Below are positions 1 to 64,000 of a DNA stretch of 64,000 nt, piece after piece. The DNA comes from Ctenosaura bakeri. Lineage: Eukaryota > Chordata > Lepidosauria > Squamata > Iguanidae. The notes below the pieces were generated by a model that searched no databases, was not told the DNA's origin, and saw nothing but the letters and a program-made list of their open reading frames with translations. The stretch spans positions 590,599-654,598 of the forward strand of contig CAOLHI010001302.1 of assembly GCA_948474755.1 (NCBI GenBank), written 5' to 3'. The position numbers were made by a program, and so were the translations under genes. Position 1 is the first letter of the stretch, and the number at the start of each line of letters is the position of its first letter.

Positions 1-1384
1 GGAGCAGCCAGGTAGTGAATGAGGTAGTGATTAATGAACTATGGGCTGTTTGTCCAACATTTAGAAGGACCATGCCTCCATACCACCTATATAACTATTA
101 ACACAACTAAAAGTTACAGTTATAGCACAAAAAGGAATTACATTATCCCTCAATAAATAAGATTTGTACTGTATTGCTAGTTGTTCCTGGGAATGTGAAT
201 TAAATACTTCTTTGGATAAAATTTCAAGCTCTGTCAGTCACTAATTCTGGTTTACTATAATCCAGTTACACTGGCATTAGATGGGAAAGTGTATGTTTCT
301 GTAAAACAAAGGGTAGATAGTCCATAACCATTGCTGCCAATGCCACCTTTGACATTCCCCAAATCCTGCCTTTACCACCATTGTTCTACATGATAGACAT
401 AGATGGCTCTCACTACTATCCTCTTCCCAGAGTCATCAGGCTTTCAACAAACTGTTCAGCAGTTGCTTAGCCAGCTGTCAGAAGCTTCATCCTGCTGGAA
501 ACTGACTTTTTTCTTGTGATTTTGCTTCTGTCTATGTAGTATCTCCACAGAGCCAGCTGGAGACTAAGTGGAAGGTATTTTATGTACGTTGTACAATGAG
601 GCATTTTATCTCAGAAAAGAGGATGGAACTGTTAGCTTTTAATCTCAAAAAAAAATTGTATCAAATAACATTAATTATTTCATTGATATTATTACTTAGC
701 TTTCTGTTATGTTTTATCTTAGCATTGTGTGATTCCTCCAAAATCATCAGCTTAAGTGTCTTTTAAGGGTGGTTATGCCTTCTCTTCATGATATCTATCA
801 AAGGCAGTATGCTTGTGTGATCATGACAGGGAGGACAGCATAGTTTTTCAATCAGTGTGTTGTTTATCAATCTATGTCACCTGTCAATATAAAAATGCTG
901 GATTTGGAATTATATCTGGATCATAGACAGTCCTGGATCTGTAGACTGAGTGAATCTTGGAGCAGGGAGTAGAATATTCTAGAGTGCCTTCCTCATACAA
1001 CAGTTCCTTTAGGCATTTGATAGGGCACTGTGGGAAATTCAATAGATGTTATGATATTTTAATTAGTACATGAATTTGGGCTGGGGGCGTAGAATGCTTG
1101 CTCCATTATTATAATATCAAAGGATGCAATCTACAAAGAAACTCTCCTGCAGAGACATCATTAATGTTTGTTCCTTTTAAAATATGTTCATGATTTATTA
1201 ACTTTGATTTGGCTAGTTGTTGCCATGTTGATACAAGAGAATAAAAGTTGTTCATGGCCATGTGAACAAACACTAGTCTCATAAGTTGTCATTCCATAGC
1301 AAATATTAAATAGATGAGGAGTGAACAACACAGAAAGTACATTGGCACGGACACCCACAGTTAACAGTAGTCAGTCTTAGCTTG
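1..1384. other. No gene or recognised repeat
   Basis: AT-rich sequence with no recognisable coding similarity, RNA gene or classified repeat. It contains short A/T runs only. It probably includes old, unclassifiable repeat debris. Confidence 0.5.
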
Positions 1385-1510
1385 GAAAAGAGAAGACTTA
1401 GAGGTGTCATGATAATTGTCTTTAAATATCTGAAGGGATGTCATGTAGAAGATAGAAGAAACTTGTTTTCTACTGTTCCAAAGACTGGAACATGAAACAA
1501 TGGATTTGAA

Positions 1511-1562
<52 letters not shown>

Positions 1563-1772
1563 CCACCTAAACATCAAGAATAACTTTTTTTTTTAATTGT
1601 AAGAGCTGTTCAACAGTAGAATAGGCCTATTCAGAGGTGGTGCTCTCTCCTTATTTGGAGATCTTCAAGTAGACATTGATAGGCTTCTTTCAGAAGTACT
1701 TTATCTGTGTATTCTAAATGACAAAGGTTCAACTAGACAATCCTCACAGCGCTTTCCAATTCCATGATTCTA
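1385..1772 (+). mobile_element. CR1 LINE 3' end (old, truncated)
   Basis: The stretch has the layout of the CR1 non-LTR retrotransposon 3' region seen across reptiles and birds. A segment about Ile-Tyr-rich 'folded' text reading as ...TTTAAATATCTGAAGGG... is followed by TTCCACCTAAACAT, then TTGGAGATCTTCAA, and finally CCAATTCCATGATTCTA, the usual CR1 terminus. A (GA)n microsatellite has expanded inside it. Only the non-coding tail and last codons survive, and no reading frame is intact. The family call rests on remembered consensus motifs. Confidence 0.75.
1514..1560 (+). repeat. (GA)n microsatellite
   Basis: About 23 uninterrupted GA dinucleotides, lying inside the CR1 3' end. It is likely length-polymorphic. 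Confidence 0.95.
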
Positions 1773-1902
1773 ACATGGACAGAAAAGGCGGAAGATATGC
1801 ATATAGTCCTTAAAATAAGCACCTTCTGTTCTATGTTGTGTGACTTCTTGGCCTTTTCATGTGACACAAATATGGAGCTAGTATTTGACTCCAGAAGGCA
1901 GA

Positions 1903-2117
1903 GCAAGTGTGGTATAGTGATTTGAGCCCTGGACTATGACCCTGGGGCCCAGGTTTTGAATCTCTAGTTAGCCAAGTCACCCACTAGGTGACTTGGACAA
2001 ATTTCACTCTCTCTGCCTGAGAGGAAGGCAAAGGCAAACTCCCTCTGAATAAATCTTTCCACAAATACCTGATGATAGGGTTGCCATAAGTTGGCAATGA
2101 CTGAAGGCAATGACAAG
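1903..2117 (+). mobile_element. tRNA-derived SINE (ACAACAA-tail family), decayed
   Basis: The head has an A-box-like GTGTGGTATAGTGATTTGAG and a B-box-like GGTTTTGAATCTC. The body carries CTCTGCCTGAGAGGAAGGCAAAGGCAAACTCC in pieces, then GGGTTGCCATAAGTTGGCAATGACTGAAGGC. This order (tRNA head, GAGGAAGGCAAAGGCAAAC, GCCATAAGTC.GAAATGACTTGAAGGC) is that of an abundant lizard SINE. The copy is diverged and its tail is lost. Confidence 0.75.
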
Positions 2118-4425
2118 GAAGTTACACATTAAGCACCTAAAAATAAGAATCGCTTTTATAGTTACGATTTTTAAAAAGTAAATTTTACTAAATTATGCTT
2201 TTCTGAACAAATGTTGCAAAGAAAACCTCATCACCAGAAGTCAGAAATGAGTTGAAGGTACAGCACAACATTCCATTTCAAAAGCCATGGCAACATCCTA
2301 TGAAGTCCTGGAATATGGACTTTAAAGAGGAGCACTTAGAATTCTGAGCCAGAGGTAAAATACTAGAAACTCTATTACATGTTATGTTTGATAAAGTGAG
2401 GAGGGGAAAAAAATTTTTCTTACACACATACTGTTATGTGTATCTCTCCCAGGATCTGCTGTTTATGAAATATCTGGATGAAATTCTTTGGGTGTGTAAT
2501 GACTTTAATATGGTCTGTGCTTTCCACACAAAATAGAAATATGCTTAATGTGGCAAGGCAACTGACACTTCCCAGCAAGTGCATATTTTGCTGAATGAAA
2601 TATACTTTCTCCTCCTTTGCCCTCTACTTTGAATTGGCTCCAGTTTTAACTACTCTACAGGGCTGAGAGCTAATGGCTTGTATTTGTGTGTTTGCAGTTT
2701 CTTAAACAGTTGTTTAAAACACCCCAATAGCATTAACCAATTCCAGATCCTATGTCATTTTTTTCTATTCCTGGCAGGATCTTCTTTAAAATGTAACCCC
2801 TCAGTGTTGCTCAGTGATGTTTCATGTCCTTTTCATTGTGGTTTGTCATGTGAAGACCTTAATTATAAGTCCTCTGAACTTCTCAAAGATTACCAATGCT
2901 GAAGAAGGAGTAGAAAGACAATTGCTTAAGTGTTTTCTAGTTGGTAGCACAACTATTTCTTTTCCTACATTTTCCCTCCGCTTTGAAGTCTAAAAATATG
3001 GAGGTGCCAATAGATTCCACCCCATTTTAAGCCCCTGCATCTGTATTTGAGGTCAATACGGGAAAATGGAACCTTTGAAGGAGTAAAATTTAAGCTTCAC
3101 CTACTCATGGGTGGGGATCCTGATCATACTCCCACATTGATACTTTAAACCCCAATTAAAAGGGGAAAAAAAAGGAGATAGAAGTGCAGCTACAAGCTAT
3201 GGGTTTAAATCTTATTGTCAGTAGATCCACTGCAACAGAGGAACTCACACAAGTGTTGATTTACCAAAATCCCATTTATCCGTTGGATGTACTCTAATTT
3301 GGGACTAACAATTGGAATGCCAAAAAGGGCTCCATCAGACAGTTTTCGACAGGGCCTCTGGGTTAAGCCACATTATGTTACTTCTTACAATTACATTTTT
3401 TTTAAAAAACTCAGTGGGTTACTTGTTACATTCTGTGTTAATTTTTACTGCCTTTTAAAAGAAAAAAATATGTAAAACATTAGAAAATAGACTTAAAAAT
3501 AGGCAAAGTGCCCTCAAAATGCTCTCAAAGACATGGTTGTCCCTTAAAAATGCAAAAAGTTATATTAATATTGTTACCCATGAAAAGTAATTATGTTATC
3601 AGCAACCTTCAAATATAACACTGCTTCCACAATCGTACTCACAAAGTAATATGTCACTGGAAGCACTGTTACTTGTAATCTAATACTTCTGAACTCTACT
3701 CTGAATTTGAAATATCTGGAAACCAAATTGCCTATCCCTGATGTACTATGTTGACCAGTAAGCTAGAAGGCAAAGCTTTGTTAGTTTGTGTCAGGTCTTG
3801 CTAATCCAGAGCCTGTGTACAGATGCTAATCTCAGAGACCAGTTCCAAACAATCAATGTCAACCTTAATTTTAGCCCTGCACTGCCTTTCCATGTATTTC
3901 AAATACAATTTATATCAAGCTGACAAACACCAGATAGACAGCCAGATAAATAGAGATCAGAAATAATTATCTTGCAATATATCAGTAGATAGAATTCTAC
4001 TTTCATAGTATGAAAATAAATGAATATGAAAATATTACATAGAGATCATCCTTTTGGATTTTCTTCAGAACATTTTCATAATGTTTATGACTAAATCATG
4101 AAAGCATTTCAAAACAGATCAGAATCATAAAACAAAATGAAACAAAAATGTCTTTCAATATGTCAAAACATACCTGATTAATACAGATTATAATAACACC
4201 AACACACAGTAAAAATCTGAAAGATTAGGGGAAAATCATAATTTACTATGTAAAGAGTATGTCAGAGATAAATCCATTCATACTCCTCAGCCAATTAATA
4301 GCTTTAGATATGCGTTGACCTTTAGCTGTTGCCAGTTCAATTCAGTCAATCCAAGTTATCATTTCAATTCAGAATTATGCAACAAATGATGCTGAAGGAG
4401 TTATTAAAATGAAGTAAAAGTATTC
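2118..4425. other. No gene or recognised repeat
   Basis: AT-rich unique-looking sequence. I see short open frames of 60-75 codons, none resembling a known protein, and no RNA gene. Confidence 0.5.
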
Positions 4426-4646
4426 TAGAGAGCCAGCATGCTTTGAGCATTGGATTTAGGATTCTAGGAGAGCAGGGTTCAAAATCCCACTTGGAAATGA
4501 AACCTCTTAGATGACCTTGTACATGTAGCACTCTCTTATCTTCAGAAAAAGGCAATCTTTTCTGAATAACTCTTGCCAAGAGAACCACATGCTAGGTTTG
4601 CCTTAGGGCTGCCATAGGTTGAAAATGACTTGCAGCAAAAAATAAT
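4426..4646 (+). mobile_element. tRNA-derived SINE (ACAACAA-tail family), decayed
   Basis: Same family and orientation as the copy at 1.9 kb. It has a B-box-like GGGTTCAAAATCCCACT, then a damaged GGCAATCTTTTCTGAATAA body, then GGTTTGCCTTAGGGCTGCCA and GAAAATGACTTGCAGCA. It is strongly diverged, so an old insertion. Confidence 0.7.
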
Positions 4647-5563
4647 AGCAGGATTCTGCTTTACCTCTTGCAGTTGTCCTGAATGGATGCTTTCAGTTTC
4701 AGTTAACTTCTATCAATGGGTATCTGCCCCCATATTTCACACTGGACACACCTTAGACTAGGTATTTTTTAAAAAAAATTGCTGCACACAAAATGGTGTG
4801 GGAAAAAATAATATTTGTCATGAACAGATTGCTACCTGGCAGAACTTTATTGGCACTTTTAACATCTGCACAGTTGTAGAACTAAATAGAATTCTGGAGA
4901 TTTTTTTTTTCCTGCTAACATGGTTGTTTTTCTGCTGATGCAGTTCACTTTTAGGGGTGGGAATGATATTCATAACTTTATTCGGATCCCAGAAGTAAAA
5001 GAGCTTTGCCAATTATTAGGAAACCTGAACAGGAGAATTCTGGCCAGATGAGAATTTTTACAGTTCAAGGCTTGTTGTGTGTCAAAAATTAACATGAACA
5101 TTTTATAGAGAAAACAGTATTAAACCTCTCCTGTGATTCTGCAAACAAAATGATGCTTTCTATTTTTTCAAAAGCCACATAAAGGTGGACTTTTTGTCAG
5201 AATAAAACCTGAACTGTGAATCATCCTTAAAAACTGCAGTTATCAAGAACTTTCTCTCAGCAGTGAAAATCATTTGTGTTTTCTTCATCGCAAGAATGAA
5301 ATTTACTAAGATTAATATCAGTGTTCAGTTGTGACCTTGAGCCAGTTGTAGAATAGAGAAGTAACTAGGCTGTCAATATGGTTGTATAAGTATTCTCTTG
5401 CTACCCATATAATACAGAGTTCAGGATGTTTCTCTGTGTTTTTGGAAGTTCTGCTAGTAAAGTTCTTACAAAAACATGGAGATTGACAACTGGAATGAGA
5501 GTTGTGAATGACTCATGGTGGATCCAAGCCAACCTAGGTGAGAGCCAGTTGTTGGGAGGATAC
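4647..5563. other. No gene or recognised repeat
   Basis: Nothing recognisable apart from A/T runs. The following tetranucleotide repeat may be the tail of an eroded LINE or SINE on the minus strand. Confidence 0.45.
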
Positions 5564-5565
5564 AT

Positions 5566-5612
<47 letters not shown>

Positions 5613-5614
5613 TT
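5564..5614 (+). repeat. (TTTA)n microsatellite
   Basis: About 12 perfect ATTT/TTTA units. Such tracts in this window often mark the 3' tail of a minus-strand LINE or SINE (compare 39438 and 41471), but no such body follows here. Confidence 0.95.
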
Positions 5615-5728
5615 TTCTATACCCATGAAGAATCAATCAACCAGCTTTTCTTGTATTTGATATTTTACATCAGAGTCCAGTGAACGAGACGGGCAGCAAC
5701 TTATTAGCCTTCTATATTCTATCTACAA

Positions 5729-5907
5729 GGCCATTTCCGCACTATACTGTTATAGTGCTGTTATTCTACTTTCAACATTCTATGGAATCCTGGGAATTGC
5801 AGTTTAGGGAGGGACATCTTTGGCCTCAGTAAACTACAAACTCCAGAATTCCACAGGATGTTGAAAGTGGAATAATAACACTGTAACAGTGTAATGAAGA
5901 AATGGTT
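5729..5907. mobile_element. Short palindromic MITE, GGCC-ended family
   Basis: It starts GGCCATTTCCGCACTATACT and ends with the degraded inverse, AATGGTT. The two halves are inverted copies of each other: TCTACTTTCAACATTCTATGG on the left against CCACAGGATGTTGAAAGTGG on the right. CAA flanks both sides (5726-5728 and 5908-5910), giving a 3-bp target duplication. It is non-autonomous and non-coding. Other copies lie at 19.6, 21.8, 26.8/27.9 and 62.2 kb. Confidence 0.8.
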
Positions 5908-6504
5908 CAAGTCGCTGGACGAAGAAAATATCATTGTAACTGCATTGTAACCTTTTTCAGCTTCTTGTCATGTGGTTATGGATTCACACAGCTTTTGTAT
6001 CCTGATAGTGTGACCAGGATTCTTGGGTCAGTGAGATCACCCACATATGTGCTTGATCCTTTCCCATCCTGACTTATTAAAACAGCCAATGGAAGGACTT
6101 CTTGTGTTAGTTCATCCTCTGCTCCAAAAACCAGGTATGGATTTTATTTTTTTAAAAAACGACTCTTGGGCCTTCTCTAGTTGAGCTGCTACTATGGACT
6201 CAAGAATCTTCTTCTAGGGGATAATTGACCTTGGCCTAACTCTAAGTCAATGCTTTTCCATTTGAAGGGCACTGCTAAAACACATAATGGCAACTCAACT
6301 GAAATTTTTTTTGGGGCGGAGGGGAGATAAAAGTAATGATATTAATTGATTTCAGAATGACTTCACATTGAAGGTTGGGATGAAAACAGCATCAGTCTTC
6401 TCAGTCAATGATCTACACTGAGAAATGGATAGGTGGTTATCCATCTTGCTCTCTGTGTGATACGACTAACCAAGTATATTTCAATATGAATGGCCATGAT
6501 ATTC

Positions 6505-7500
6505 TGGATGTTGTTGTGTTTTTTTTTCCTTTATTTTTCTTATTAAGTAAAAAAAGAGAAAAAAACAACACAAACTAAACATAGAAAAGAACAACAACAA
6601 AAATGCAGCCATACAAACATCAACAAACATCCTAACCTACACATATCTAAAACAATGCAAACAAAACACAACTAATTGGTTCCTGCCATTGTTGCAAACC
6701 ATTCATATTGTTTAAGCATTTACACATAATTATTGAATCTTTTCTTTAGCTCATTTTATTAATTTTTGCTAATCACTTATCAATTTAGTTATTTACTCAC
6801 TTAATTTATCAAATTCGTCATTAACTTATTCTAGATTACTTTATACTAATGATCAATCATCAAGAGATAAGAGTCATCTATATTAAAATAACATTTTAAA
6901 ACAACAGAGTTCATCTTCTAAATCTACTTTTACACTTCTCTTACAGTAACATAAATTTTAAGTTAAAAACCTATTGCTATCACATTACCTTCATTCATTT
7001 TTTTTTAAAAAAAGATCAACCACTTCCATTCAGACAAGAATTTATTTTGTGTTCTGACTTTTATCCTATGTGTAAGATTGTACATTTCCACCGTTCCCAT
7101 CAGTCCAACAATTGGTAACTCTGTTCCCCCCACCCAATATTTTACATGCACAAATCTTGCTGCTAACAATATTATGTTATACCAATTGGTATTCTGGATG
7201 TTTTGCTGGATGAGTGGTTGGAGGAGGGACCGTCTTGTAATATCTTCGCTTCTTTCTGGTTGGCAGTTCCCATATAAACTAGTGCTGGCAGATTCATGCC
7301 TCACACTTTGGCCTTTGCATCCTATAAAATATAATTCTATTTCTTCTGGGTTCAAATATCTGTATGTGCCACAGAGAGAGATCACCTAGAGATGTGAAGT
7401 CTACAAAATGTAGACAACACATAGGACTACATTTCTTTGCCCTCTCCATCTGGAGAGGCTGTGGAAATTCTGAACCAAGGTTTTGAGTCAATGATGGATT
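6505..7500 (-). mobile_element. L1 LINE 3' fragment (ORF2 C-terminus and tail)
   Basis: Read on the minus strand, 7385-7005 encodes a frame whose middle (NTNWYNIILLAARFVHVKYW) matches the region near the C-terminus of lizard L1 ORF2. It is followed by an AT-rich 3' region. The poly-T/TTTATTTTTCTTATTAAG block at about 6517-6545 would be the A-rich tail of a minus-strand insertion. The frame is interrupted, so the copy is dead. The 5' edge near 7500 is uncertain, because 7385-7500 may belong to a different repeat. Confidence 0.65.
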
Positions 7501-8338
7501 AGATGAAAGAAAACAAGCTGAAAGTATTAACTTTTTTCTGACATTGGTGGAATGGTTCTATTTATAATATATAATTTTTCTTTCATTGACAAATCATCCT
7601 TTTACCTTAACACCTATTTATTTCCTGATACAGAAGGACTGGGGCATAAATTAGTGCTTAAAACAAGTGGAAACAGATTCTATTATAGTGTGTTATAGAA
7701 ATATTGCTTCCCTAAGAATAAAAATGGGGCTATTTTCTCAGCAGAAGCATGCGAAGGACACTTATACATATTGATCAGTTGTATAGTTGATGAGAGACAA
7801 AAAAGAACTGCATTGTGCTTTACCGAATGGCATTAAAATAGGTGGAAAGGTATACAGATATTTACGTACTGAAGTTTAAGTTACTCACTTCTCGTTCATG
7901 TCTCTTTTTGAGATGGAAAAAGAAAATTATACAGTTTAAATTTACATTTTGCAACAACTCCTGTGAAGTTCGTACATAAACTCAGCAGGAAATTTAAAAA
8001 TTGCCACACCTCCTGGGGAAAAATCTACAATGCTACAGTTAATTAAGATTAACTATTACCTAGTCTTTTTTTTTCTATTCTTCCCCTCCCTAATTGTCTT
8101 TTTCTCACTTTTGTGTTTGTATGGGTGTGCACAAATGTAAAAAATAAATAATATGCCAATCAAATATCTACATTTTTTTCTGGATAGCATTTCAACACAT
8201 TTTGGCACCAAACACATTGTCCAGACATAGCAATTAATAGCAGCAATTTTTTTTAGTAAAAAAGAATTTCTCTTGCTGTTTGCCCTTAAATCAAAATGTG
8301 GTGTGCATATGCTTTTTCTAATTAAACATATGCATCAA
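7501..8338. other. No gene or recognised repeat
   Basis: AT-rich, with several poly-T runs and no recognisable element. Confidence 0.45.
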
Positions 8339-8549
8339 TGTTGTTGTGTTCAATCATTTTCAACTTATGGCCACCCTAAGGCAAAGCTATCATGGGGTTT
8401 TCTGGGACTGAAAATGTGTGATGTACCCAAGGTCACCCAGTGTGCTTTCATGGCTGATCAGGGAATCAAACACTTTTTCCAGGCTCATATACTCTGGAAA
8501 CACTGTTTCCAGGCTCACACTCAGAGCACTACACCACAATGGCTCTCTA
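8339..8549 (-). mobile_element. tRNA-derived SINE (ACAACAA-tail family)
   Basis: Inverse orientation. It opens with TTGTTGTGTTCAATCATTTT (tail), then CAACTTATGGCCACCCTAAG, CATGGGGTTTTCTGG and CCAAGGTCACCCAGTG, and ends in the tRNA-like head (GAGCACTACACCACAATGGC). A short internal duplication (TTTCCAGGCTCA at about 8477 and 8507) is peculiar to this copy. Confidence 0.85.
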
Positions 8550-10910
8550 GGTATCATTACAAGTATTTTAACTGTCTGGTACTTTCACTTTAATTTGTTC
8601 TGGGACTAGAGAGAAGAGAAGCACATCATGACTTCTCTCATTAACTGTATGACTAGAAGGCTGTACTCCTTGCCACCTGCAAATAACTTCAGCACAATAG
8701 GGAGAGCTACCTGTCCTCATGCTTGACCAGGAAAGAAGCAGTTTCTAGAACCTGTCCTCCACTTTTCTGACCAGAAGCACAGTGATAGTAAAAATAATTT
8801 CTGTTGTTGTTGTAGTGCACATTTAGGCCTCTCTTTATTTTTTTACTCATGTTAGTGGTGAACAAAATATAGCATTGAGTCCATATGCAGATCCAGGCCT
8901 GTTCTAATGACCCCAGAACCACCACCCCTGATCACAGCACCAAGACCCCCAATCATCCTTTCCTAGCCAAAAAGAGGGGATTATTTTTCTCTTCTGCCTG
9001 CACAGTTCATCTAGCCCACTAGCAATCTGCATCTCCAACCACTGCTTTTAGAGTAAATAAGAAAGGGATTGTTGGACCTATTTTCATATATAGTTTCCAT
9101 ATATAGTTTGATCTTCAACTTCAACATGACTGGAAAACTGGAAAACAACCTGGATCATTTTTTTAAAAAACTTGATGTGAGGGGCATTTAATGGTAAGGT
9201 AGTTTGAAAACTGGGATGGAAATAAACAAGCAAAGAAATAATAAAACACTTATTCTTTATTTCTCTATTTTATGTCTTACTTTGCCATTTGACTCTTAAG
9301 ATATGATAAGTCTATACCACTTGTAGAAAACAGTCTTCTCCCATCTGAGATGGCAGTTAATTCAAGGAAGCCAGTAGATGTCATTGTCAGTAGCAGTTGT
9401 CTTACCAATGAAATAAATGCCAAATAGACTAAACCTTTTCTTCCCAGCACTATATACTGATGTGCCAATGCTTTCATCAAATATCTGTGTTAGAACTTGA
9501 CCACCCACTGTTCTGAATGGTACCATTACAAAGTCCAGTGCTACCATTAGGCTCAGTGAAGTGACCATACCAGGAAGAAGATACTGAGGAACAACAGTGA
9601 CAATTTCCAGACTCTTCCTCTCTTTTGGAGGACATAGCAAAGCCTTTCCTTGGCCCCTTAAATTGGCCTAAAGGATGTTACAATCCCATTAGCCATATTA
9701 CTGGAACATTCAGTGACCAGGCCAGTCAGCTTTTATATGTGAAATGGGGAGAGAACACACACTTATCATTTGTCACAGGCAGTGAAATGTAATGGGCTAG
9801 CCTTCTCAATTAGTGGTGTTTTCCTCCCCTCCCCACTCTCTTACTTTTGCTTCTTACTTTCACCAGCTGATCAAAGAAGCAAAAGAGCTTCACATGAATC
9901 AATGCTTTTCTCTGAGACTCATATATCAAAGTACACAATGCAACTCAAAACTGAACGCTTAAAACAATCAATTCAGCAAGCAAAGGTCTGTAACATTTGC
10001 AAATGTATGAGATGATTGTTATTTATTTGTTCATTATTTATTTATATATTACTTTGAAAGTGGTTCTCAATGTAAGTAACACAGCTTTTATATCACCAAA
10101 TCTTTTTAAGAGAGACTAAAAGTTCACAGAACACTGTAAGCTTGTAACACTAACATCTCACAGCAGGCAATTTGAAATTGGTTGTTATATCCCTATAAGA
10201 AATATGGTCCAGAATTCTATCAGATACGTTAGAGTGCTGTATCTCATAATGTTTATTTCTGATAACCCCCCATGGACTGTTTTCCTAATACAGACTTCCA
10301 TGCTGATATGACAAACTATCTCTCTAGCAGAAATATAAAATTAGTTAAATTGTGGAAATAAATGTATATGCTCAAGGAAAAAAATGTTATTAGAATGTAC
10401 ACTGTTTAGAGTGTGGGGAGTCCAACAAGAAATAAGAATGAGACAATATGCAGGAGGATCTGGAGAAACTCAGGGGGTCAAAGGTGAAAATTTTTTGCAT
10501 CTCTTCTAATGCAAATTGTATGGTCATTGGATATATGAACTGTATACTGCTTCAACTTTAGTTAGGCTGACATTGCAATCCCAAGACCACATCTGCTAGT
10601 ATCCTTTTGTTTTATTGGAATTAGATACATTTAGTTATAAATAAATTATTAACTCGTCATTTCATACATTTGCTGATTTTTATTGGACAACTGTTTCCCT
10701 CCCAAACTAGAAATTTCTCAAAATTTAAGCGAATAAAAAATTGGATACTGGCTAAAATTGTTCAAGCAAACATGTAACTATAAGGCCAGCCAGCATCAAA
10801 AGAGAAAACCTATTCACCCAATTAGATGGAAAGTATTGATTGAAAAAAAAATGTGAAAGAAGTATGGTGTGTTAACCATGCAACACGTGTGAATGAACAC
10901 ATTAGATTTC
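8550..10910. other. No gene identified; two overlapping minus-strand frames
   Basis: Mostly unclassified sequence. Two overlapping minus-strand open frames (9277-9480 and 9362-9640; 67 and 92 codons) are rather hydrophobic. They look more protein-like than most chance frames, but I cannot match them to a family and they have no visible splice or initiation context. Poly(A)-type runs occur near 9150 and 10380. Confidence 0.4.
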
Positions 10911-11400
10911 GGCCCTTTCCACACGGGGGTATTAAAACGGTGTAGTGCGACCTCTGACGGAGGTCGTCTACACCATAAAATGGATTGTCTACACCATACT
11001 TTAGTGTAATTCCACACCCCAATCCGCGCTAGGGCAATCGGAAGTGGCGGCGCCACGTGCTTTTTAAAAACCACTTTTCATGAGGTTTTTAAAAGGCACG
11101 GGGCACGCAGTCATGTGCGGCCGCGTCGCTGTGCCCGGTGTAGATTTGCAGGTGTGTGCAAGGGCATGCCTGCAGACCTGCCAGGGGGTGGGCTTCCAGC
11201 TGGCGAGCTTCTCCGGTTGGTGGAGAGCCTCCGCCAGCCGGCAGCTGCCATGTTGGACACTGCAGGACGCTGCAGGATGCCAACGAGTGTGGAGCAGCGA
11301 AAACGCGCTGCTCCATGTGGTGACAGACTTACCTGGTTGCAGGTAAGGTCCGTCCTAGCGTGTTTTTGCCCATTTTTTTCCTCCTCGTGTGGAAAGGGCC
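10911..11400 (+). mobile_element. Long GC-rich MITE, GGCCCTTTCCACAC family
   Basis: A 490-bp non-autonomous DNA transposon. The left end GGCCCTTTCCACACG mirrors the right end CGTGTGGAAAGGGCC. TTC precedes and follows it (10908-10910, 11401-11403). A hairpin at 10939-10974 (GGTGTAG...CTACACC) sits just inside the left end. The interior is unusually rich in G+C and CpG against the AT-rich surroundings, which creates spurious open frames of up to 121 codons. It is probably PIF/Harbinger-like by the 3-bp duplication. It encodes no transposase. Confidence 0.85.
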
Positions 11401-12867
11401 TTCATCTCACATTAGTATATTCCTGGCACAGACTAAAATGTATATATCAAATTGTGCTATGGCAGGGCAAATTAGATTAGTGGATGGAGATTGTTTTATG
11501 TAACAGAAGAGATTAAACAACATCTCTCTAACACTAGAGTAATAATTTGTTCTTCTTAGCCATAGAACATGGCACCTTACCTTAACTCTTCTTTTTCACT
11601 AACAAACTCAAGCCCTTTAAAAAATTCTTTAGAAATATTACTATTACAAAATTAATAGTTATAGTTTATTATGCATGCTAAATTATAACAATGCAGATAT
11701 TTTCCTACTTCCATTACTGAATTACAAAAAACATATCTCAATTTTTTTTCCACAGAGGATGAATTATTATTATTGTTGTTATTTGAGAGAGAGAGAGAGA
11801 GATCTATTTATACATTTTGCCCTTTCTGTTATTTTTTTCCCACCATAAATATATATTTTCCCATTGTTGCCACCTCCCATAATTGACTTTTTTGGGGGAG
11901 AGGGGGACTGTCAGTATTTTTACTGTTCTCAGGGCATTTCTGGGATTTCTAGGGCACTCGTTAAAAAATAATAAAACAAATCAAAATATAATAAAATAAA
12001 ATCCATAAAACTATAAAAGAAGGACATTTCTCTCAGTAGGACTAAATATCTGGAAAAAACTCAGGAAAATAAAGTCTTTTTTTTTTTTTTTGCTATAAAA
12101 GGATAAAGCAGGTCACACAAATTTCTCGGTGAACAGTCTTCCAGAACTGGGTTGCCACCACTGAATAGACCCTCTCTCCGTTATGCATATACCTTCCTTA
12201 ACATACTGGTGATATGTCCATGTAGTGGATCCACTCCAGCAGTTATTTTAATGTATGGGTATGTAAGAAAATATCCCATCCTTCAGTACCTATTTTGATA
12301 GCCTGCTCTTCACATTTGACATTCTCGGATGATACCACATTTTAATAACAAATATGTTTGCACCCAAAGACTGAATTGATTTTTTTTTTCTGATTCACAA
12401 AGTCCTGAATATTATTAAGCAATATGGTTTCATGGACTTCTGGTAATCAATAACAACTTGAAAAACTCATAAAACTTTACCCGAATACTAATTTGTTTTA
12501 TGTGAATACTCCAATAACATGTGTTAATTTTCTTCAACCTCCATAAGTCAAGTGACAGTATCATTCTTATGTTGTCAAAGAGAAAAGCAAAGGAAACCAT
12601 TGCTTAAGAAGCATGTATGTCAGGGCAATAAGAAGACAACTGTATCTGCACATAAGTAATCTCACCAATGGGAGAAAATATTGTAATATATCTGTTTTGA
12701 GCTTATTAAGCACACAGATGATCTCAGTTGTGGATTTTCTGAAGGTGATCTAAAAATCCTTTAAAAAGATTCTCAGTGATAAAAGGCTGGCCTAAAATAT
12801 TTTGGTGCAATTCCCAGCTGTCTCCTCCCTTGGTTTCAGTCTCCCCTTTTTTTCTTTTCTTTTTCAG
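11401..12867. other. No gene or recognised repeat
   Basis: AT-rich sequence with a short (GA)n at about 11786-11801 and poly-T runs. A long polypyrimidine tract at its right edge leads into the candidate exon at 12868. Confidence 0.45.
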
Positions 12868-12917
12868 ATTGATGACCCATGTGCTTGATGTGACAGAAAG
12901 CACTATTATAGTCCAAG
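12868..12917 (+). other. Candidate orphan exon (50 nt)
   Basis: A pyrimidine tract of about 25 nt ending in TTTTTCAG directly precedes this segment, and CCAAG|GTAATT follows it. One frame is open (starting at the second base, reading LMTHVLDVTESTIIVQ) and the other two hold stops. The length is not a multiple of three. I do not recognise the peptide. It may be a genuine exon of a host gene whose other exons lie outside the window, an exon of a non-coding RNA, or chance. Confidence 0.25.
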
Positions 12918-13148
12918 GTAATTAATACCTTTCAACATAAATCAAGACTGTTCTTTTTTCAAAAAAGTGAACTATTTGTTTTATTGCTCCCATTGACAGA
13001 GAAAACAATTGGACAGAAAAAAAAATTGAACAGAGAAAACACTAACAGAAAAACATGCAAAGCAAAGGTCAGAAACAGTTTCTGAGACAATCTGTAAAGG
13101 CTTGTGCAATGGCTTTTCTTCTTTCTACCTCTTTCTGTTACCCTGTAT

Positions 13149-13850
13149 TGTGGGGGTCCCAGGAGGGATGCCCAAATAACCAAATAAAAACACAAGATGG
13201 GGGAAATTAGACTTGAGCACTCTCTTAAGCTAACAAGAGGCAGGGTAACTTTAGCTGGGATCTTTTACGCTATGTCTTACAGCATCAGGTCAGAGAGCGG
13301 CAAGACAAGTTCTAAAGCAACAAATAATATCTTTATTGGAAACAAACAACACGAAAGACACGACATACACTAACAAACTGAGAAACAGAAATGGAGAATT
13401 TTGGGGGAATGGGTAATACGACATCTTTTCTCGTAGTCCTGGAGAGAAGTGGAGATTGCAGGGAAGAAAGCTCAGCGAGGTTCGCTGAGGGGACAACTTC
13501 GCTGGACAGAGCAGCAGCAAGGCTGGATGGAAGCCCAGGGTGATCCAAGCAGTCCGAGCAAGTGATCCGAGGGGCCCTCGGAATCAGGAGGTTTTTATAG
13601 GGTGGATTTTACCTACAGACCATGCCATGCTCAGTGAGAACAAAGGAAATTTAGAGCTGGACAAAGGCGTTGGAAAAGGTCAGGTTTTACATGAAGAGCT
13701 TAGCGCTGGATGACAATAGTATGGCCAGTATGCAAATGGCCCGACATAAAGGAATGGCTCGGCATTTGGCCGGGCGTCTTTGTGTAAAGTTGTGCTGAGC
13801 AAGGTGGTTTGCAAGAAGGAGTGGTCCCTAAAGCATCGAAGAGGCATTAA
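13149..13850 (-). mobile_element. Probable solo LTR of an endogenous retrovirus-like element
   Basis: Read on the minus strand, the stretch shows the order of an LTR. A CpG-containing U3 is followed by a TATA box (TATAAAAA, complement of 13592-13599), about 260 bp of leader, an AATAAA polyadenylation signal (complement of 13332-13337), and a 3' end ...GGGACCCCCACA at 13149. No primer-binding site or gag-like sequence lies beyond that end, which suggests a solo LTR left by recombination. The 5' edge is uncertain and could lie anywhere from about 13.75 to 14.02 kb. It could instead be another retroelement promoter. Confidence 0.6.
13592..13599 (-). promoter_or_regulatory. TATA box of the LTR
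   Basis: TATAAAAA on the minus strand, correctly placed about 260 bp upstream of the AATAAA signal inside the putative LTR. Confidence 0.5.
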
Positions 13851-16800
13851 GCTGCCTGCCTAAATGAGGTTTGGAATGTACAACCATTAACGGCTGTGCC
13901 TGTTACATGCTTGTCCTTGCAAACACGTGGAGTAGGGTGGCAGAGAAAGGTCACATAGAGGCCAAATAAGTTTGATATCAAGAGATATCTAGTGCTCTCA
14001 CCAGACATATCATAACCACAGTAACATTTCCTCCTATGTCTTGTTCCCAACTTGCTTTTTTCATCATTGCAGAAGTCAGAATTCTGTTCTAGCCATGCTA
14101 TAACTACAGTCCCCTCACCAAGTCTATCCTTTACATGGTGCAGCCTGTGACATGGCCATGTCTGATAACAGAGGATTGAGCAGGGATGTGCCTAGCTAGT
14201 TTCTAGTAGGGATATGGTGCGACTGTGTAATCTGCAGGTGACTTCTCGATTTCAGAAGGTCACTTCAGATGCCTGTGACAGTGTTTCCAACTGCAGGAAT
14301 ATATCTAGACACCTCTCTGTTCATTCCCCCACTTTCCAATAATATTAAAGTGACCATGTTGTGGGGATGTCCGCCACTTCAGAAAGTGAGGTTTGGGAGA
14401 GGTAATCTCCTGAGATGTAGGTACACAGCTGTATCTACATGATACACATATTTCTCCTGATGCAAGATCATGTCCAGTTGGGTTTTTGTTCCTTGTCGTT
14501 AAGAAACAAAGATGTGTAAAGACTGATATTTTCCTTTCTAACAAACTTGTTTGAAATGTATCAGTTCCAATGTACTCATTACTGGAGACAGTGGAATACT
14601 TCCAAAATTCCCCTGAACCATTTATCTCCCCAGTTAAAAATCATCTGGTATTGATTCTAATGTGGAAGTGATGTATTAGGAAGACGGTTGTTCTCTTGTC
14701 TTGTTGCGATTTCTGTTTCCTTAATTTTCTTCAGAACATGCACAGTTTGTCAAAAACTTTGAATTCCTGCAACCCTTTCAAGTCTCTCTCCCACCTCCAT
14801 ATTGTTCTTTGGCATTGTAATGGTATGTGTGAAAGGAATAACTCAAAAAGCGTTTGTAAAAACAGTTTATCAACTGTCTTGGGAATATTTTATGAATAAA
14901 CAGTAGCTGTTTTCCTCTTCCTCTTCTTGTGTTCCTCCTCTCTCATCAATATGTATGGCACTTTGCAGATTATATAAGGATGTTTTCCTATCTAGAAAAG
15001 TTTCAATCTATAGCCAATCTACAGTTCCACATGTGACAAAGCACAGAGGGGAAAAAGAAGAAACTGAAAACAGTATTAAACAGGCAGTTTAACCCTTTTG
15101 CTGTTCTATGTACTTATGTTTTATTCCAGTACATCATGGATACTGGTGATCTGTATTAAGGGCTTCATGGAAACATGTGCAAGAATATGTAAGAAACATT
15201 GCATGCATGGGAAAGATAATGCAATGGTCTCATCAATATATGGGTAATAAGAAAACCACTGGATTTGATGAGTTCACCAAAGACCAATGTAAAGTAAAAG
15301 AAGAAGGGAGAGGCAAGAACAAATTTCTGAAAACCTTCAAATGGAAGATGAAATTTACAGGATGAACTTCTCCTTATGGAAAAGAATAATTAGAGATGTG
15401 AAAGAGGCCAAATGGATGGAGGAATCAGAAATCATGGACATAAAGAGCAAAAGATCAACAATATCTAAAGAAGGAGATAAATTTTTTAAAAAATGAAGAC
15501 CAGGTTAAAGACCTATAGATTTAGCATTGGTGATTTTTAGGAGGAAAATATGTGTGGAGTGCAGGGAACAGACATGAGATTAGAAAGGTATGAGTGGATT
15601 TGGAGGGCAGCAAGACTGTGGGAATGAGCAAGATTTCAAAGGCAAAGGTTGAATTCAGACTTCTGTTTATGGTAACTAATTTAAGTCTGCTTATTTTAAT
15701 GACTCTTTTCTAAGCATAACTAATCTGGATCCAATCCAAATAGAAAAAGGAAAATAATTAGCTAGCCTTTATAGAATTTTTTAAAAAGACACAAAATAAG
15801 CTTGCTATGATAATTTGAACGATGACATCAAAATGTGGGGGATAGGGTTTGCCATACTTTAAATCAGCATACCTATGGAGATTGGTGAGACAGTCCACAG
15901 AAAGTTATTTTGAAAATTATTTTGCTTTGAGTTTTTTTTTTAACAAAAAATAAAACCAAAATTAAGGAACAGTGAAACTATAAAATAATAAATGATCAAA
16001 GTGTGGAGCTCTTAAGGAAATAAAACAACCAAAATATTAGGAAAGATGAAGATCAAGTAAAAGCCCTGGCTGGTCCAATATAAATAGGTTTCACAGTAAG
16101 GATTTATGTTCACTTAACAGTATCGTTCCCTATGTTTCTGTCTTAGGATGTATTGTTTAGTTTTCTCAGATTTGATTTCTTTTTCCTGAAATTTTACAGT
16201 ATTTTATATGGATATTTTCAACAAAAGTAAAAATAGCACCATCTACAGATATAGAAGTTAAATTTGTTTTTATGTATATATGGGTGTGCGCGTGTGTATG
16301 TATGTAATGATTAAATAAGTGTGTGCACACACACACAACATGTATTTGTGTCTGTGTATACCTGTGTGTATGCTTGTGCAAGATGAACTGCAAAAGATGC
16401 AGCTGATACAAAAACTTATGTTATAAAATTAGTTGGCAAATTATTTATTGAATTATAGGACATTGGAAAGTCACATATTCCTCACTGGAAGAAAATGATT
16501 GCTGAATATTGATTCTCCAAATAGCTTTTCCAAATATATGTTGATAGAGCAGTTATTTGAATTACTGACACATTATGAAGATGATGACTTTGTTATGCAG
16601 TGCTCAATGACATTATTAAAATAGGCTCGAATGATGTGCAGACAGAAATGGAAATTAAGAATTGGAAGAATAAGGGTATGATCCTTATGTAAACACAGAT
16701 TTCACAGTTTGAAAGTGAAGTCTGCACTCTTCCTGAAATACAGCATTGTCTTACATTAATGGAGAACTTCAGACTTTCTTAAGGCACAGGTTTCCCACCA

Positions 16801-16927
16801 AACTTTTGTGGCTCAGCAAGTGCTGAGCCAACACTTCCTTCCACCCCTTGCTTTCTCATTCAGATAGACAAGATATAGCCTTTGACAAAATTTGTGAAAG
16901 AAAGGGAAAAAAAGCTGGAGAATTTAA
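13851..16927. other. No gene identified
   Basis: AT-rich sequence. 15.2-16.1 kb is A-rich and purine-biased on the plus strand, as in LINE coding remnants, but I cannot assign it. A (GT/CA)-rich tract lies at 16285-16380. Confidence 0.4.
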
Positions 16928-17245
16928 AATCACAGAATAGAATTTTAGAGCTGGAATGGGCCACAAGAGCCATATAGGCAAACTCCCTGCCATGTAGGAA
17001 TATACAACTGAAGCACTTCAAAAAGATTTCCATCCAGCCTGTGTTTAAAGAACTCCATTGTCTTCCTAGGCAGTCCTTTCCACACCTCTTATAGTAAAGA
17101 AGTTCTTCCTAATGTTTATGTGGAATCTCTTTTCTTGTAATTTGAATTCATTGGTTCATGTTCATGTCTTTGAAGCAGTAGAAAGCAAGAGTTCTGCATT
17201 TTCTATATGACATCTCTTTACATATTTAAAGATAGCTATCATGTC
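16928..17245 (-). mobile_element. CR1 LINE 3' end (old)
   Basis: Minus-strand CR1 3' region. On the plus strand it opens with ATAGAATTTTAGAGCTGGAA, the inverse of the CR1 terminus. It continues through TTCCATCCAGCCTGTGTTTA and AAGAAGTTCTTCCTAATGTT, the inverse of the conserved 'aacatt.ggaagaactt' segment. It is diverged and truncated, and the 5' limit is not clear. Confidence 0.75.
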
Positions 17246-19639
17246 AACTCTCAGGGTAAAGATACCCAGCTCCCTAAATTGGTCTTTATAAAACTTGGTT
17301 TGGTTCAGACAAATTTGCAACACACTTCTACCTCTACCTCTTCCCCAGAGTTGGACACAATATTACTTGACCCCCTGTTCATCCATGCTCTATGGAATTC
17401 CAATAGCACCAGATTTATCTTATTTTGAATGAGCTGTTTTATAGAAATACTAGATGACTTGCCTCCTCACCCCATCCTGCAATCTACCTTGTCAGTTTGC
17501 TATACTATGTTATTGCACAACCATCCAGCATTGTTACCAACCTAAGGCTCTCTTTAAAACAACAAGAACAACATGCAGCTATTTTTCAGGCAAGCAAAAT
17601 GGATATAGTAAAGCTGTCTCCAGAATCTTCTGTATGCACAAGTGTACACACACACACACACACACACAGAGAGATATCCTGCAGTCATCCTGGTCTTGAA
17701 TCCAAGTGACCATTTCTAGAATGACATCTTATTGTACATGCATACACACAACTCGGCTGAGATTGGAGGGATGGGCCAATCCCCCTTCCCTTGCCTTCAT
17801 CAGCTCTCAGTGAAGAAGAAAAAGCTATTCCCTAACTTTGGAATACATGCATGTGAACCTCATCAGACAAATTTTGAAACTTAATCCTTATATGGGGCAT
17901 GGCTTTTGATGATTTTTATATGAGTGCTATAGGAAACTTTGGAATCATCTTGGTACAATACAGCAGTATAATGATGTAGCCAATAGTGGCAGGAAGATCA
18001 AAGAAAAAGCATGCATCAGAACTAAAGCATTGGCAAAAAAGGTCAGAGATTTTGACCTTCCCTTACAACCATGGTGCAACCCTGGGAAAAAGAGTAATCT
18101 CCAGTGTAGTATACCAACAGGATGTTGGCCTTTGAGACCAAGAATACTTAAAATTATTTGGATATTAACTTCCTTTTCTATTTTGGATGTGAACTGTAGT
18201 TCAATTACTCCTGCACTTTTTATGAGAGTTAAATTATTCCCATTTTTTCATTTCAGGAGGTTAATTTAGGATAATGTCTTATGTCTAAAACTACTGCTTT
18301 TCCAGTCATGATCTCATTATTATACAACAAAAAACTGCTTTGATTTTGGTACATAGCATCTTCCCAACAGTCATACAATTGCAACAAGGATTTCTGACTT
18401 TTTGTTATCTCATTCTTAACCGTCCACCTACACTAAAGAGCTCTAGGTTTCATCCAGGGCTATCCACTCCCATTGAACTTGTATTACAAGCCGCACTGAT
18501 TTTGGTGTTATGCCAACCTTAAGTCCATGAAGCTGGAATGCTTGTGTGTGTATGTCATGAGAATAGATGACTGCTAATTCCAAGTCTGTAGCCAACCTCA
18601 TTATAAATAGATGAAAGCTTGAAAGATGAAGAGAGAATGAAAATAAGTAACCAGCTTATAACAAACTCAATTGTATAGAGTTACTAGCTCATGCAATCAG
18701 GATGGAAGACAGTCAGGACTCAACTATACCTGGTATGTGATGTCATATGTAAGATATTAATTTTAATTGAATGAGAGGGATATTTATGTAAATAGGGTAC
18801 AGTGGAGATCTTTTAGCTGATTGACTGAGTAGAGGCTGGGGAAAGTATAACATAGAAGTTTTTGGGTAGCAAAACACCAGGTTTTACCCTCAGCAAAGCT
18901 GGTCCATCTCCTCACTGCTGCTGCATAAAGCCATACTGATAGCCTTGACTCCTATAAGTGTAAAGCTGTAAAGCTTGATTGTGTTAGTTATCTAATACTG
19001 AAGCAAATGCCAGCAGAGAATAGTTGGGATTGTAATGGGATTGGAATGCTTCACTGTCGTTCTAAAAGAAGGTAAAGTCTTCTTATAAAAAGTAGGTCTG
19101 GACTGAATCAAGTCCTTCATAAACTGTGCCACTGAGGACAATATGTTTATCTGTTATACACCTGTGTTATAAGAATAAATATTAGTTCTTGTTCTCCTGT
19201 TATTTTTCCTAAAAGGGCAAAGCTTAAGAAATACTTAAGGGTGATACAGATGTTGATCTGTCTATCAGATGAGACTGGATAAGAACTTGGGAGCCTAGGT
19301 GACCTATACAGCAAATTCCAGAAAACCCAAACATATTCAGACTGAAAGATATAAGACATAGAATCTTCAATCTTCTGTAAGGTATAGGGGTGAAGGAACC
19401 TTACCTGTGTCACTTGTCTATCCCTGTCTCCGCAAGCACTTTTTATCTACTTTACTAAATGCAAATATAAAGAAATTACCCCCACACACACACACACAAA
19501 TAGATGCCTATTTATCAAAATCATGGAAACACCCATTAGCTGAAGAGCATTATGACTAAAAAAACTGACATAAATTCAAATTGTTACAGTAAGAAACAAA
19601 ATGTAGGCAGCTACACAAGCTAGGATAAAGAGGTAATAG
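17246..19639. other. No gene; one (CA)n tract
   Basis: Contains a (CA)n microsatellite at 17646-17668 and a short one at 19483-19498. Otherwise unclassified AT-rich sequence. Confidence 0.45.
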
Positions 19640-19827
19640 ACCCTTTCACATTATGTAATTATAGCACCGTGATTCCACTTTCACTGCCCTGGCTGCATCC
19701 TACAGAGTCTCGGGGCTTATAATTTTGGGAAACACTGAAGCTGACTGACTGGGAATTCTGATTGGCTCTCTTTAAGCTCCACATCCCAGGATTCCAACAG
19801 ACTTTGAAAACTGAAAGTGTGTTAAAA
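19640..19827. mobile_element. Short palindromic MITE, decayed copy
   Basis: Left part GACCCTTTCACATTATGTAA...GATTCCACTTTCA, right part CCCAGGATTCCAACAG...CTGAAAGTG. This is the same inverted layout as the copies at 5.7, 21.8 and 62.2 kb, but more diverged. The ends and target duplication are no longer clear. Confidence 0.55.
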
Positions 19828-20122
19828 TATCAAGATACATCTACTATATAAAACAGCATCATATTTGCTCACTGACACTGACAATAGCAAATCTGGTTGG
19901 ATAGTGATAGTAGTGTTTGTTCTCTCCTTGGCCCTGAAACCATTAAAGTAGGCTGGAATGGTCAGGAACAGAACTGGCAAACCTAAGGGTATAACCATCT
20001 TTGTATAGGGAGGGGAGGATTGATGTGCTTTCTGTAGCACATTGCCCAATGAAATTTTTTGCCTTCCAGAACAGGCAGTGAACTCTGGTATCTCTTAGTT
20101 CCATGGTACAAACGGGACAGAA

Positions 20123-20185
20123 AAGGAAGGAAGGAAGGAAGGAAGGAAGGAAGGAAGGAAGGAAGGAAGGAAGGAAGGAAGGAAG
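20123..20185 (+). repeat. (AAGG)n microsatellite
   Basis: About 15 perfect GGAA tetranucleotides. They create chance frames of repeated KEGR on one strand and PSFL on the other. Confidence 0.95.
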
Positions 20186-20904
20186 ATATTTGTCAACATC
20201 TGCTTCTTTGTCCCACTTCCTTTGTTCATCTTTTCCTTCTTGTCTGAGCACTCATTCCCAGCCCAGTCCACAAGAGTTCTTCTCCCACTACTTTGCTACC
20301 AATTAACCCTGATGTACTAAGTGGTGATGGGCTGGGGTTAACCACAGAAGCAACAATCCTTCCTAATACCAATATGAAGTGCAAGCACTGAATTTTGATC
20401 TTCAGTGAAAGTCCAAGTGAAAGGGTCAGCTCTATTGTAGCAATGCATTTTGACAGTCAAAGAATGCAGGCCATAGTCTGACATAAAGAAGGTACAACAT
20501 ACACAGTGAAAAAAAAAATCTTACATAGATCAAAGGAAATGACAGACAACAAATAAGCAGATTAGGGAAAGGAGAGGTAAGGATTCTAGGAAGGTGGGGA
20601 AGGTTGTCTCTTAGATTTTTACATTTTTTTAAAAAAATTCATAATATGGGGCAATTAGCATAATTTCTAGGGGATGAAAAAAATCAAGAAAATCCTAGAA
20701 GGATGTGTCCACTCTCTCTTCGTCTATACTCACACTTACCTACACATCTGATGCACCAAACTGCTCTTGACTATCTTTTTCATTATAATTGTTAATTGAC
20801 GGGTTGTATGAATGCTGTGAAATTGCAACACTTGGGAGGCAGAATGTGTGGTGGTGCTGCAGAACTTGCAATGATTTTATAGAAAAAAAGCCCAATGAAT
20901 GCTT

Positions 20905-20911
20905 AGTAATA

Positions 20912-20966
<55 letters not shown>

Positions 20967-21440
20967 TGTTACCCGCTTCTCCTCAAAACTCAAGTCAGGG
21001 TACAACAAAGATTCAAATACAGTTAAAACCAGCATACCAATTTAAAAAATATTAAATCAAAACACATTAAAATACACTAAAAGTATGAAACCATTCAAAT
21101 ACCATCATTAAAATCATTATTAAAAATACCTCATAGTTAAAAATGGTTGGATTGGCCTGCCAGAAGAGATAAGTCTTTAGTAGGTTTTTTTTTTTTTTTT
21201 TTTTAATTCAGACCTCATATTTTGCTGTCAGATCTCTTCTGGAAGGCCATTCCACAGTCTAGGGATAGCCGATGAGAAAGTCCTCTGGGTGACAAATAGT
21301 AGACAAAGAGTGGTAAATATTGGATTGTCTGCATGACATACTTTCCAGCTTGCCATTTTTCTGTTTTTGTTGATAATCATAAGGGAGTTTCTGTTGATAA
21401 TCATAAGGGAGAGAAAAGGAATGATGACAAAAACATACAA
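20905..21440 (-). mobile_element. L2-type LINE 3' end with (TAA)n tail
   Basis: On the minus strand the frame from 21440 to 21228 ends with FSSAIPRLWNGLPEEI, the typical L2/CR1-clade ORF2 C-terminus ('F...PRLWN.LP.E'). It continues into a 3' untranslated region and finishes in a (TAA)n microsatellite at 20912-20964, the usual L2 tail. A poly-T run (about 21186-21204) and a 24-bp duplication (21369-21411) interrupt it. It is 5' truncated and inactive. Confidence 0.75.
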
Positions 21441-21841
21441 AACATTTCATCCCTTAGCATCTATGTTAGATTTGAAATCAAATCTGATCAGATTCCTCTT
21501 CCTAGTGACGGAAAGTCATTTGTGGCTGCTTAACTTTTACAAAAGAAAATACCATGCAATGCATACTGTATAGAGATGCCTTTCCAACTTTCCAATAACT
21601 ATACAGTATTAAATATACACAATAATCTGAAAAAAAAAATCTTCATGGAATATGGAAGCAGAAAAAACACAGTCATTTGGTCTACCCAACTGATGGAAGA
21701 CTGGACTATGGCATCCCCCCAAGCCCAAAGATATGTGGCATAGATGAAGGATAATTCAAGCATCCCTGCAGAGCTTGCTGAGCAATCATCTTCATTCAAG
21801 GTGAAGGTACATCATTGGTACCTTAATCTTGATTAGATATA

Positions 21842-22039
21842 GGCCATTTCTGCACTACACTGTTATAGTGATATTATTCCACTTTCAACATCCTATGGAA
21901 ATCTGGGTAGGGTTTCTGATGCCCAAGAGCTCTCTGGCTGAGAATTCTAAATGTCCCTCACTAAACTGCAAACCCCAGGATTCCACAGGATATTGAAAGT
22001 GGAATAATAGCATTATAATACTGGAGTGCAGAAATAGCC
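21842..22039. mobile_element. Short palindromic MITE
   Basis: Left GGCCATTTCTGCACTACACT, right GGAGTGCAGAAATAGCC. The inner arms ATTCCACTTTCAACATCCTA and CAGGATATTGAAAGTGGAAT are mutual inverse complements. The flanks ATA/TTA resemble, but do not exactly repeat, a 3-bp target site. Confidence 0.8.
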
Positions 22040-24866
22040 TTAGTAAATCAATGGGATTTGAATAACTTATCATGTAATAGATCCTATTAATTCAACCAGT
22101 CTGCTCAAGTTTGGATTAAAAATTAGAATCATACTTTTATTTCCTCAAAATGTTCCATTGTGACAGCCGAAATTGAAAGATTAAATAACCTTTTCTTGAG
22201 TAACACTAATACAGATGTGCTTCTTGAGATTTACTTGGAGGAATGATGTGTAGGACCTGTTCCAATTTTATTTTGCTTTCTGTTTGAAATACTTAGTTAA
22301 AAAAAAAATCAATAAAACTTCAATAGAAAAAAGAAGGGTGTGCGTATGCATCTGTTATACACAATGTGTGTCAGTTCTGATTCTTACCAAGTTGCTAAGT
22401 AAAGCTTTGGATGCTAGGTAGGGAGGAGGAGAGTGGGGAAAAGAGAAAGAGAAGTCAAGAGGAAAAGGAAATGGAAAAAAAAACAACAACCTTAAGGCAA
22501 AGTAGCATGGTTGCCTCTTCCATTAGACAGATTGAGGTAGCTGCCTCAGTAAACAGATTTGAGATGCAATATTTTAAAGGTAGGAAATTATTGTTTATTT
22601 GAACATGATATTATTGCACATTTCGTGCCACAGAGTGATGCAGAATCTCTTCCGGGATTCTTTTTCCCCTCTGTCACTATCCTTGGGTACTAGACACTTC
22701 CACTTGGTAATGACTATTCATATCCACAGTTAGTTATTCTGTATTTGGGGGGAAAGGATGAGACTTTAGATATAGAACTGTGTTACTGTCATTTTTTAAA
22801 AATGCATTTTTCAGAATCACATAGATATTTTCCCCCCTCTCAGTGTTGTAAGTATGTTTTGAGACATTTTTTTGAGTCTCCAAATGGAAATTCACACTTA
22901 CTTATGCACATTTTTGCACTCATTTTTCAATGCATTTGAACATTCATTATAGTGTTTGTATGTCACAGTTTTTTAAAAAAATAATGCACAATTTTAGTCA
23001 GGCATATTTTTAAAATGTATTTCTGATTTAATGTGGTTTCTTTCTGCCAAAATGCATCACAAGTCTTGAAAATATGAGGATATCCAGGGCAGCATGCACT
23101 TTATCCCAGTAGTAGTCTCAGGTAGGATGAAAAGACTGTCAAAAATATTTGAAAAATGCTTTATTTTCTGTATATAAAATGACGTTACTTTTGTAGAAAA
23201 TGCTATTCTCCATGCAAAACAATGAAACACTATTTTTTGCACAGTAAGTCTCCTCCTACAGCATTTTTGCCCAGGAATGCAGATTTGGACGTGTGCAGGA
23301 TGAGGGGCTTTAGGGGAGGAATGCATTTTTCTGGCCTTCAATGGAGTGCTATGATGACAGGCTTAGGGAGGTGGAGCTAGAGAGTTCATAAGCTCTGTCA
23401 GTCCCCTTTTGCTCCCCCTTTGTCTGATGCTTTTACCCACCCTCTCACCTTCAATATAGTGTAAGCTTTGCTGGTCACTTTACTGAGGCCACATAGAACT
23501 TTTTTTCCCCTTTGTCATTCCCATGACCCCACCCCACCCCACACTGTATCTGGTGAACTTTGAAAATTAACTTTGAGTAATGTATTTAAATAGGTTGTCA
23601 GTTGAAAAGTAGTGGGGGGAGAAAATAATAAGGATATATTTGGTGAATGGCGGAGCTCTGAAGTTGCCTCTTCAAGTCCTGAGACCAAGGGATGGGGAAG
23701 GAAATTACTCTTGGGGCTAATCTGGGAGCTTTGCCCTTGTTTAAGTCCTATGCCCTGGAGATGGGTTTCCTTGGATATAGGTAGATGGTGAGATGGGTAG
23801 CAACCCAATTATTGGGTTGCTGTTGGTGCTCAGGGGGTTCAGCTAGGGAAGGCTGAGGAGGAAGTCAAGGACCTGCCTTTGTGGATCCCACATTAGATTG
23901 CTCCCCCACCCTGCTTGCTCCTTTCTAGGTTCAATGAAGTTTGAATAGGTTCTAGGTTGTATAAAGTGATCTTTAGTTAACCCATTTCTAGGTGTCTGGT
24001 TTTATTTGCTGGTTGATTAACAAACATCATTTTCTGTTTCAGTTTTATTTTTAAACAACGATGTGCAAATTTTGTGCAGAACAAGCCCAGAAATGTGAAT
24101 AGCCTTTGAAAACTGTGCAGTTCTTGAAAACTTTCTCACAGTAAGAAGAAAAATGCTAAAATTATTCATTACAGTGCTTCCTTCAGGATAACTAACAGAC
24201 AGATATTCCTCTAATCCCAGGAGCTGCAACATGGATTCTTTTTAACAAATAGAAAAATGAAAATCTGACTGTATTTTCCCTCCTTACATAACAGTGCTTT
24301 TATCATTTTGTAAATAAAAGTAATATCTGAATATTCTTGCATCTGATTAGTAAAAATCTAAGATAGTCCAAAGCATTAAAATAATGGTTTACCATGTCTC
24401 TAGAGAAATTTGTGTGACAACTGTTTTTATTTGATGCTCTGGCATATGTTTTGTAACATTGGGACAAAAGGAAAATCTGTCAAAAGTGTTGAAAAATGAG
24501 AGCTAAAGTACAATAGAAGTTCAGAATCAAATTATTGACTTTTTTGAATTACTCAGTTCAAAGCAAACATGACATGTTTGAGGATAGTACTGACAGGCTG
24601 CTATTGTGGATCAGTGAAACAAAGAATTTGCACTTGAACGAAAGCTGCCTTTCACAGTGTTTGATCAAATACAAAACTGAGGCATGTGCCTGCTTTCTTA
24701 AAAAAAAAACCCTAGAAATGTCCAAATATTTAAACACTGGAATGACAGTTCACCTGTCATCAATGGTTTTTAACCTTTCCTGCATACTCAGACTCATAGC
24801 TATAAGGATGCTCCAAAACTGATTTCTATACTTGAAATTTCAGTTAATGAGATTTCAACTTGAAAC
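22040..24866. other. No gene; possible L1 tail fragment
   Basis: A short A-rich stretch at about 22295-22332 (AATCAATAAAACTTCAATAG) resembles the 3' tip of an L1. 22.4-22.5 kb is purine-rich. 23.5-24.0 kb is slightly richer in G+C but unassigned. No coding similarity was seen. Confidence 0.4.
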
Positions 24867-25089
24867 AGCCACCATAGTTTAGTGGTTTCAGTGATAAAAA
24901 AGAACTTTGGTAGAACAGGATTCAAATTGTTGCTCAGCCATGGAAACCTTTTGGATTACCTTGGGCAGGTCACACTCTCTCAGCCTTAGAGGAAGGCAGT
25001 CTCAAATCTCCCCTGATTAAATTTTGCCAAGAAAACCCTGTCAGAGGTTGTCACAATTCAGAGTCAACTTGAAGGTACAGAACAACAAG
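24867..25089 (+). mobile_element. tRNA-derived SINE (ACAACAA-tail family)
   Basis: Head GCCACCATAGTTTAGTGG with B-box-like GGATTCAAATTG. Body GTCACACTCTCTCAGCCTTAG then GAGGAAGGCAGTCTCAAATC. 3' part GTCAACTTGAAGGTACAGAACAAC. An old copy, about as diverged as the one at 1.9 kb. Confidence 0.75.
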
Positions 25090-25644
25090 AAATTTACTTA
25101 TACCTGGGGTGGAAATAAACCTAAGCAAATGTAAAGCTACATTTTAATTTAAGTACAAAACATATACACTAGCCTTGGGAAATAACAATGGGGCTTTCAT
25201 TTTTTGATTGCCAATAATATTTAAACCAACAAAGAAACAAAAATCCTAGCTGACCAGAAGTGCACTTCTGCTTTTGATTGTTTTGTTTTTGTTTTGTTTG
25301 GTAGAAGAGTTGAGCTTAAATAGTTTGGGGGCTCCTGGCAATTCATGTCCCTCAAAAAGCTAATTCAAGCAATTCTGGTGGGGCCTGGGTTGCAGAAACA
25401 GGCCGGGGGCAATATGTTTTTCTGGGTATGCTTTGCCCATCCCTAACATAAACCAGCTGCTATATGTTTCAAACTGCTGTAGAGTATATTGCTTCAAATG
25501 CAGAACATCTCTTGTTCAGCCACAGGCAAGTCTAGGTTTGGCTGGCTGAATGGTTTGGCTAGCTGGCTTTCAATGTCTGAAAGCCCAGACAGTCTGTTCA
25601 ATTATTGTACACTATACTGATCTAAATGGACAATGGCTGACTGT

Positions 25645-26110
25645 GGCCATTTCCACACCGGGATTTTAAAATGGTGCAGAGCGACCTCCGATGGAGGTCT
25701 TCTGCACCATAGAGTGGACTGAGGCAGACTACTTTTTGTAGTTCCATACCTCAGTCCACTCTAGAGTGACCAGAATTGGTCGCACAACGTGCTTTTTAAA
25801 AACTTCTTTTTAGAGGTTTATAAAAAGCACGGAGCACACAACTCCATGTCGCCCCATCGCCTGGCCCCGGAGCAGATTTGCAGGCACACGCAAGTGCATG
25901 CCTGCAAATCTTCCAGGGCGGGCTTTTGGCTGGAGAGCTTCTCCGGTTGGTGGAGAGCCTCCACCAACTGGAAGCCACCATTTTGGACACCGGAGGAGTG
26001 CGAAGTGATGAGCTCGCACTCCTCCTCATCCCGACAGACTAGCCTGGATGCTGAAGAAGTCCGGTGAGTAGTGTTTTTGGCCATTCCCCCCCCCACGTCT
26101 GGAAAGGGCC
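25645..26110 (+). mobile_element. Long GC-rich MITE, GGCCCTTTCCACAC family
   Basis: 466 bp. Left end GGCCATTTCCACACCG, right end CACGTCTGGAAAGGGCC. The subterminal hairpin lies at 25673-25708, with GGTGCAG paired to CTGCACC. The interior aligns by eye to the 10.9-kb and 62.7-kb copies in the same orientation, including AGCTTCTCCGGTTGGTGGAG. Flanks (TGT/TCA) show no intact target duplication. Long open frames here are chance products of base composition. Confidence 0.85.
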
Positions 26111-26776
26111 TCAGTTGCCTATGCCCCCATGTATGTTGAGACATTATAAATATGCTTGAATGGGGGGGGGAACCAGATTGACAGACTCGTGTCAATTTGG
26201 TAGATTTCATCAGCAGTACAACACTAGAGATGTACATGAAATAAAGCAATCCATCTTCCAAGGAGAATCCAAGGGGAGGCAGACAATATTAGATATTAGT
26301 TTTATTAAATGAAGAATTTCCTTTTTCTCTCACAGGTCTTCAATTTCTGCATTTTCTTCAAGCTACCAAATATGTTTGATATGAGAAATATTTTGGCAGT
26401 GCTATGTGCATGTTCTAAAAGCATGTGAGGATAACATTCTAATTAGTTGTTTCTTTCTAAAGTTAATTCTGAAATTTCCCCCCCTCCAAAAAAAAAAAAA
26501 AATCAAGACAATTTTTGCTCAGTTTGGCTACAGTCAAAGCTGAATGGTTTTTCACCTATACAGACTTGAAACATAATCCTTCTGATGGTGGATCTTACCC
26601 TCAGTTGCCATTTGAACATAAAATAACTGACTTGATAATATGATTTGTCTCCTCTCAGTTTGTTTTTGAACCAGTTGACAGAAAATTAAGGAATTCTGCT
26701 ATCTCTTACTTTTTTTTCAAAGCTATCAACCTAAGAGAAGAGATAGTGAGACAATCAACCATATGCATCAGATTTT

Positions 26777-27112
26777 AGCCATTTCTGCCCTACACTGTTA
26801 TATTGCTATTATTCCACTTTCATCATCCTATGGAATCCTGGGCTTTGCAGTTTAGGGAGGCACATTTAAAATGCTCAGCCAGAGAGCTCTTTACCCTCAG
26901 GTGTTGAACTATAAATAGTCTTTAAAAACTGAAGTTTTCAAGAACTTCCTTGCAGTAAGACTGTTTTTGCTACTCACTGCTTCTTTCAAGGGGAAAATTA
27001 GCAAAGAATTACATCCCTAGTGAGAAATGTGCTAGAAAATCCATTGACCTCTTCTGGTATGGCTCTTTATATATCTGCTCATGTTTAGCAAGGATTCCTA
27101 TTTAAATGGATG

Positions 27113-27143
<31 letters not shown>

Positions 27144-28003
27144 GATAGATACTTTGACAGACTCAGAACTATTTTAGTAAATTAGAAGAGACCATGAGTA
27201 TAGTGGTTGCAAGTGAGCATCCTATCCTATGACTGATACAATATCAGTTATCAAGAGTAGAAACCTTAAATAAATATTGGAAGGTTAGCAAAGTCAACAG
27301 TGTTTTTTGCCAGTTGTTTTCCAATGTCTCTGAATTCCAGATGAAATTTTCAGATTAAATTGCCAACTTAATGAATCCTAGACTGGAGAACATATGCCAC
27401 CAGGTCAAACTTCAGAATGAGATACCCAGAGGCTCAACCTTTCTTGTCTGTTACACCTTAGACACCTGCTGAATGTTAGTGTTAACAGAGGTAGTCTGTT
27501 TCAACAAGTTGAAATCGGTATGCCAGACTTCCAGTCTACACTTGCCACTTCAACAGCTGAATTTGAATGAATTCAGTGAATCAGTAACATAAACAATGCA
27601 CCAGAGCTTGAAACAACAGACAAAATCAGTTAAGGAAATTTATAGGAGAAAAGTTGCTCATCCTGTGCACCTAGTTCAACTACCTGAGTGCCTTTGTTCA
27701 CATGCTAAAGAGCCCAGAGGTTTGGAGGCTACCTTGTAGTTTGAGGAGGCTGGTAAACGGAGTACTAAGGGGGGGGGGGGAGAATTTTTGTTTTATGAGC
27801 TTCCTAAACCGCACAATTCTATGAATGTATAGCTAAGACATTCAAACTTTTTAGTAGACATATATAATAATACACTTCAAGGCAAAATGCAAAACTGGGA
27901 GTAAGTCTTTCTGGCTTACTAAACTAAACCACAAACCCCAGGATTCCATAGGATGTTGAAAGTGGAATAATAGTGTTATAACAGTCCCGTGCAGAAATGA
28001 TCT
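26777..28003. mobile_element. Short palindromic MITE split by about 1 kb
   Basis: The left half (26777 to about 26905: AGCCATTTCTGCCCTACACT ... AGCCAGAGAGCTCTTT) and right half (about 27918-28003: CACAAACCCCAGGATTCCAT ... CGTGCAGAAATGATC) are the two parts of one palindromic MITE. About 1 kb of unrelated sequence, including a (GATA)n tract, lies between them. This could be a later insertion into the MITE or two half copies. Confidence 0.6.
27111..27150 (+). repeat. (GATA)n microsatellite
   Basis: About eight to nine GATA units, slightly interrupted near the 3' end, within the sequence separating the two MITE halves. Confidence 0.9.
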
Positions 28004-29814
28004 AAGACATGAGTAGAATTGCAATGGAAATAAAGTGTCCTAGAAAACAAACCTGATTTCTGTTCCAGCAGTCCTCAGTGGACAATTTCTCATTGTTATT
28101 TTTAATGGGACGGGGGTGGGGGTGGGGAGAAATCCAGACAGGTTTTCCAGGGTGCATTGGGGTGCTCTTCTTCTTTTTGTGAATCTACCTACTTCAAAGC
28201 ATCTTAATCCATTTTTACTATAGTGTCTTTGCAAAATCATATTGTGTATAAGTGTGTAGAAATGCTTGAGCCAAATGTGTGTGTGGGATACCTTTGCAGT
28301 TAACAAATGTGGAATATTTCAACATACATAACATGACAAATGTGTGTCCTTTCAGCTTTGTAGGTCTAGCATATGCAGTAAACATTAGTAAGTCTAATTA
28401 AAGTTGTAAAAATGTCTTCTCTAATAATCTGTCTTGTGATTTGTAAGTATGAAATACATGGAAGAAGATAAATAAAATTTCCCCTTTGGCCTCCCTTTGG
28501 AACACAGAGGTGTTGTGTGTAGAAAATATCAGCATGCAGCTCCAACAGGCCTCATTAGCTTGCCATCTGCCATGGTGTATAGATGCTAAAATGTTGTTAT
28601 TGCAGGGTTCATTGAGCAGTAAAATTATATTTTTGTAAAAACTTATTTTACATTTATTAAAAAAAAAAAAACCTTGAAAGAGACAAACTGCCAAATTATG
28701 TTTGAGCCTGTAATAGCAATAAAAAGAAAAGTAAGATACCAAAGGTCTAGCTAACATATATCAATATACTAATTTGACTATCAGTGAGACTGTTTTAAGA
28801 TTGCACTAAATGATTGAAACTTATAACTTGTTTGGAGAGTGTTTGTTGAAAGCTGTCCAAGAAAAAAAAATCAACTGTACAGTTGGTCATTTTTGAACCA
28901 CTGCTTTGATACCTGCTATTTTATAATCTTCTGCCTACTTCTTCTTCTTGAGCTACTAAGCTCTTCTTTCTGAATTAGTCAGATGGGCAAGAACATCCAG
29001 TCAGAGATCTTTGGTTGAACAGAATATTTTTATTCTACTTTATGCTACATTTATCCAGGTCTGCAACTTTTTTTAGTTAATGTGATGCACTACTGGAGCT
29101 GAATGAGAAAGCTTAACAGTAAGGCAGCATGTATGTACAAGCCAGAATTCTAATGATATGGGGGAAATATGCTTTATCCTAGTTATTTTTACTCAGGACT
29201 CTTTTCACTTGGTCGTGGGGTATAAATGATTGGAGCTGTCAAAAAAAGTTGTGGTGCTGTTTCATTAAGGAAACTTTTCCAGAGCTCTTTCTATTCATCA
29301 TCACTCCTAGGAAATTCTATATGAAGAAAGGAAAATTAATAGCTGCAGGAAGTCTGTTAGTTGGACAGTTATCTGTAACAGTGCAAAAGATAGCATTAGA
29401 AATATTCTTTCTGTTTATATAAAAAAAGTAGAGCCTCTGGGCTAAACATAAAGAAAATTTATTGCCTGCATTCTTTATCTGTATAAAGGTATATATTACA
29501 GATTTATTTTGATTATATTTTTCTGTTTCCTAGCAGGAAATACTCTGTCGAGATAGCCATTGTCAGACAATATGGTCTGCTGTGCAAACTAGATGAACCA
29601 GATACACAAGAAATTAGGGTTACTCTATATTTCTGACAATAGATTCCAGTACTGTGTGTACCAACAACATAGTGTGTTTAATAGTTTCATGGAGGAGGGA
29701 ATGATCATTCTGCATGTTAATAATGGATTGGAACAATTTTCTTCTAGAAGAAATTAAATTTTTTTGCAGTTTTCTTCCTGCTATGAGAAAGAATTTGAAA
29801 TCTGTGCAGAGACT
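28004..29814. other. No gene or recognised repeat
   Basis: AT-rich unique-looking sequence. A minus-strand frame of 119 codons (28398-28757) lacks similarity to anything I know. Confidence 0.45.
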
Positions 29815-29832
29815 GATATATATATATATATA

Positions 29833-29872
<40 letters not shown>
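29815..29872 (+). repeat. (TA)n(CA)n compound microsatellite
   Basis: About eight TA units followed by about 18 CA units. Confidence 0.95.
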
Positions 29873-29914
29873 GCCTAGAATTGTGTTTGCAAACAAGAAC
29901 AAAAGAAGTGGAGT

Positions 29915-32900
29915 ACTCTTTTATGTAAACCAAACATCAATTGGAATGGGAAGATAATGTATTTAATGGGAATTTATGGCTCAAATAATGAGAAGTCAAC
30001 ATTTAATGAAAATTTATTTTAAAAGACCTCAGAATTGGACTTACAAAATCTGATTTGCACAGGTGATTGGAATGGATTGTTATCTTAATAAAGATAAATC
30101 CTCCAGTAAAGGAATCCAGGAAGACCAAGGGAGACTACACAGAAACTTTTTTAAACATACAGAGTAGTTTAGTTTAATGGATGTGTGGACATATTTGCAG
30201 CCAAATTCCAGACATTATCCATTCCTTCCCTCTCCCCACTCTCCATCATCATGAATCTTGCTATAGAACAGAAATGTTTTATATTCTAGGCATATGGCCA
30301 ACTTTAGTAAAGAGGATGGGCATTTTGCCAAAAACCTTTTTACACCATAACCATACCACTATGTTTCTGAAACTGGAGCAAATGAAGGTAAGATGGATTG
30401 TTAATAAATATCTATTTCTGAAGACAGAAAACTGCAACAATTTAAACAAGAATTGAGAAAATTCCTTGAACAGAATTTAAATAAGGATGTAGATCTCTCA
30501 GTAGTCTGGGATGCAAGCAAAGCTTACATGATTGGACAATTTAGAGAATATGTTTCCAGACTGAAATATAAAAAGAAGACAGACAAATAAATAAACAAAA
30601 TTTATGGATAAAATACAAACCCTGAAGGGAAAACTTAAGAAAAAAATTGATAAAGAGACTCAACAAAAGATTATTTCAGCAACAGTTCTCACTGTTTACA
30701 GTCAAAGAAATTAATGCCAAACTACTATATCTCAAAGAATTTTAAATTTACAAATAAACCTAGAAAGTGGCTCTCTTATAAGCCAAGACAGGAAAAGGTG
30801 AAGAGCTCTGTCACAAAGATCAAGATAGGAGATAGTATGTAGTGAACAACTTGAAAATATTAAAAGCCTTGGAAGAATATTTTAGAGGTTTATATACAAG
30901 GGGCAACAAAAAAATCAGATGGATATTTGGATAGACTCTAATTAGAAGATTATTTGGATAGACTCCAATTGGATAAACTATGTCTGGAACACAAGCAAAG
31001 TTTGAATGGTCCTATGAAAATTATGGAACTTATCAAAATAACTAAAAAGATTATAGCTGGGAAAGCTCCAGGCCCAGATGGACTATCTCCAGTATATTAC
31101 TGAGTTACTTCAATCATTAGTGTGTGATGAGCTACTAGAAAAAGGAAGGATACTAGATTCTTGGAGAAATGTCTATATTACAGTTATTCTCAAAGAAGAG
31201 ACATTAACAAAGAATTATATACCCATCTAATTACTAAACAAGGACTATAAGATATTTACTACTATTTTAAGTAGAAGATTAAAGAAACATATTTCTCAGA
31301 ATATTCATAGTGATCAGAGTGGATTTTTGCCAAAAAGACAACTAAGGAGTAATGTAAGAACTGTTTGTTACATAATTGGATATTTAGAATATCATAATGA
31401 AAAAAAAATGTTGCTTTGATTTTAATTGTTTGTTTGTTTTGCTATAGAGGAGGTGAGATAATGGACTTTGGTGGAAACATTATTCAGCAATAAAGACCAT
31501 ATAAAATTATACAATAGAGACAAAATAATGTCAAGTTCAAAAAGCCCAGATTTTGGTAAACGGCAATGCAACAATACCAAGTGAGGTATAAAAGAGACCT
31601 AGACAAGATTGTCACTTCTCATCTTTGCTATTTATTTTGGCATTGGAGATTTTTACTGAGTGACATCAGACAAGATGACAAAATTTAAAAAATAACAGTA
31701 TAAGTTCAGGATTAATGTGTTTTATGAGAATCCATTTGATTCAATGGAGGCTTTTTGGGGAAAAATGATAAGGCATTTGGTCCATGCTTCAGGTTTAAAC
31801 TGAACTGTGATAAAACTATGATTGAAAACTTGATTGCTCTTGGTTAAATATCTGGGAGTTGCAATTACAAAGAATAATAGTTTATTGTTTCAAAACAATT
31901 TAAGAAATTAAAAGAAACTTAGAAAAGTGGGAAAATGTTAAATTTATCCCTTTTGAGTAGAACTGGAGTAATAAAAGCAGGTGTTTCACTAAGCTTTTTA
32001 TTCTATGTCCAAATGATTTGTATCATAAGAAATGGAATATCCTTGTACAATTGGAGAAAGAAATGTCCAGATTTGTTTGGCAGGCAAGGAAAAGCAGGAT
32101 GAAATTTAAAAGATTATATAATGTTAAGGAAAGGGGTGCTCTAGGAATTCCTAATATTAAATTTATGATGAGATCTGGGGTTTTTTTTAATGGTTGAAGG
32201 AATGGGTGTTGCATAAGAGATGAGATACTCTTGGAAACTAAAGGTCATGATTTAAAATTTGGGTGGTATGGTCACTTTTGGTATTATAAAATTAAGGAAT
32301 ACACTGAATTTGAAAATCATTTTATTAGAAATTATCTTCTATGGCCCTTTCCACAATCCACCTTTTCACAGAGCTGAGGTGTGGGTTTGCGTGAGCAGCC
32401 TCCAGCAAGAGGCTCTTGCATCCCGGTTCCTTCAGTTCTGCAGCTGCTGCCCGCTCGTACGAGAGCCCTGTCTCTTCCTTCTGCAGTGCATCCTGGTAGT
32501 TTCCCAGGCTGCACTGGGGCAGGAAGCAAGATGATCATGGCTCTGGAGCTAAACACACGCATGGCAAGTGCACGCGGGGCCCCAGAGCTATGCACGATCA
32601 TGCACCATTTTCGGCTCAAAGCCAAAAATGAAAAAGTGCATGAGCAGCGCCTGCCAGACCCTGGAGCATCACATGATTGTAAGTGTATTGTGTGGACCAC
32701 CCCTCATATTAGCAGGACACTCAAGGGCTCTTTTGCATGGAAAATGCCATGCAAAAAGGGTCTATGAGTTTAGTATAAATAAAACAGAGACTTTTCAGAA
32801 GATAATATTAGACACCTCATCACAGGAAGCTTTTTCAGGAAAGAATGGGTTAAACATTGGAGGTTTTTTATGATGGCCTTGTGTACATTCAGCAAAGCAT

Positions 32901-33215
32901 CTGGGTCTTTAAATAAAAAGAGCTGCTTCTCAAGGAAGACAAAGATCCTAATTGGTTTGCTTATATGCAACTCAGCAATAGAATTAACTAAGATAACAGA
33001 GACTTGGCATTAGATGTTAGAGAAAATTATTTTTTTTAGAATTATTTAAAGATGATGAACATGTAATTTGAAAAGTGTAAAAATGCCTTTTGAAATTAGA
33101 GTCAGAAGATGAACCTATAAAAGGGGATATGATAAAGTGGGCACAAATTGCTCAAATGGATATATAGGGAAAATATGGTCTAAAAATGTAACATTTACTA
33201 TACTTGGTAATATAT
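29915..33215 (+). mobile_element. L1 LINE, decayed, 5'-truncated, interrupted by a MITE
   Basis: Plus-strand remnants of L1 ORF2 in order. The endonuclease end lies around 30.0-30.3 kb ('ICTGDWNG'-like). The linker around 30.5 kb reads LSVVWDASKAYMIGQF. Reverse transcriptase follows at about 31.0-31.4 kb, with GKAPGPDGLSPVYY, then KNYIPI..LLNKDYKIFT and SDQSGFLPKRQ. The C-terminal region lies after 32.77 kb (DPNWFAYMQLSNRI, IKWAQ-like). Many stops and frameshifts make it inactive. A 420-bp MITE (32343-32762) splits the 3' third. Both end positions are approximate. Confidence 0.8.
32343..32762. mobile_element. GGCC-ended MITE inserted in L1
   Basis: 420 bp. Left GGCCCTTTCCACAATCC, right TGCAAAAAGGGTC (imperfect inverse). 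TAT flanks both sides (32340-32342 and 32763-32765), and L1 coding similarity resumes on the far side, so the insertion is unambiguous. The G+C-rich interior differs from the 10.9-kb subfamily. It is non-coding despite frames of up to 128 codons. Confidence 0.75.
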
Positions 33216-34123
33216 CTTTTTTAACCCTTTGTGGGGTTCTGAGGCCTAGGGGTTGCCCTTCAGGTTAACTTGGGATCTGAGTTCTCATAGAGTTATGAGG
33301 CTTGGGTGGTTATCCTTGGGTTACCTTCCAATTATGGCTGGTTGGGGAGCAAACCAACATATTTGGATTGGTCATGAGGCTGAGGTGTATCATCCAAGGG
33401 AAGGCTGAGAAGGTTGTCAAGGGGTTGACACCTGACCTCAGCTTGAGTTGCATCAGATTTCTCCCCCTCTTACATCATTTTCAAGCCAATACAACTTAAA
33501 TAGGTTAGATTGAACAACACAGCTGTTATTTAATCCAGTTTTCTGTGTATGATCTCATTATTCCATGGTTGGTTATCAAATATTTTTATTATGGAAATAA
33601 ACTACACGTATAAAATATAAAATATAAAATACACCTACCTTTACATAAAACAACCATGTATAAATTGTGTGTAGAATATGTCCCAAACCTAAACGATTCC
33701 TATTAAAGCAGGATTTTTCTCAACAGATGAGAAACCAATTTCTGGAACATATTTTTTTCTAGATATTTTCCAATATTCCTTCTGTTCCCACAACACACAT
33801 CCAAAATCTTACCTACATAACTGGTTGGTTGATACAACATACATTTTTCTCCTTATATCTGACTGTTCTATAGAGCAAGAGAGGCAACTTTAGGGGTTTC
33901 AGAGCTGCATTGGCCACCCAGCAGACCTTGGAGGTCTACAAACCTGCTAGTCTCCCATCATTTTATAACCATAAAATGTTTTTGAGAGGTGGGGACACTT
34001 TTACCAAGTCTCTTATCCTTTCTCTCAGTCATTTTAGACCCAAGGCAATCCGTTTTTTCAAAAAAGAAAAAAGAAAAAAAAGAATCAGAAATCAACTTCT
34101 CAGTCACTTCCTATTATATATAC

Positions 34124-34155
<32 letters not shown>

Positions 34156-35358
34156 GGCATTCACTAGGATTAAAATGGCTTCTGAGGAAAAAAGAATGAC
34201 AAAAGTATCTACACATAACAGAAATGTGTTGTGTGTTGTAGAACCTGAGAGACCTTAAGATCACAGCAAGACCCAGGGGCACAATGCAACCATAGTGGCT
34301 GCCTCTTCCCCACTCCTGCTTTTAGATGAATGCTGCACTATTTGGAAAAAAGAAAAAAGAAAGGAAAGGAAAGGAAACTATAGTAGAAAAAGTGAAAAAA
34401 ATAAAGTTTCTGTGAGTGCTTCTATTGAAAGGTCAACCAAATTTTGTTCACTGTACCTCTAAATTTAGATTTCCAAAAACCAGAGGATTGATACAAGGAC
34501 TTGACACATCCCCAGGAGACTCCCAAGGGGAAGTTATCAAGGAAATTAACATCTCAACCTACATACTCTAATGAATTTAGTCAGTATAACTACAATATTT
34601 TTTATACTAGTCAGTTGGCAAGACACTGTAGTTTAAGTACCTCAGTATCCCTTAGTAAGGAACTAAGTAGGAACATTTTGAAAGTGAAGATGAGTTTTTG
34701 AATATTTTGTCAGGAAATAATAGTGGTGGGATTTCAAGGAAAGCTCAATAAAACAGGAGGTAAAACTCAACTTTTTTCATGCACCTTTGTGTTCCTATGC
34801 ACTTTCACCTAAAGCAAAAGATGAGACAAATGTTGAGGTTCAGATACAGACAAAGCATTTTATACTTTTTTTTCTACAGAAAAGACTGGAGAGATCCATG
34901 GAATTTCACAGTGGGATTGGCATATCTCTAGGCTTTTAGGAAATAACAAAGCTTCTGTCAGAAAATACTGAGGAGAACCAAGAATATCACTATTCTGTCA
35001 AAGTTCTTTTATACCTCCTTAAATTTGATGTTAAGTGTAAGTAGAAGATTTTTTAAAAAATTTTTGCACCTGAACAGCTTTATAATAATAAAGGAGAAAC
35101 AAAGTAAATGGTTTCTTAAGGTGGTTGTCCTTCATCATGGATAGTAAGAAAAAAGAGTACAGATAGCCTGACACCAAAACTTGCAAAACTGATTTTCCCA
35201 ATGAACTTTTTATTACTTTTTCCCCTATTTGCCATAGATCATTCCCCCAACATTCCTCCATTCTTTAATTTTGCATTCACCCTTTCTTTCTGCTTCATAC
35301 ATAGTTCAGAATCTGCCTCTTTCCTTTCTTCATCATCAGTTTACTTAGTATCCTTTTA
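33216..35358. other. No gene; (GT)n at 34123-34151
   Basis: Unclassified sequence with a (GT)n microsatellite and an AAAGAAAAAAGAAAGGAAAGG-type purine tract near 34350. Confidence 0.45.
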
Positions 35359-35757
35359 TCATTTTTTGTAGAACATAATCCTTGCATTTTCTACTATAGT
35401 GTAGGCATAAGCAAAAATAGGGCAGATGAAGGCAAGAGTAAGACCAGTAACCTGAGTTGGTAACCAACCATGGTTACCATCAGACCAAACTTGGGTGTCA
35501 AGCTTAACCTTTTGCAGAACCAAATATTGGAAGGAATTCATGATAATTGTCCAAAACTGATACCTGACAAGGGGTGAAAAGTCAATGAAACAAAACAACA
35601 ATCCTGTTCTAGTCCCCACCTCTAGAGCTGCACATAATGAACAAACAGGACATAAAGCTGGGTCAGAGCATAACACCAACTGCACTTTCACTCCCACACC
35701 TTTCTGATCATTTTTGAATGACTGAGATATGAGGAGGAGGCCCAGTGAATTCCTCAC
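35359..35757 (-). pseudogene. Decayed tyrosine recombinase (DIRS/Crypton/Ngaro-like) fragment
   Basis: A 132-codon minus-strand frame that resembles the C-terminal half of tyrosine recombinases of vertebrate YR retrotransposons and Cryptons. In order it has SQSFKNDQKGVGVKVQL (the 'SK.DQ.G.G..V.L' strand pair), CSDPALCPVCSLCAALEV, then GLLFCFIDFSPLVRYQFW. The expected '.THSFRIGAA' segment with the catalytic Arg has been lost to substitutions or a frameshift near LDTQVWSDGNHG. The tail AYAYTIV could correspond to the 'Y..Y' active-site region. No start, splice site or full domain is present, so it is a dead remnant. It is truncated upstream (towards 35.76 kb), where a SINE has inserted. Family assignment is from motif memory. 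Confidence 0.55.
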
Positions 35758-35766
35758 ACAGAAGAG

Positions 35767-36010
35767 GGAGCCCTGGTGGCGCAGTGGTTAAATACCAGTA
35801 CTGCAAGCCACAAACCACAAGGTTGTGAGTTCGATCCTGCCGGACCCCAAGGTTGACTCAGCCTTCCATCCTTTCGCAGGTCGGTAAAATGAGTACCCAG
35901 CTTGTTGGGGGCATGTATAGAAAAAATGTTTCGAAATACATGCTAAATTGTTCACCGCCTCGATCTATATGGAGAGGCGGGATACAAATAAATAAGTAAA
36001 AAAAAAAAAA
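35767..36010 (+). mobile_element. tRNA-headed SINE, young-looking copy 1
   Basis: Head GAGCCCTGGTGGCGCAGTGG with B box GAGTTCGATCC. Body GACTCAGCCTTCCATCC, then GGTCGGTAAAATGAGTACCC. 3' part GGAGAGGCGGGATACAAATA followed by A-rich tail. It differs from the copy at 39.4 kb at only about nine of roughly 230 positions by eye. It inserted beside the tyrosine-recombinase remnant. Confidence 0.9.
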
Positions 36011-37353
36011 GAGACAGCAAACCATTTCTCCAGAGGCCCCTTCTTCCAAGTCACTCCACAGTGCCAACATTGCTTAACACCAGGTAAGCCCCAAAATGGC
36101 AACTCTGAGCCTGCGTCTCATTCTGTTGACAACTCCAAAAGGAATGAGAGCCATTACAACTGGAGCACTCATATTCTAATTTCTATGGATGATGTTAACA
36201 GAAGCCCCTGTGAACCAAATTGCCAATGCAGAATGAGCTGTTGTTGTGAAATCTGTATAGGCTTCCTCACCTGACCTCCTGTTGTTAGGGTTCTACATGT
36301 CCACTGCGAGATGCATCATCTAGGTTGCATACATAACTGGGCTTGCAATACATCCTAGGAAATGGAGGGGTTGATTCCAGCCTTATACTAAATGATTCAT
36401 CGTGGAATGTAGATCCTATGAAGTCTACATTGGGTGGTAAATAATGTCAGTGTATAAACTCAGAAATAAGACGTGCCGATTTTGCACTCTAACAATGACA
36501 GCATAAGAAAACTTGGGAGCCAGGTTTTGGCCTAAGTTCTTTCTTAAGTTTCTCCTTTTCTAATAATTGAGTTCCTCCTCTATTTTTTTCTCTCATTCTC
36601 TATAAAGCAGGCAAAGGCAAGGGATAACTGATTGCAGATCTATTCTGTGGAAGTAATCCAATAGCTAATCGCCACCCCCTATGGAGGGAAGTCCCAAGTT
36701 CACATCAATGTCCCCCCCGCCACTGTGTTTCTAAGCCCTGTTGATTGTAAGCTACATTGCCAGATTTGTCCATGTTGTCTGGCCTAGCAACCTTGAGACA
36801 GAGGTTAGCTTCATTGGGCTGATTAGGCCCCTGCCTCCTCCATAACATTGGTTGTAGTAGCATCAACCTTTGATCTCATGTCAGTCATTCATTAAAAACT
36901 GACAACAGTCAAAACATCTCATTAGGAACCCAAACATTTAGTGCTTGTATGTTTCCCAGAATGCAGGGGACCTCAGGATGTTGCAGTCAGCACTGATAGG
37001 GCCTTGTCTGAAGCTGCCGCTTGCACTAAGACTGGTTCTAAAGTTACATCCCTATTCATTTGTGACTGAAAGTGAAATAACTACAGGAAGACATTTAGTT
37101 GGAACACTTTCACAGAAGCTTTTCTCTCCTGCTTCTCTTGTGGACTTAAACCCACAATCAAACCAATGGAAAGCCTGCCAGGAAAATTTTATGATAGGAA
37201 CATCCTGGTGTCCCATGCTGTACAGGTCCAAAGAGGCACATGTGGGGGGGGGGCGATCAGAACTTAAATAGCCTCCACCTCCATCATGTGCAGCATTTGG
37301 GCACTCTGTGGCAGATTCAGAACACCCTGGTCTCTACTATAGAGGGTTTCAAA
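36011..37353. other. No gene or recognised repeat
   Basis: Sequence of moderate G+C content. No coding similarity was recognised, and part may be old repeat. Confidence 0.4.
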
Positions 37354-37749
37354 GGCCATTTCCACACTATGTCACTCTTCAGTAATGGGGATACATTCCT
37401 GCTGGTCCGTGAGTTGTGTTTTGCACAATATAGTCGTGGTCCTGCTTCCAACATGTCTCCACTCATCACAATTGTGGAATATTCCACTGCTGGAAAAAAA
37501 TCAGGTAATGACCCACGATCACTCAATGCTTCTGTCACCAGTGGCCATGAAGAGAAGAAGCACGATCTAGGTGTTTCCTTCCTCAGGGCAGCACAGGAAG
37601 TGGCCAGCTGCACTGTGGAAGGAAGGCATGTGTTGCTCGCACTACCTTTCCACAGGCAGCTAGTCAGGTGCAGAGAGGAGTGTATGGGTTACACACTGCC
37701 AGGATCATGATGGGATGATGACAGAGAGGGATAAAGTGCATAAATGGCC
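37354..37749. mobile_element. GGCC-ended MITE
   Basis: 396 bp. Left GGCCATTTCCACACTATG, right GTGCATAAATGGCC. AAA lies on both sides (37351-37353 and 37750-37752), giving an exact 3-bp duplication. Interior frames (up to 156 codons across its right flank) are not protein-like. It belongs to the same end-type group as the other MITEs here but a distinct interior family. Confidence 0.8.
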
Positions 37750-38711
37750 AAAGTCTTACTTTTCTCCACAATATCTCACTCCATGAGTCCAGATAGGTGT
37801 TATGGATAATGGTTCATTCAGACATTCCTAGGAAAATATAAGCCAAAAATACTAATTAAAATGTCAGTAATAGGAAAGTTGTGATCTTTTAGATAACTCT
37901 GGACTGTACTTTCATCATACCTAACCAGCATAGCCATAGCATATGTAAGGAATTATTTCAGATTATCACTTTAAAAAAAAAAAATGAGCCCAAATTTCTC
38001 AGAAGATATTTTTTTCCCTCTTCCAAAACAGTTTGAAACATCTCCTTTTCTCATTCTTCCTAGAAAAAGAAAGCTTATTTACAGAATATTCTCCATGAAA
38101 TTTGCACCATTTTGTGTGTGTTGTTCCATCTAACCCAGGCCTGCACAACATACAGCCTGGGGGTCACATGCGGCCTGCCAAAGGATGTTGTGCAGCCCTA
38201 TCTCTACCTTTCCTGTGCCTGTTCATTTGCTGAGCTCCATTGATAAGGGAGGCCACTCTGCACTCGGCTCCTTGGCCCTGCCTCTTGGCTCCGGATTAGC
38301 AAAACTGGCAATGTGGCACAACAGTCCCTGGGCGAGGCCCAGCCCCTTCCACACACACACGCAAATGCACTCACACACATGATACCCTTCAAGCAGGAGA
38401 TGGAGATGGGGTGAAGCACACACATATATACACACACACTATTCCTCTCCCAGCACTGAAAGAGAGAGAACAGAACAGCTTGCGAGGAAAAAAAAGATCC
38501 AGAGAATGTGAAGCAAAGGAAGAGGCACCGTAGGGGAAGTGGGCATGTGTGTGGGGAACCAGCCTATTTGCTTGCTAAAGAGAGAGCCACCAGAGTGGGT
38601 GAGAGGAGAAAGGGAGGAGGAGAGTGAGTTGCCTTTGGTTGACAGTCTGCAGGGCAACCTGTCCATGTCCCCGTCCTTTTTGTCAGCTCCTGACTGGGCG
38701 GTGGCCAGGCC

Positions 38712-39348
38712 ATGGCACTGGTGTGGGCCAGCGTGATGTACAACTTCAAGTCGGAAAAGCCAGGTGAGATTTCCCTGTGGGAACACAAGTTGCTGAGCCT
38801 CTGCAGTGACCAGGAGATGGAGGGCTGGTTCGAGGGCATCAATAGTCGAGGTGACCACAGCTTCTTCTTGAACCACTTCTCCACTTTCATGAAATTGGGC
38901 AGCAAGGCCTTTGTGTTGGGTGAGGCATTAAGTTTCGTGAAGGATGGGGACAAGCTGTGTGCATGGTGCTGGGCACCTATGGGCTCCAGTTGTAGGAGAA
39001 TCTATACCCTTTCCAGTGCTCCATCGAGGACCCCACCAAGCAGACTAAATTCAAGGGCATGAAGAGCTTCACCGCCTACAAGATGATGCCCAGCCACACT
39101 GGACAGCAGCTGCACAGGTGCTGCAAGCACTTTGACTGGCTTTATGGGCACCTGATGGGAAAGTTTCCTGTCATCTCAGTGCCCCATTTGCAGGCCACTG
39201 GACACTTTGATGAGGATTTCATTTCCAAGCACGACAAAGACCTGCCTGGTGAATGGGCCATATGTGTAGTCATCTAGTGTTGGCCCAGGATGATACCTTC
39301 CAGCATTTCCTCACCTGCTCCAGCACTGATGAGAAAGCATGGAAGCAT
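38712..39348 (+). pseudogene. SNX18: SNX18 pseudogene fragment (SH3 plus partial PX)
   Basis: SNX18 is a sorting nexin that couples membrane remodelling and dynamin binding (N-terminal SH3) to phosphoinositide binding (PX) and curvature (BAR). From the ATG at 38712 the frame gives an SH3 domain with [19 protein letters not shown] and [11 protein letters not shown]. It then jumps straight to [19 protein letters not shown], which in SNX18 lies at the end of a long proline/acidic linker. Roughly 150-200 residues are therefore missing. A frameshift follows near 38961 and a TAG at 38993-38995 replaces the Gln codon before ENxYPFQC. The PX part resumes with [13 protein letters not shown] and KHFDWLY (the RRY of the lipid-binding motif is now RCC), lacks PEK in HLPEKQATG, and frameshifts again after FISKH. 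Similarity ends at DEKAWK, so the rest of PX and all of BAR are absent. GEISL and LSLCS favour SNX18 over SNX33 and SNX9. It is not functional as a sorting nexin. Confidence 0.85.
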
Positions 39349-39436
39349 ATTATAAAAACATATTTTTATAATATGGTTTGTTTGCAAAATAGTTTAATCA
39401 TTAATTATACTATAATAATTCTAATATAATTAAACT

Positions 39437-39688
39437 ATATTTATTTATTTATTTATTTATTTATTTATTTGTATCCCGCCTCTCCATATAGATTGAGGCG
39501 GCGAACAATTTAGCATGTATTTCAAAACATTTTTCTATACATGCCCCCAACAAGCTGGGTACTCATTTTACCGACCTGCGAAAGGATGGAAGGCTGAGTC
39601 AACCTTGGGGCTCGGCAGGATCAAACTCACAACCTTGTGGTTTGTGGCTTGCAGTACTGGCATTTAACCACTGCGCCACCAGGGTTCC
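39437..39688 (-). mobile_element. tRNA-headed SINE, young-looking copy 2, inside the hAT element
   Basis: Minus-strand copy of the SINE at 35.8 kb. On the plus strand it begins with (ATTT)n at 39438-39470 (tail), then GTATCCCGCCTCTCCATATA, and ends with the inverse of the head (CTGCGCCACCAGGGTTCC). A 25-bp segment next to the head (CCACCAGGGTT...AAATAAAAA) is tandemly duplicated. Sequence flanking it is repeated: 39380-39420 and 39713-39749 both run from GTTTGCAAA to AATTATAC. Confidence 0.9.
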
Positions 39689-39856
39689 AAATAAAAATAA
39701 AAACCCACCAGGGTTTGCAAATAAAAAATTAATTATACCATTATTATAACTTTACTTGGAAAGTGAAACACTAAAAATTATCTGCGGCCTGAAGAAGTTT
39801 AGCCTATTTAATTTCAGCCCTTACCTATTGCCAAGTTGTGCAGGTCTGATCTAACC

Positions 39857-41470
39857 CCTAATATTCTGGGATGATAGAACTTCTAGGGCACTGTACAAGA
39901 TCTAAATAGAAGTGAGGCCAAGATGCACTTGCAACACAGGCAAAGAAATAGGTCTTAGGAAAAGTGGGGCTATTGTCACTCATAATTGTGCATGCCACCT
40001 TCTATATGCTATTGAGGACTTTTTCTTCTAATTTCTCTGCTCATAAAGAGAAAGAAGGTTGAGGATTTTAAGAGGTCATTTGTGCACAACTCAAATATTT
40101 ACAATATTTACAAAAATTCCAAGGCTTGAGCCAGTTTCACTGATAATACAGGGCTTCAATGTGTTATTTTGTTGGGTCTTAGGATTATCTTGATGTTAGG
40201 CATAATGCCACACCAGGAATGTCTTTATTCCTGCAGCTGATAGATAATGAAATGCAATTGAGTTGTTGGGAACTCATAATATGGTAGAGTATCGTTACCT
40301 GCTCACCATCTTTATATATCTTATAGCAGAGAAAATGTTACCTAGCACTGGATGCACAGTGGCTTGTTTATAATTATATTTCACTACAGTTTTAGTTAAA
40401 TATGACAAATGCCATTTAGTTATAATCTCTCACTCTGACTCGATGTCCCCCTTCCATTTTTAAGATGGTAGATCATGGACAGCTCTTTAATATAACATCA
40501 AGAGCTACCAACTGAGCTATTCTAATTTTATTTGCTCTTTGGGCCACATTTCCAATATGCCATCTTATTCTGGGACCAAACAAAGTTCAGTACAGCAAAA
40601 ATGTGTCTGGAAATTGGAAAGATGTGTGGAAGTTTCTACACTGCTGAGTTTGATCATCTTAATTCACTGTACAGAGGTAGAATCATAATAGCAGTTTTAG
40701 TGCTGTTTCCTGGGATGTACACAGCTGTGTGGAGAAGAATCTGATAACACTGCAGTCAACACTCTTCCATAATGCAATTGAGAAGACAAATATCGACAAC
40801 ACTGTGTATATTACTTCAGCAGTTTAACTTTTTTCCCCAAAGACGCTGTGCATCCATCATCACTCAGTATCAAGAAATGTCAAGAAGGCTTAGGGACACA
40901 GATGAAACTCCTCAAGGATACTAAGAGAAATTTGACAAAACTCTGATGTATGTGTGATTGCAACATTTCTGAGCTCACAAAACCTGTATTGTTTTCCTCC
41001 TGCAATTTTATATTGGAGGGAGCAAAGTGCTTTATAGTGATTTTTGCTGAACTACACCAATTTTGATTTAAGGTGACATCCGTTATTTATTAGCTCGATT
41101 GTCACAAGATAATGTCATCTTAAGACTTGCATTACATGAATAACTCTGACAGCACACTATTATTTTCACTATAAATACTGACTTAAAATTTTTAAGCCGA
41201 TCATATATGCTCATAGGAAATAGAGAGGCATTTTTCAAAATGGAAGAAAATAACCTGTGTCAAGCTGTTCTTCATGTATTCTGAGAATAATTTCTGATAA
41301 CATCTGTATCTTAATGAATGCCAGTCGACAGGTAGAGGATGTTTCAATAAGAAACCTGATTGCTTACAACATGATGTTGCTCTCAGACTCAATTGTTCTG
41401 CTGCTTTTCTTTCTTCAGAACTTTGCTAACAATGTGGTTACATTAGCCTAGTGCTTGCTCGCCTGCCTGC
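39857..41470. other. No gene; right part looks like conserved non-coding DNA
   Basis: Unclassified. 41080-41455 has the balanced, low-repeat AT-rich texture often seen in conserved non-coding elements, but this cannot be tested here. Confidence 0.4.
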
Positions 41471-41580
41471 TTTATTTATTTATTTATTTATTCATTCATT
41501 CATTCATTCATTCATTCATTCATTTATTTATTGGATTTGTACCTCACTTTTCAGCTAAAAGACTCCCAAATCCATTTACA
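41471..41580 (-). mobile_element. LINE 3' tail fragment with (TTTA)n(TTCA)n
   Basis: The compound tetranucleotide tract (41471-41532) is followed by TTGGATTTGTACCTCACTTT and TAAAAGACTCCCAAATCC. This resembles the inverse of the 'cccgcc.t...' 3' end of L2-like LINEs or their SINEs. Confidence 0.5.
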
Positions 41581-41683
41581 AGCTGGTAATTTGACAATTC
41601 CCTGCCTTCAGACTTACAAACTAAAAAGGCACAAGACAAAAGGAATAGGGAATGCCAGTAGGGGAGGGAATTAATTTTGACTT

Positions 41684-41872
41684 TGATGCTGTTGCATGCC
41701 TCTAAGTTGTTTCCAACTTATGGAGACCTTAAGGTGAACCTTTTATGTGATTTTTGGGGGCTGAAACTGTGTGACACACCCAAGGTCATCCAGTGGGTTT
41801 CCATGACTAAGCTAGGAATCAACTGCTGGTCTCCAAGGTCAGAGTACAACATTCAAACCACTATACCAGATT
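41684..41872 (-). mobile_element. tRNA-derived SINE (ACAACAA-tail family)
   Basis: Inverse orientation: GTTTCCAACTTATGGAGACC, TTAAGGTGAACC, CCCAAGGTCATCCAGTGGGT, ending at the head AACATTCAAACCACTATACC. The tail is missing, replaced by TTGATGCTGTTGCATGCC. Confidence 0.8.
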
Positions 41873-44800
41873 GATTCTGACATAAATATCCATGCCACCC
41901 AAACTTCAATTCATGATCTCCCAACTCAAATAAGCTTTTAGTTCTCAACATCAAGAATAGTTTCATCCAAACTAATCAACAGACTGCCAAATTAATTCTG
42001 AATCAGGTAAACCTAATCCTCTTTTTTCCTTTGCATCTTGCAATGCTTTATATTTAACTCATTTTTTCCTTGCCAAACTTCAGTATGTCTTTTTGCCTTT
42101 GCTTAAATGGTTCACTAATTGTCAAAGCAGGTATTATCTGGATCTGGAACTGGAACTGGAACATCATTCTTGGAAAAACATTCTTTTTTTTTACCACAGA
42201 AATTGTCTTCAACAGTGATAAATTTAATTTGTCCCATGTTAATATATCCATCTTCATTTGCTTCATTTAAAGGGAACTAGAATTGGAGAATGGTGGTAAG
42301 AGCTCTGAAAGGACAAAGCTCCAAGTGCAAAAAACACCCAAACTCAGGCCAAGTGAGGGCGAGCCAAGCAGAGAGTGGTATGGGTCAGATGGCATCTTGA
42401 AATAGGTTCACAGAGATGCAAGGCAAGTCACTCCACCTCCCCAGGCCCCAGCCATTGGTCTCCTCCTCATTTCTGGAGGGGACCAACCTACATAATCTGC
42501 CTCAATGGGGTTCAGGGCCAAGATAACACTGATAAGTTGTGTGTGTGAGAGAGAATGAGTGTGAGAGAGAAAAGCACAAGAGAATGAGTAGTGGTCATCA
42601 TGATGGTAGTCATCTCTGGAGAGATGAGTTCACTACAGGGAGGAACGCAAGGGCGAGGGCTTAGGTTTTGTCATCTTTGGATATTCATATTTTCTTTACA
42701 TGTAGTGTGGATGGGGCAGGTTGATGACACCCTTTCTTCTCAGTCCAACTTCCCTGAGAGGAAGTAGTTGGATGGGGAGGAATTTGGGGAGAGGACCTTG
42801 AGGTAGAAATGATAAGCTATAGATGGTTACATCTTTCATCGTTCGTTGACATCGGTTGGTGCTCTTATCCAGGCTGGGGAACCTAAGGAGCATAGTTGGT
42901 CAGCCTCCCCTGAGGGATCTAAGATGGGGTGGGTCAGTCTAGAGAGAAACAGGAGGATCAGTAAATAGGAGCTGGCATGGTGCTTGTTTATTGTGATAGA
43001 GTGTCTTAAGAAAATAAAGAGCAGTGGACACCTCAGTCAGTCCTGTGAGCGGTATTCAATAAGTGAGTTTTTCTGGGTCTTCTCTGTGCGTCTTCTCTTT
43101 GTCTTTGTTTTAAGTTTTAAACTAATTTTCCTATCCATGTGTTACCAGATATTGATCAGTGATTGAAAACCAGCATGGCAAACAAAGGTGAAATATAATG
43201 TGGATAGTTAACAATCATGATTTCTCAGGACACATCTAAAACTTTAGTGAAAAACAGCAATAATAATGTATTAATATCATGCAGTTTTTAATGTAATCTG
43301 TGATGTATTTTCTTGAATTCATTGTATCTTTTGAGTTTTGAATGTAAATATCTATCTATCTATCTCCAACTTATTATTCCATTTCTCCACCTTATTATTC
43401 CATTTCTTTTTAATCACATTATTTGGCTATTTATTTGCAGTTTTATTTACTAATTACTATTTATTTACAATTACAATATGGAATTTGAAATAAAAGCAAT
43501 TATAATATTTACAGACGCTTTGCTAATATTTTTGTAATTTTTATTTTAAAATTAATTACATACTGCTTATTTTAATTACATACTGCTTATTGTCAAATAC
43601 TGCATGCAGTACCTAAGTATTACACAATACATTTGTCTCCATTAAAGCCTTCATTTTTTGTTATAAATCCAATAAAAATGAAAGAAACAAATATCAATGA
43701 ACTTATTCAAATCTCATCATTAGTTCTTATTTTATATATCCTTTGTTTTTATACCTATATTTTATATTTATACTTGTACATTAAAATAATTTGAAACTTT
43801 ATTCAACAACAAACCTGTCTTCAAAGATCTTTAACAAATAGATAATATGATGGGTACAGTTTATGGAACTGAGCTACCAAGAGATAAACAAGTGAAAAAA
43901 GTTTGGGAACCTCTACTTTAAAGACTACAAAAGACACTTCTCTTATACTAAATGCACTAATTAACTTTCTAATATGTAAAAAAAAAAACATTTAAAATTA
44001 CTAAGCATGCAGTTTACAGGTACGAGAAGCCATTTGAAGGAAAGAAGTGGCACACAACAGAAGAATTAATTCCCCTGTCTGGTGATGAACCTCAAAACAA
44101 CAAGCAAGCAAACAAGCAATCATGTATCACTTGACATTCCTTGTTATGTCAGCAAACAACTAGTTGGAATAATTAATGGAGGCAACATCTAGTTTGGCTC
44201 TACCATTCCTAGAAATGCATAATTTTAAAAATATATATGGCACCATCAGAATTGTATGAGGACATCCAAAGCAAAAATCACAAGGAGAAGAAATGTGCAT
44301 GTTTTCTGATTCTTGACTCCACAACACCCCATGGCTACATCAATCCTAAACTGTTAATTAATGCAGCCATTCAGTTTCAACTAAAACATTATTGTACACC
44401 AATAATATAGAGGTTTTTTTGATGCAGTTAAGTTGTAGAATGATGATTGCACTTGTGTATGCATGTGTGCACTCTCTTTCTCTCTCTCACACACATATAT
44501 CCCACTTGACATGCAATAACTGTACTACCACATTCTAACAAAGGCATTAAACTTGCAAAGAGTTTTGAGGATTTAACTGGTGCTTAACAAAATAACTGTA
44601 CTAGTTTGATTTGTATGTCAGTTAATGGCCCCCAAATTAGCATGTTAATAGGCATTTATTTTATTATAGCGGGAATTATCTAGCCAGTTGCTAATTAGAA
44701 GTACTTAAACATCCTTTTAGATTTCTGGGAAAGAAATGATGCATTTATGACCTACTTAATTTTTTAGATAATGATATGGTAGTTTGATTTATGTCTCAAA

Positions 44801-46060
44801 TGTATTTGATGTGAGCAGTTAGATTGATAGCTTAATATCCTTAAAAAAATTTATTGGAGTGAAATTAAAGGTATACTTCCAACATCTCATGTATTAGAAA
44901 ATCTTTGCATCCCTGTGTGCCTTTGCAATGCATACATATAGCACTTAAGCATTTCTTTATGCTTTGTCACATCATCTTGTTCTGAGGCTGGATACATTTC
45001 TAATCATAATGGCAAATTTACAGCCATTAAAAAAAAGGGGGGGTTTAAAAGAGGCTTAAACAATTGGTTTGTTTATTAGTTACATTTATATATTTCCTTC
45101 CTTATGGTAAGCTCAAGGGTCTTTTCTTCCTTTCTTTATCCATACAAGATTGTGACTTAGGTCAAGCAAAGAGAAAGATTAACCCCAAACCACCCTGTCA
45201 GTTTCATGACTTACCAGTGGCATACAGTTTCCCAGTTCTTACTCCAACACACCCAAAACACCACACAGGCTCAACTTGTGAACAATCGAGGCCAAATCCT
45301 CCACTAGAGTCTACTGTGGCCTTCAACAAGCTACTGTTTTCACTATTTGTTGAAGAATGCAAAATAGGTTGTGTATCACTTGGCAATCTGATGTGCCGTT
45401 TGATTTGTACAAGTTTTGAAGAGCTGTGGGGATGGTATAGTACAATGGCTAAGAATGTTAGCTGATGTAATCTTGGTTAATGTTAATTAAAATCTCCTGG
45501 ACTAAGTATAGTTAGTCCACCCCAGGTATTCTATGGTAATTTTGGGAAAGCTAGAACAATTTATCTGTGGCTTTGGACAGGGAAGAAAATACAAAGCAAG
45601 TATCTAAGAAGTCTACTTTCTTACTCTTTGAAACATACTAGTAGTGAACCAGGAAGTCCTCAGTTCTTACTTGGAGTTCACTAGGTGGTATATATGAATC
45701 ACTATGAACACTCTAGTAGCCTTATATGAATTTTAGCATTGCCCATGAGGAACTATTGTTTTCTAGAAGCCAGAATTTTTAACTATAAATTAAATCAGTG
45801 CAAAGTGACACTTTATCTGTATAAGCTGCCTTGTATTGTGCAGCAAGTAGTTCCTGTAGGAGGTCTAAAACTTTATGGCACATCATCTGGTCACAATAGC
45901 AAATTTGTACAGGAAAAGCAAGAAAGAATATTAAGAGTGTGGTTCAGCACTCTGAGGAACATGATGGGAAGAGTGTCTTAAGACCTGCTACTCAAGGAAT
46001 GACACAGAACAATTTGGGACATATGTCTTCCTGGTTTGTGTAGCTGATATAAATGACTTA
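41873..46060. other. No gene; possible hAT end and LINE debris
   Basis: 43893-43917 (AAAAAAGTTTGGGAACCTCT) looks like a hAT terminus of the 'GGTTCCCAAACTTTTT' type, but I cannot find its partner. 45060-45130 resembles a LINE tail. A (TCTA)n tract lies at 43350-43364, and two short tandem duplications at 43366-43408 and 43551-43592. 44590-44840 looks like unique, possibly conserved, sequence. The 133-codon frame at 45064-45465 has no recognisable similarity. Confidence 0.4.
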
Positions 46061-46544
46061 GGCCCTTTCCACACGCGGGCGGGGAAACGGGGAAAGCCAC
46101 GCTAAAACGTGAGCTTACCTCGTTCCGTCGCAGTGCGGAGGAGAGCATTTCGCTGCTCTACATGCAGCAGCGTCCCACGGCATCCTTGGTGCCCGGCAGT
46201 GCCCAAAATGGCAGATTTTGACTGGCGGAGCCTCTCCACCAATCGGAGAAGCCCGCCAGCCAGAAATCCGGCCCCCTGTCCGATCTGCAGGGACGCCCTT
46301 TCGTGCATCCATAAATCCATACGGGCGCTGCGACAGGGCTGCACGGGGCTGGACGCCCCGTGCCTTTGAAAAACATAAAATGTGGTTTTTCAGAAGCACA
46401 CGGCGCTGCCACTTGCGGGCGCCCGACCACGGATTGCGGTGTGGAATTACTCGAGAGTAATCCACCCCAATTCGCGTAACGGTGTAGATCGATCTCTGTG
46501 GAGGTCGATCTACACCGTTTTTTTAACCCCATGTGGAAAGGGCC
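46061..46544 (-). mobile_element. Long GC-rich MITE, GGCCCTTTCCACAC family
   Basis: 484 bp, inserted in the opposite orientation to the 10.9, 25.6 and 62.7-kb copies. Ends GGCCCTTTCCACACGCGG and CATGTGGAAAGGGCC. Exact TTA on both sides (46058-46060 and 46545-46547), the classic PIF/Harbinger target. The subterminal hairpin lies at 46478-46519, with near-perfect pairing AACGGTGTAGATCGA/TCGATCTACACCGTT. Very CpG-rich. Many overlapping frames are artefacts of base composition. Confidence 0.9.
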
Positions 46545-46955
46545 TTAGATTGATGTTGTTGAAAAGAACTGTGGAGGCATGACCGCACAGAAGGAAATAA
46601 CAATGCCACTACCTCAAACACATGCACAGGTACAGTTCACTAAGAGATAGGCTTTTTTCACTTTAGCTTTCTTCTACATCTGAATTTTGTGAATTTTGTT
46701 AAATTCTTATAAAAAATGAAACAGAACTCTCACCCACCCCTATGACACAGATTTTGTGTCAGTAGTATGCCACACAGCATTATGGATATGCATTTCTTCA
46801 TTCATCATGTTGTCTTTCTTGCAGGTGTAATGCAATTCAGACATTTTTGCTAGAGAGATTCTGTATTATAAACCTTTACATAATCTTCACAATGCTTTCT
46901 TGTCAAAAGTTCAATTGAAATCAATGAGTTTAATTGTAGGACAGAGATGATTGTA

Positions 46956-47149
46956 CAGCCAGTGTGGTATAATAGTTTGAGTGCTGGACTGCAGCCATAG
47001 AGACCAGGGTTTGAGTCCCCACTCAGCCATGTAATCCCACTGGGTGACCCTGGGCATGTCACACACTCTCAGCCCCAGAAACTTCATAATAGGGTTACCT
47101 GAGAGTCACCATAAGACAGAAACAACTTGTAGGCACACAACAACAACAA
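46956..47149 (+). mobile_element. tRNA-derived SINE (ACAACAA-tail family), best-preserved copy
   Basis: Head CAGCCAGTGTGGTATAATAG with B box GGTTTGAGTCCCC. Then CCACTGGGTGACCCTGGGCA, a partly deleted body, GAGTCACCATAAGACAGAAA, and tail GGCACACAACAACAACAAG. The tail is complete. About 40 bp of the usual body (GGCAAAGGCAAAC part) is missing. Confidence 0.9.
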
Positions 47150-49047
47150 GAGATAGCTATTGAGTTGAAGCTGAAAAAGTAAACATTTACATTACATGCT
47201 CAACATGAGAAATGACACGTGTGAGTCCCTCTTTCTTTATCTCCTTCTGAACAGATACATTGCCATCCTGTTGAGTATGCTATTTACAATGTCATAAGCT
47301 AGAGATATGACATTGCAATTCACAATTACAATCCTGGCAGTATTGTCACAACTGCAAATACCTCCTCACCTTAAAAGCCAGGCAGCCTGTCAACCAGATG
47401 ACTTCTGAGGTGCTGGATAGTGCAACACTGAACAGCTTCCTTCCATCAGGGAGGTGAAGTGTGAAAACCAGTTGTGATAGGACATGTCCCAGCCCCTGCC
47501 TTTTGTACTGTGCTTCCCAGGCAGGAGGGTGCTGGATTTGTCATCATTTAGCACGCTGACACTCCAGTGTCTTGGAATTTTTTTGGTTGGCATGGCTCCT
47601 GGCTCTAAGATGTGTTTTGAGGGCTTGAATCAGAAGATGTAGCTGTGACAATGAACTCTGTCCCTGTCGCTATTCCTGATGACATAGGATCTCAGCCAGA
47701 TATAAATTCTCTCAGAGAAATCATGGATTACATCGCTGACTATATTCTAAAAAAATAGTTGAGAAGTAAACCTACCTTGCTTTCCCTTTCCAGATCAAAT
47801 TATTGTATTCATATAATAATGTTTATGAGGTTATTCAATATGGAAAAGCATGAGCTACTCCATGGGTGGTTCACTCTCAATCATCATCTGTCCAGTTTTT
47901 TGTTCTATTTATTTTCCTATTTTTTTTCTATGAGAAACAAAAGTGGGGAGAGCATTCCATAGCTGTGATTCTCCTGACACCTGATTGCAACCTTTCACTC
48001 TGTCTCCAGTGGATACTCTGAGCCAGATACCTGAGCCTCTGTATTTCTCTGGGACTGAGGGGAACCCATTGGCCTAATGAACTGAAGAAGTATGTGAGTG
48101 GCTATCGGGCATCTCCTGCAGCTCCTCCAAAGGTAGATCTGGTTCATCTTCATTGGAAACAGACTCTCAAGGGGGCAGGACATACACATTGACCAGTCCT
48201 TTGAAAACTGAGATTGTTATTAGCATATAACTGCTGGTTATACAAAGAATCCTTATATTTATTATGAGCTGAATTCTAGATTAATTACCTTTCACAATGC
48301 CTTTGAATATATTTCCACTTTTCATCTGTAAAATATCTGCTCTATAATAAGTAATTAGTTTTCTGATGTCAGTCTTTTTGTTGACTGGATACCAGTGTGA
48401 ATAAATATAAGCAAGCAGTGTGTGTTCTGGCTGTCGATAACATCAGTGATGATGCCTAGATTTTTTCTCCCATTTTTTGATGAAGCGCCTAATCAAGATC
48501 AGGAAAGAAATGACCTTTCATTGATTAGCAGTTAATTGCCTTTTGTCTTTCTATCAAATCTGCAAGGCTGTTGACCTTTTGGAGAACCAGGAGTACCTGT
48601 CAAGCATGTGCCAGAAATGTCTTCATGAAAATATTTTTAAACAGAATCCCTGGTTATTTTTATCGACATAATATTACCATGAAAGGCTGCAACTTACATC
48701 AGCTTCATGTAATTTGATATTTGAGCTTAAAAATAAGTTATGTCAATGCCTATATTTTTGCATTCAGAAATACCTTCTGCCCATAATGTTTCTTTAAAAA
48801 ATAACTGCTGGTTTCTTAACAACCAGCCTCAAATAAAGATGAGTGGGCTCAAATAGTAACTGCCATTTTCAAACATGTCAAGTAGTTCACATATAAATGC
48901 ATCTTTCAACTAGTCTGAGCAGGAAGACAGATCATATTTTGTTAAAGAACCAAAATAAGTTGAGTTGATATACAAAGATCCTTCTACAGTATTATTTATC
49001 CAGCAATAAAAATTATCTATGACAAAAGAAAGAGCAAAAAACTGGAG

Positions 49048-49214
49048 GTGTGTGTGTGTGTGTGTGTGACCATGAAATGGCATGTCCTTGGATTACAGCC
49101 TAATGACTAGATGCCAATTAATGTATATCCATAAACTGCTGCAATTAGATTTCTCTCTCTCTCTCTCTCTCTCCCTCTCTTTCCCCCTCTTGTGTGTGTG
49201 TGTGTGTGTGTGTG
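49048..49214 (+). repeat. Cluster of (GT)n, (TC)n and (GT)n microsatellites
   Basis: GT at 49048-49068, TC at 49151-49180 and GT at 49191-49214, separated by unique sequence and a short CT-rich stretch. Confidence 0.9.
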
Positions 49215-50598
49215 CAACCTCTAGCTGATAAGACATCTAAAAGCCACTTTAGAATTTTTGCAGTCCTTGAAAAGCCTTAGCATAACCCAGCCTCCACCTA
49301 TAGTGATGGAGATCTATCTCATCATAGATTCAAAGCTTTCACTTTACTACTTTTCTAGTTCAGTATATCTACCTGCTAGCCATTTTACCTCCATCAGTGC
49401 ACAGGAGACAAAGCTTGCCTTGCTCCTTGTCACTCTTCACAACAGGGACTTCCAGCTGTCACTCTTTCCAGACTCTGTTGTGTCTATATTTCCAATGTCA
49501 TTCAGTCAGAAATGTATGCAGCTTGAGCTCACCCTCGTCCCTCCCTTCCACCCCCAGCCATTTCCAGAGTATTGAAATTATTTTCAAATAGAGCAATAGC
49601 AATCTCAAAAAAACTTACCGTTCCCGGAATACACACAGACACACCCCTATAATGACCACAGTCCAAAGCAATTCTTTATCCTTAGCTGTCCTGTGAATAA
49701 TCTCCTTTGGATTCAATCAGCCTTCATTTTCAGTAAATCTGTACACCACTCTCTCCAAGCTTGGATGGAGAAAGTGGGTGAATGGGGCTAAATTTTCTAT
49801 ATGGTCTAATAAGCTCTACGTAAGACCCTTTATTAAAATCAATGGACAGGATCAAAATCCACCATTTTACCTATTCTGATTTGTTTCAAAGTATATATTT
49901 AAAAGAGCAAAATCCTTTTAAAACTTTGAGAAATTTAGTAATAGCAAGGTTTTACCATCTGCTTAGGAGTTAGTAAATGTGATATCTCTTTTTTTCTTCT
50001 GTCAAGATCCTAGTCACATCTATGCAAGTACATAGAACTTCAGTAAATTTTCTTGCGTAGAAAATATGAATGCAATGCAGCACAAGATTAATGAACAAGA
50101 TAAATGGACACATGAGAGTAGACAAATTTTCTTTCTGTACAAAATTTGTGTAGGAAATCACTGGATCCAATTGGAAGCGATACAATTTACGTTAGTCATG
50201 ACTAAGGCAGTAAACTTCCTGTGCTCAACCCATACTTTTCATATGAAGGGCAACTTTAAAAAAAAAAAAAAAGTTGAACCATTATTATTTTTCTTTACTT
50301 AAAGCATAATCCTATGCATGTACATTCAGAAGTAAGTCCCATTGGTTTCAATACAATTTACTGCAGATAAGCATGTATACTACGAATGCAGCTTTAATTT
50401 ATGTTCAACAAACATACAAACACGTGATATCATATGTGGTATCAACAGCTGTACTTAATTTCTGTGTCTACAGTGAGAATGCCATAATAGATTTTCAATG
50501 TTTGACAATGCTAACCAAAAATGACATGCCTGTTTTTGTGTTAGCTGAGATAACTAGCTGTCTGGGTTTCTGTGTGTTCAGCTACTTTTCCTCTACAG

Positions 50599-50662
50599 GA
50601 AGCGTGCTCATTGACCTTGGAAGTAGCCTTAGAAACTGTCACATTATTGTGCTGCTTACCAG
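50599..50662 (+). other. Candidate orphan exon (64 nt) with strong splice sites
   Basis: Preceded by TTTTCCTCTACAG, a strong acceptor, and followed by CCAG|GTGAGT, a near-ideal donor. Two of three frames are open: one reads SVLIDLGSSLRNCHIIVLLT and continues open upstream, the other EACSLTLEVALETVTLLCC. The length is not a multiple of three. I cannot assign a protein. The first frame loosely recalls a TIR-domain beta strand ('RRLIVLLS'), but that is too weak to name. It could be a coding, poison or non-coding RNA exon. Confidence 0.35.
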
Positions 50663-52590
50663 GTGAGTTTGGGCTATTGGTACTGTTGACTTTAAAATAC
50701 TTGTGGTGGAATAAGTAATGTTATGTATAAAGCTGAAAGGAAGAATGTTGTCTCCAGTTGTCTTGTGAGAGCCAGAAATCAGTTGCAGGAAGTAAGAGAT
50801 GCATCGTGAGTGTAAAAGTAAACAGAAATGCATATATTGGAAGAAGACAGAAACAGGGACAGAGGATCCTCACATACCTGAAGATTGCTTATGATTATCG
50901 GCATTCAAGGACACAGAAGCCACTGTTTTGTTTTCATAGCAAAATAATGGAGTAGTGGGATGAGAACAAGGGGAATAGAATGAGAAGCCATTACTATCTT
51001 GAATGGAATTGTTCCATGTTCAACTTAAGCCCAAAGAAGAATTAACAGAGCTGCACATTTTAACTGGTACCTTAAACTACTAATGTGTTAGTTGAGTAAC
51101 TGGAGGAGGGCAATTTTAGTCAGTAATTACATACTTTAATGAGGGGATCTCTCAATTAAGGATATGCCTTGAATGGTTATTAGAAGACTACTTTTATTTT
51201 GGCATGTTTTGTACATATTGAAAAAAACATGAAAGAGAGATAATTATGATTGCCAGGTTTTGGATTCATCCCTTCAGGTTATTCATCTTCCAAGTGTTAT
51301 TTTCTGGTTTCTGATCAATAACTATCCCTAGCTGCCTCTCATTAGTTTTGAGTCCAAGGAGATCTGGAGAAAAATACAGTATTTTTCAAATGTTTTGGCC
51401 CACATGAGATTTTTACAGATTTAGACAGGATTGTTGCTTGTTCCCAAGGCTGGAATAGAAGTGGGAAATTAGCAACTGTTCTGTATTGGTGAAGATTTTC
51501 CTTCATCTTTTCACTGTGCTGAATAATAAAAAAAATGTGCCTATCCACTAACTGGAAAGTCCAAGTTTTAACAGAGATTGTATTATTGCAGTGTAATGAG
51601 TATAGAGATACAAACAATATATAAAAATATTTTTCAAAATGTGCCCAGTTTCCAACAACTTTCTCACTCCATGAAAAAAAATGATAAAATTATTCACTTT
51701 TGCCTGCAAGATTTACATCTCTAAATTAAGTACATAGTGCAGCAGTTGGAGGAGAAACTTCAGCAATGTGCTGAGAAAGGGGAGTTCTTGCAGAGTACAA
51801 ATAAAGGTAATATAACAGAATCCTAATAGAAAAATGAATTGAATTAATGATTTCTTCCCTGAAATGAATGTATAATTTACAGAAAGGACAGATCTATTTT
51901 GAAGTTAAAGTAGCATACCAAAAAAAACCCCAACTGTATTAATTCCTTCTTACTCCTCAGCTCATCCCTGCAGTCATGAAGATCAAACATGTAAAGAGTA
52001 GCTCAGGAGGAGATAAACATCAAAACACTAAGGGGAAAATGGGGAAATCAAAGATCTCTGCAGGTTAGGGCTTCTTGGAAAGAAGAACTGCCAGTAGCCC
52101 TTTTTACTTTTTCTCTCATGTAAGTTGCTTGTTTTGTGGCAGTGGACTTCTACAGATGGGATGTGCTCCTGTTTTGTTTTGTGGAAAATATGGTCTATGC
52201 CCTTGAACACTGCCCTATTGTAGGAGCTTTCAGAACAGTGTCCCCGTACCAGAGTTTTCAGGCTAGAAATCCAGATGGATCCTGACTGTTGGCCAGTAAA
52301 TGACCACAAATTTAGATTTGCAGAGTTCTCTGCTGGCTGATTGTCCACATATTGACATCACATTACAGAAGTGGGAATATGCTTGAAAACAATGCCTACT
52401 TTGTATATTAGATACAAATAAATTCAGAACTTATGCATGTTTTATTGTTGCATGATATTCTAATGAAATAACTTAGAATAGATACAATGAAGCAATATTT
52501 AAATGTTCCATTTTATACAGTCACATAAGGATGTGAGGGTGGTGGGGTGATTCGCCCTGGGTAGCAATGTTTCTGGGGCATCCGAGCCCA

Positions 52591-52737
52591 TAGCCATGTC
52601 CTCGTGCACCCTGGCCATGCCCCTGCATGCCCTGGCCACACCTCCATACAGTGTGGCCACACCCCCACACACCACAGCCACACCTCCACACACAGTGGTC
52701 ATGCCCCTTATGCCATAGCCCCGCCCCCTCCCCCCAT
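52591..52737. repeat. 21-bp GC-rich minisatellite
   Basis: Six consecutive 21-bp units plus a final partial one, each beginning TGGCCA(C/T)(A/G)CC or similar: starts at 52591, 52612, 52633, 52654, 52675, 52696 and 52717. The period is a multiple of three, so the minus strand has an open frame with a 7-residue repeat (CGGVA.V type). It is much richer in G+C than its flanks. Confidence 0.9.
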
Positions 52738-55639
52738 CCACACACTCCAAGCTCCACTACTGATTTTATAGCGAGAATAATATACACCTAGTTTGACTCT
52801 ACCAACTGATTATTTTGAAAGTCACCTGGGAAATTGCAGGGTATCTTAAGCCTATCTCTGTCTGCACTTGGATTGCCATGAAACACAAAAAGCATGTTCT
52901 TCTTCTTTCACTCATGTAGCCACTTAGTTTGCATTGTTACATCACTTTGCTTTTCCTATTGTAACTTGTATTCCTTGAGATATACCTTTCAGCCAGCAAA
53001 AGACCACTAATTTAACAGAAATCATTTTACTCACAACTGCTTCCTTGTCATTGCTGAAGTATCTAATGGGACTTATGAATTGCATTCAAATGTGATGTAA
53101 GTTCTACCATTTACATTATCCTGGCATTCTGGGAGCCATAATGTGGCGACTATTCCCCAATATTAGAACCTCTGGGCTATTCAAAGGAGGTTTACACTGA
53201 AGATCCATTTGTGTGATCTACTACTGATCTCTCACGGGATCAACTGGAGTTACTTTTTCTATTCCATGCTATAGCTATCATTCCTACATCTCTACTCTTC
53301 ATATGCTGTGGTTCCTCCTAATCCTTCTCCTAAACCTGCAAAAAAATTAAAGGATGAAAGCCTATTCAACATTACTCACCATTGACTGGGCTGATTAAGA
53401 TTGATGGGAAGTGAACTATCAAGAACTTGTGGGCCACATGATTCTCACCCTTGCTTTAGACTATTTTCATGATGACATCATTCCACATGTCCCTTTCACA
53501 TGGAAATGAGAAAAGAAATACTGAGAAAACAAACTTCCCTCACCCTCTTTTAACTGAGTCATTAGTTGAGTCAGCTCCCTAGCAGTCAAACAGAAAAGGA
53601 ACCCTAAAGATTTCTGTGGTGCCTGTCAACAGTGAATCTACTCTTTTAATCTACTCACACTGAGAATTAGCTGGGATATTTTTAGACAGTCAGGTGTTGT
53701 GTTTCAAATTGAAAAAAGAGCACAGGCAATCAGTCTGATTTCTGTTTGCTGTAGAGTATTTATGCATGTTTAAGCCTCACTGGTGTCAAAGGTACTTAAG
53801 TATAAGCATAGTTGTGTATTGGTTTATGATCTGTGCATATCGGCAAGTTAATGCAAATGTGATAATGTAGCTGTTTTTATGTGCTTTGTAAAGGGAAAGC
53901 TTTGCCAATACAACCTTAGTTTTAAGTGAAGGTCTATCTCCTCTTATTAAACCTCTTTCTCAACTCAGATTTCAAGGCTGTCAGTATTTATTCATGGTCT
54001 GGTATAGATATTTATTTTCAGATGCTAAAAGAGGCTCAGGAATATTAACATGATGTGATTGAGTTGACTTTAGCTGAAGGAAATTTTGCAATTGCTACAG
54101 CTATAAACCTAGTCAAGAAGAGACACCTATGAAAATTAATATAGGCCTTCACAGCAATATATTAGAGTTGCACAGTTGTAATCATTTTATTATCATACAG
54201 GCCAGTATTTAGTCTCATATGCATAAAAAAGCAAGGACACAATTAGTATGTAAGCCAATTAATGCTTTGAAAGGGCAACATTTAATTAAACGCTTAGGAC
54301 TATTCAGGAGTATTAAGAGGTACATCTCAATTAAATGTAATTAGGAAGGTGAGCTAACATAGTCAGATCTATTACAAGAAAATTGGAAACAAATAGTCCA
54401 TGTGATGAGACCATGTTGAGGTTGTGCCCCTAAGTAAGTTTCACTCCTAACTTATTTTGATAATACGAACCAAAAATGACCTGGTAGATCCTTGAATACT
54501 GACATCCTTGAGAAGAAAAGAACAGCACTAGTTTACTAAGCTGAAGGCACTGTAAATATGAAGAACAAGAGTCATTTAAAAATTACTTCGATTTGCCATG
54601 ATAAATAGCATAATTAAATTACATCTTTCTTTGAAATTCTCAGGCAGAGAAATAAGTTGTAATTAGGGAAGATGACGCAGGGCTGACCCAAACAGGAAAA
54701 AATTCCCTGGAACCGAGAATTTTCAGATTGCTGTTAATCTTGGTATTATTTTGCATGCATAGTCATGGTTTCATATCTAAACTCTTTCTTGAAATATCCA
54801 GGTTTCCTTCCCTTCTTCCCTTGTGTTCTTTTTCTTCCGCCAGCACCACTGATCGCATGCCACATCTAGACTCAGGTAATACGTCAAATATTGGCTGCCA
54901 CCAATTTCCACAGAGGCCTTTTTAATTATTATTCAGGAGTTATAGTCAATGTGTTAAAGTGCTTTAGCAGTATTGCACTAGTTGAGCATTGGGATTATTG
55001 CCTTTTATTGCTATCATTCTTCTTTCCCTTGGTGATCTCTGTTGCATTTCTTGTCCCAGGAACAGTTGCTATGTTTCTTTGGAACAGCCATCTTTGCCAG
55101 CTCCAGGATAATGGAAATGCGCTGCCATGGAAAAGTACATTTCATTTCAAGAAATCCTATTTAATTTAAACTGACCTTGAGAGTAGGAATAAAAAGTCTT
55201 TGCAAGTGCTAGGAGTTCCTCGGGAATACTTCAGAATGGGGAAAATGTCCTGTAAATCTCATAAATAAATAAATATGGGCAGGCACAAAGCCAGGACTTT
55301 CTGATTTGCCAAGTCTGCCTGGATAGGCCCTTAGTCTATTTATGATCCATGCTATAGAATGAGCCCCATTGTGTTCAATGGCACTAACTTGGGAGTAAAA
55401 AATGGCTACGACTGCATTGAAGAGATTGAAAAGAAAAAAATATCCACATAGTGATCAGTTTAATCTGCAAGAGAGCTGTTTGTTCTATATTATATGCAGG
55501 TTTAGGATATGGACAGTATCCAGACCTTTGCCTTTCCTAATTCCTAAAGGCAGCCAGAAGGGGAAGTAAGGAAATGGAGTATTGAATTTCTCACTGCGAC
55601 AGATTCCATCCTGGGGTTCCAACATTCGGTCGTAGCAAT
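52738..55639. other. No gene; 54.04-54.36 kb looks like conserved non-coding DNA
   Basis: Unclassified AT-rich sequence. The 54.04-54.36-kb block contains several TTAATTAA/TTAATT homeodomain-type motifs and no repeat similarity. Confidence 0.4.
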
Positions 55640-56340
55640 GGCAGATGTAATCTAGTGAGCTGCGCTAGATCATGGTCCCTCAAAGCATCATGCTTCACAG
55701 TGGGAGTGCTCCTTGTCAGACTAATCGACTCCCTAATATATCACCAGTCTAAAGACTCCAAAGAGCTAGGATTGGGATCTGTGAAGGGTCCACTTGGGAA
55801 CAGAGCAGACTTAGCAAATCCAGGACTCCAGAGATATTGTGTGCCTTGGCAGAGCCAAAGGGAGCAAAAATCTCCTCTCGTTTGGACACTGTTGACTAGA
55901 CTCCTTGTTAAGTATATTTTTTTATCTTTAATCTACTTACTTGGTAGCCACAAGGAGCCTTTTGCTTCTATTAGCATTAGTTTTGTCTACAAGCCTCAGA
56001 ATGTTCTTGTACAATTTTTTTAAAGGGGCAGTACTCTTTTGTGTTATTTTTGGAATCACTTATTGGTTTTACTTTGGGAAATGACGTTTAACTTTTTAAC
56101 ACTGTTTTTTTTTTTCCTTTGTGGTCTACTGTTTGGTTTTGTATTTGTATTTTTACTTTTTTTGATAGTGGTACATTCATGTTTTTTAATGTGCTTACAT
56201 GTGACGGGACTCTGAATGTTTTATTTTTCCTGGATATGTACAAGGTTTAATGGTTGAGTTATCAAGTCTTGATAGACTGAACTGTTGGGATTTAGACTGT
56301 CCCCCCCCTTTTTTAATTAAATGAAAAAAAAAAAAAAAAA
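55640..56340 (+). other. Possible poly(A)-tailed retrocopy of unknown source
   Basis: The stretch ends in ATTAAATG followed by 17 A (56324-56340), with T-rich, 3'UTR-like sequence before it and an open frame of 122 codons at 55655-56023. I recognise neither the protein nor a LINE. It could be an L1 3' end or a processed transcript. No clear target duplication was found. Confidence 0.3.
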
Positions 56341-57508
56341 GAACAATTTTTATTAATAAGAAGATCAATTTATGCTCAATGAATTCTTCACACTTTTTCT
56401 GTTGTTGTTGACAAAAATACCCTGTGAACTTGGATATTATTCCCCCTTATCAGTGTTGTTTTTGTTCTCTCAGAGGCATTGATATAATTTTCCATGGCTT
56501 CAATTATGGACTTCTGTACCGAAATTAAAAAAGGGTCTTAATGATTCTAAGGAAATAACAGATTGTTGTTGTTTTTTTTTACATTTCTGGGCAGAATTCA
56601 GACAATTTACAGCATCCATAGAAGAAAAATTGATAAACTTATAAAGCAATTGTCACTACAGAAATCTGAGATGAGTTACAAGACATTGATGAGGAGTTCT
56701 TGGAAGATTCAACTGACTGCATACAGAAATGATAAATATGCATATATGTATATTACATGTACATAATTATGTATATGTGTATATACATGCATATAATTTG
56801 CCATGGTGGCAGAGGACAGTCAAAGGGAATTGAGCAAGAATGGAAGACTGAAGCTTGGTCAATCCAAGCTCAACTGCCTTAACAAGTGTTCTACTTAATA
56901 TACACGGGGGTGGAACAAAATCCCATCTGTTAAAGAAAAGAAGAATAATTGCTGTTTCTAGCTGTACTTCATTATTTGGTGCCTCCTGGAATTTTGCTTA
57001 ACAGATATGATTTAGCTGTGTTAGTTGCTATATGCATACGTCTGCCTAAACTCAGTCCATGTATCTTGTTATTTATATCATAAATTGGGAAGTGCCACTC
57101 TATAAGGATCTCTCTTTCTAGAAAAAATGATTAAATTTAGCTTGAAGTGCCTTATTTCAAATGTTTATAAAATACTCAAATGATGTTAAATGAACCACAT
57201 TTTACCTTGCAAAGTCAACACAAAAACTGAATTAATATGTGGCACAGCTTTTTAACTAATTTGTTTAAACAGTGAACCAAACATTAAGTTGTTTCTAAAT
57301 GCAATAGATAAACTGTGCATTTTGATTATGGCTTTGATTTTGGGGGGGGGGTCTTCTTCTTATGTATAAACAGAAGTTACTGAACAATTAATACCCCAGT
57401 CCAAAGGGTTATTCCAACTGCCTGTCTTAATGTGCCCCATGATTGAAGAGCACTGCAATCATTATTTCCAAGTGCCCCAGAAGCTCTTCATTTGGAGTGC
57501 TGCTTGGC
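56341..57508. other. No gene or recognised repeat
   Basis: AT-rich. It holds an irregular (TATA/CATA) tract at 56740-56790 and a poly-G run near 57341. Confidence 0.45.
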
Positions 57509-57593
57509 TTAAGAGGTAGGTTTTTGGGTGGTGGCATCAGCAGAAGTTATGGAGACTTCTACTGATGCCACCACCCAAAAACCTACCTCTTAA
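57509..57593. repeat. Near-perfect inverted repeat, 39-bp arms
   Basis: Arms 57509-57547 and 57555-57593 are inverse complements at 38 of 39 positions around a 7-nt loop (TATGGAG). It sits just upstream of the recognisable L2 coding remnant. Confidence 0.95.
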
Positions 57594-57639
57594 TTGGCAA
57601 AGACCTTTAGTTGTGCCCACTATGAGGCAATGAAGTTAG

Positions 57640-59490
57640 CAAAGGAACTTATTATGCCTCTTCTGTTCTAGCTTCAGAAAAACATCCAGCAGAGATTTTC
57701 TGAATGGTGAAGAGTCTATTGAGATCAGGCACATATTAGAACCCTCAATTGCTTGCTGTGACAAATTTGCCAGGGACTTTGAAGAGAAAGTCACTCATAT
57801 TCACTCAGAACTTGACACTACAATTATTTCAGAGTCTAGGGAAGTGTATAGTTTGCCATCTGGTCAATTTTCTTGGGATAAGTTTCAGTTTTTGCAGCCT
57901 GATAATGTGGACAAGACACCTGAATCAGTCCTTCCAACCACATGTAGTCTTGAACCTTGTCTATCTTTGCTGTCAAGGTTCAGCAGATGGAAATGATTAA
58001 GTGTTTTTAAGGGTGGTAAATGATTCACTATGCCATCAGAAAGTGCCTGCTACCTTGTAGGACGCTGTAGTGCACTTTTCCTGAAGAAGACTTCCTTGGA
58101 TCCAGAGATATGTGAAAACTACTTCCCTATTTAATGTCCCATATATATACCACTTGAATTTGTGGTGGCTGGGAAGCTTCAGGTGTTCTGAGAGGAAACA
58201 GATTTTCCAATTTCAGTCTGGTTTCAGACCAGGGAATGATATCAAGACAGCCGTGGTTGCTCTAATGACCTACTTCAGGATAATGATAGTAAGTCCTATC
58301 CTCTCAATCTTCCTGAATCAATGGTTTTGAATAGCATTGATCATAGTACCTTTCTGGACTGGCTCTGACAGATGGGTACAGGAGGCACTGTGCTACAGAA
58401 GTTTCCTGTCTACAAGGCTAGTTCCTTGTGATTTTGAGGTGCAGCTGCTCAGTCCCTTAGTCCTTGTGCTATAGGGTGTTACAGGATTCAGTCTTGTCTC
58501 CCATACTCTAATAGCGGTCAACTCAACTTCTCTTTATCATTAGAGTCAGATGGAATTGTAGAGATGCTGGAGCAGTGCCTGAATGCTATAATGGGCTGGA
58601 TGAGGGCCAACTGAAGGTGAACCCCAATAAAATGGAGGCTCTGTAGACTAGTGGTTCTCAGGTCCAGGAATTGGGTAGGTTACCTCCCGTGGATGGGGAA
58701 ACACTCTCCTTGAAGGAGTAGATGGGAGTGTTCCTACGTCTGTGTCACTGAAAATCCAGATAGATTCTGTGGCTTGTAGTGCTTAGTTCCAGTTTTGAAT
58801 AGATAGGAAGCTATGGCCTTTCTTGGACAGGCATAATGTATAGTCTCAGTATTCCAAGAAGTAGTAATTTCTTTATTAGATTATTGCAAGAGATTGCTCT
58901 TAAAAACAGCTCAGGAAGTGCAGCTAGGGCAAAATGCAGTATCTATACTACTCACAGGAACTTGATTGAGAAACCATATAACACCAGTTCAGATGGAATT
59001 GTATTGGTTGCCAATACACTTCTGGTCTGAATTCAAGCTGCTGGTGATGGTAATACTTGAACCCCTAAGAAGCTTGAACCCCTAAGAAGGGACTTCTTTC
59101 TATCTATATGCTTTCTGGAGAATTGAGATCTATTTCATGGGCCTTTCCTTATGTCCTGCCAGTAGAGAAAATGCATTGTAAGAGGACATGTCAGAGGATG
59201 TTCTCTAAGGTGTTACCCAAGTTGTAGACTTCTTTCCTCCTGGAAACCCACTTGATGCCAATGTTGGGATCATTATGGTGCCAAGACAAAACATGGCTTT
59301 TTATTAAAGCTTTTGAGTCTAATTGGTTTTCTCCAGGCTGCACATATCTCATGACTATACTATTTAAACTTGTTTTAGCTGGTTTTAAAATTGATTGATT
59401 TTTCATTGATAAACTATTTAATATTTTAAAAATCTTTCTAAATATAGCTATTATTTATTCTTTTGAACTGATTTTATTGTAAACTAATAA
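57640..59490 (+). mobile_element. L2-type LINE, decayed ORF2 and 3' end
   Basis: Plus-strand remnants of L2-clade ORF2. The endonuclease-RT linker (KVTHIRSELDTTIIS-like, FSWDKFQFLQPDNVDKT) spans about 57.77-57.92 kb. RT starts near 58.09 kb (SLDPEICENYFP) and includes FQFQSGFRPGNDIKTAVVAL, the conserved RT box 'FQSGFRPGHGTETAL'. 'LNSIDHS'-like and later segments follow, then the C-terminal 'KTWLF' at about 59.29 kb, and an AT-rich 3' end closing in TAATAATAATAA. Stops and frameshifts are frequent, so it is inactive. Confidence 0.8.
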
Positions 59491-59600
59491 TAATAAAATT
59501 TATTTTTATCCCGCCTCTCCCAGTGGATCGAGGCGGCATTACAAAAATATATAAATACATTAAAACATTAAAATATACCCCATCCTCCCCACCCACCAAC
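59491..59600 (-). mobile_element. LINE/SINE 3' tail, tail-to-tail with L2
   Basis: ATTTATTTTTATCCCGCCTC then CCCAGTGGATCGAGGCGGC is the inverse of the CGCC..GGAGAGGCGGGAT tail carried by the SINEs at 35.8 and 39.4 kb and its partner LINE. It abuts the plus-strand L2 tail. Confidence 0.65.
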
Positions 59601-61559
59601 CCTTCTATCCCCCTAAAACACATTAATTATTAAAAGCAAATTAAAAACAAAATTAGAACGGAGACAAATGATGATAAACTATCCTGAGATCTATATACAG
59701 TACACCTTCTTCTGGCACAATCTCTGCATGCACAAATGCATAGTCACACAAATTGTCATATCTGATTTATAGTCAATGGACGTGGTCGGCACACACCCAT
59801 AATGTTGTGAGTACAAGCACATTGTATCTATTGATTACAATGGAACACAATACTATTTCTTTTCTTTAATTTTAACATGGAGATTCCTGGAGTGGAACCT
59901 GCACATATACAGAGACACACTGCACATACCTACATACAATTATAGAACTCTTTCATGATAGTGACATTTCACAAAACATGATATCATCCATTATTTCCAG
60001 ATAATTAACTTAAAATGTTACAGACAGAAACTATTAATGCCTAAACTTCTTGGGGGAAAAATGACAAATTAGACATATTAGCATTCAAGTGGTGTTGATA
60101 TTTGTATGCCATGAGTTCAAATGCTGAAAACGTTATGCGATCCCCAGTCCACTGATTAATATAGGATGGACAATAGGAGCCTTTTAGCTGCAGTATAAGT
60201 CATTTAGCCACTGAAAGGATTTCTGTTGGCAAATAAGTAATTCCTAAGAAATGGACTATGAATAGTCTAGGTATGTCTGTGAAATTCTAAGATTGATTCA
60301 AAAATTAAATTAATTCAACTGGTGGCCTTTCCCCAAAAGAAAACTATGACTAGGTGTAACCAAATTATGCCTAGTCATAATTTCATAAATTTCATAAATT
60401 GGAATTTAAAATTTACAAATATAGCAGGTATCAAAGCCAAAACCATAATCCATTGGTTGGAAGGGAGGGGGAGAAGCCTATTTAATTTGTTCTTTCATTC
60501 AGAATGTTTCATTATTCAGAATGTTTCATTTGTTGACCAAGAGTATTTCTAAACAAATATGATGACTGTTGTCTTCTTCTTCTTCTTCTTTTCCTTCTTT
60601 TTGGAACAGATTCAGCATTTTCAAAAATGGAAAAGACTGAGATTTTCAAAGCTCTTTTCAAAGTACCTATTTATTAGCCTAAGTTTTAACTGGAGACAAT
60701 ATAATTATGTATAAATTATCAGATGACATTTAATCCTTGATCCTGTGAGAATGACAAGGATTATCAGAACCAATCGGTGTAAACCAATTGCATGAGTTAC
60801 TCTATCAATCCAAATCTTACATCTAAAATATTACTTTCCACTTCTAAAGTCTGGATTGAACAATAAGATTAATTTAACATGGGGAAAACAGATTGAAACA
60901 CAACTGCCCAGCATGGGTAGACCTGAATAACCAAGGCTCAGAAAGGCGCATCAGAGAAGAACATTCTTGTATAGTCAAAGATAAAGCATTTCCTAAAGAT
61001 GAGGAAAAAAGTGGTTTCTAGCTTCTTACAGGACACATATGGTCAGGATCTCAAGAGAAGTCTCCTTGTTTCTACTAATGGAGAAAAATGTCTCATTCCT
61101 TCACTTTGTCTGTTTGTGTCCTCTGTCACATCAAGACCAGCAAGGGCTATGGCCCCAATGCACATCAACAGTTCCTCCAAGACCATCTTAACCAACACTC
61201 TTAACAATTCAAGAAAGATGCAGTGCTGTGACTCTCCATCATCATATTTAAAAATTATTTATACTGATCCACAGTCATATGAGAAATGTTGCTGGGAATT
61301 AATATTTCTAAATAATAGCATTTCTGTGCCACAACATTTTCCATTAGCAGATACATTTTGTGATACCCCCATTAGTATCAATCCAGATTTTGACTTATTA
61401 ATTAAGGAAGTAGTAATATTTGGAGATCGAGCATGGTGTAGGTCTTTGCCCAACAGACTATGACCATCAATTTGCCACTTGGCCCTAGAAACATAGTGGG
61501 TGATCTCATGTTCATCATATACTCTCAGACCACAGAAAATCTGTTATAGGTTTGTCTTA
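59601..61559. other. No gene; (CTT)n at 60569-60602
   Basis: Unclassified AT-rich sequence. The plus-strand frame at 60999-61463 (154 codons) is the longest outside a recognised repeat, but its sequence resembles no protein I know and it lacks splice context. Confidence 0.4.
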
Positions 61560-62052
61560 GGCCATTTCTGCATCCTGCCTGATCTTGTTGTCCTCCTGTT
61601 GTGACCACTTCTGTGCCTTTGCTGGGAAGGGAGCATGACAGGAATGCTCCCCTCCATTCCTGACTGGCTCCCTGTAGAAGGAAGCATGATTGACACATGC
61701 CTGCCTTCTGTAGCACAGCCAGGGTCTTTCCCATGCTGCACTGGAGAGGAAGTGCCTCCATCATGCTTCCTGCCCTTTTGCATGGCCAGGAAGGATGGGA
61801 TCATCATATGATTGTGGACACTTAACAGATTATTCATGATGTTGTCATGGTTCCACTGCCATCCCAGCCCCACCCATTGCAATCATGGCATATCCACTTA
61901 ACAGATTTATTCTGTCAAGTGGATATCCCATGATTGCAATGGGTCGGGATGGGATGGCAGTGGGAACATGATGACATCATGAAAAAGTATGGCCTATGGA
62001 TCTTTGCCATCCTGTCCCCATAGTGGGGCTTTGATGCCATGTGGAAATGGCC
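61560..62052. mobile_element. GGCC-ended MITE with central palindrome
   Basis: 493 bp. Left GGCCATTTCTGCATCC, right GATGCCATGTGGAAATGGCC. A long inner palindrome (arms 61836-61904 and 61912-61980) pairs the right half on itself. Flanks TTA/TAT give no exact duplication. Non-coding. Confidence 0.75.
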
Positions 62053-62069
62053 TATGAATTACTATATGT

Positions 62070-62104
62070 TAGAAATAACTTGAAGGTACACAACAATAAC
62101 AGCA
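62070..62104 (+). mobile_element. SINE 3' tip (ACAACAA-tail family)
   Basis: Only GTTAGAAATAACTTGAAGGT followed by ACACAACAATAACAG remains, immediately downstream of the MITE. Confidence 0.6.
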
Positions 62105-62161
62105 ACCTCTTGAAACCTTACTAGCAAGAAAATCATAGCTCAAGGAACATAGGTTTTTAAG

Positions 62162-62363
62162 GGCCTTTCCTCATTATACTGTTATAGTGTTATTATTCCA
62201 GTTTCAATATCCTGTGGAATTCTGGGGTTTGTGGTTTACTGAGACCAAAGAGCTCTCTGGTTGAGAATTCTAAAGGCCCCTCCCTAAACTACAAACCCCA
62301 GGATTCCATAAGATATTGAAAGTGAAATAATAACACTATAACAGTGTAGTTGTGGAAAGGTCC
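62162..62363. mobile_element. Short palindromic MITE, best-preserved copy
   Basis: Left GGCCTTTCCTCATTATACTG, right TAGTTGTGGAAAGGTCC. Inner arms include GTTATAGTGTTATTATTCCA against its inverse AATAATAACACTATAAC. The central part reads GAGCTCTCTGGTTGAGAATT, shared with the 21.8-kb copy. No clear target duplication. Confidence 0.8.
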
Positions 62364-62656
62364 TATGTTGTGCACTGGGTATGGTCTTTGTCTTGTTGAG
62401 TCATCACAATTAATACAAACATCAAATAAGGGGGACAACAATGAATGATACTCCAAAAACACCTTTACACAAACAGTATGCTTTTGTAATTAGACAACTG
62501 ACAACAAGATCCCCTTCTTTTGTCCTTGGAGGGACTGATAGGTGGACTGTTTAGTCAGGTGGGAATTTTTTACTGTGACAGGACATGATGGGGCATTTCC
62601 TCAAGCATACCTTTTACCTGTGATGTTTTGCCCACAAATTACCCTTTTGAGGTAAT

Positions 62657-63124
62657 GGCCCTTTTCACATGGGAGTAATAAAATGGTGCAGAGTGACCTC
62701 TAATGGAGGTCGTCTACACTGTGGAGTGGATTGGGGCGGACTACTTTAGCGTAGTTCCACACCTCAATCTGCTCCGAAGCAACCGGAAGTGGTGGAGCCA
62801 CATGTTTTTTAAAAACCAATTTTAAGAGGTTTTTAAAAAGCACGGAGCGCACAGCCCCGTGCAGCTCTGTCGCAGCACCCCGGTGTAGATTTGCAGGTGC
62901 GTGCAAGTGCATGCCTGCAGATCTGCCAGGGGTGGGCTTCCAGCTGGCGAGCTTCTCTGGTTGGTGGAGAGCCTCCGCCAGCTGTAAGCCACCATTTTGG
63001 ATGCCGCAGGAGTGTGGAGCAGTGAACTCGTGCTGCTCCGCATGGCGACAGACTTACCTGGCTGCCGGTGAGCTCCGTTTCAGTGTGTTTTCCCCCGTTT
63101 CTCCCTCCACGTGTGAAAAGGGCC
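62657..63124 (+). mobile_element. Long GC-rich MITE, GGCCCTTTCCACAC family
   Basis: 468 bp. Ends GGCCCTTTTCACATGGG and CACGTGTGAAAAGGGCC. AAT flanks both sides (62654-62656 and 63125-63127). Subterminal hairpin at 62685-62720. Same orientation and interior as the 10.9- and 25.6-kb copies. Confidence 0.9.
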
Positions 63125-63136
63125 AATTACCGTGAC

Positions 63137-64000
63137 TGTAGTCTTTTTTTTTCTTTTTTTTCTTAAAAAAAACTTTATTAAAAATAAAAAATTAACAATA
63201 ATAGCAATCACAATAAACAATAATAATAGACAAAAAGAACATAATATATACATGACAGACAACATTTAACCCAAATCACACCACACAAATTACAAACTAA
63301 AACATTCTAAATCAGCATACTATATCAAATTTCCTAATTACTTAGAAAATTATCTAAATTCTTCTTTAACTTCTTGCTTCAATCTGAAAGTCTAATATTA
63401 CTTCCACTATTTTCCATTGGTATTACTTATTATTTAAAGAAATCTCCATAATCCTTAGTATCAGTCAAAACTCTATTTTTACCATTCCGCTATTATACCA
63501 TGAGTTTCTAAAATACTGCAGCATTTTTCCCATTGTTTCACAAAGTTTTCCTTACCCTCCCCTCGTAATATACAAGTTAATTTATCCATTTGAACTGTGT
63601 CTATCAATTTCATCTCCCAATCTTCTATCATCAGCATCTTATTAACTTTCCAATTGTAAGCCAAAACTAATCTTGCAGTTGTTGTTATATAAAAAAGTTG
63701 CTTTCCTACCTTCCTTTCTAAGCTATCATCTCACACTGACAGTAAATATATCTCTGGAACCATGTTGAACTTTATACTCAATATTGATTCAGTTTGTTTA
63801 TGAATTTCTTTCCAATATTCTCTTACTACTTTGCAGGACCACCACATATGGTAAAAAGAACCCACCTCCATCCCACACTTCCAACAATTATTAGAACATT
63901 TGTTCGTCATCATTGCTAACTTCTGTGGGGTCAAATACCAACGTAAATACATCTTATATACATTTTCTCTTAAATCTAAACACATCGTATGTTTGATAGT
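63137..64000 (-). mobile_element. L1 LINE 3' end, continues beyond the window
   Basis: On the minus strand, 63985-63731 encodes the L1 ORF2 C-terminal domain with KMYLRWYLTPQKLAMM and a zinc-knuckle-like C..C (CWKCGMEVGSFYHMWWSCK). After a stop or frameshift it continues at 63664-63479 (EMKLIDTVQMDKLTCILRG), ending in an A-rich tail (poly-T at 63144-63166 on the plus strand). Coding similarity here is clearer than in the L1 at 29.9 kb, so this is a younger copy, though two frames are needed to read it. Confidence 0.85.

Follow-up and report, generated by a model that had tools for sequence, protein, structure and literature searches.

The window analysed here, a 64,000-nucleotide stretch of the genome of the squamate Ctenosaura bakeri, contains a non-autonomous hAT element with a piece of the host gene SNX18 between its ends, and the same chimera occurs in many copies elsewhere in the genome. 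The element is in all likelihood a vertebrate Pack-hAT, formed when a hAT transposon took up host SNX18 DNA (transduplication) and was subsequently amplified, probably in trans. The features of the window copy are listed in Table 1.

Table 1. Layout of the SNX18-bearing hAT element in the window (positions are those of the window; L057 is the host SNX18 locus; other L numbers are loci of the same genome)
Feature	Position	Strand	Basis or remark
Left target-site duplication ATCTAACC	38128..38135	.	Same 8-mer as 39849-39856
Whole non-autonomous hAT element, window copy	38136..39848	+	1713 bp, counting a later insertion and one deletion; ends and duplication; 39 other copies compared
Left terminal inverted repeat CAGGCCTGCACAAC	38136..38149	+	
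hAT left arm, about 68 bp, common to relatives without SNX18	38136..38203	+	Consensus matches to L069, L076 and L077
Captured SNX18 upstream region/5' UTR	38204..38711	+	Consensus 89-868 against host L057 5525-6238, 73.6%; mapped onto the window
Captured SNX18 coding start: ATG and SH3 region	38712..38867	+	Host ATG at L057 6083; SH3 match
Junction of the 570-bp (190-codon) in-frame SNX18 linker deletion	38867..38868	+	Junction probe in 39/40 copies
PX region of captured SNX18, ending at host L057 7296	38868..39347	+	Consensus 860-1356 against host, 91.8%; PX match
15-nt filler TATTATAAAAACATA	39348..39362	+	11/12 SNX18-free relatives match only from the filler end onward
hAT right arm, here split by the SINE-like insertion (consensus length 225 bp)	39363..39848	+	92.7-96.0% common to 12 SNX18-free relatives
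SINE-like element inserted later into the right arm, with a tRNA-like head and a AAATAAAT tail	39439..39713	-	Limits approximate, by eye
Right terminal inverted repeat, CAGACCTGCACAAC on the - strand	39835..39848	-	
Right target-site duplication ATCTAACC	39849..39856	.	

The original prediction described CAG-type ends, inverse-complementary at 13 of 14 positions and flanked by an exact 8-bp duplication, and re-examination gave the same figures (93% complementarity between the two terminal inverted repeats). The ends of the consensus are short, inverted and begin with CAG, as in the hAT superfamily. Two open reading frames on the sense strand between the ends matched an SH3 structure (E = 3.5e-5) and the PX structures of SNX33 and SNX9 (best E = 4.2e-17), respectively. 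The window copy is frameshifted in the captured PX region, and it lacks approximately 116 bp near 38418 (consensus 285-400) that are present in the consensus of 22 copies. Its right arm is interrupted by the SINE-like insertion, which is presumably a Sauria SINE; in copies matching both sides, position 1306 of the window element used as query joins position 1587 almost directly. The tail repeat of the insertion lies at 39438-39470, and at its head end the unit CCACCAGGGTT is present twice (39676 and 39705). An Rfam scan at the gathering threshold and a tRNA scan of the window gave no matches. The right arm also contains an A+T-rich palindrome of 83 bp, perfect save for its central base (consensus 1390-1472; in the window at about 39380-39438, continuing after 39713). 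The idea that this palindrome was born at capture was dropped, as the SNX18-free relatives carry it too.

A DNA search of the 1.90-Gb genome (8006 contigs) with the window element returned 3871 first-look candidates, a count that the SINE-like insertion carried by the query has probably raised, and 40 of these were scored. The chimera was found at no fewer than 40 scored places, 39 of them outside the window, and two further copies (L080 and L081) from the right-arm search described below bring the number to at least 42, as expected from the earlier suggestion that copies might exist elsewhere in the genome. Both ends were located by alignment in 29 of the 40 copies, one or both being absent in the other 11. 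The 8-bp duplications flanking these 29 copies were exact in 15, had one mismatch in five, two or three mismatches in six, and five or more in three. Among the 26 copies with at most three mismatches, no two flanking 8-mers were alike; position 4 was T in 22 of them and position 5 was A in 25, which gives the consensus nnnTAnnn with a central TA. In the available part of its description, this duplication is the signature of Buster-type hATs (PMC3517528), and in its target choice the element thus resembles the Buster group. When left and right flanks from different copies were paired as a control, at most one mismatch was seen in 11 of 812 pairings versus 20 of the 29 true pairs, and the element ends are therefore not a chance pairing.

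A search of the genome for multiple copies with the same ends and the same SNX18 piece within different 8-bp duplications had been proposed beforehand, and precisely such copies were obtained; the chimera thus moved after SNX18 had been captured. Spread by segmental or tandem duplication instead of transposition is extremely improbable, given that no point in its support was found, that the flanking 8-mers are distinct in 26 of the 29 copies (the other three having no recognisable duplication), that the scored copies sit on different contigs, and that SNX18-free relatives have exact duplications as well. In a tree of 22 copies, the copy closest to that of the window was L009 on contig C5134, with 85% identity over query positions 290-1306.

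When the BAR family of SNX9/18/33 was used as query, the donor was located in the same genome, at positions 731500-741400 of contig C1014 (L057, 9.9 kb). This locus has an ATG at 6083 followed by 570 open codons, a frame that may extend past the exon end, and a protein search named the gene SNX18, with the best seven of the 120 matches listed coming from snakes or lizards at 86-89% identity. For a paralogue on contig C737, identity to the element was no more than 72% over 361 bp. For comparison with the donor, a majority consensus of 1596 bp was built from 22 of the 29 copies (1490-1720 bp long), seven being omitted for length, and the individual copies diverge from this consensus by 8.6-13.1%. 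The first block of donor similarity in the consensus aligns with gaps, and the second (consensus 860-1356) matches L057 6800-7296 over 497 bp; the identity of this block to the host exon, together with the structure matches, bears out the predicted sense-strand SNX18 SH3 and PX piece between the ends.

Alignment to the host locus, which had been suggested as a way to define the captured limits, set these at approximately L057 5507-7296 minus 6239-6808. Read base by base, the left junction puts the start near L057 5507-5525, which is about 560-575 bp upstream of the ATG; the claim that the fragment begins at its ATG was thus wrong. From there, the captured stretch runs through the SH3 region to 6238, resumes after the skipped linker (6239-6808; 570 bp or 190 codons, in frame, its first bases not GT) and stops at 7296 within the PX-coding part. 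Host gene DNA from a known donor therefore lies between intact transposon ends, a feature of Pack-TYPE elements, and the host SNX18 gene itself stayed intact. It is improbable that the hAT element took up an SNX18 retrocopy or a duplicated gene piece and not the gene DNA itself. The lack of introns is uninformative on this point because the captured coding part falls in one open stretch of the gene, which leaves room for such a source; however, the inclusion of about 560 bp upstream of the ATG makes an RNA source unlikely unless the transcript begins that far upstream, and no poly(A) follows the SNX18 end.

Relatives without SNX18, which reveal the state of the element prior to capture, were found through a genome search with the right arm, in which 40 of 398 first-look candidates were scored. 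The number of candidates suggests that the whole family sharing these ends comprises some hundreds of copies at most. Of the 40 places, 27 match from query base 1 or 3, that is, from the SNX18 junction, and 13 match from base 13 or later; all 13 late-starting places and one of the 27 were compared. SNX18 is present in two of these 14 loci, at full length in L080 and without consensus 511-1170 in L081, and absent in the other 12, so that, as in Pack-TYPE families, elements with the same ends carry other cargo or none. The SNX18-free relatives have the final 225-234 bp of the consensus in common, and nine of these 12 can be aligned at the left end as well (26-69 bp, 75-92%); for the left arm, consensus 1-68 matches L069 and L077 at 82% and consensus 1-62 matches L076 at 87%. 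Exact 8-bp duplications flank L069, L071, L075 and L078, the last with three mismatches in its left end. As L069, L071 and L075 possess both ends and exact duplications without SNX18, the possibility raised with the original prediction that the ends are parts of two unrelated elements is excluded.

On the basis of mutual similarity across more than 150 bp, the interiors of the 12 relatives fall into type A (L070, L071, L073, L075 and L079), type B (L068, L072 and L074) and types C-F (L069, L076, L077 and L078), and some of them contain other repeats, as judged by eye. In L070, L073 and L075 of type A, a AAGATGGCAGCAG-like stretch precedes a short open frame, an arrangement similar to the beginning of a host gene; a PDB search with the possible first-exon peptide of L073 gave no match up to E 1. 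L072 carries the left arm of the family inside and inverted (oriented positions 2041-2113), which marks it as a rearranged or nested element. The family may be a serial capturer, with the A-F interiors being, wholly or partly, putative 5' regions of further host genes, though this reading is rather less likely than not.

The right junction bears on how SNX18 was captured. There, SNX18 ends in ...GGAAGCA and is followed by the 15-nt filler and then by the hAT arm, which begins TTTTTATAATATGG; of the 12 SNX18-free relatives, only L079 matches from 8 nt before the filler end. The last CA of SNX18 and the filler together contain CATATTATAAAAA; its reverse complement, TTTTTATAATATG, makes up the opening 13 nt of the arm. 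Filler that is inverted and copied from a local template is characteristic of repair synthesis with template switching. We therefore favour, as somewhat the more probable route, capture during faulty repair of the gap left by an excised hAT copy, as read from this one short, A+T-rich junction. In an alternative route, two hAT copies would have flanked SNX18, lost their inner ends and moved the piece as a unit by their outer ends. This route is possible but rather unlikely. In its favour, the relatives L068, L069, L072, L074, L077 and L078 retain a longer common right arm than the SNX18 type, and such varying lengths of the same arm are what variable inner loss predicts, whereas the inverted filler is more easily made by template switching. 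Furthermore, no hAT end was recognisable in the 9.9-kb donor stretch, where matches were of 10-18 nt only, although excision could have erased one. Tandem insertion has been proposed for maize hATs among others in the available text of PMC8903248, and a 2026 review, as far as its available text goes, leaves space for a further, undiscovered mechanism of capture (PMC13317346).

Under the repair route, events would have started from a short non-autonomous hAT element with Buster-type target choice, which most likely acquired, via template-switch repair, a DNA copy of host SNX18 that begins some 560 bp upstream of the ATG and extends into the PX-coding part. The 570-bp linker would have been lost at capture or soon after, and the founder would then have been mobilised in trans by a hAT transposase in one main burst.

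The copies descend from one founder. In the 40 copies, junction probes detected the left junction in 37 (missing in L013, L023 and L038), the deletion junction in all but L023, and the right junction in 38 (missing in L040 and L042). The tree of 22 aligned copies is star-like, with terminal branches summing to 2.38 and internal branches to 0.22 substitutions per site, and there was thus one main burst of amplification. Outside CpG sites, upstream of the coding part, divergence was 0.157 between consensus and host and 0.104 on average (0.067-0.168) between copies and consensus, suggesting that, provided the rates are equal, not much time passed between capture and the burst.

A search for the hAT dimerisation domain gave 75 matches among 150 scored of 234 candidates. 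No transposase with the ends of the SNX18 element was found in the ten hAT transposase loci examined (L058-L067) of these at least 75 matches, all ten belonging to one other family. As partners, these loci were rejected for their unrelated right ends, the ends of the SNX18 element not being shared. They form a second hAT family, unrelated to that of the SNX18 element, in which most of the transposases are decayed; their mutual similarity is mostly 81-93% and ends about 650-700 bp past the dimerisation domain.

As far as these data go, the cargo has probably not been kept as a protein. The copies examined, that of the window included, are decayed: in none of the 22 aligned copies do all 214 SNX18 codons form an open frame, and the longest open frame from the start position is 131 codons (116 in the window copy). 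Among private changes outside CpG-like sites, 220 were nonsynonymous and 81 synonymous, a ratio of 2.7 versus the 2.6 expected without constraint; the CpG-like private changes set aside were three silent and 31 amino-acid changes. In shared variants, amino-acid changes were fewer than expected, with nonsynonymous and synonymous counts of 72 and 43 for variants common to two copies and of 42 and 28 for those common to three or more, and third positions were in excess (48/115 and 31/70, respectively). This lean towards silent sites may stem from early constraint on the cargo or may stem from hidden CpG decay at third positions. In the 644 bp compared between consensus and host, 35 differences are silent and 17 change an amino acid (16 and 12 of them, respectively, being CpG transitions), and the silent excess here would mainly reflect constraint on the host gene.

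Maintenance of the chimera as a useful or interfering SH3-PX protein, that is, as a domesticated or dominant-negative SNX18, is accordingly judged very unlikely. It would fit the in-frame linker deletion, the silent lean of the shared variants and the frame of the consensus, which is open from the ATG to the SNX18 end apart from a single TGA in place of the host CGA (a CpG change). An in-frame deletion, however, has a one-in-three chance of arising, and no copy is open over the cargo. Moreover, the consensus protein differs from that of the host at 17 residues, one difference being a stop, and 16 of these residues are conserved in 15 sauropsid SNX18 proteins, which we chose from 120 listed: 15 are invariant and residue 46 has a single exception, residue 88 being variable. 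A search for chimera proteins (94 matches of 190 candidates) gave none from a squamate among the named ones.

In plants, shuffled gene pieces are known to arise through their capture and spread by cut-and-paste transposons, whereas few such cases have been documented in vertebrates. In bats, Helitrons have likewise spread host gene DNA as DNA transposons of a vertebrate; however, these are rolling-circle elements with neither inverted repeats nor target duplications. Pack-hATs have been described in maize, and in the available text of that account (PMC8903248) plant Pack-hAT or Pack-TYPE elements resemble the present one in having non-autonomous hAT ends round captured gene DNA that was amplified, and their families in having conserved ends with differing interiors. 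Unlike the plant Pack-hATs as described there, the present case comes from a squamate vertebrate, takes in some 560 bp upstream of the ATG and has one cargo in at least 42 copies. The fungal hAT transduplication of histone H3 (PMC6710886) is similar in that a copy of a host gene lies inside a hAT element and was amplified; according to the part of that report available, however, a transcript was captured there without its promoter, whereas the SNX18 element carries upstream DNA as well, and its coding part is without the linker and breaks off within PX. Turmoil-1 of C. elegans also holds host coding pieces within an animal DNA transposon, but its accessible description (PMC2572040) assigns it to the Harbinger superfamily, with the pieces in the terminal repeats, and to an invertebrate. 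Mar of Drosophila, a MITE of the Buster family of hATs, is likewise non-autonomous with an 8-bp duplication centred on TA, although the available part of its description (PMC3517528) includes no captured gene. No vertebrate hAT with an amplified host gene piece was among the literature matches listed; subscription journals and Repbase were outside the scope of this search, and a repeat-library entry for the SNX18 element may therefore exist already.

With the donor, the founder junctions and many descendants present in one genome, the mechanism and timing of capture become directly testable, as does the fate of the dozens of scattered copies of the SNX18 upstream region in that genome. If the family is a serial capturer, one vertebrate Pack-hAT family would on repeated occasions have copied promoters and first exons of host genes and scattered them.
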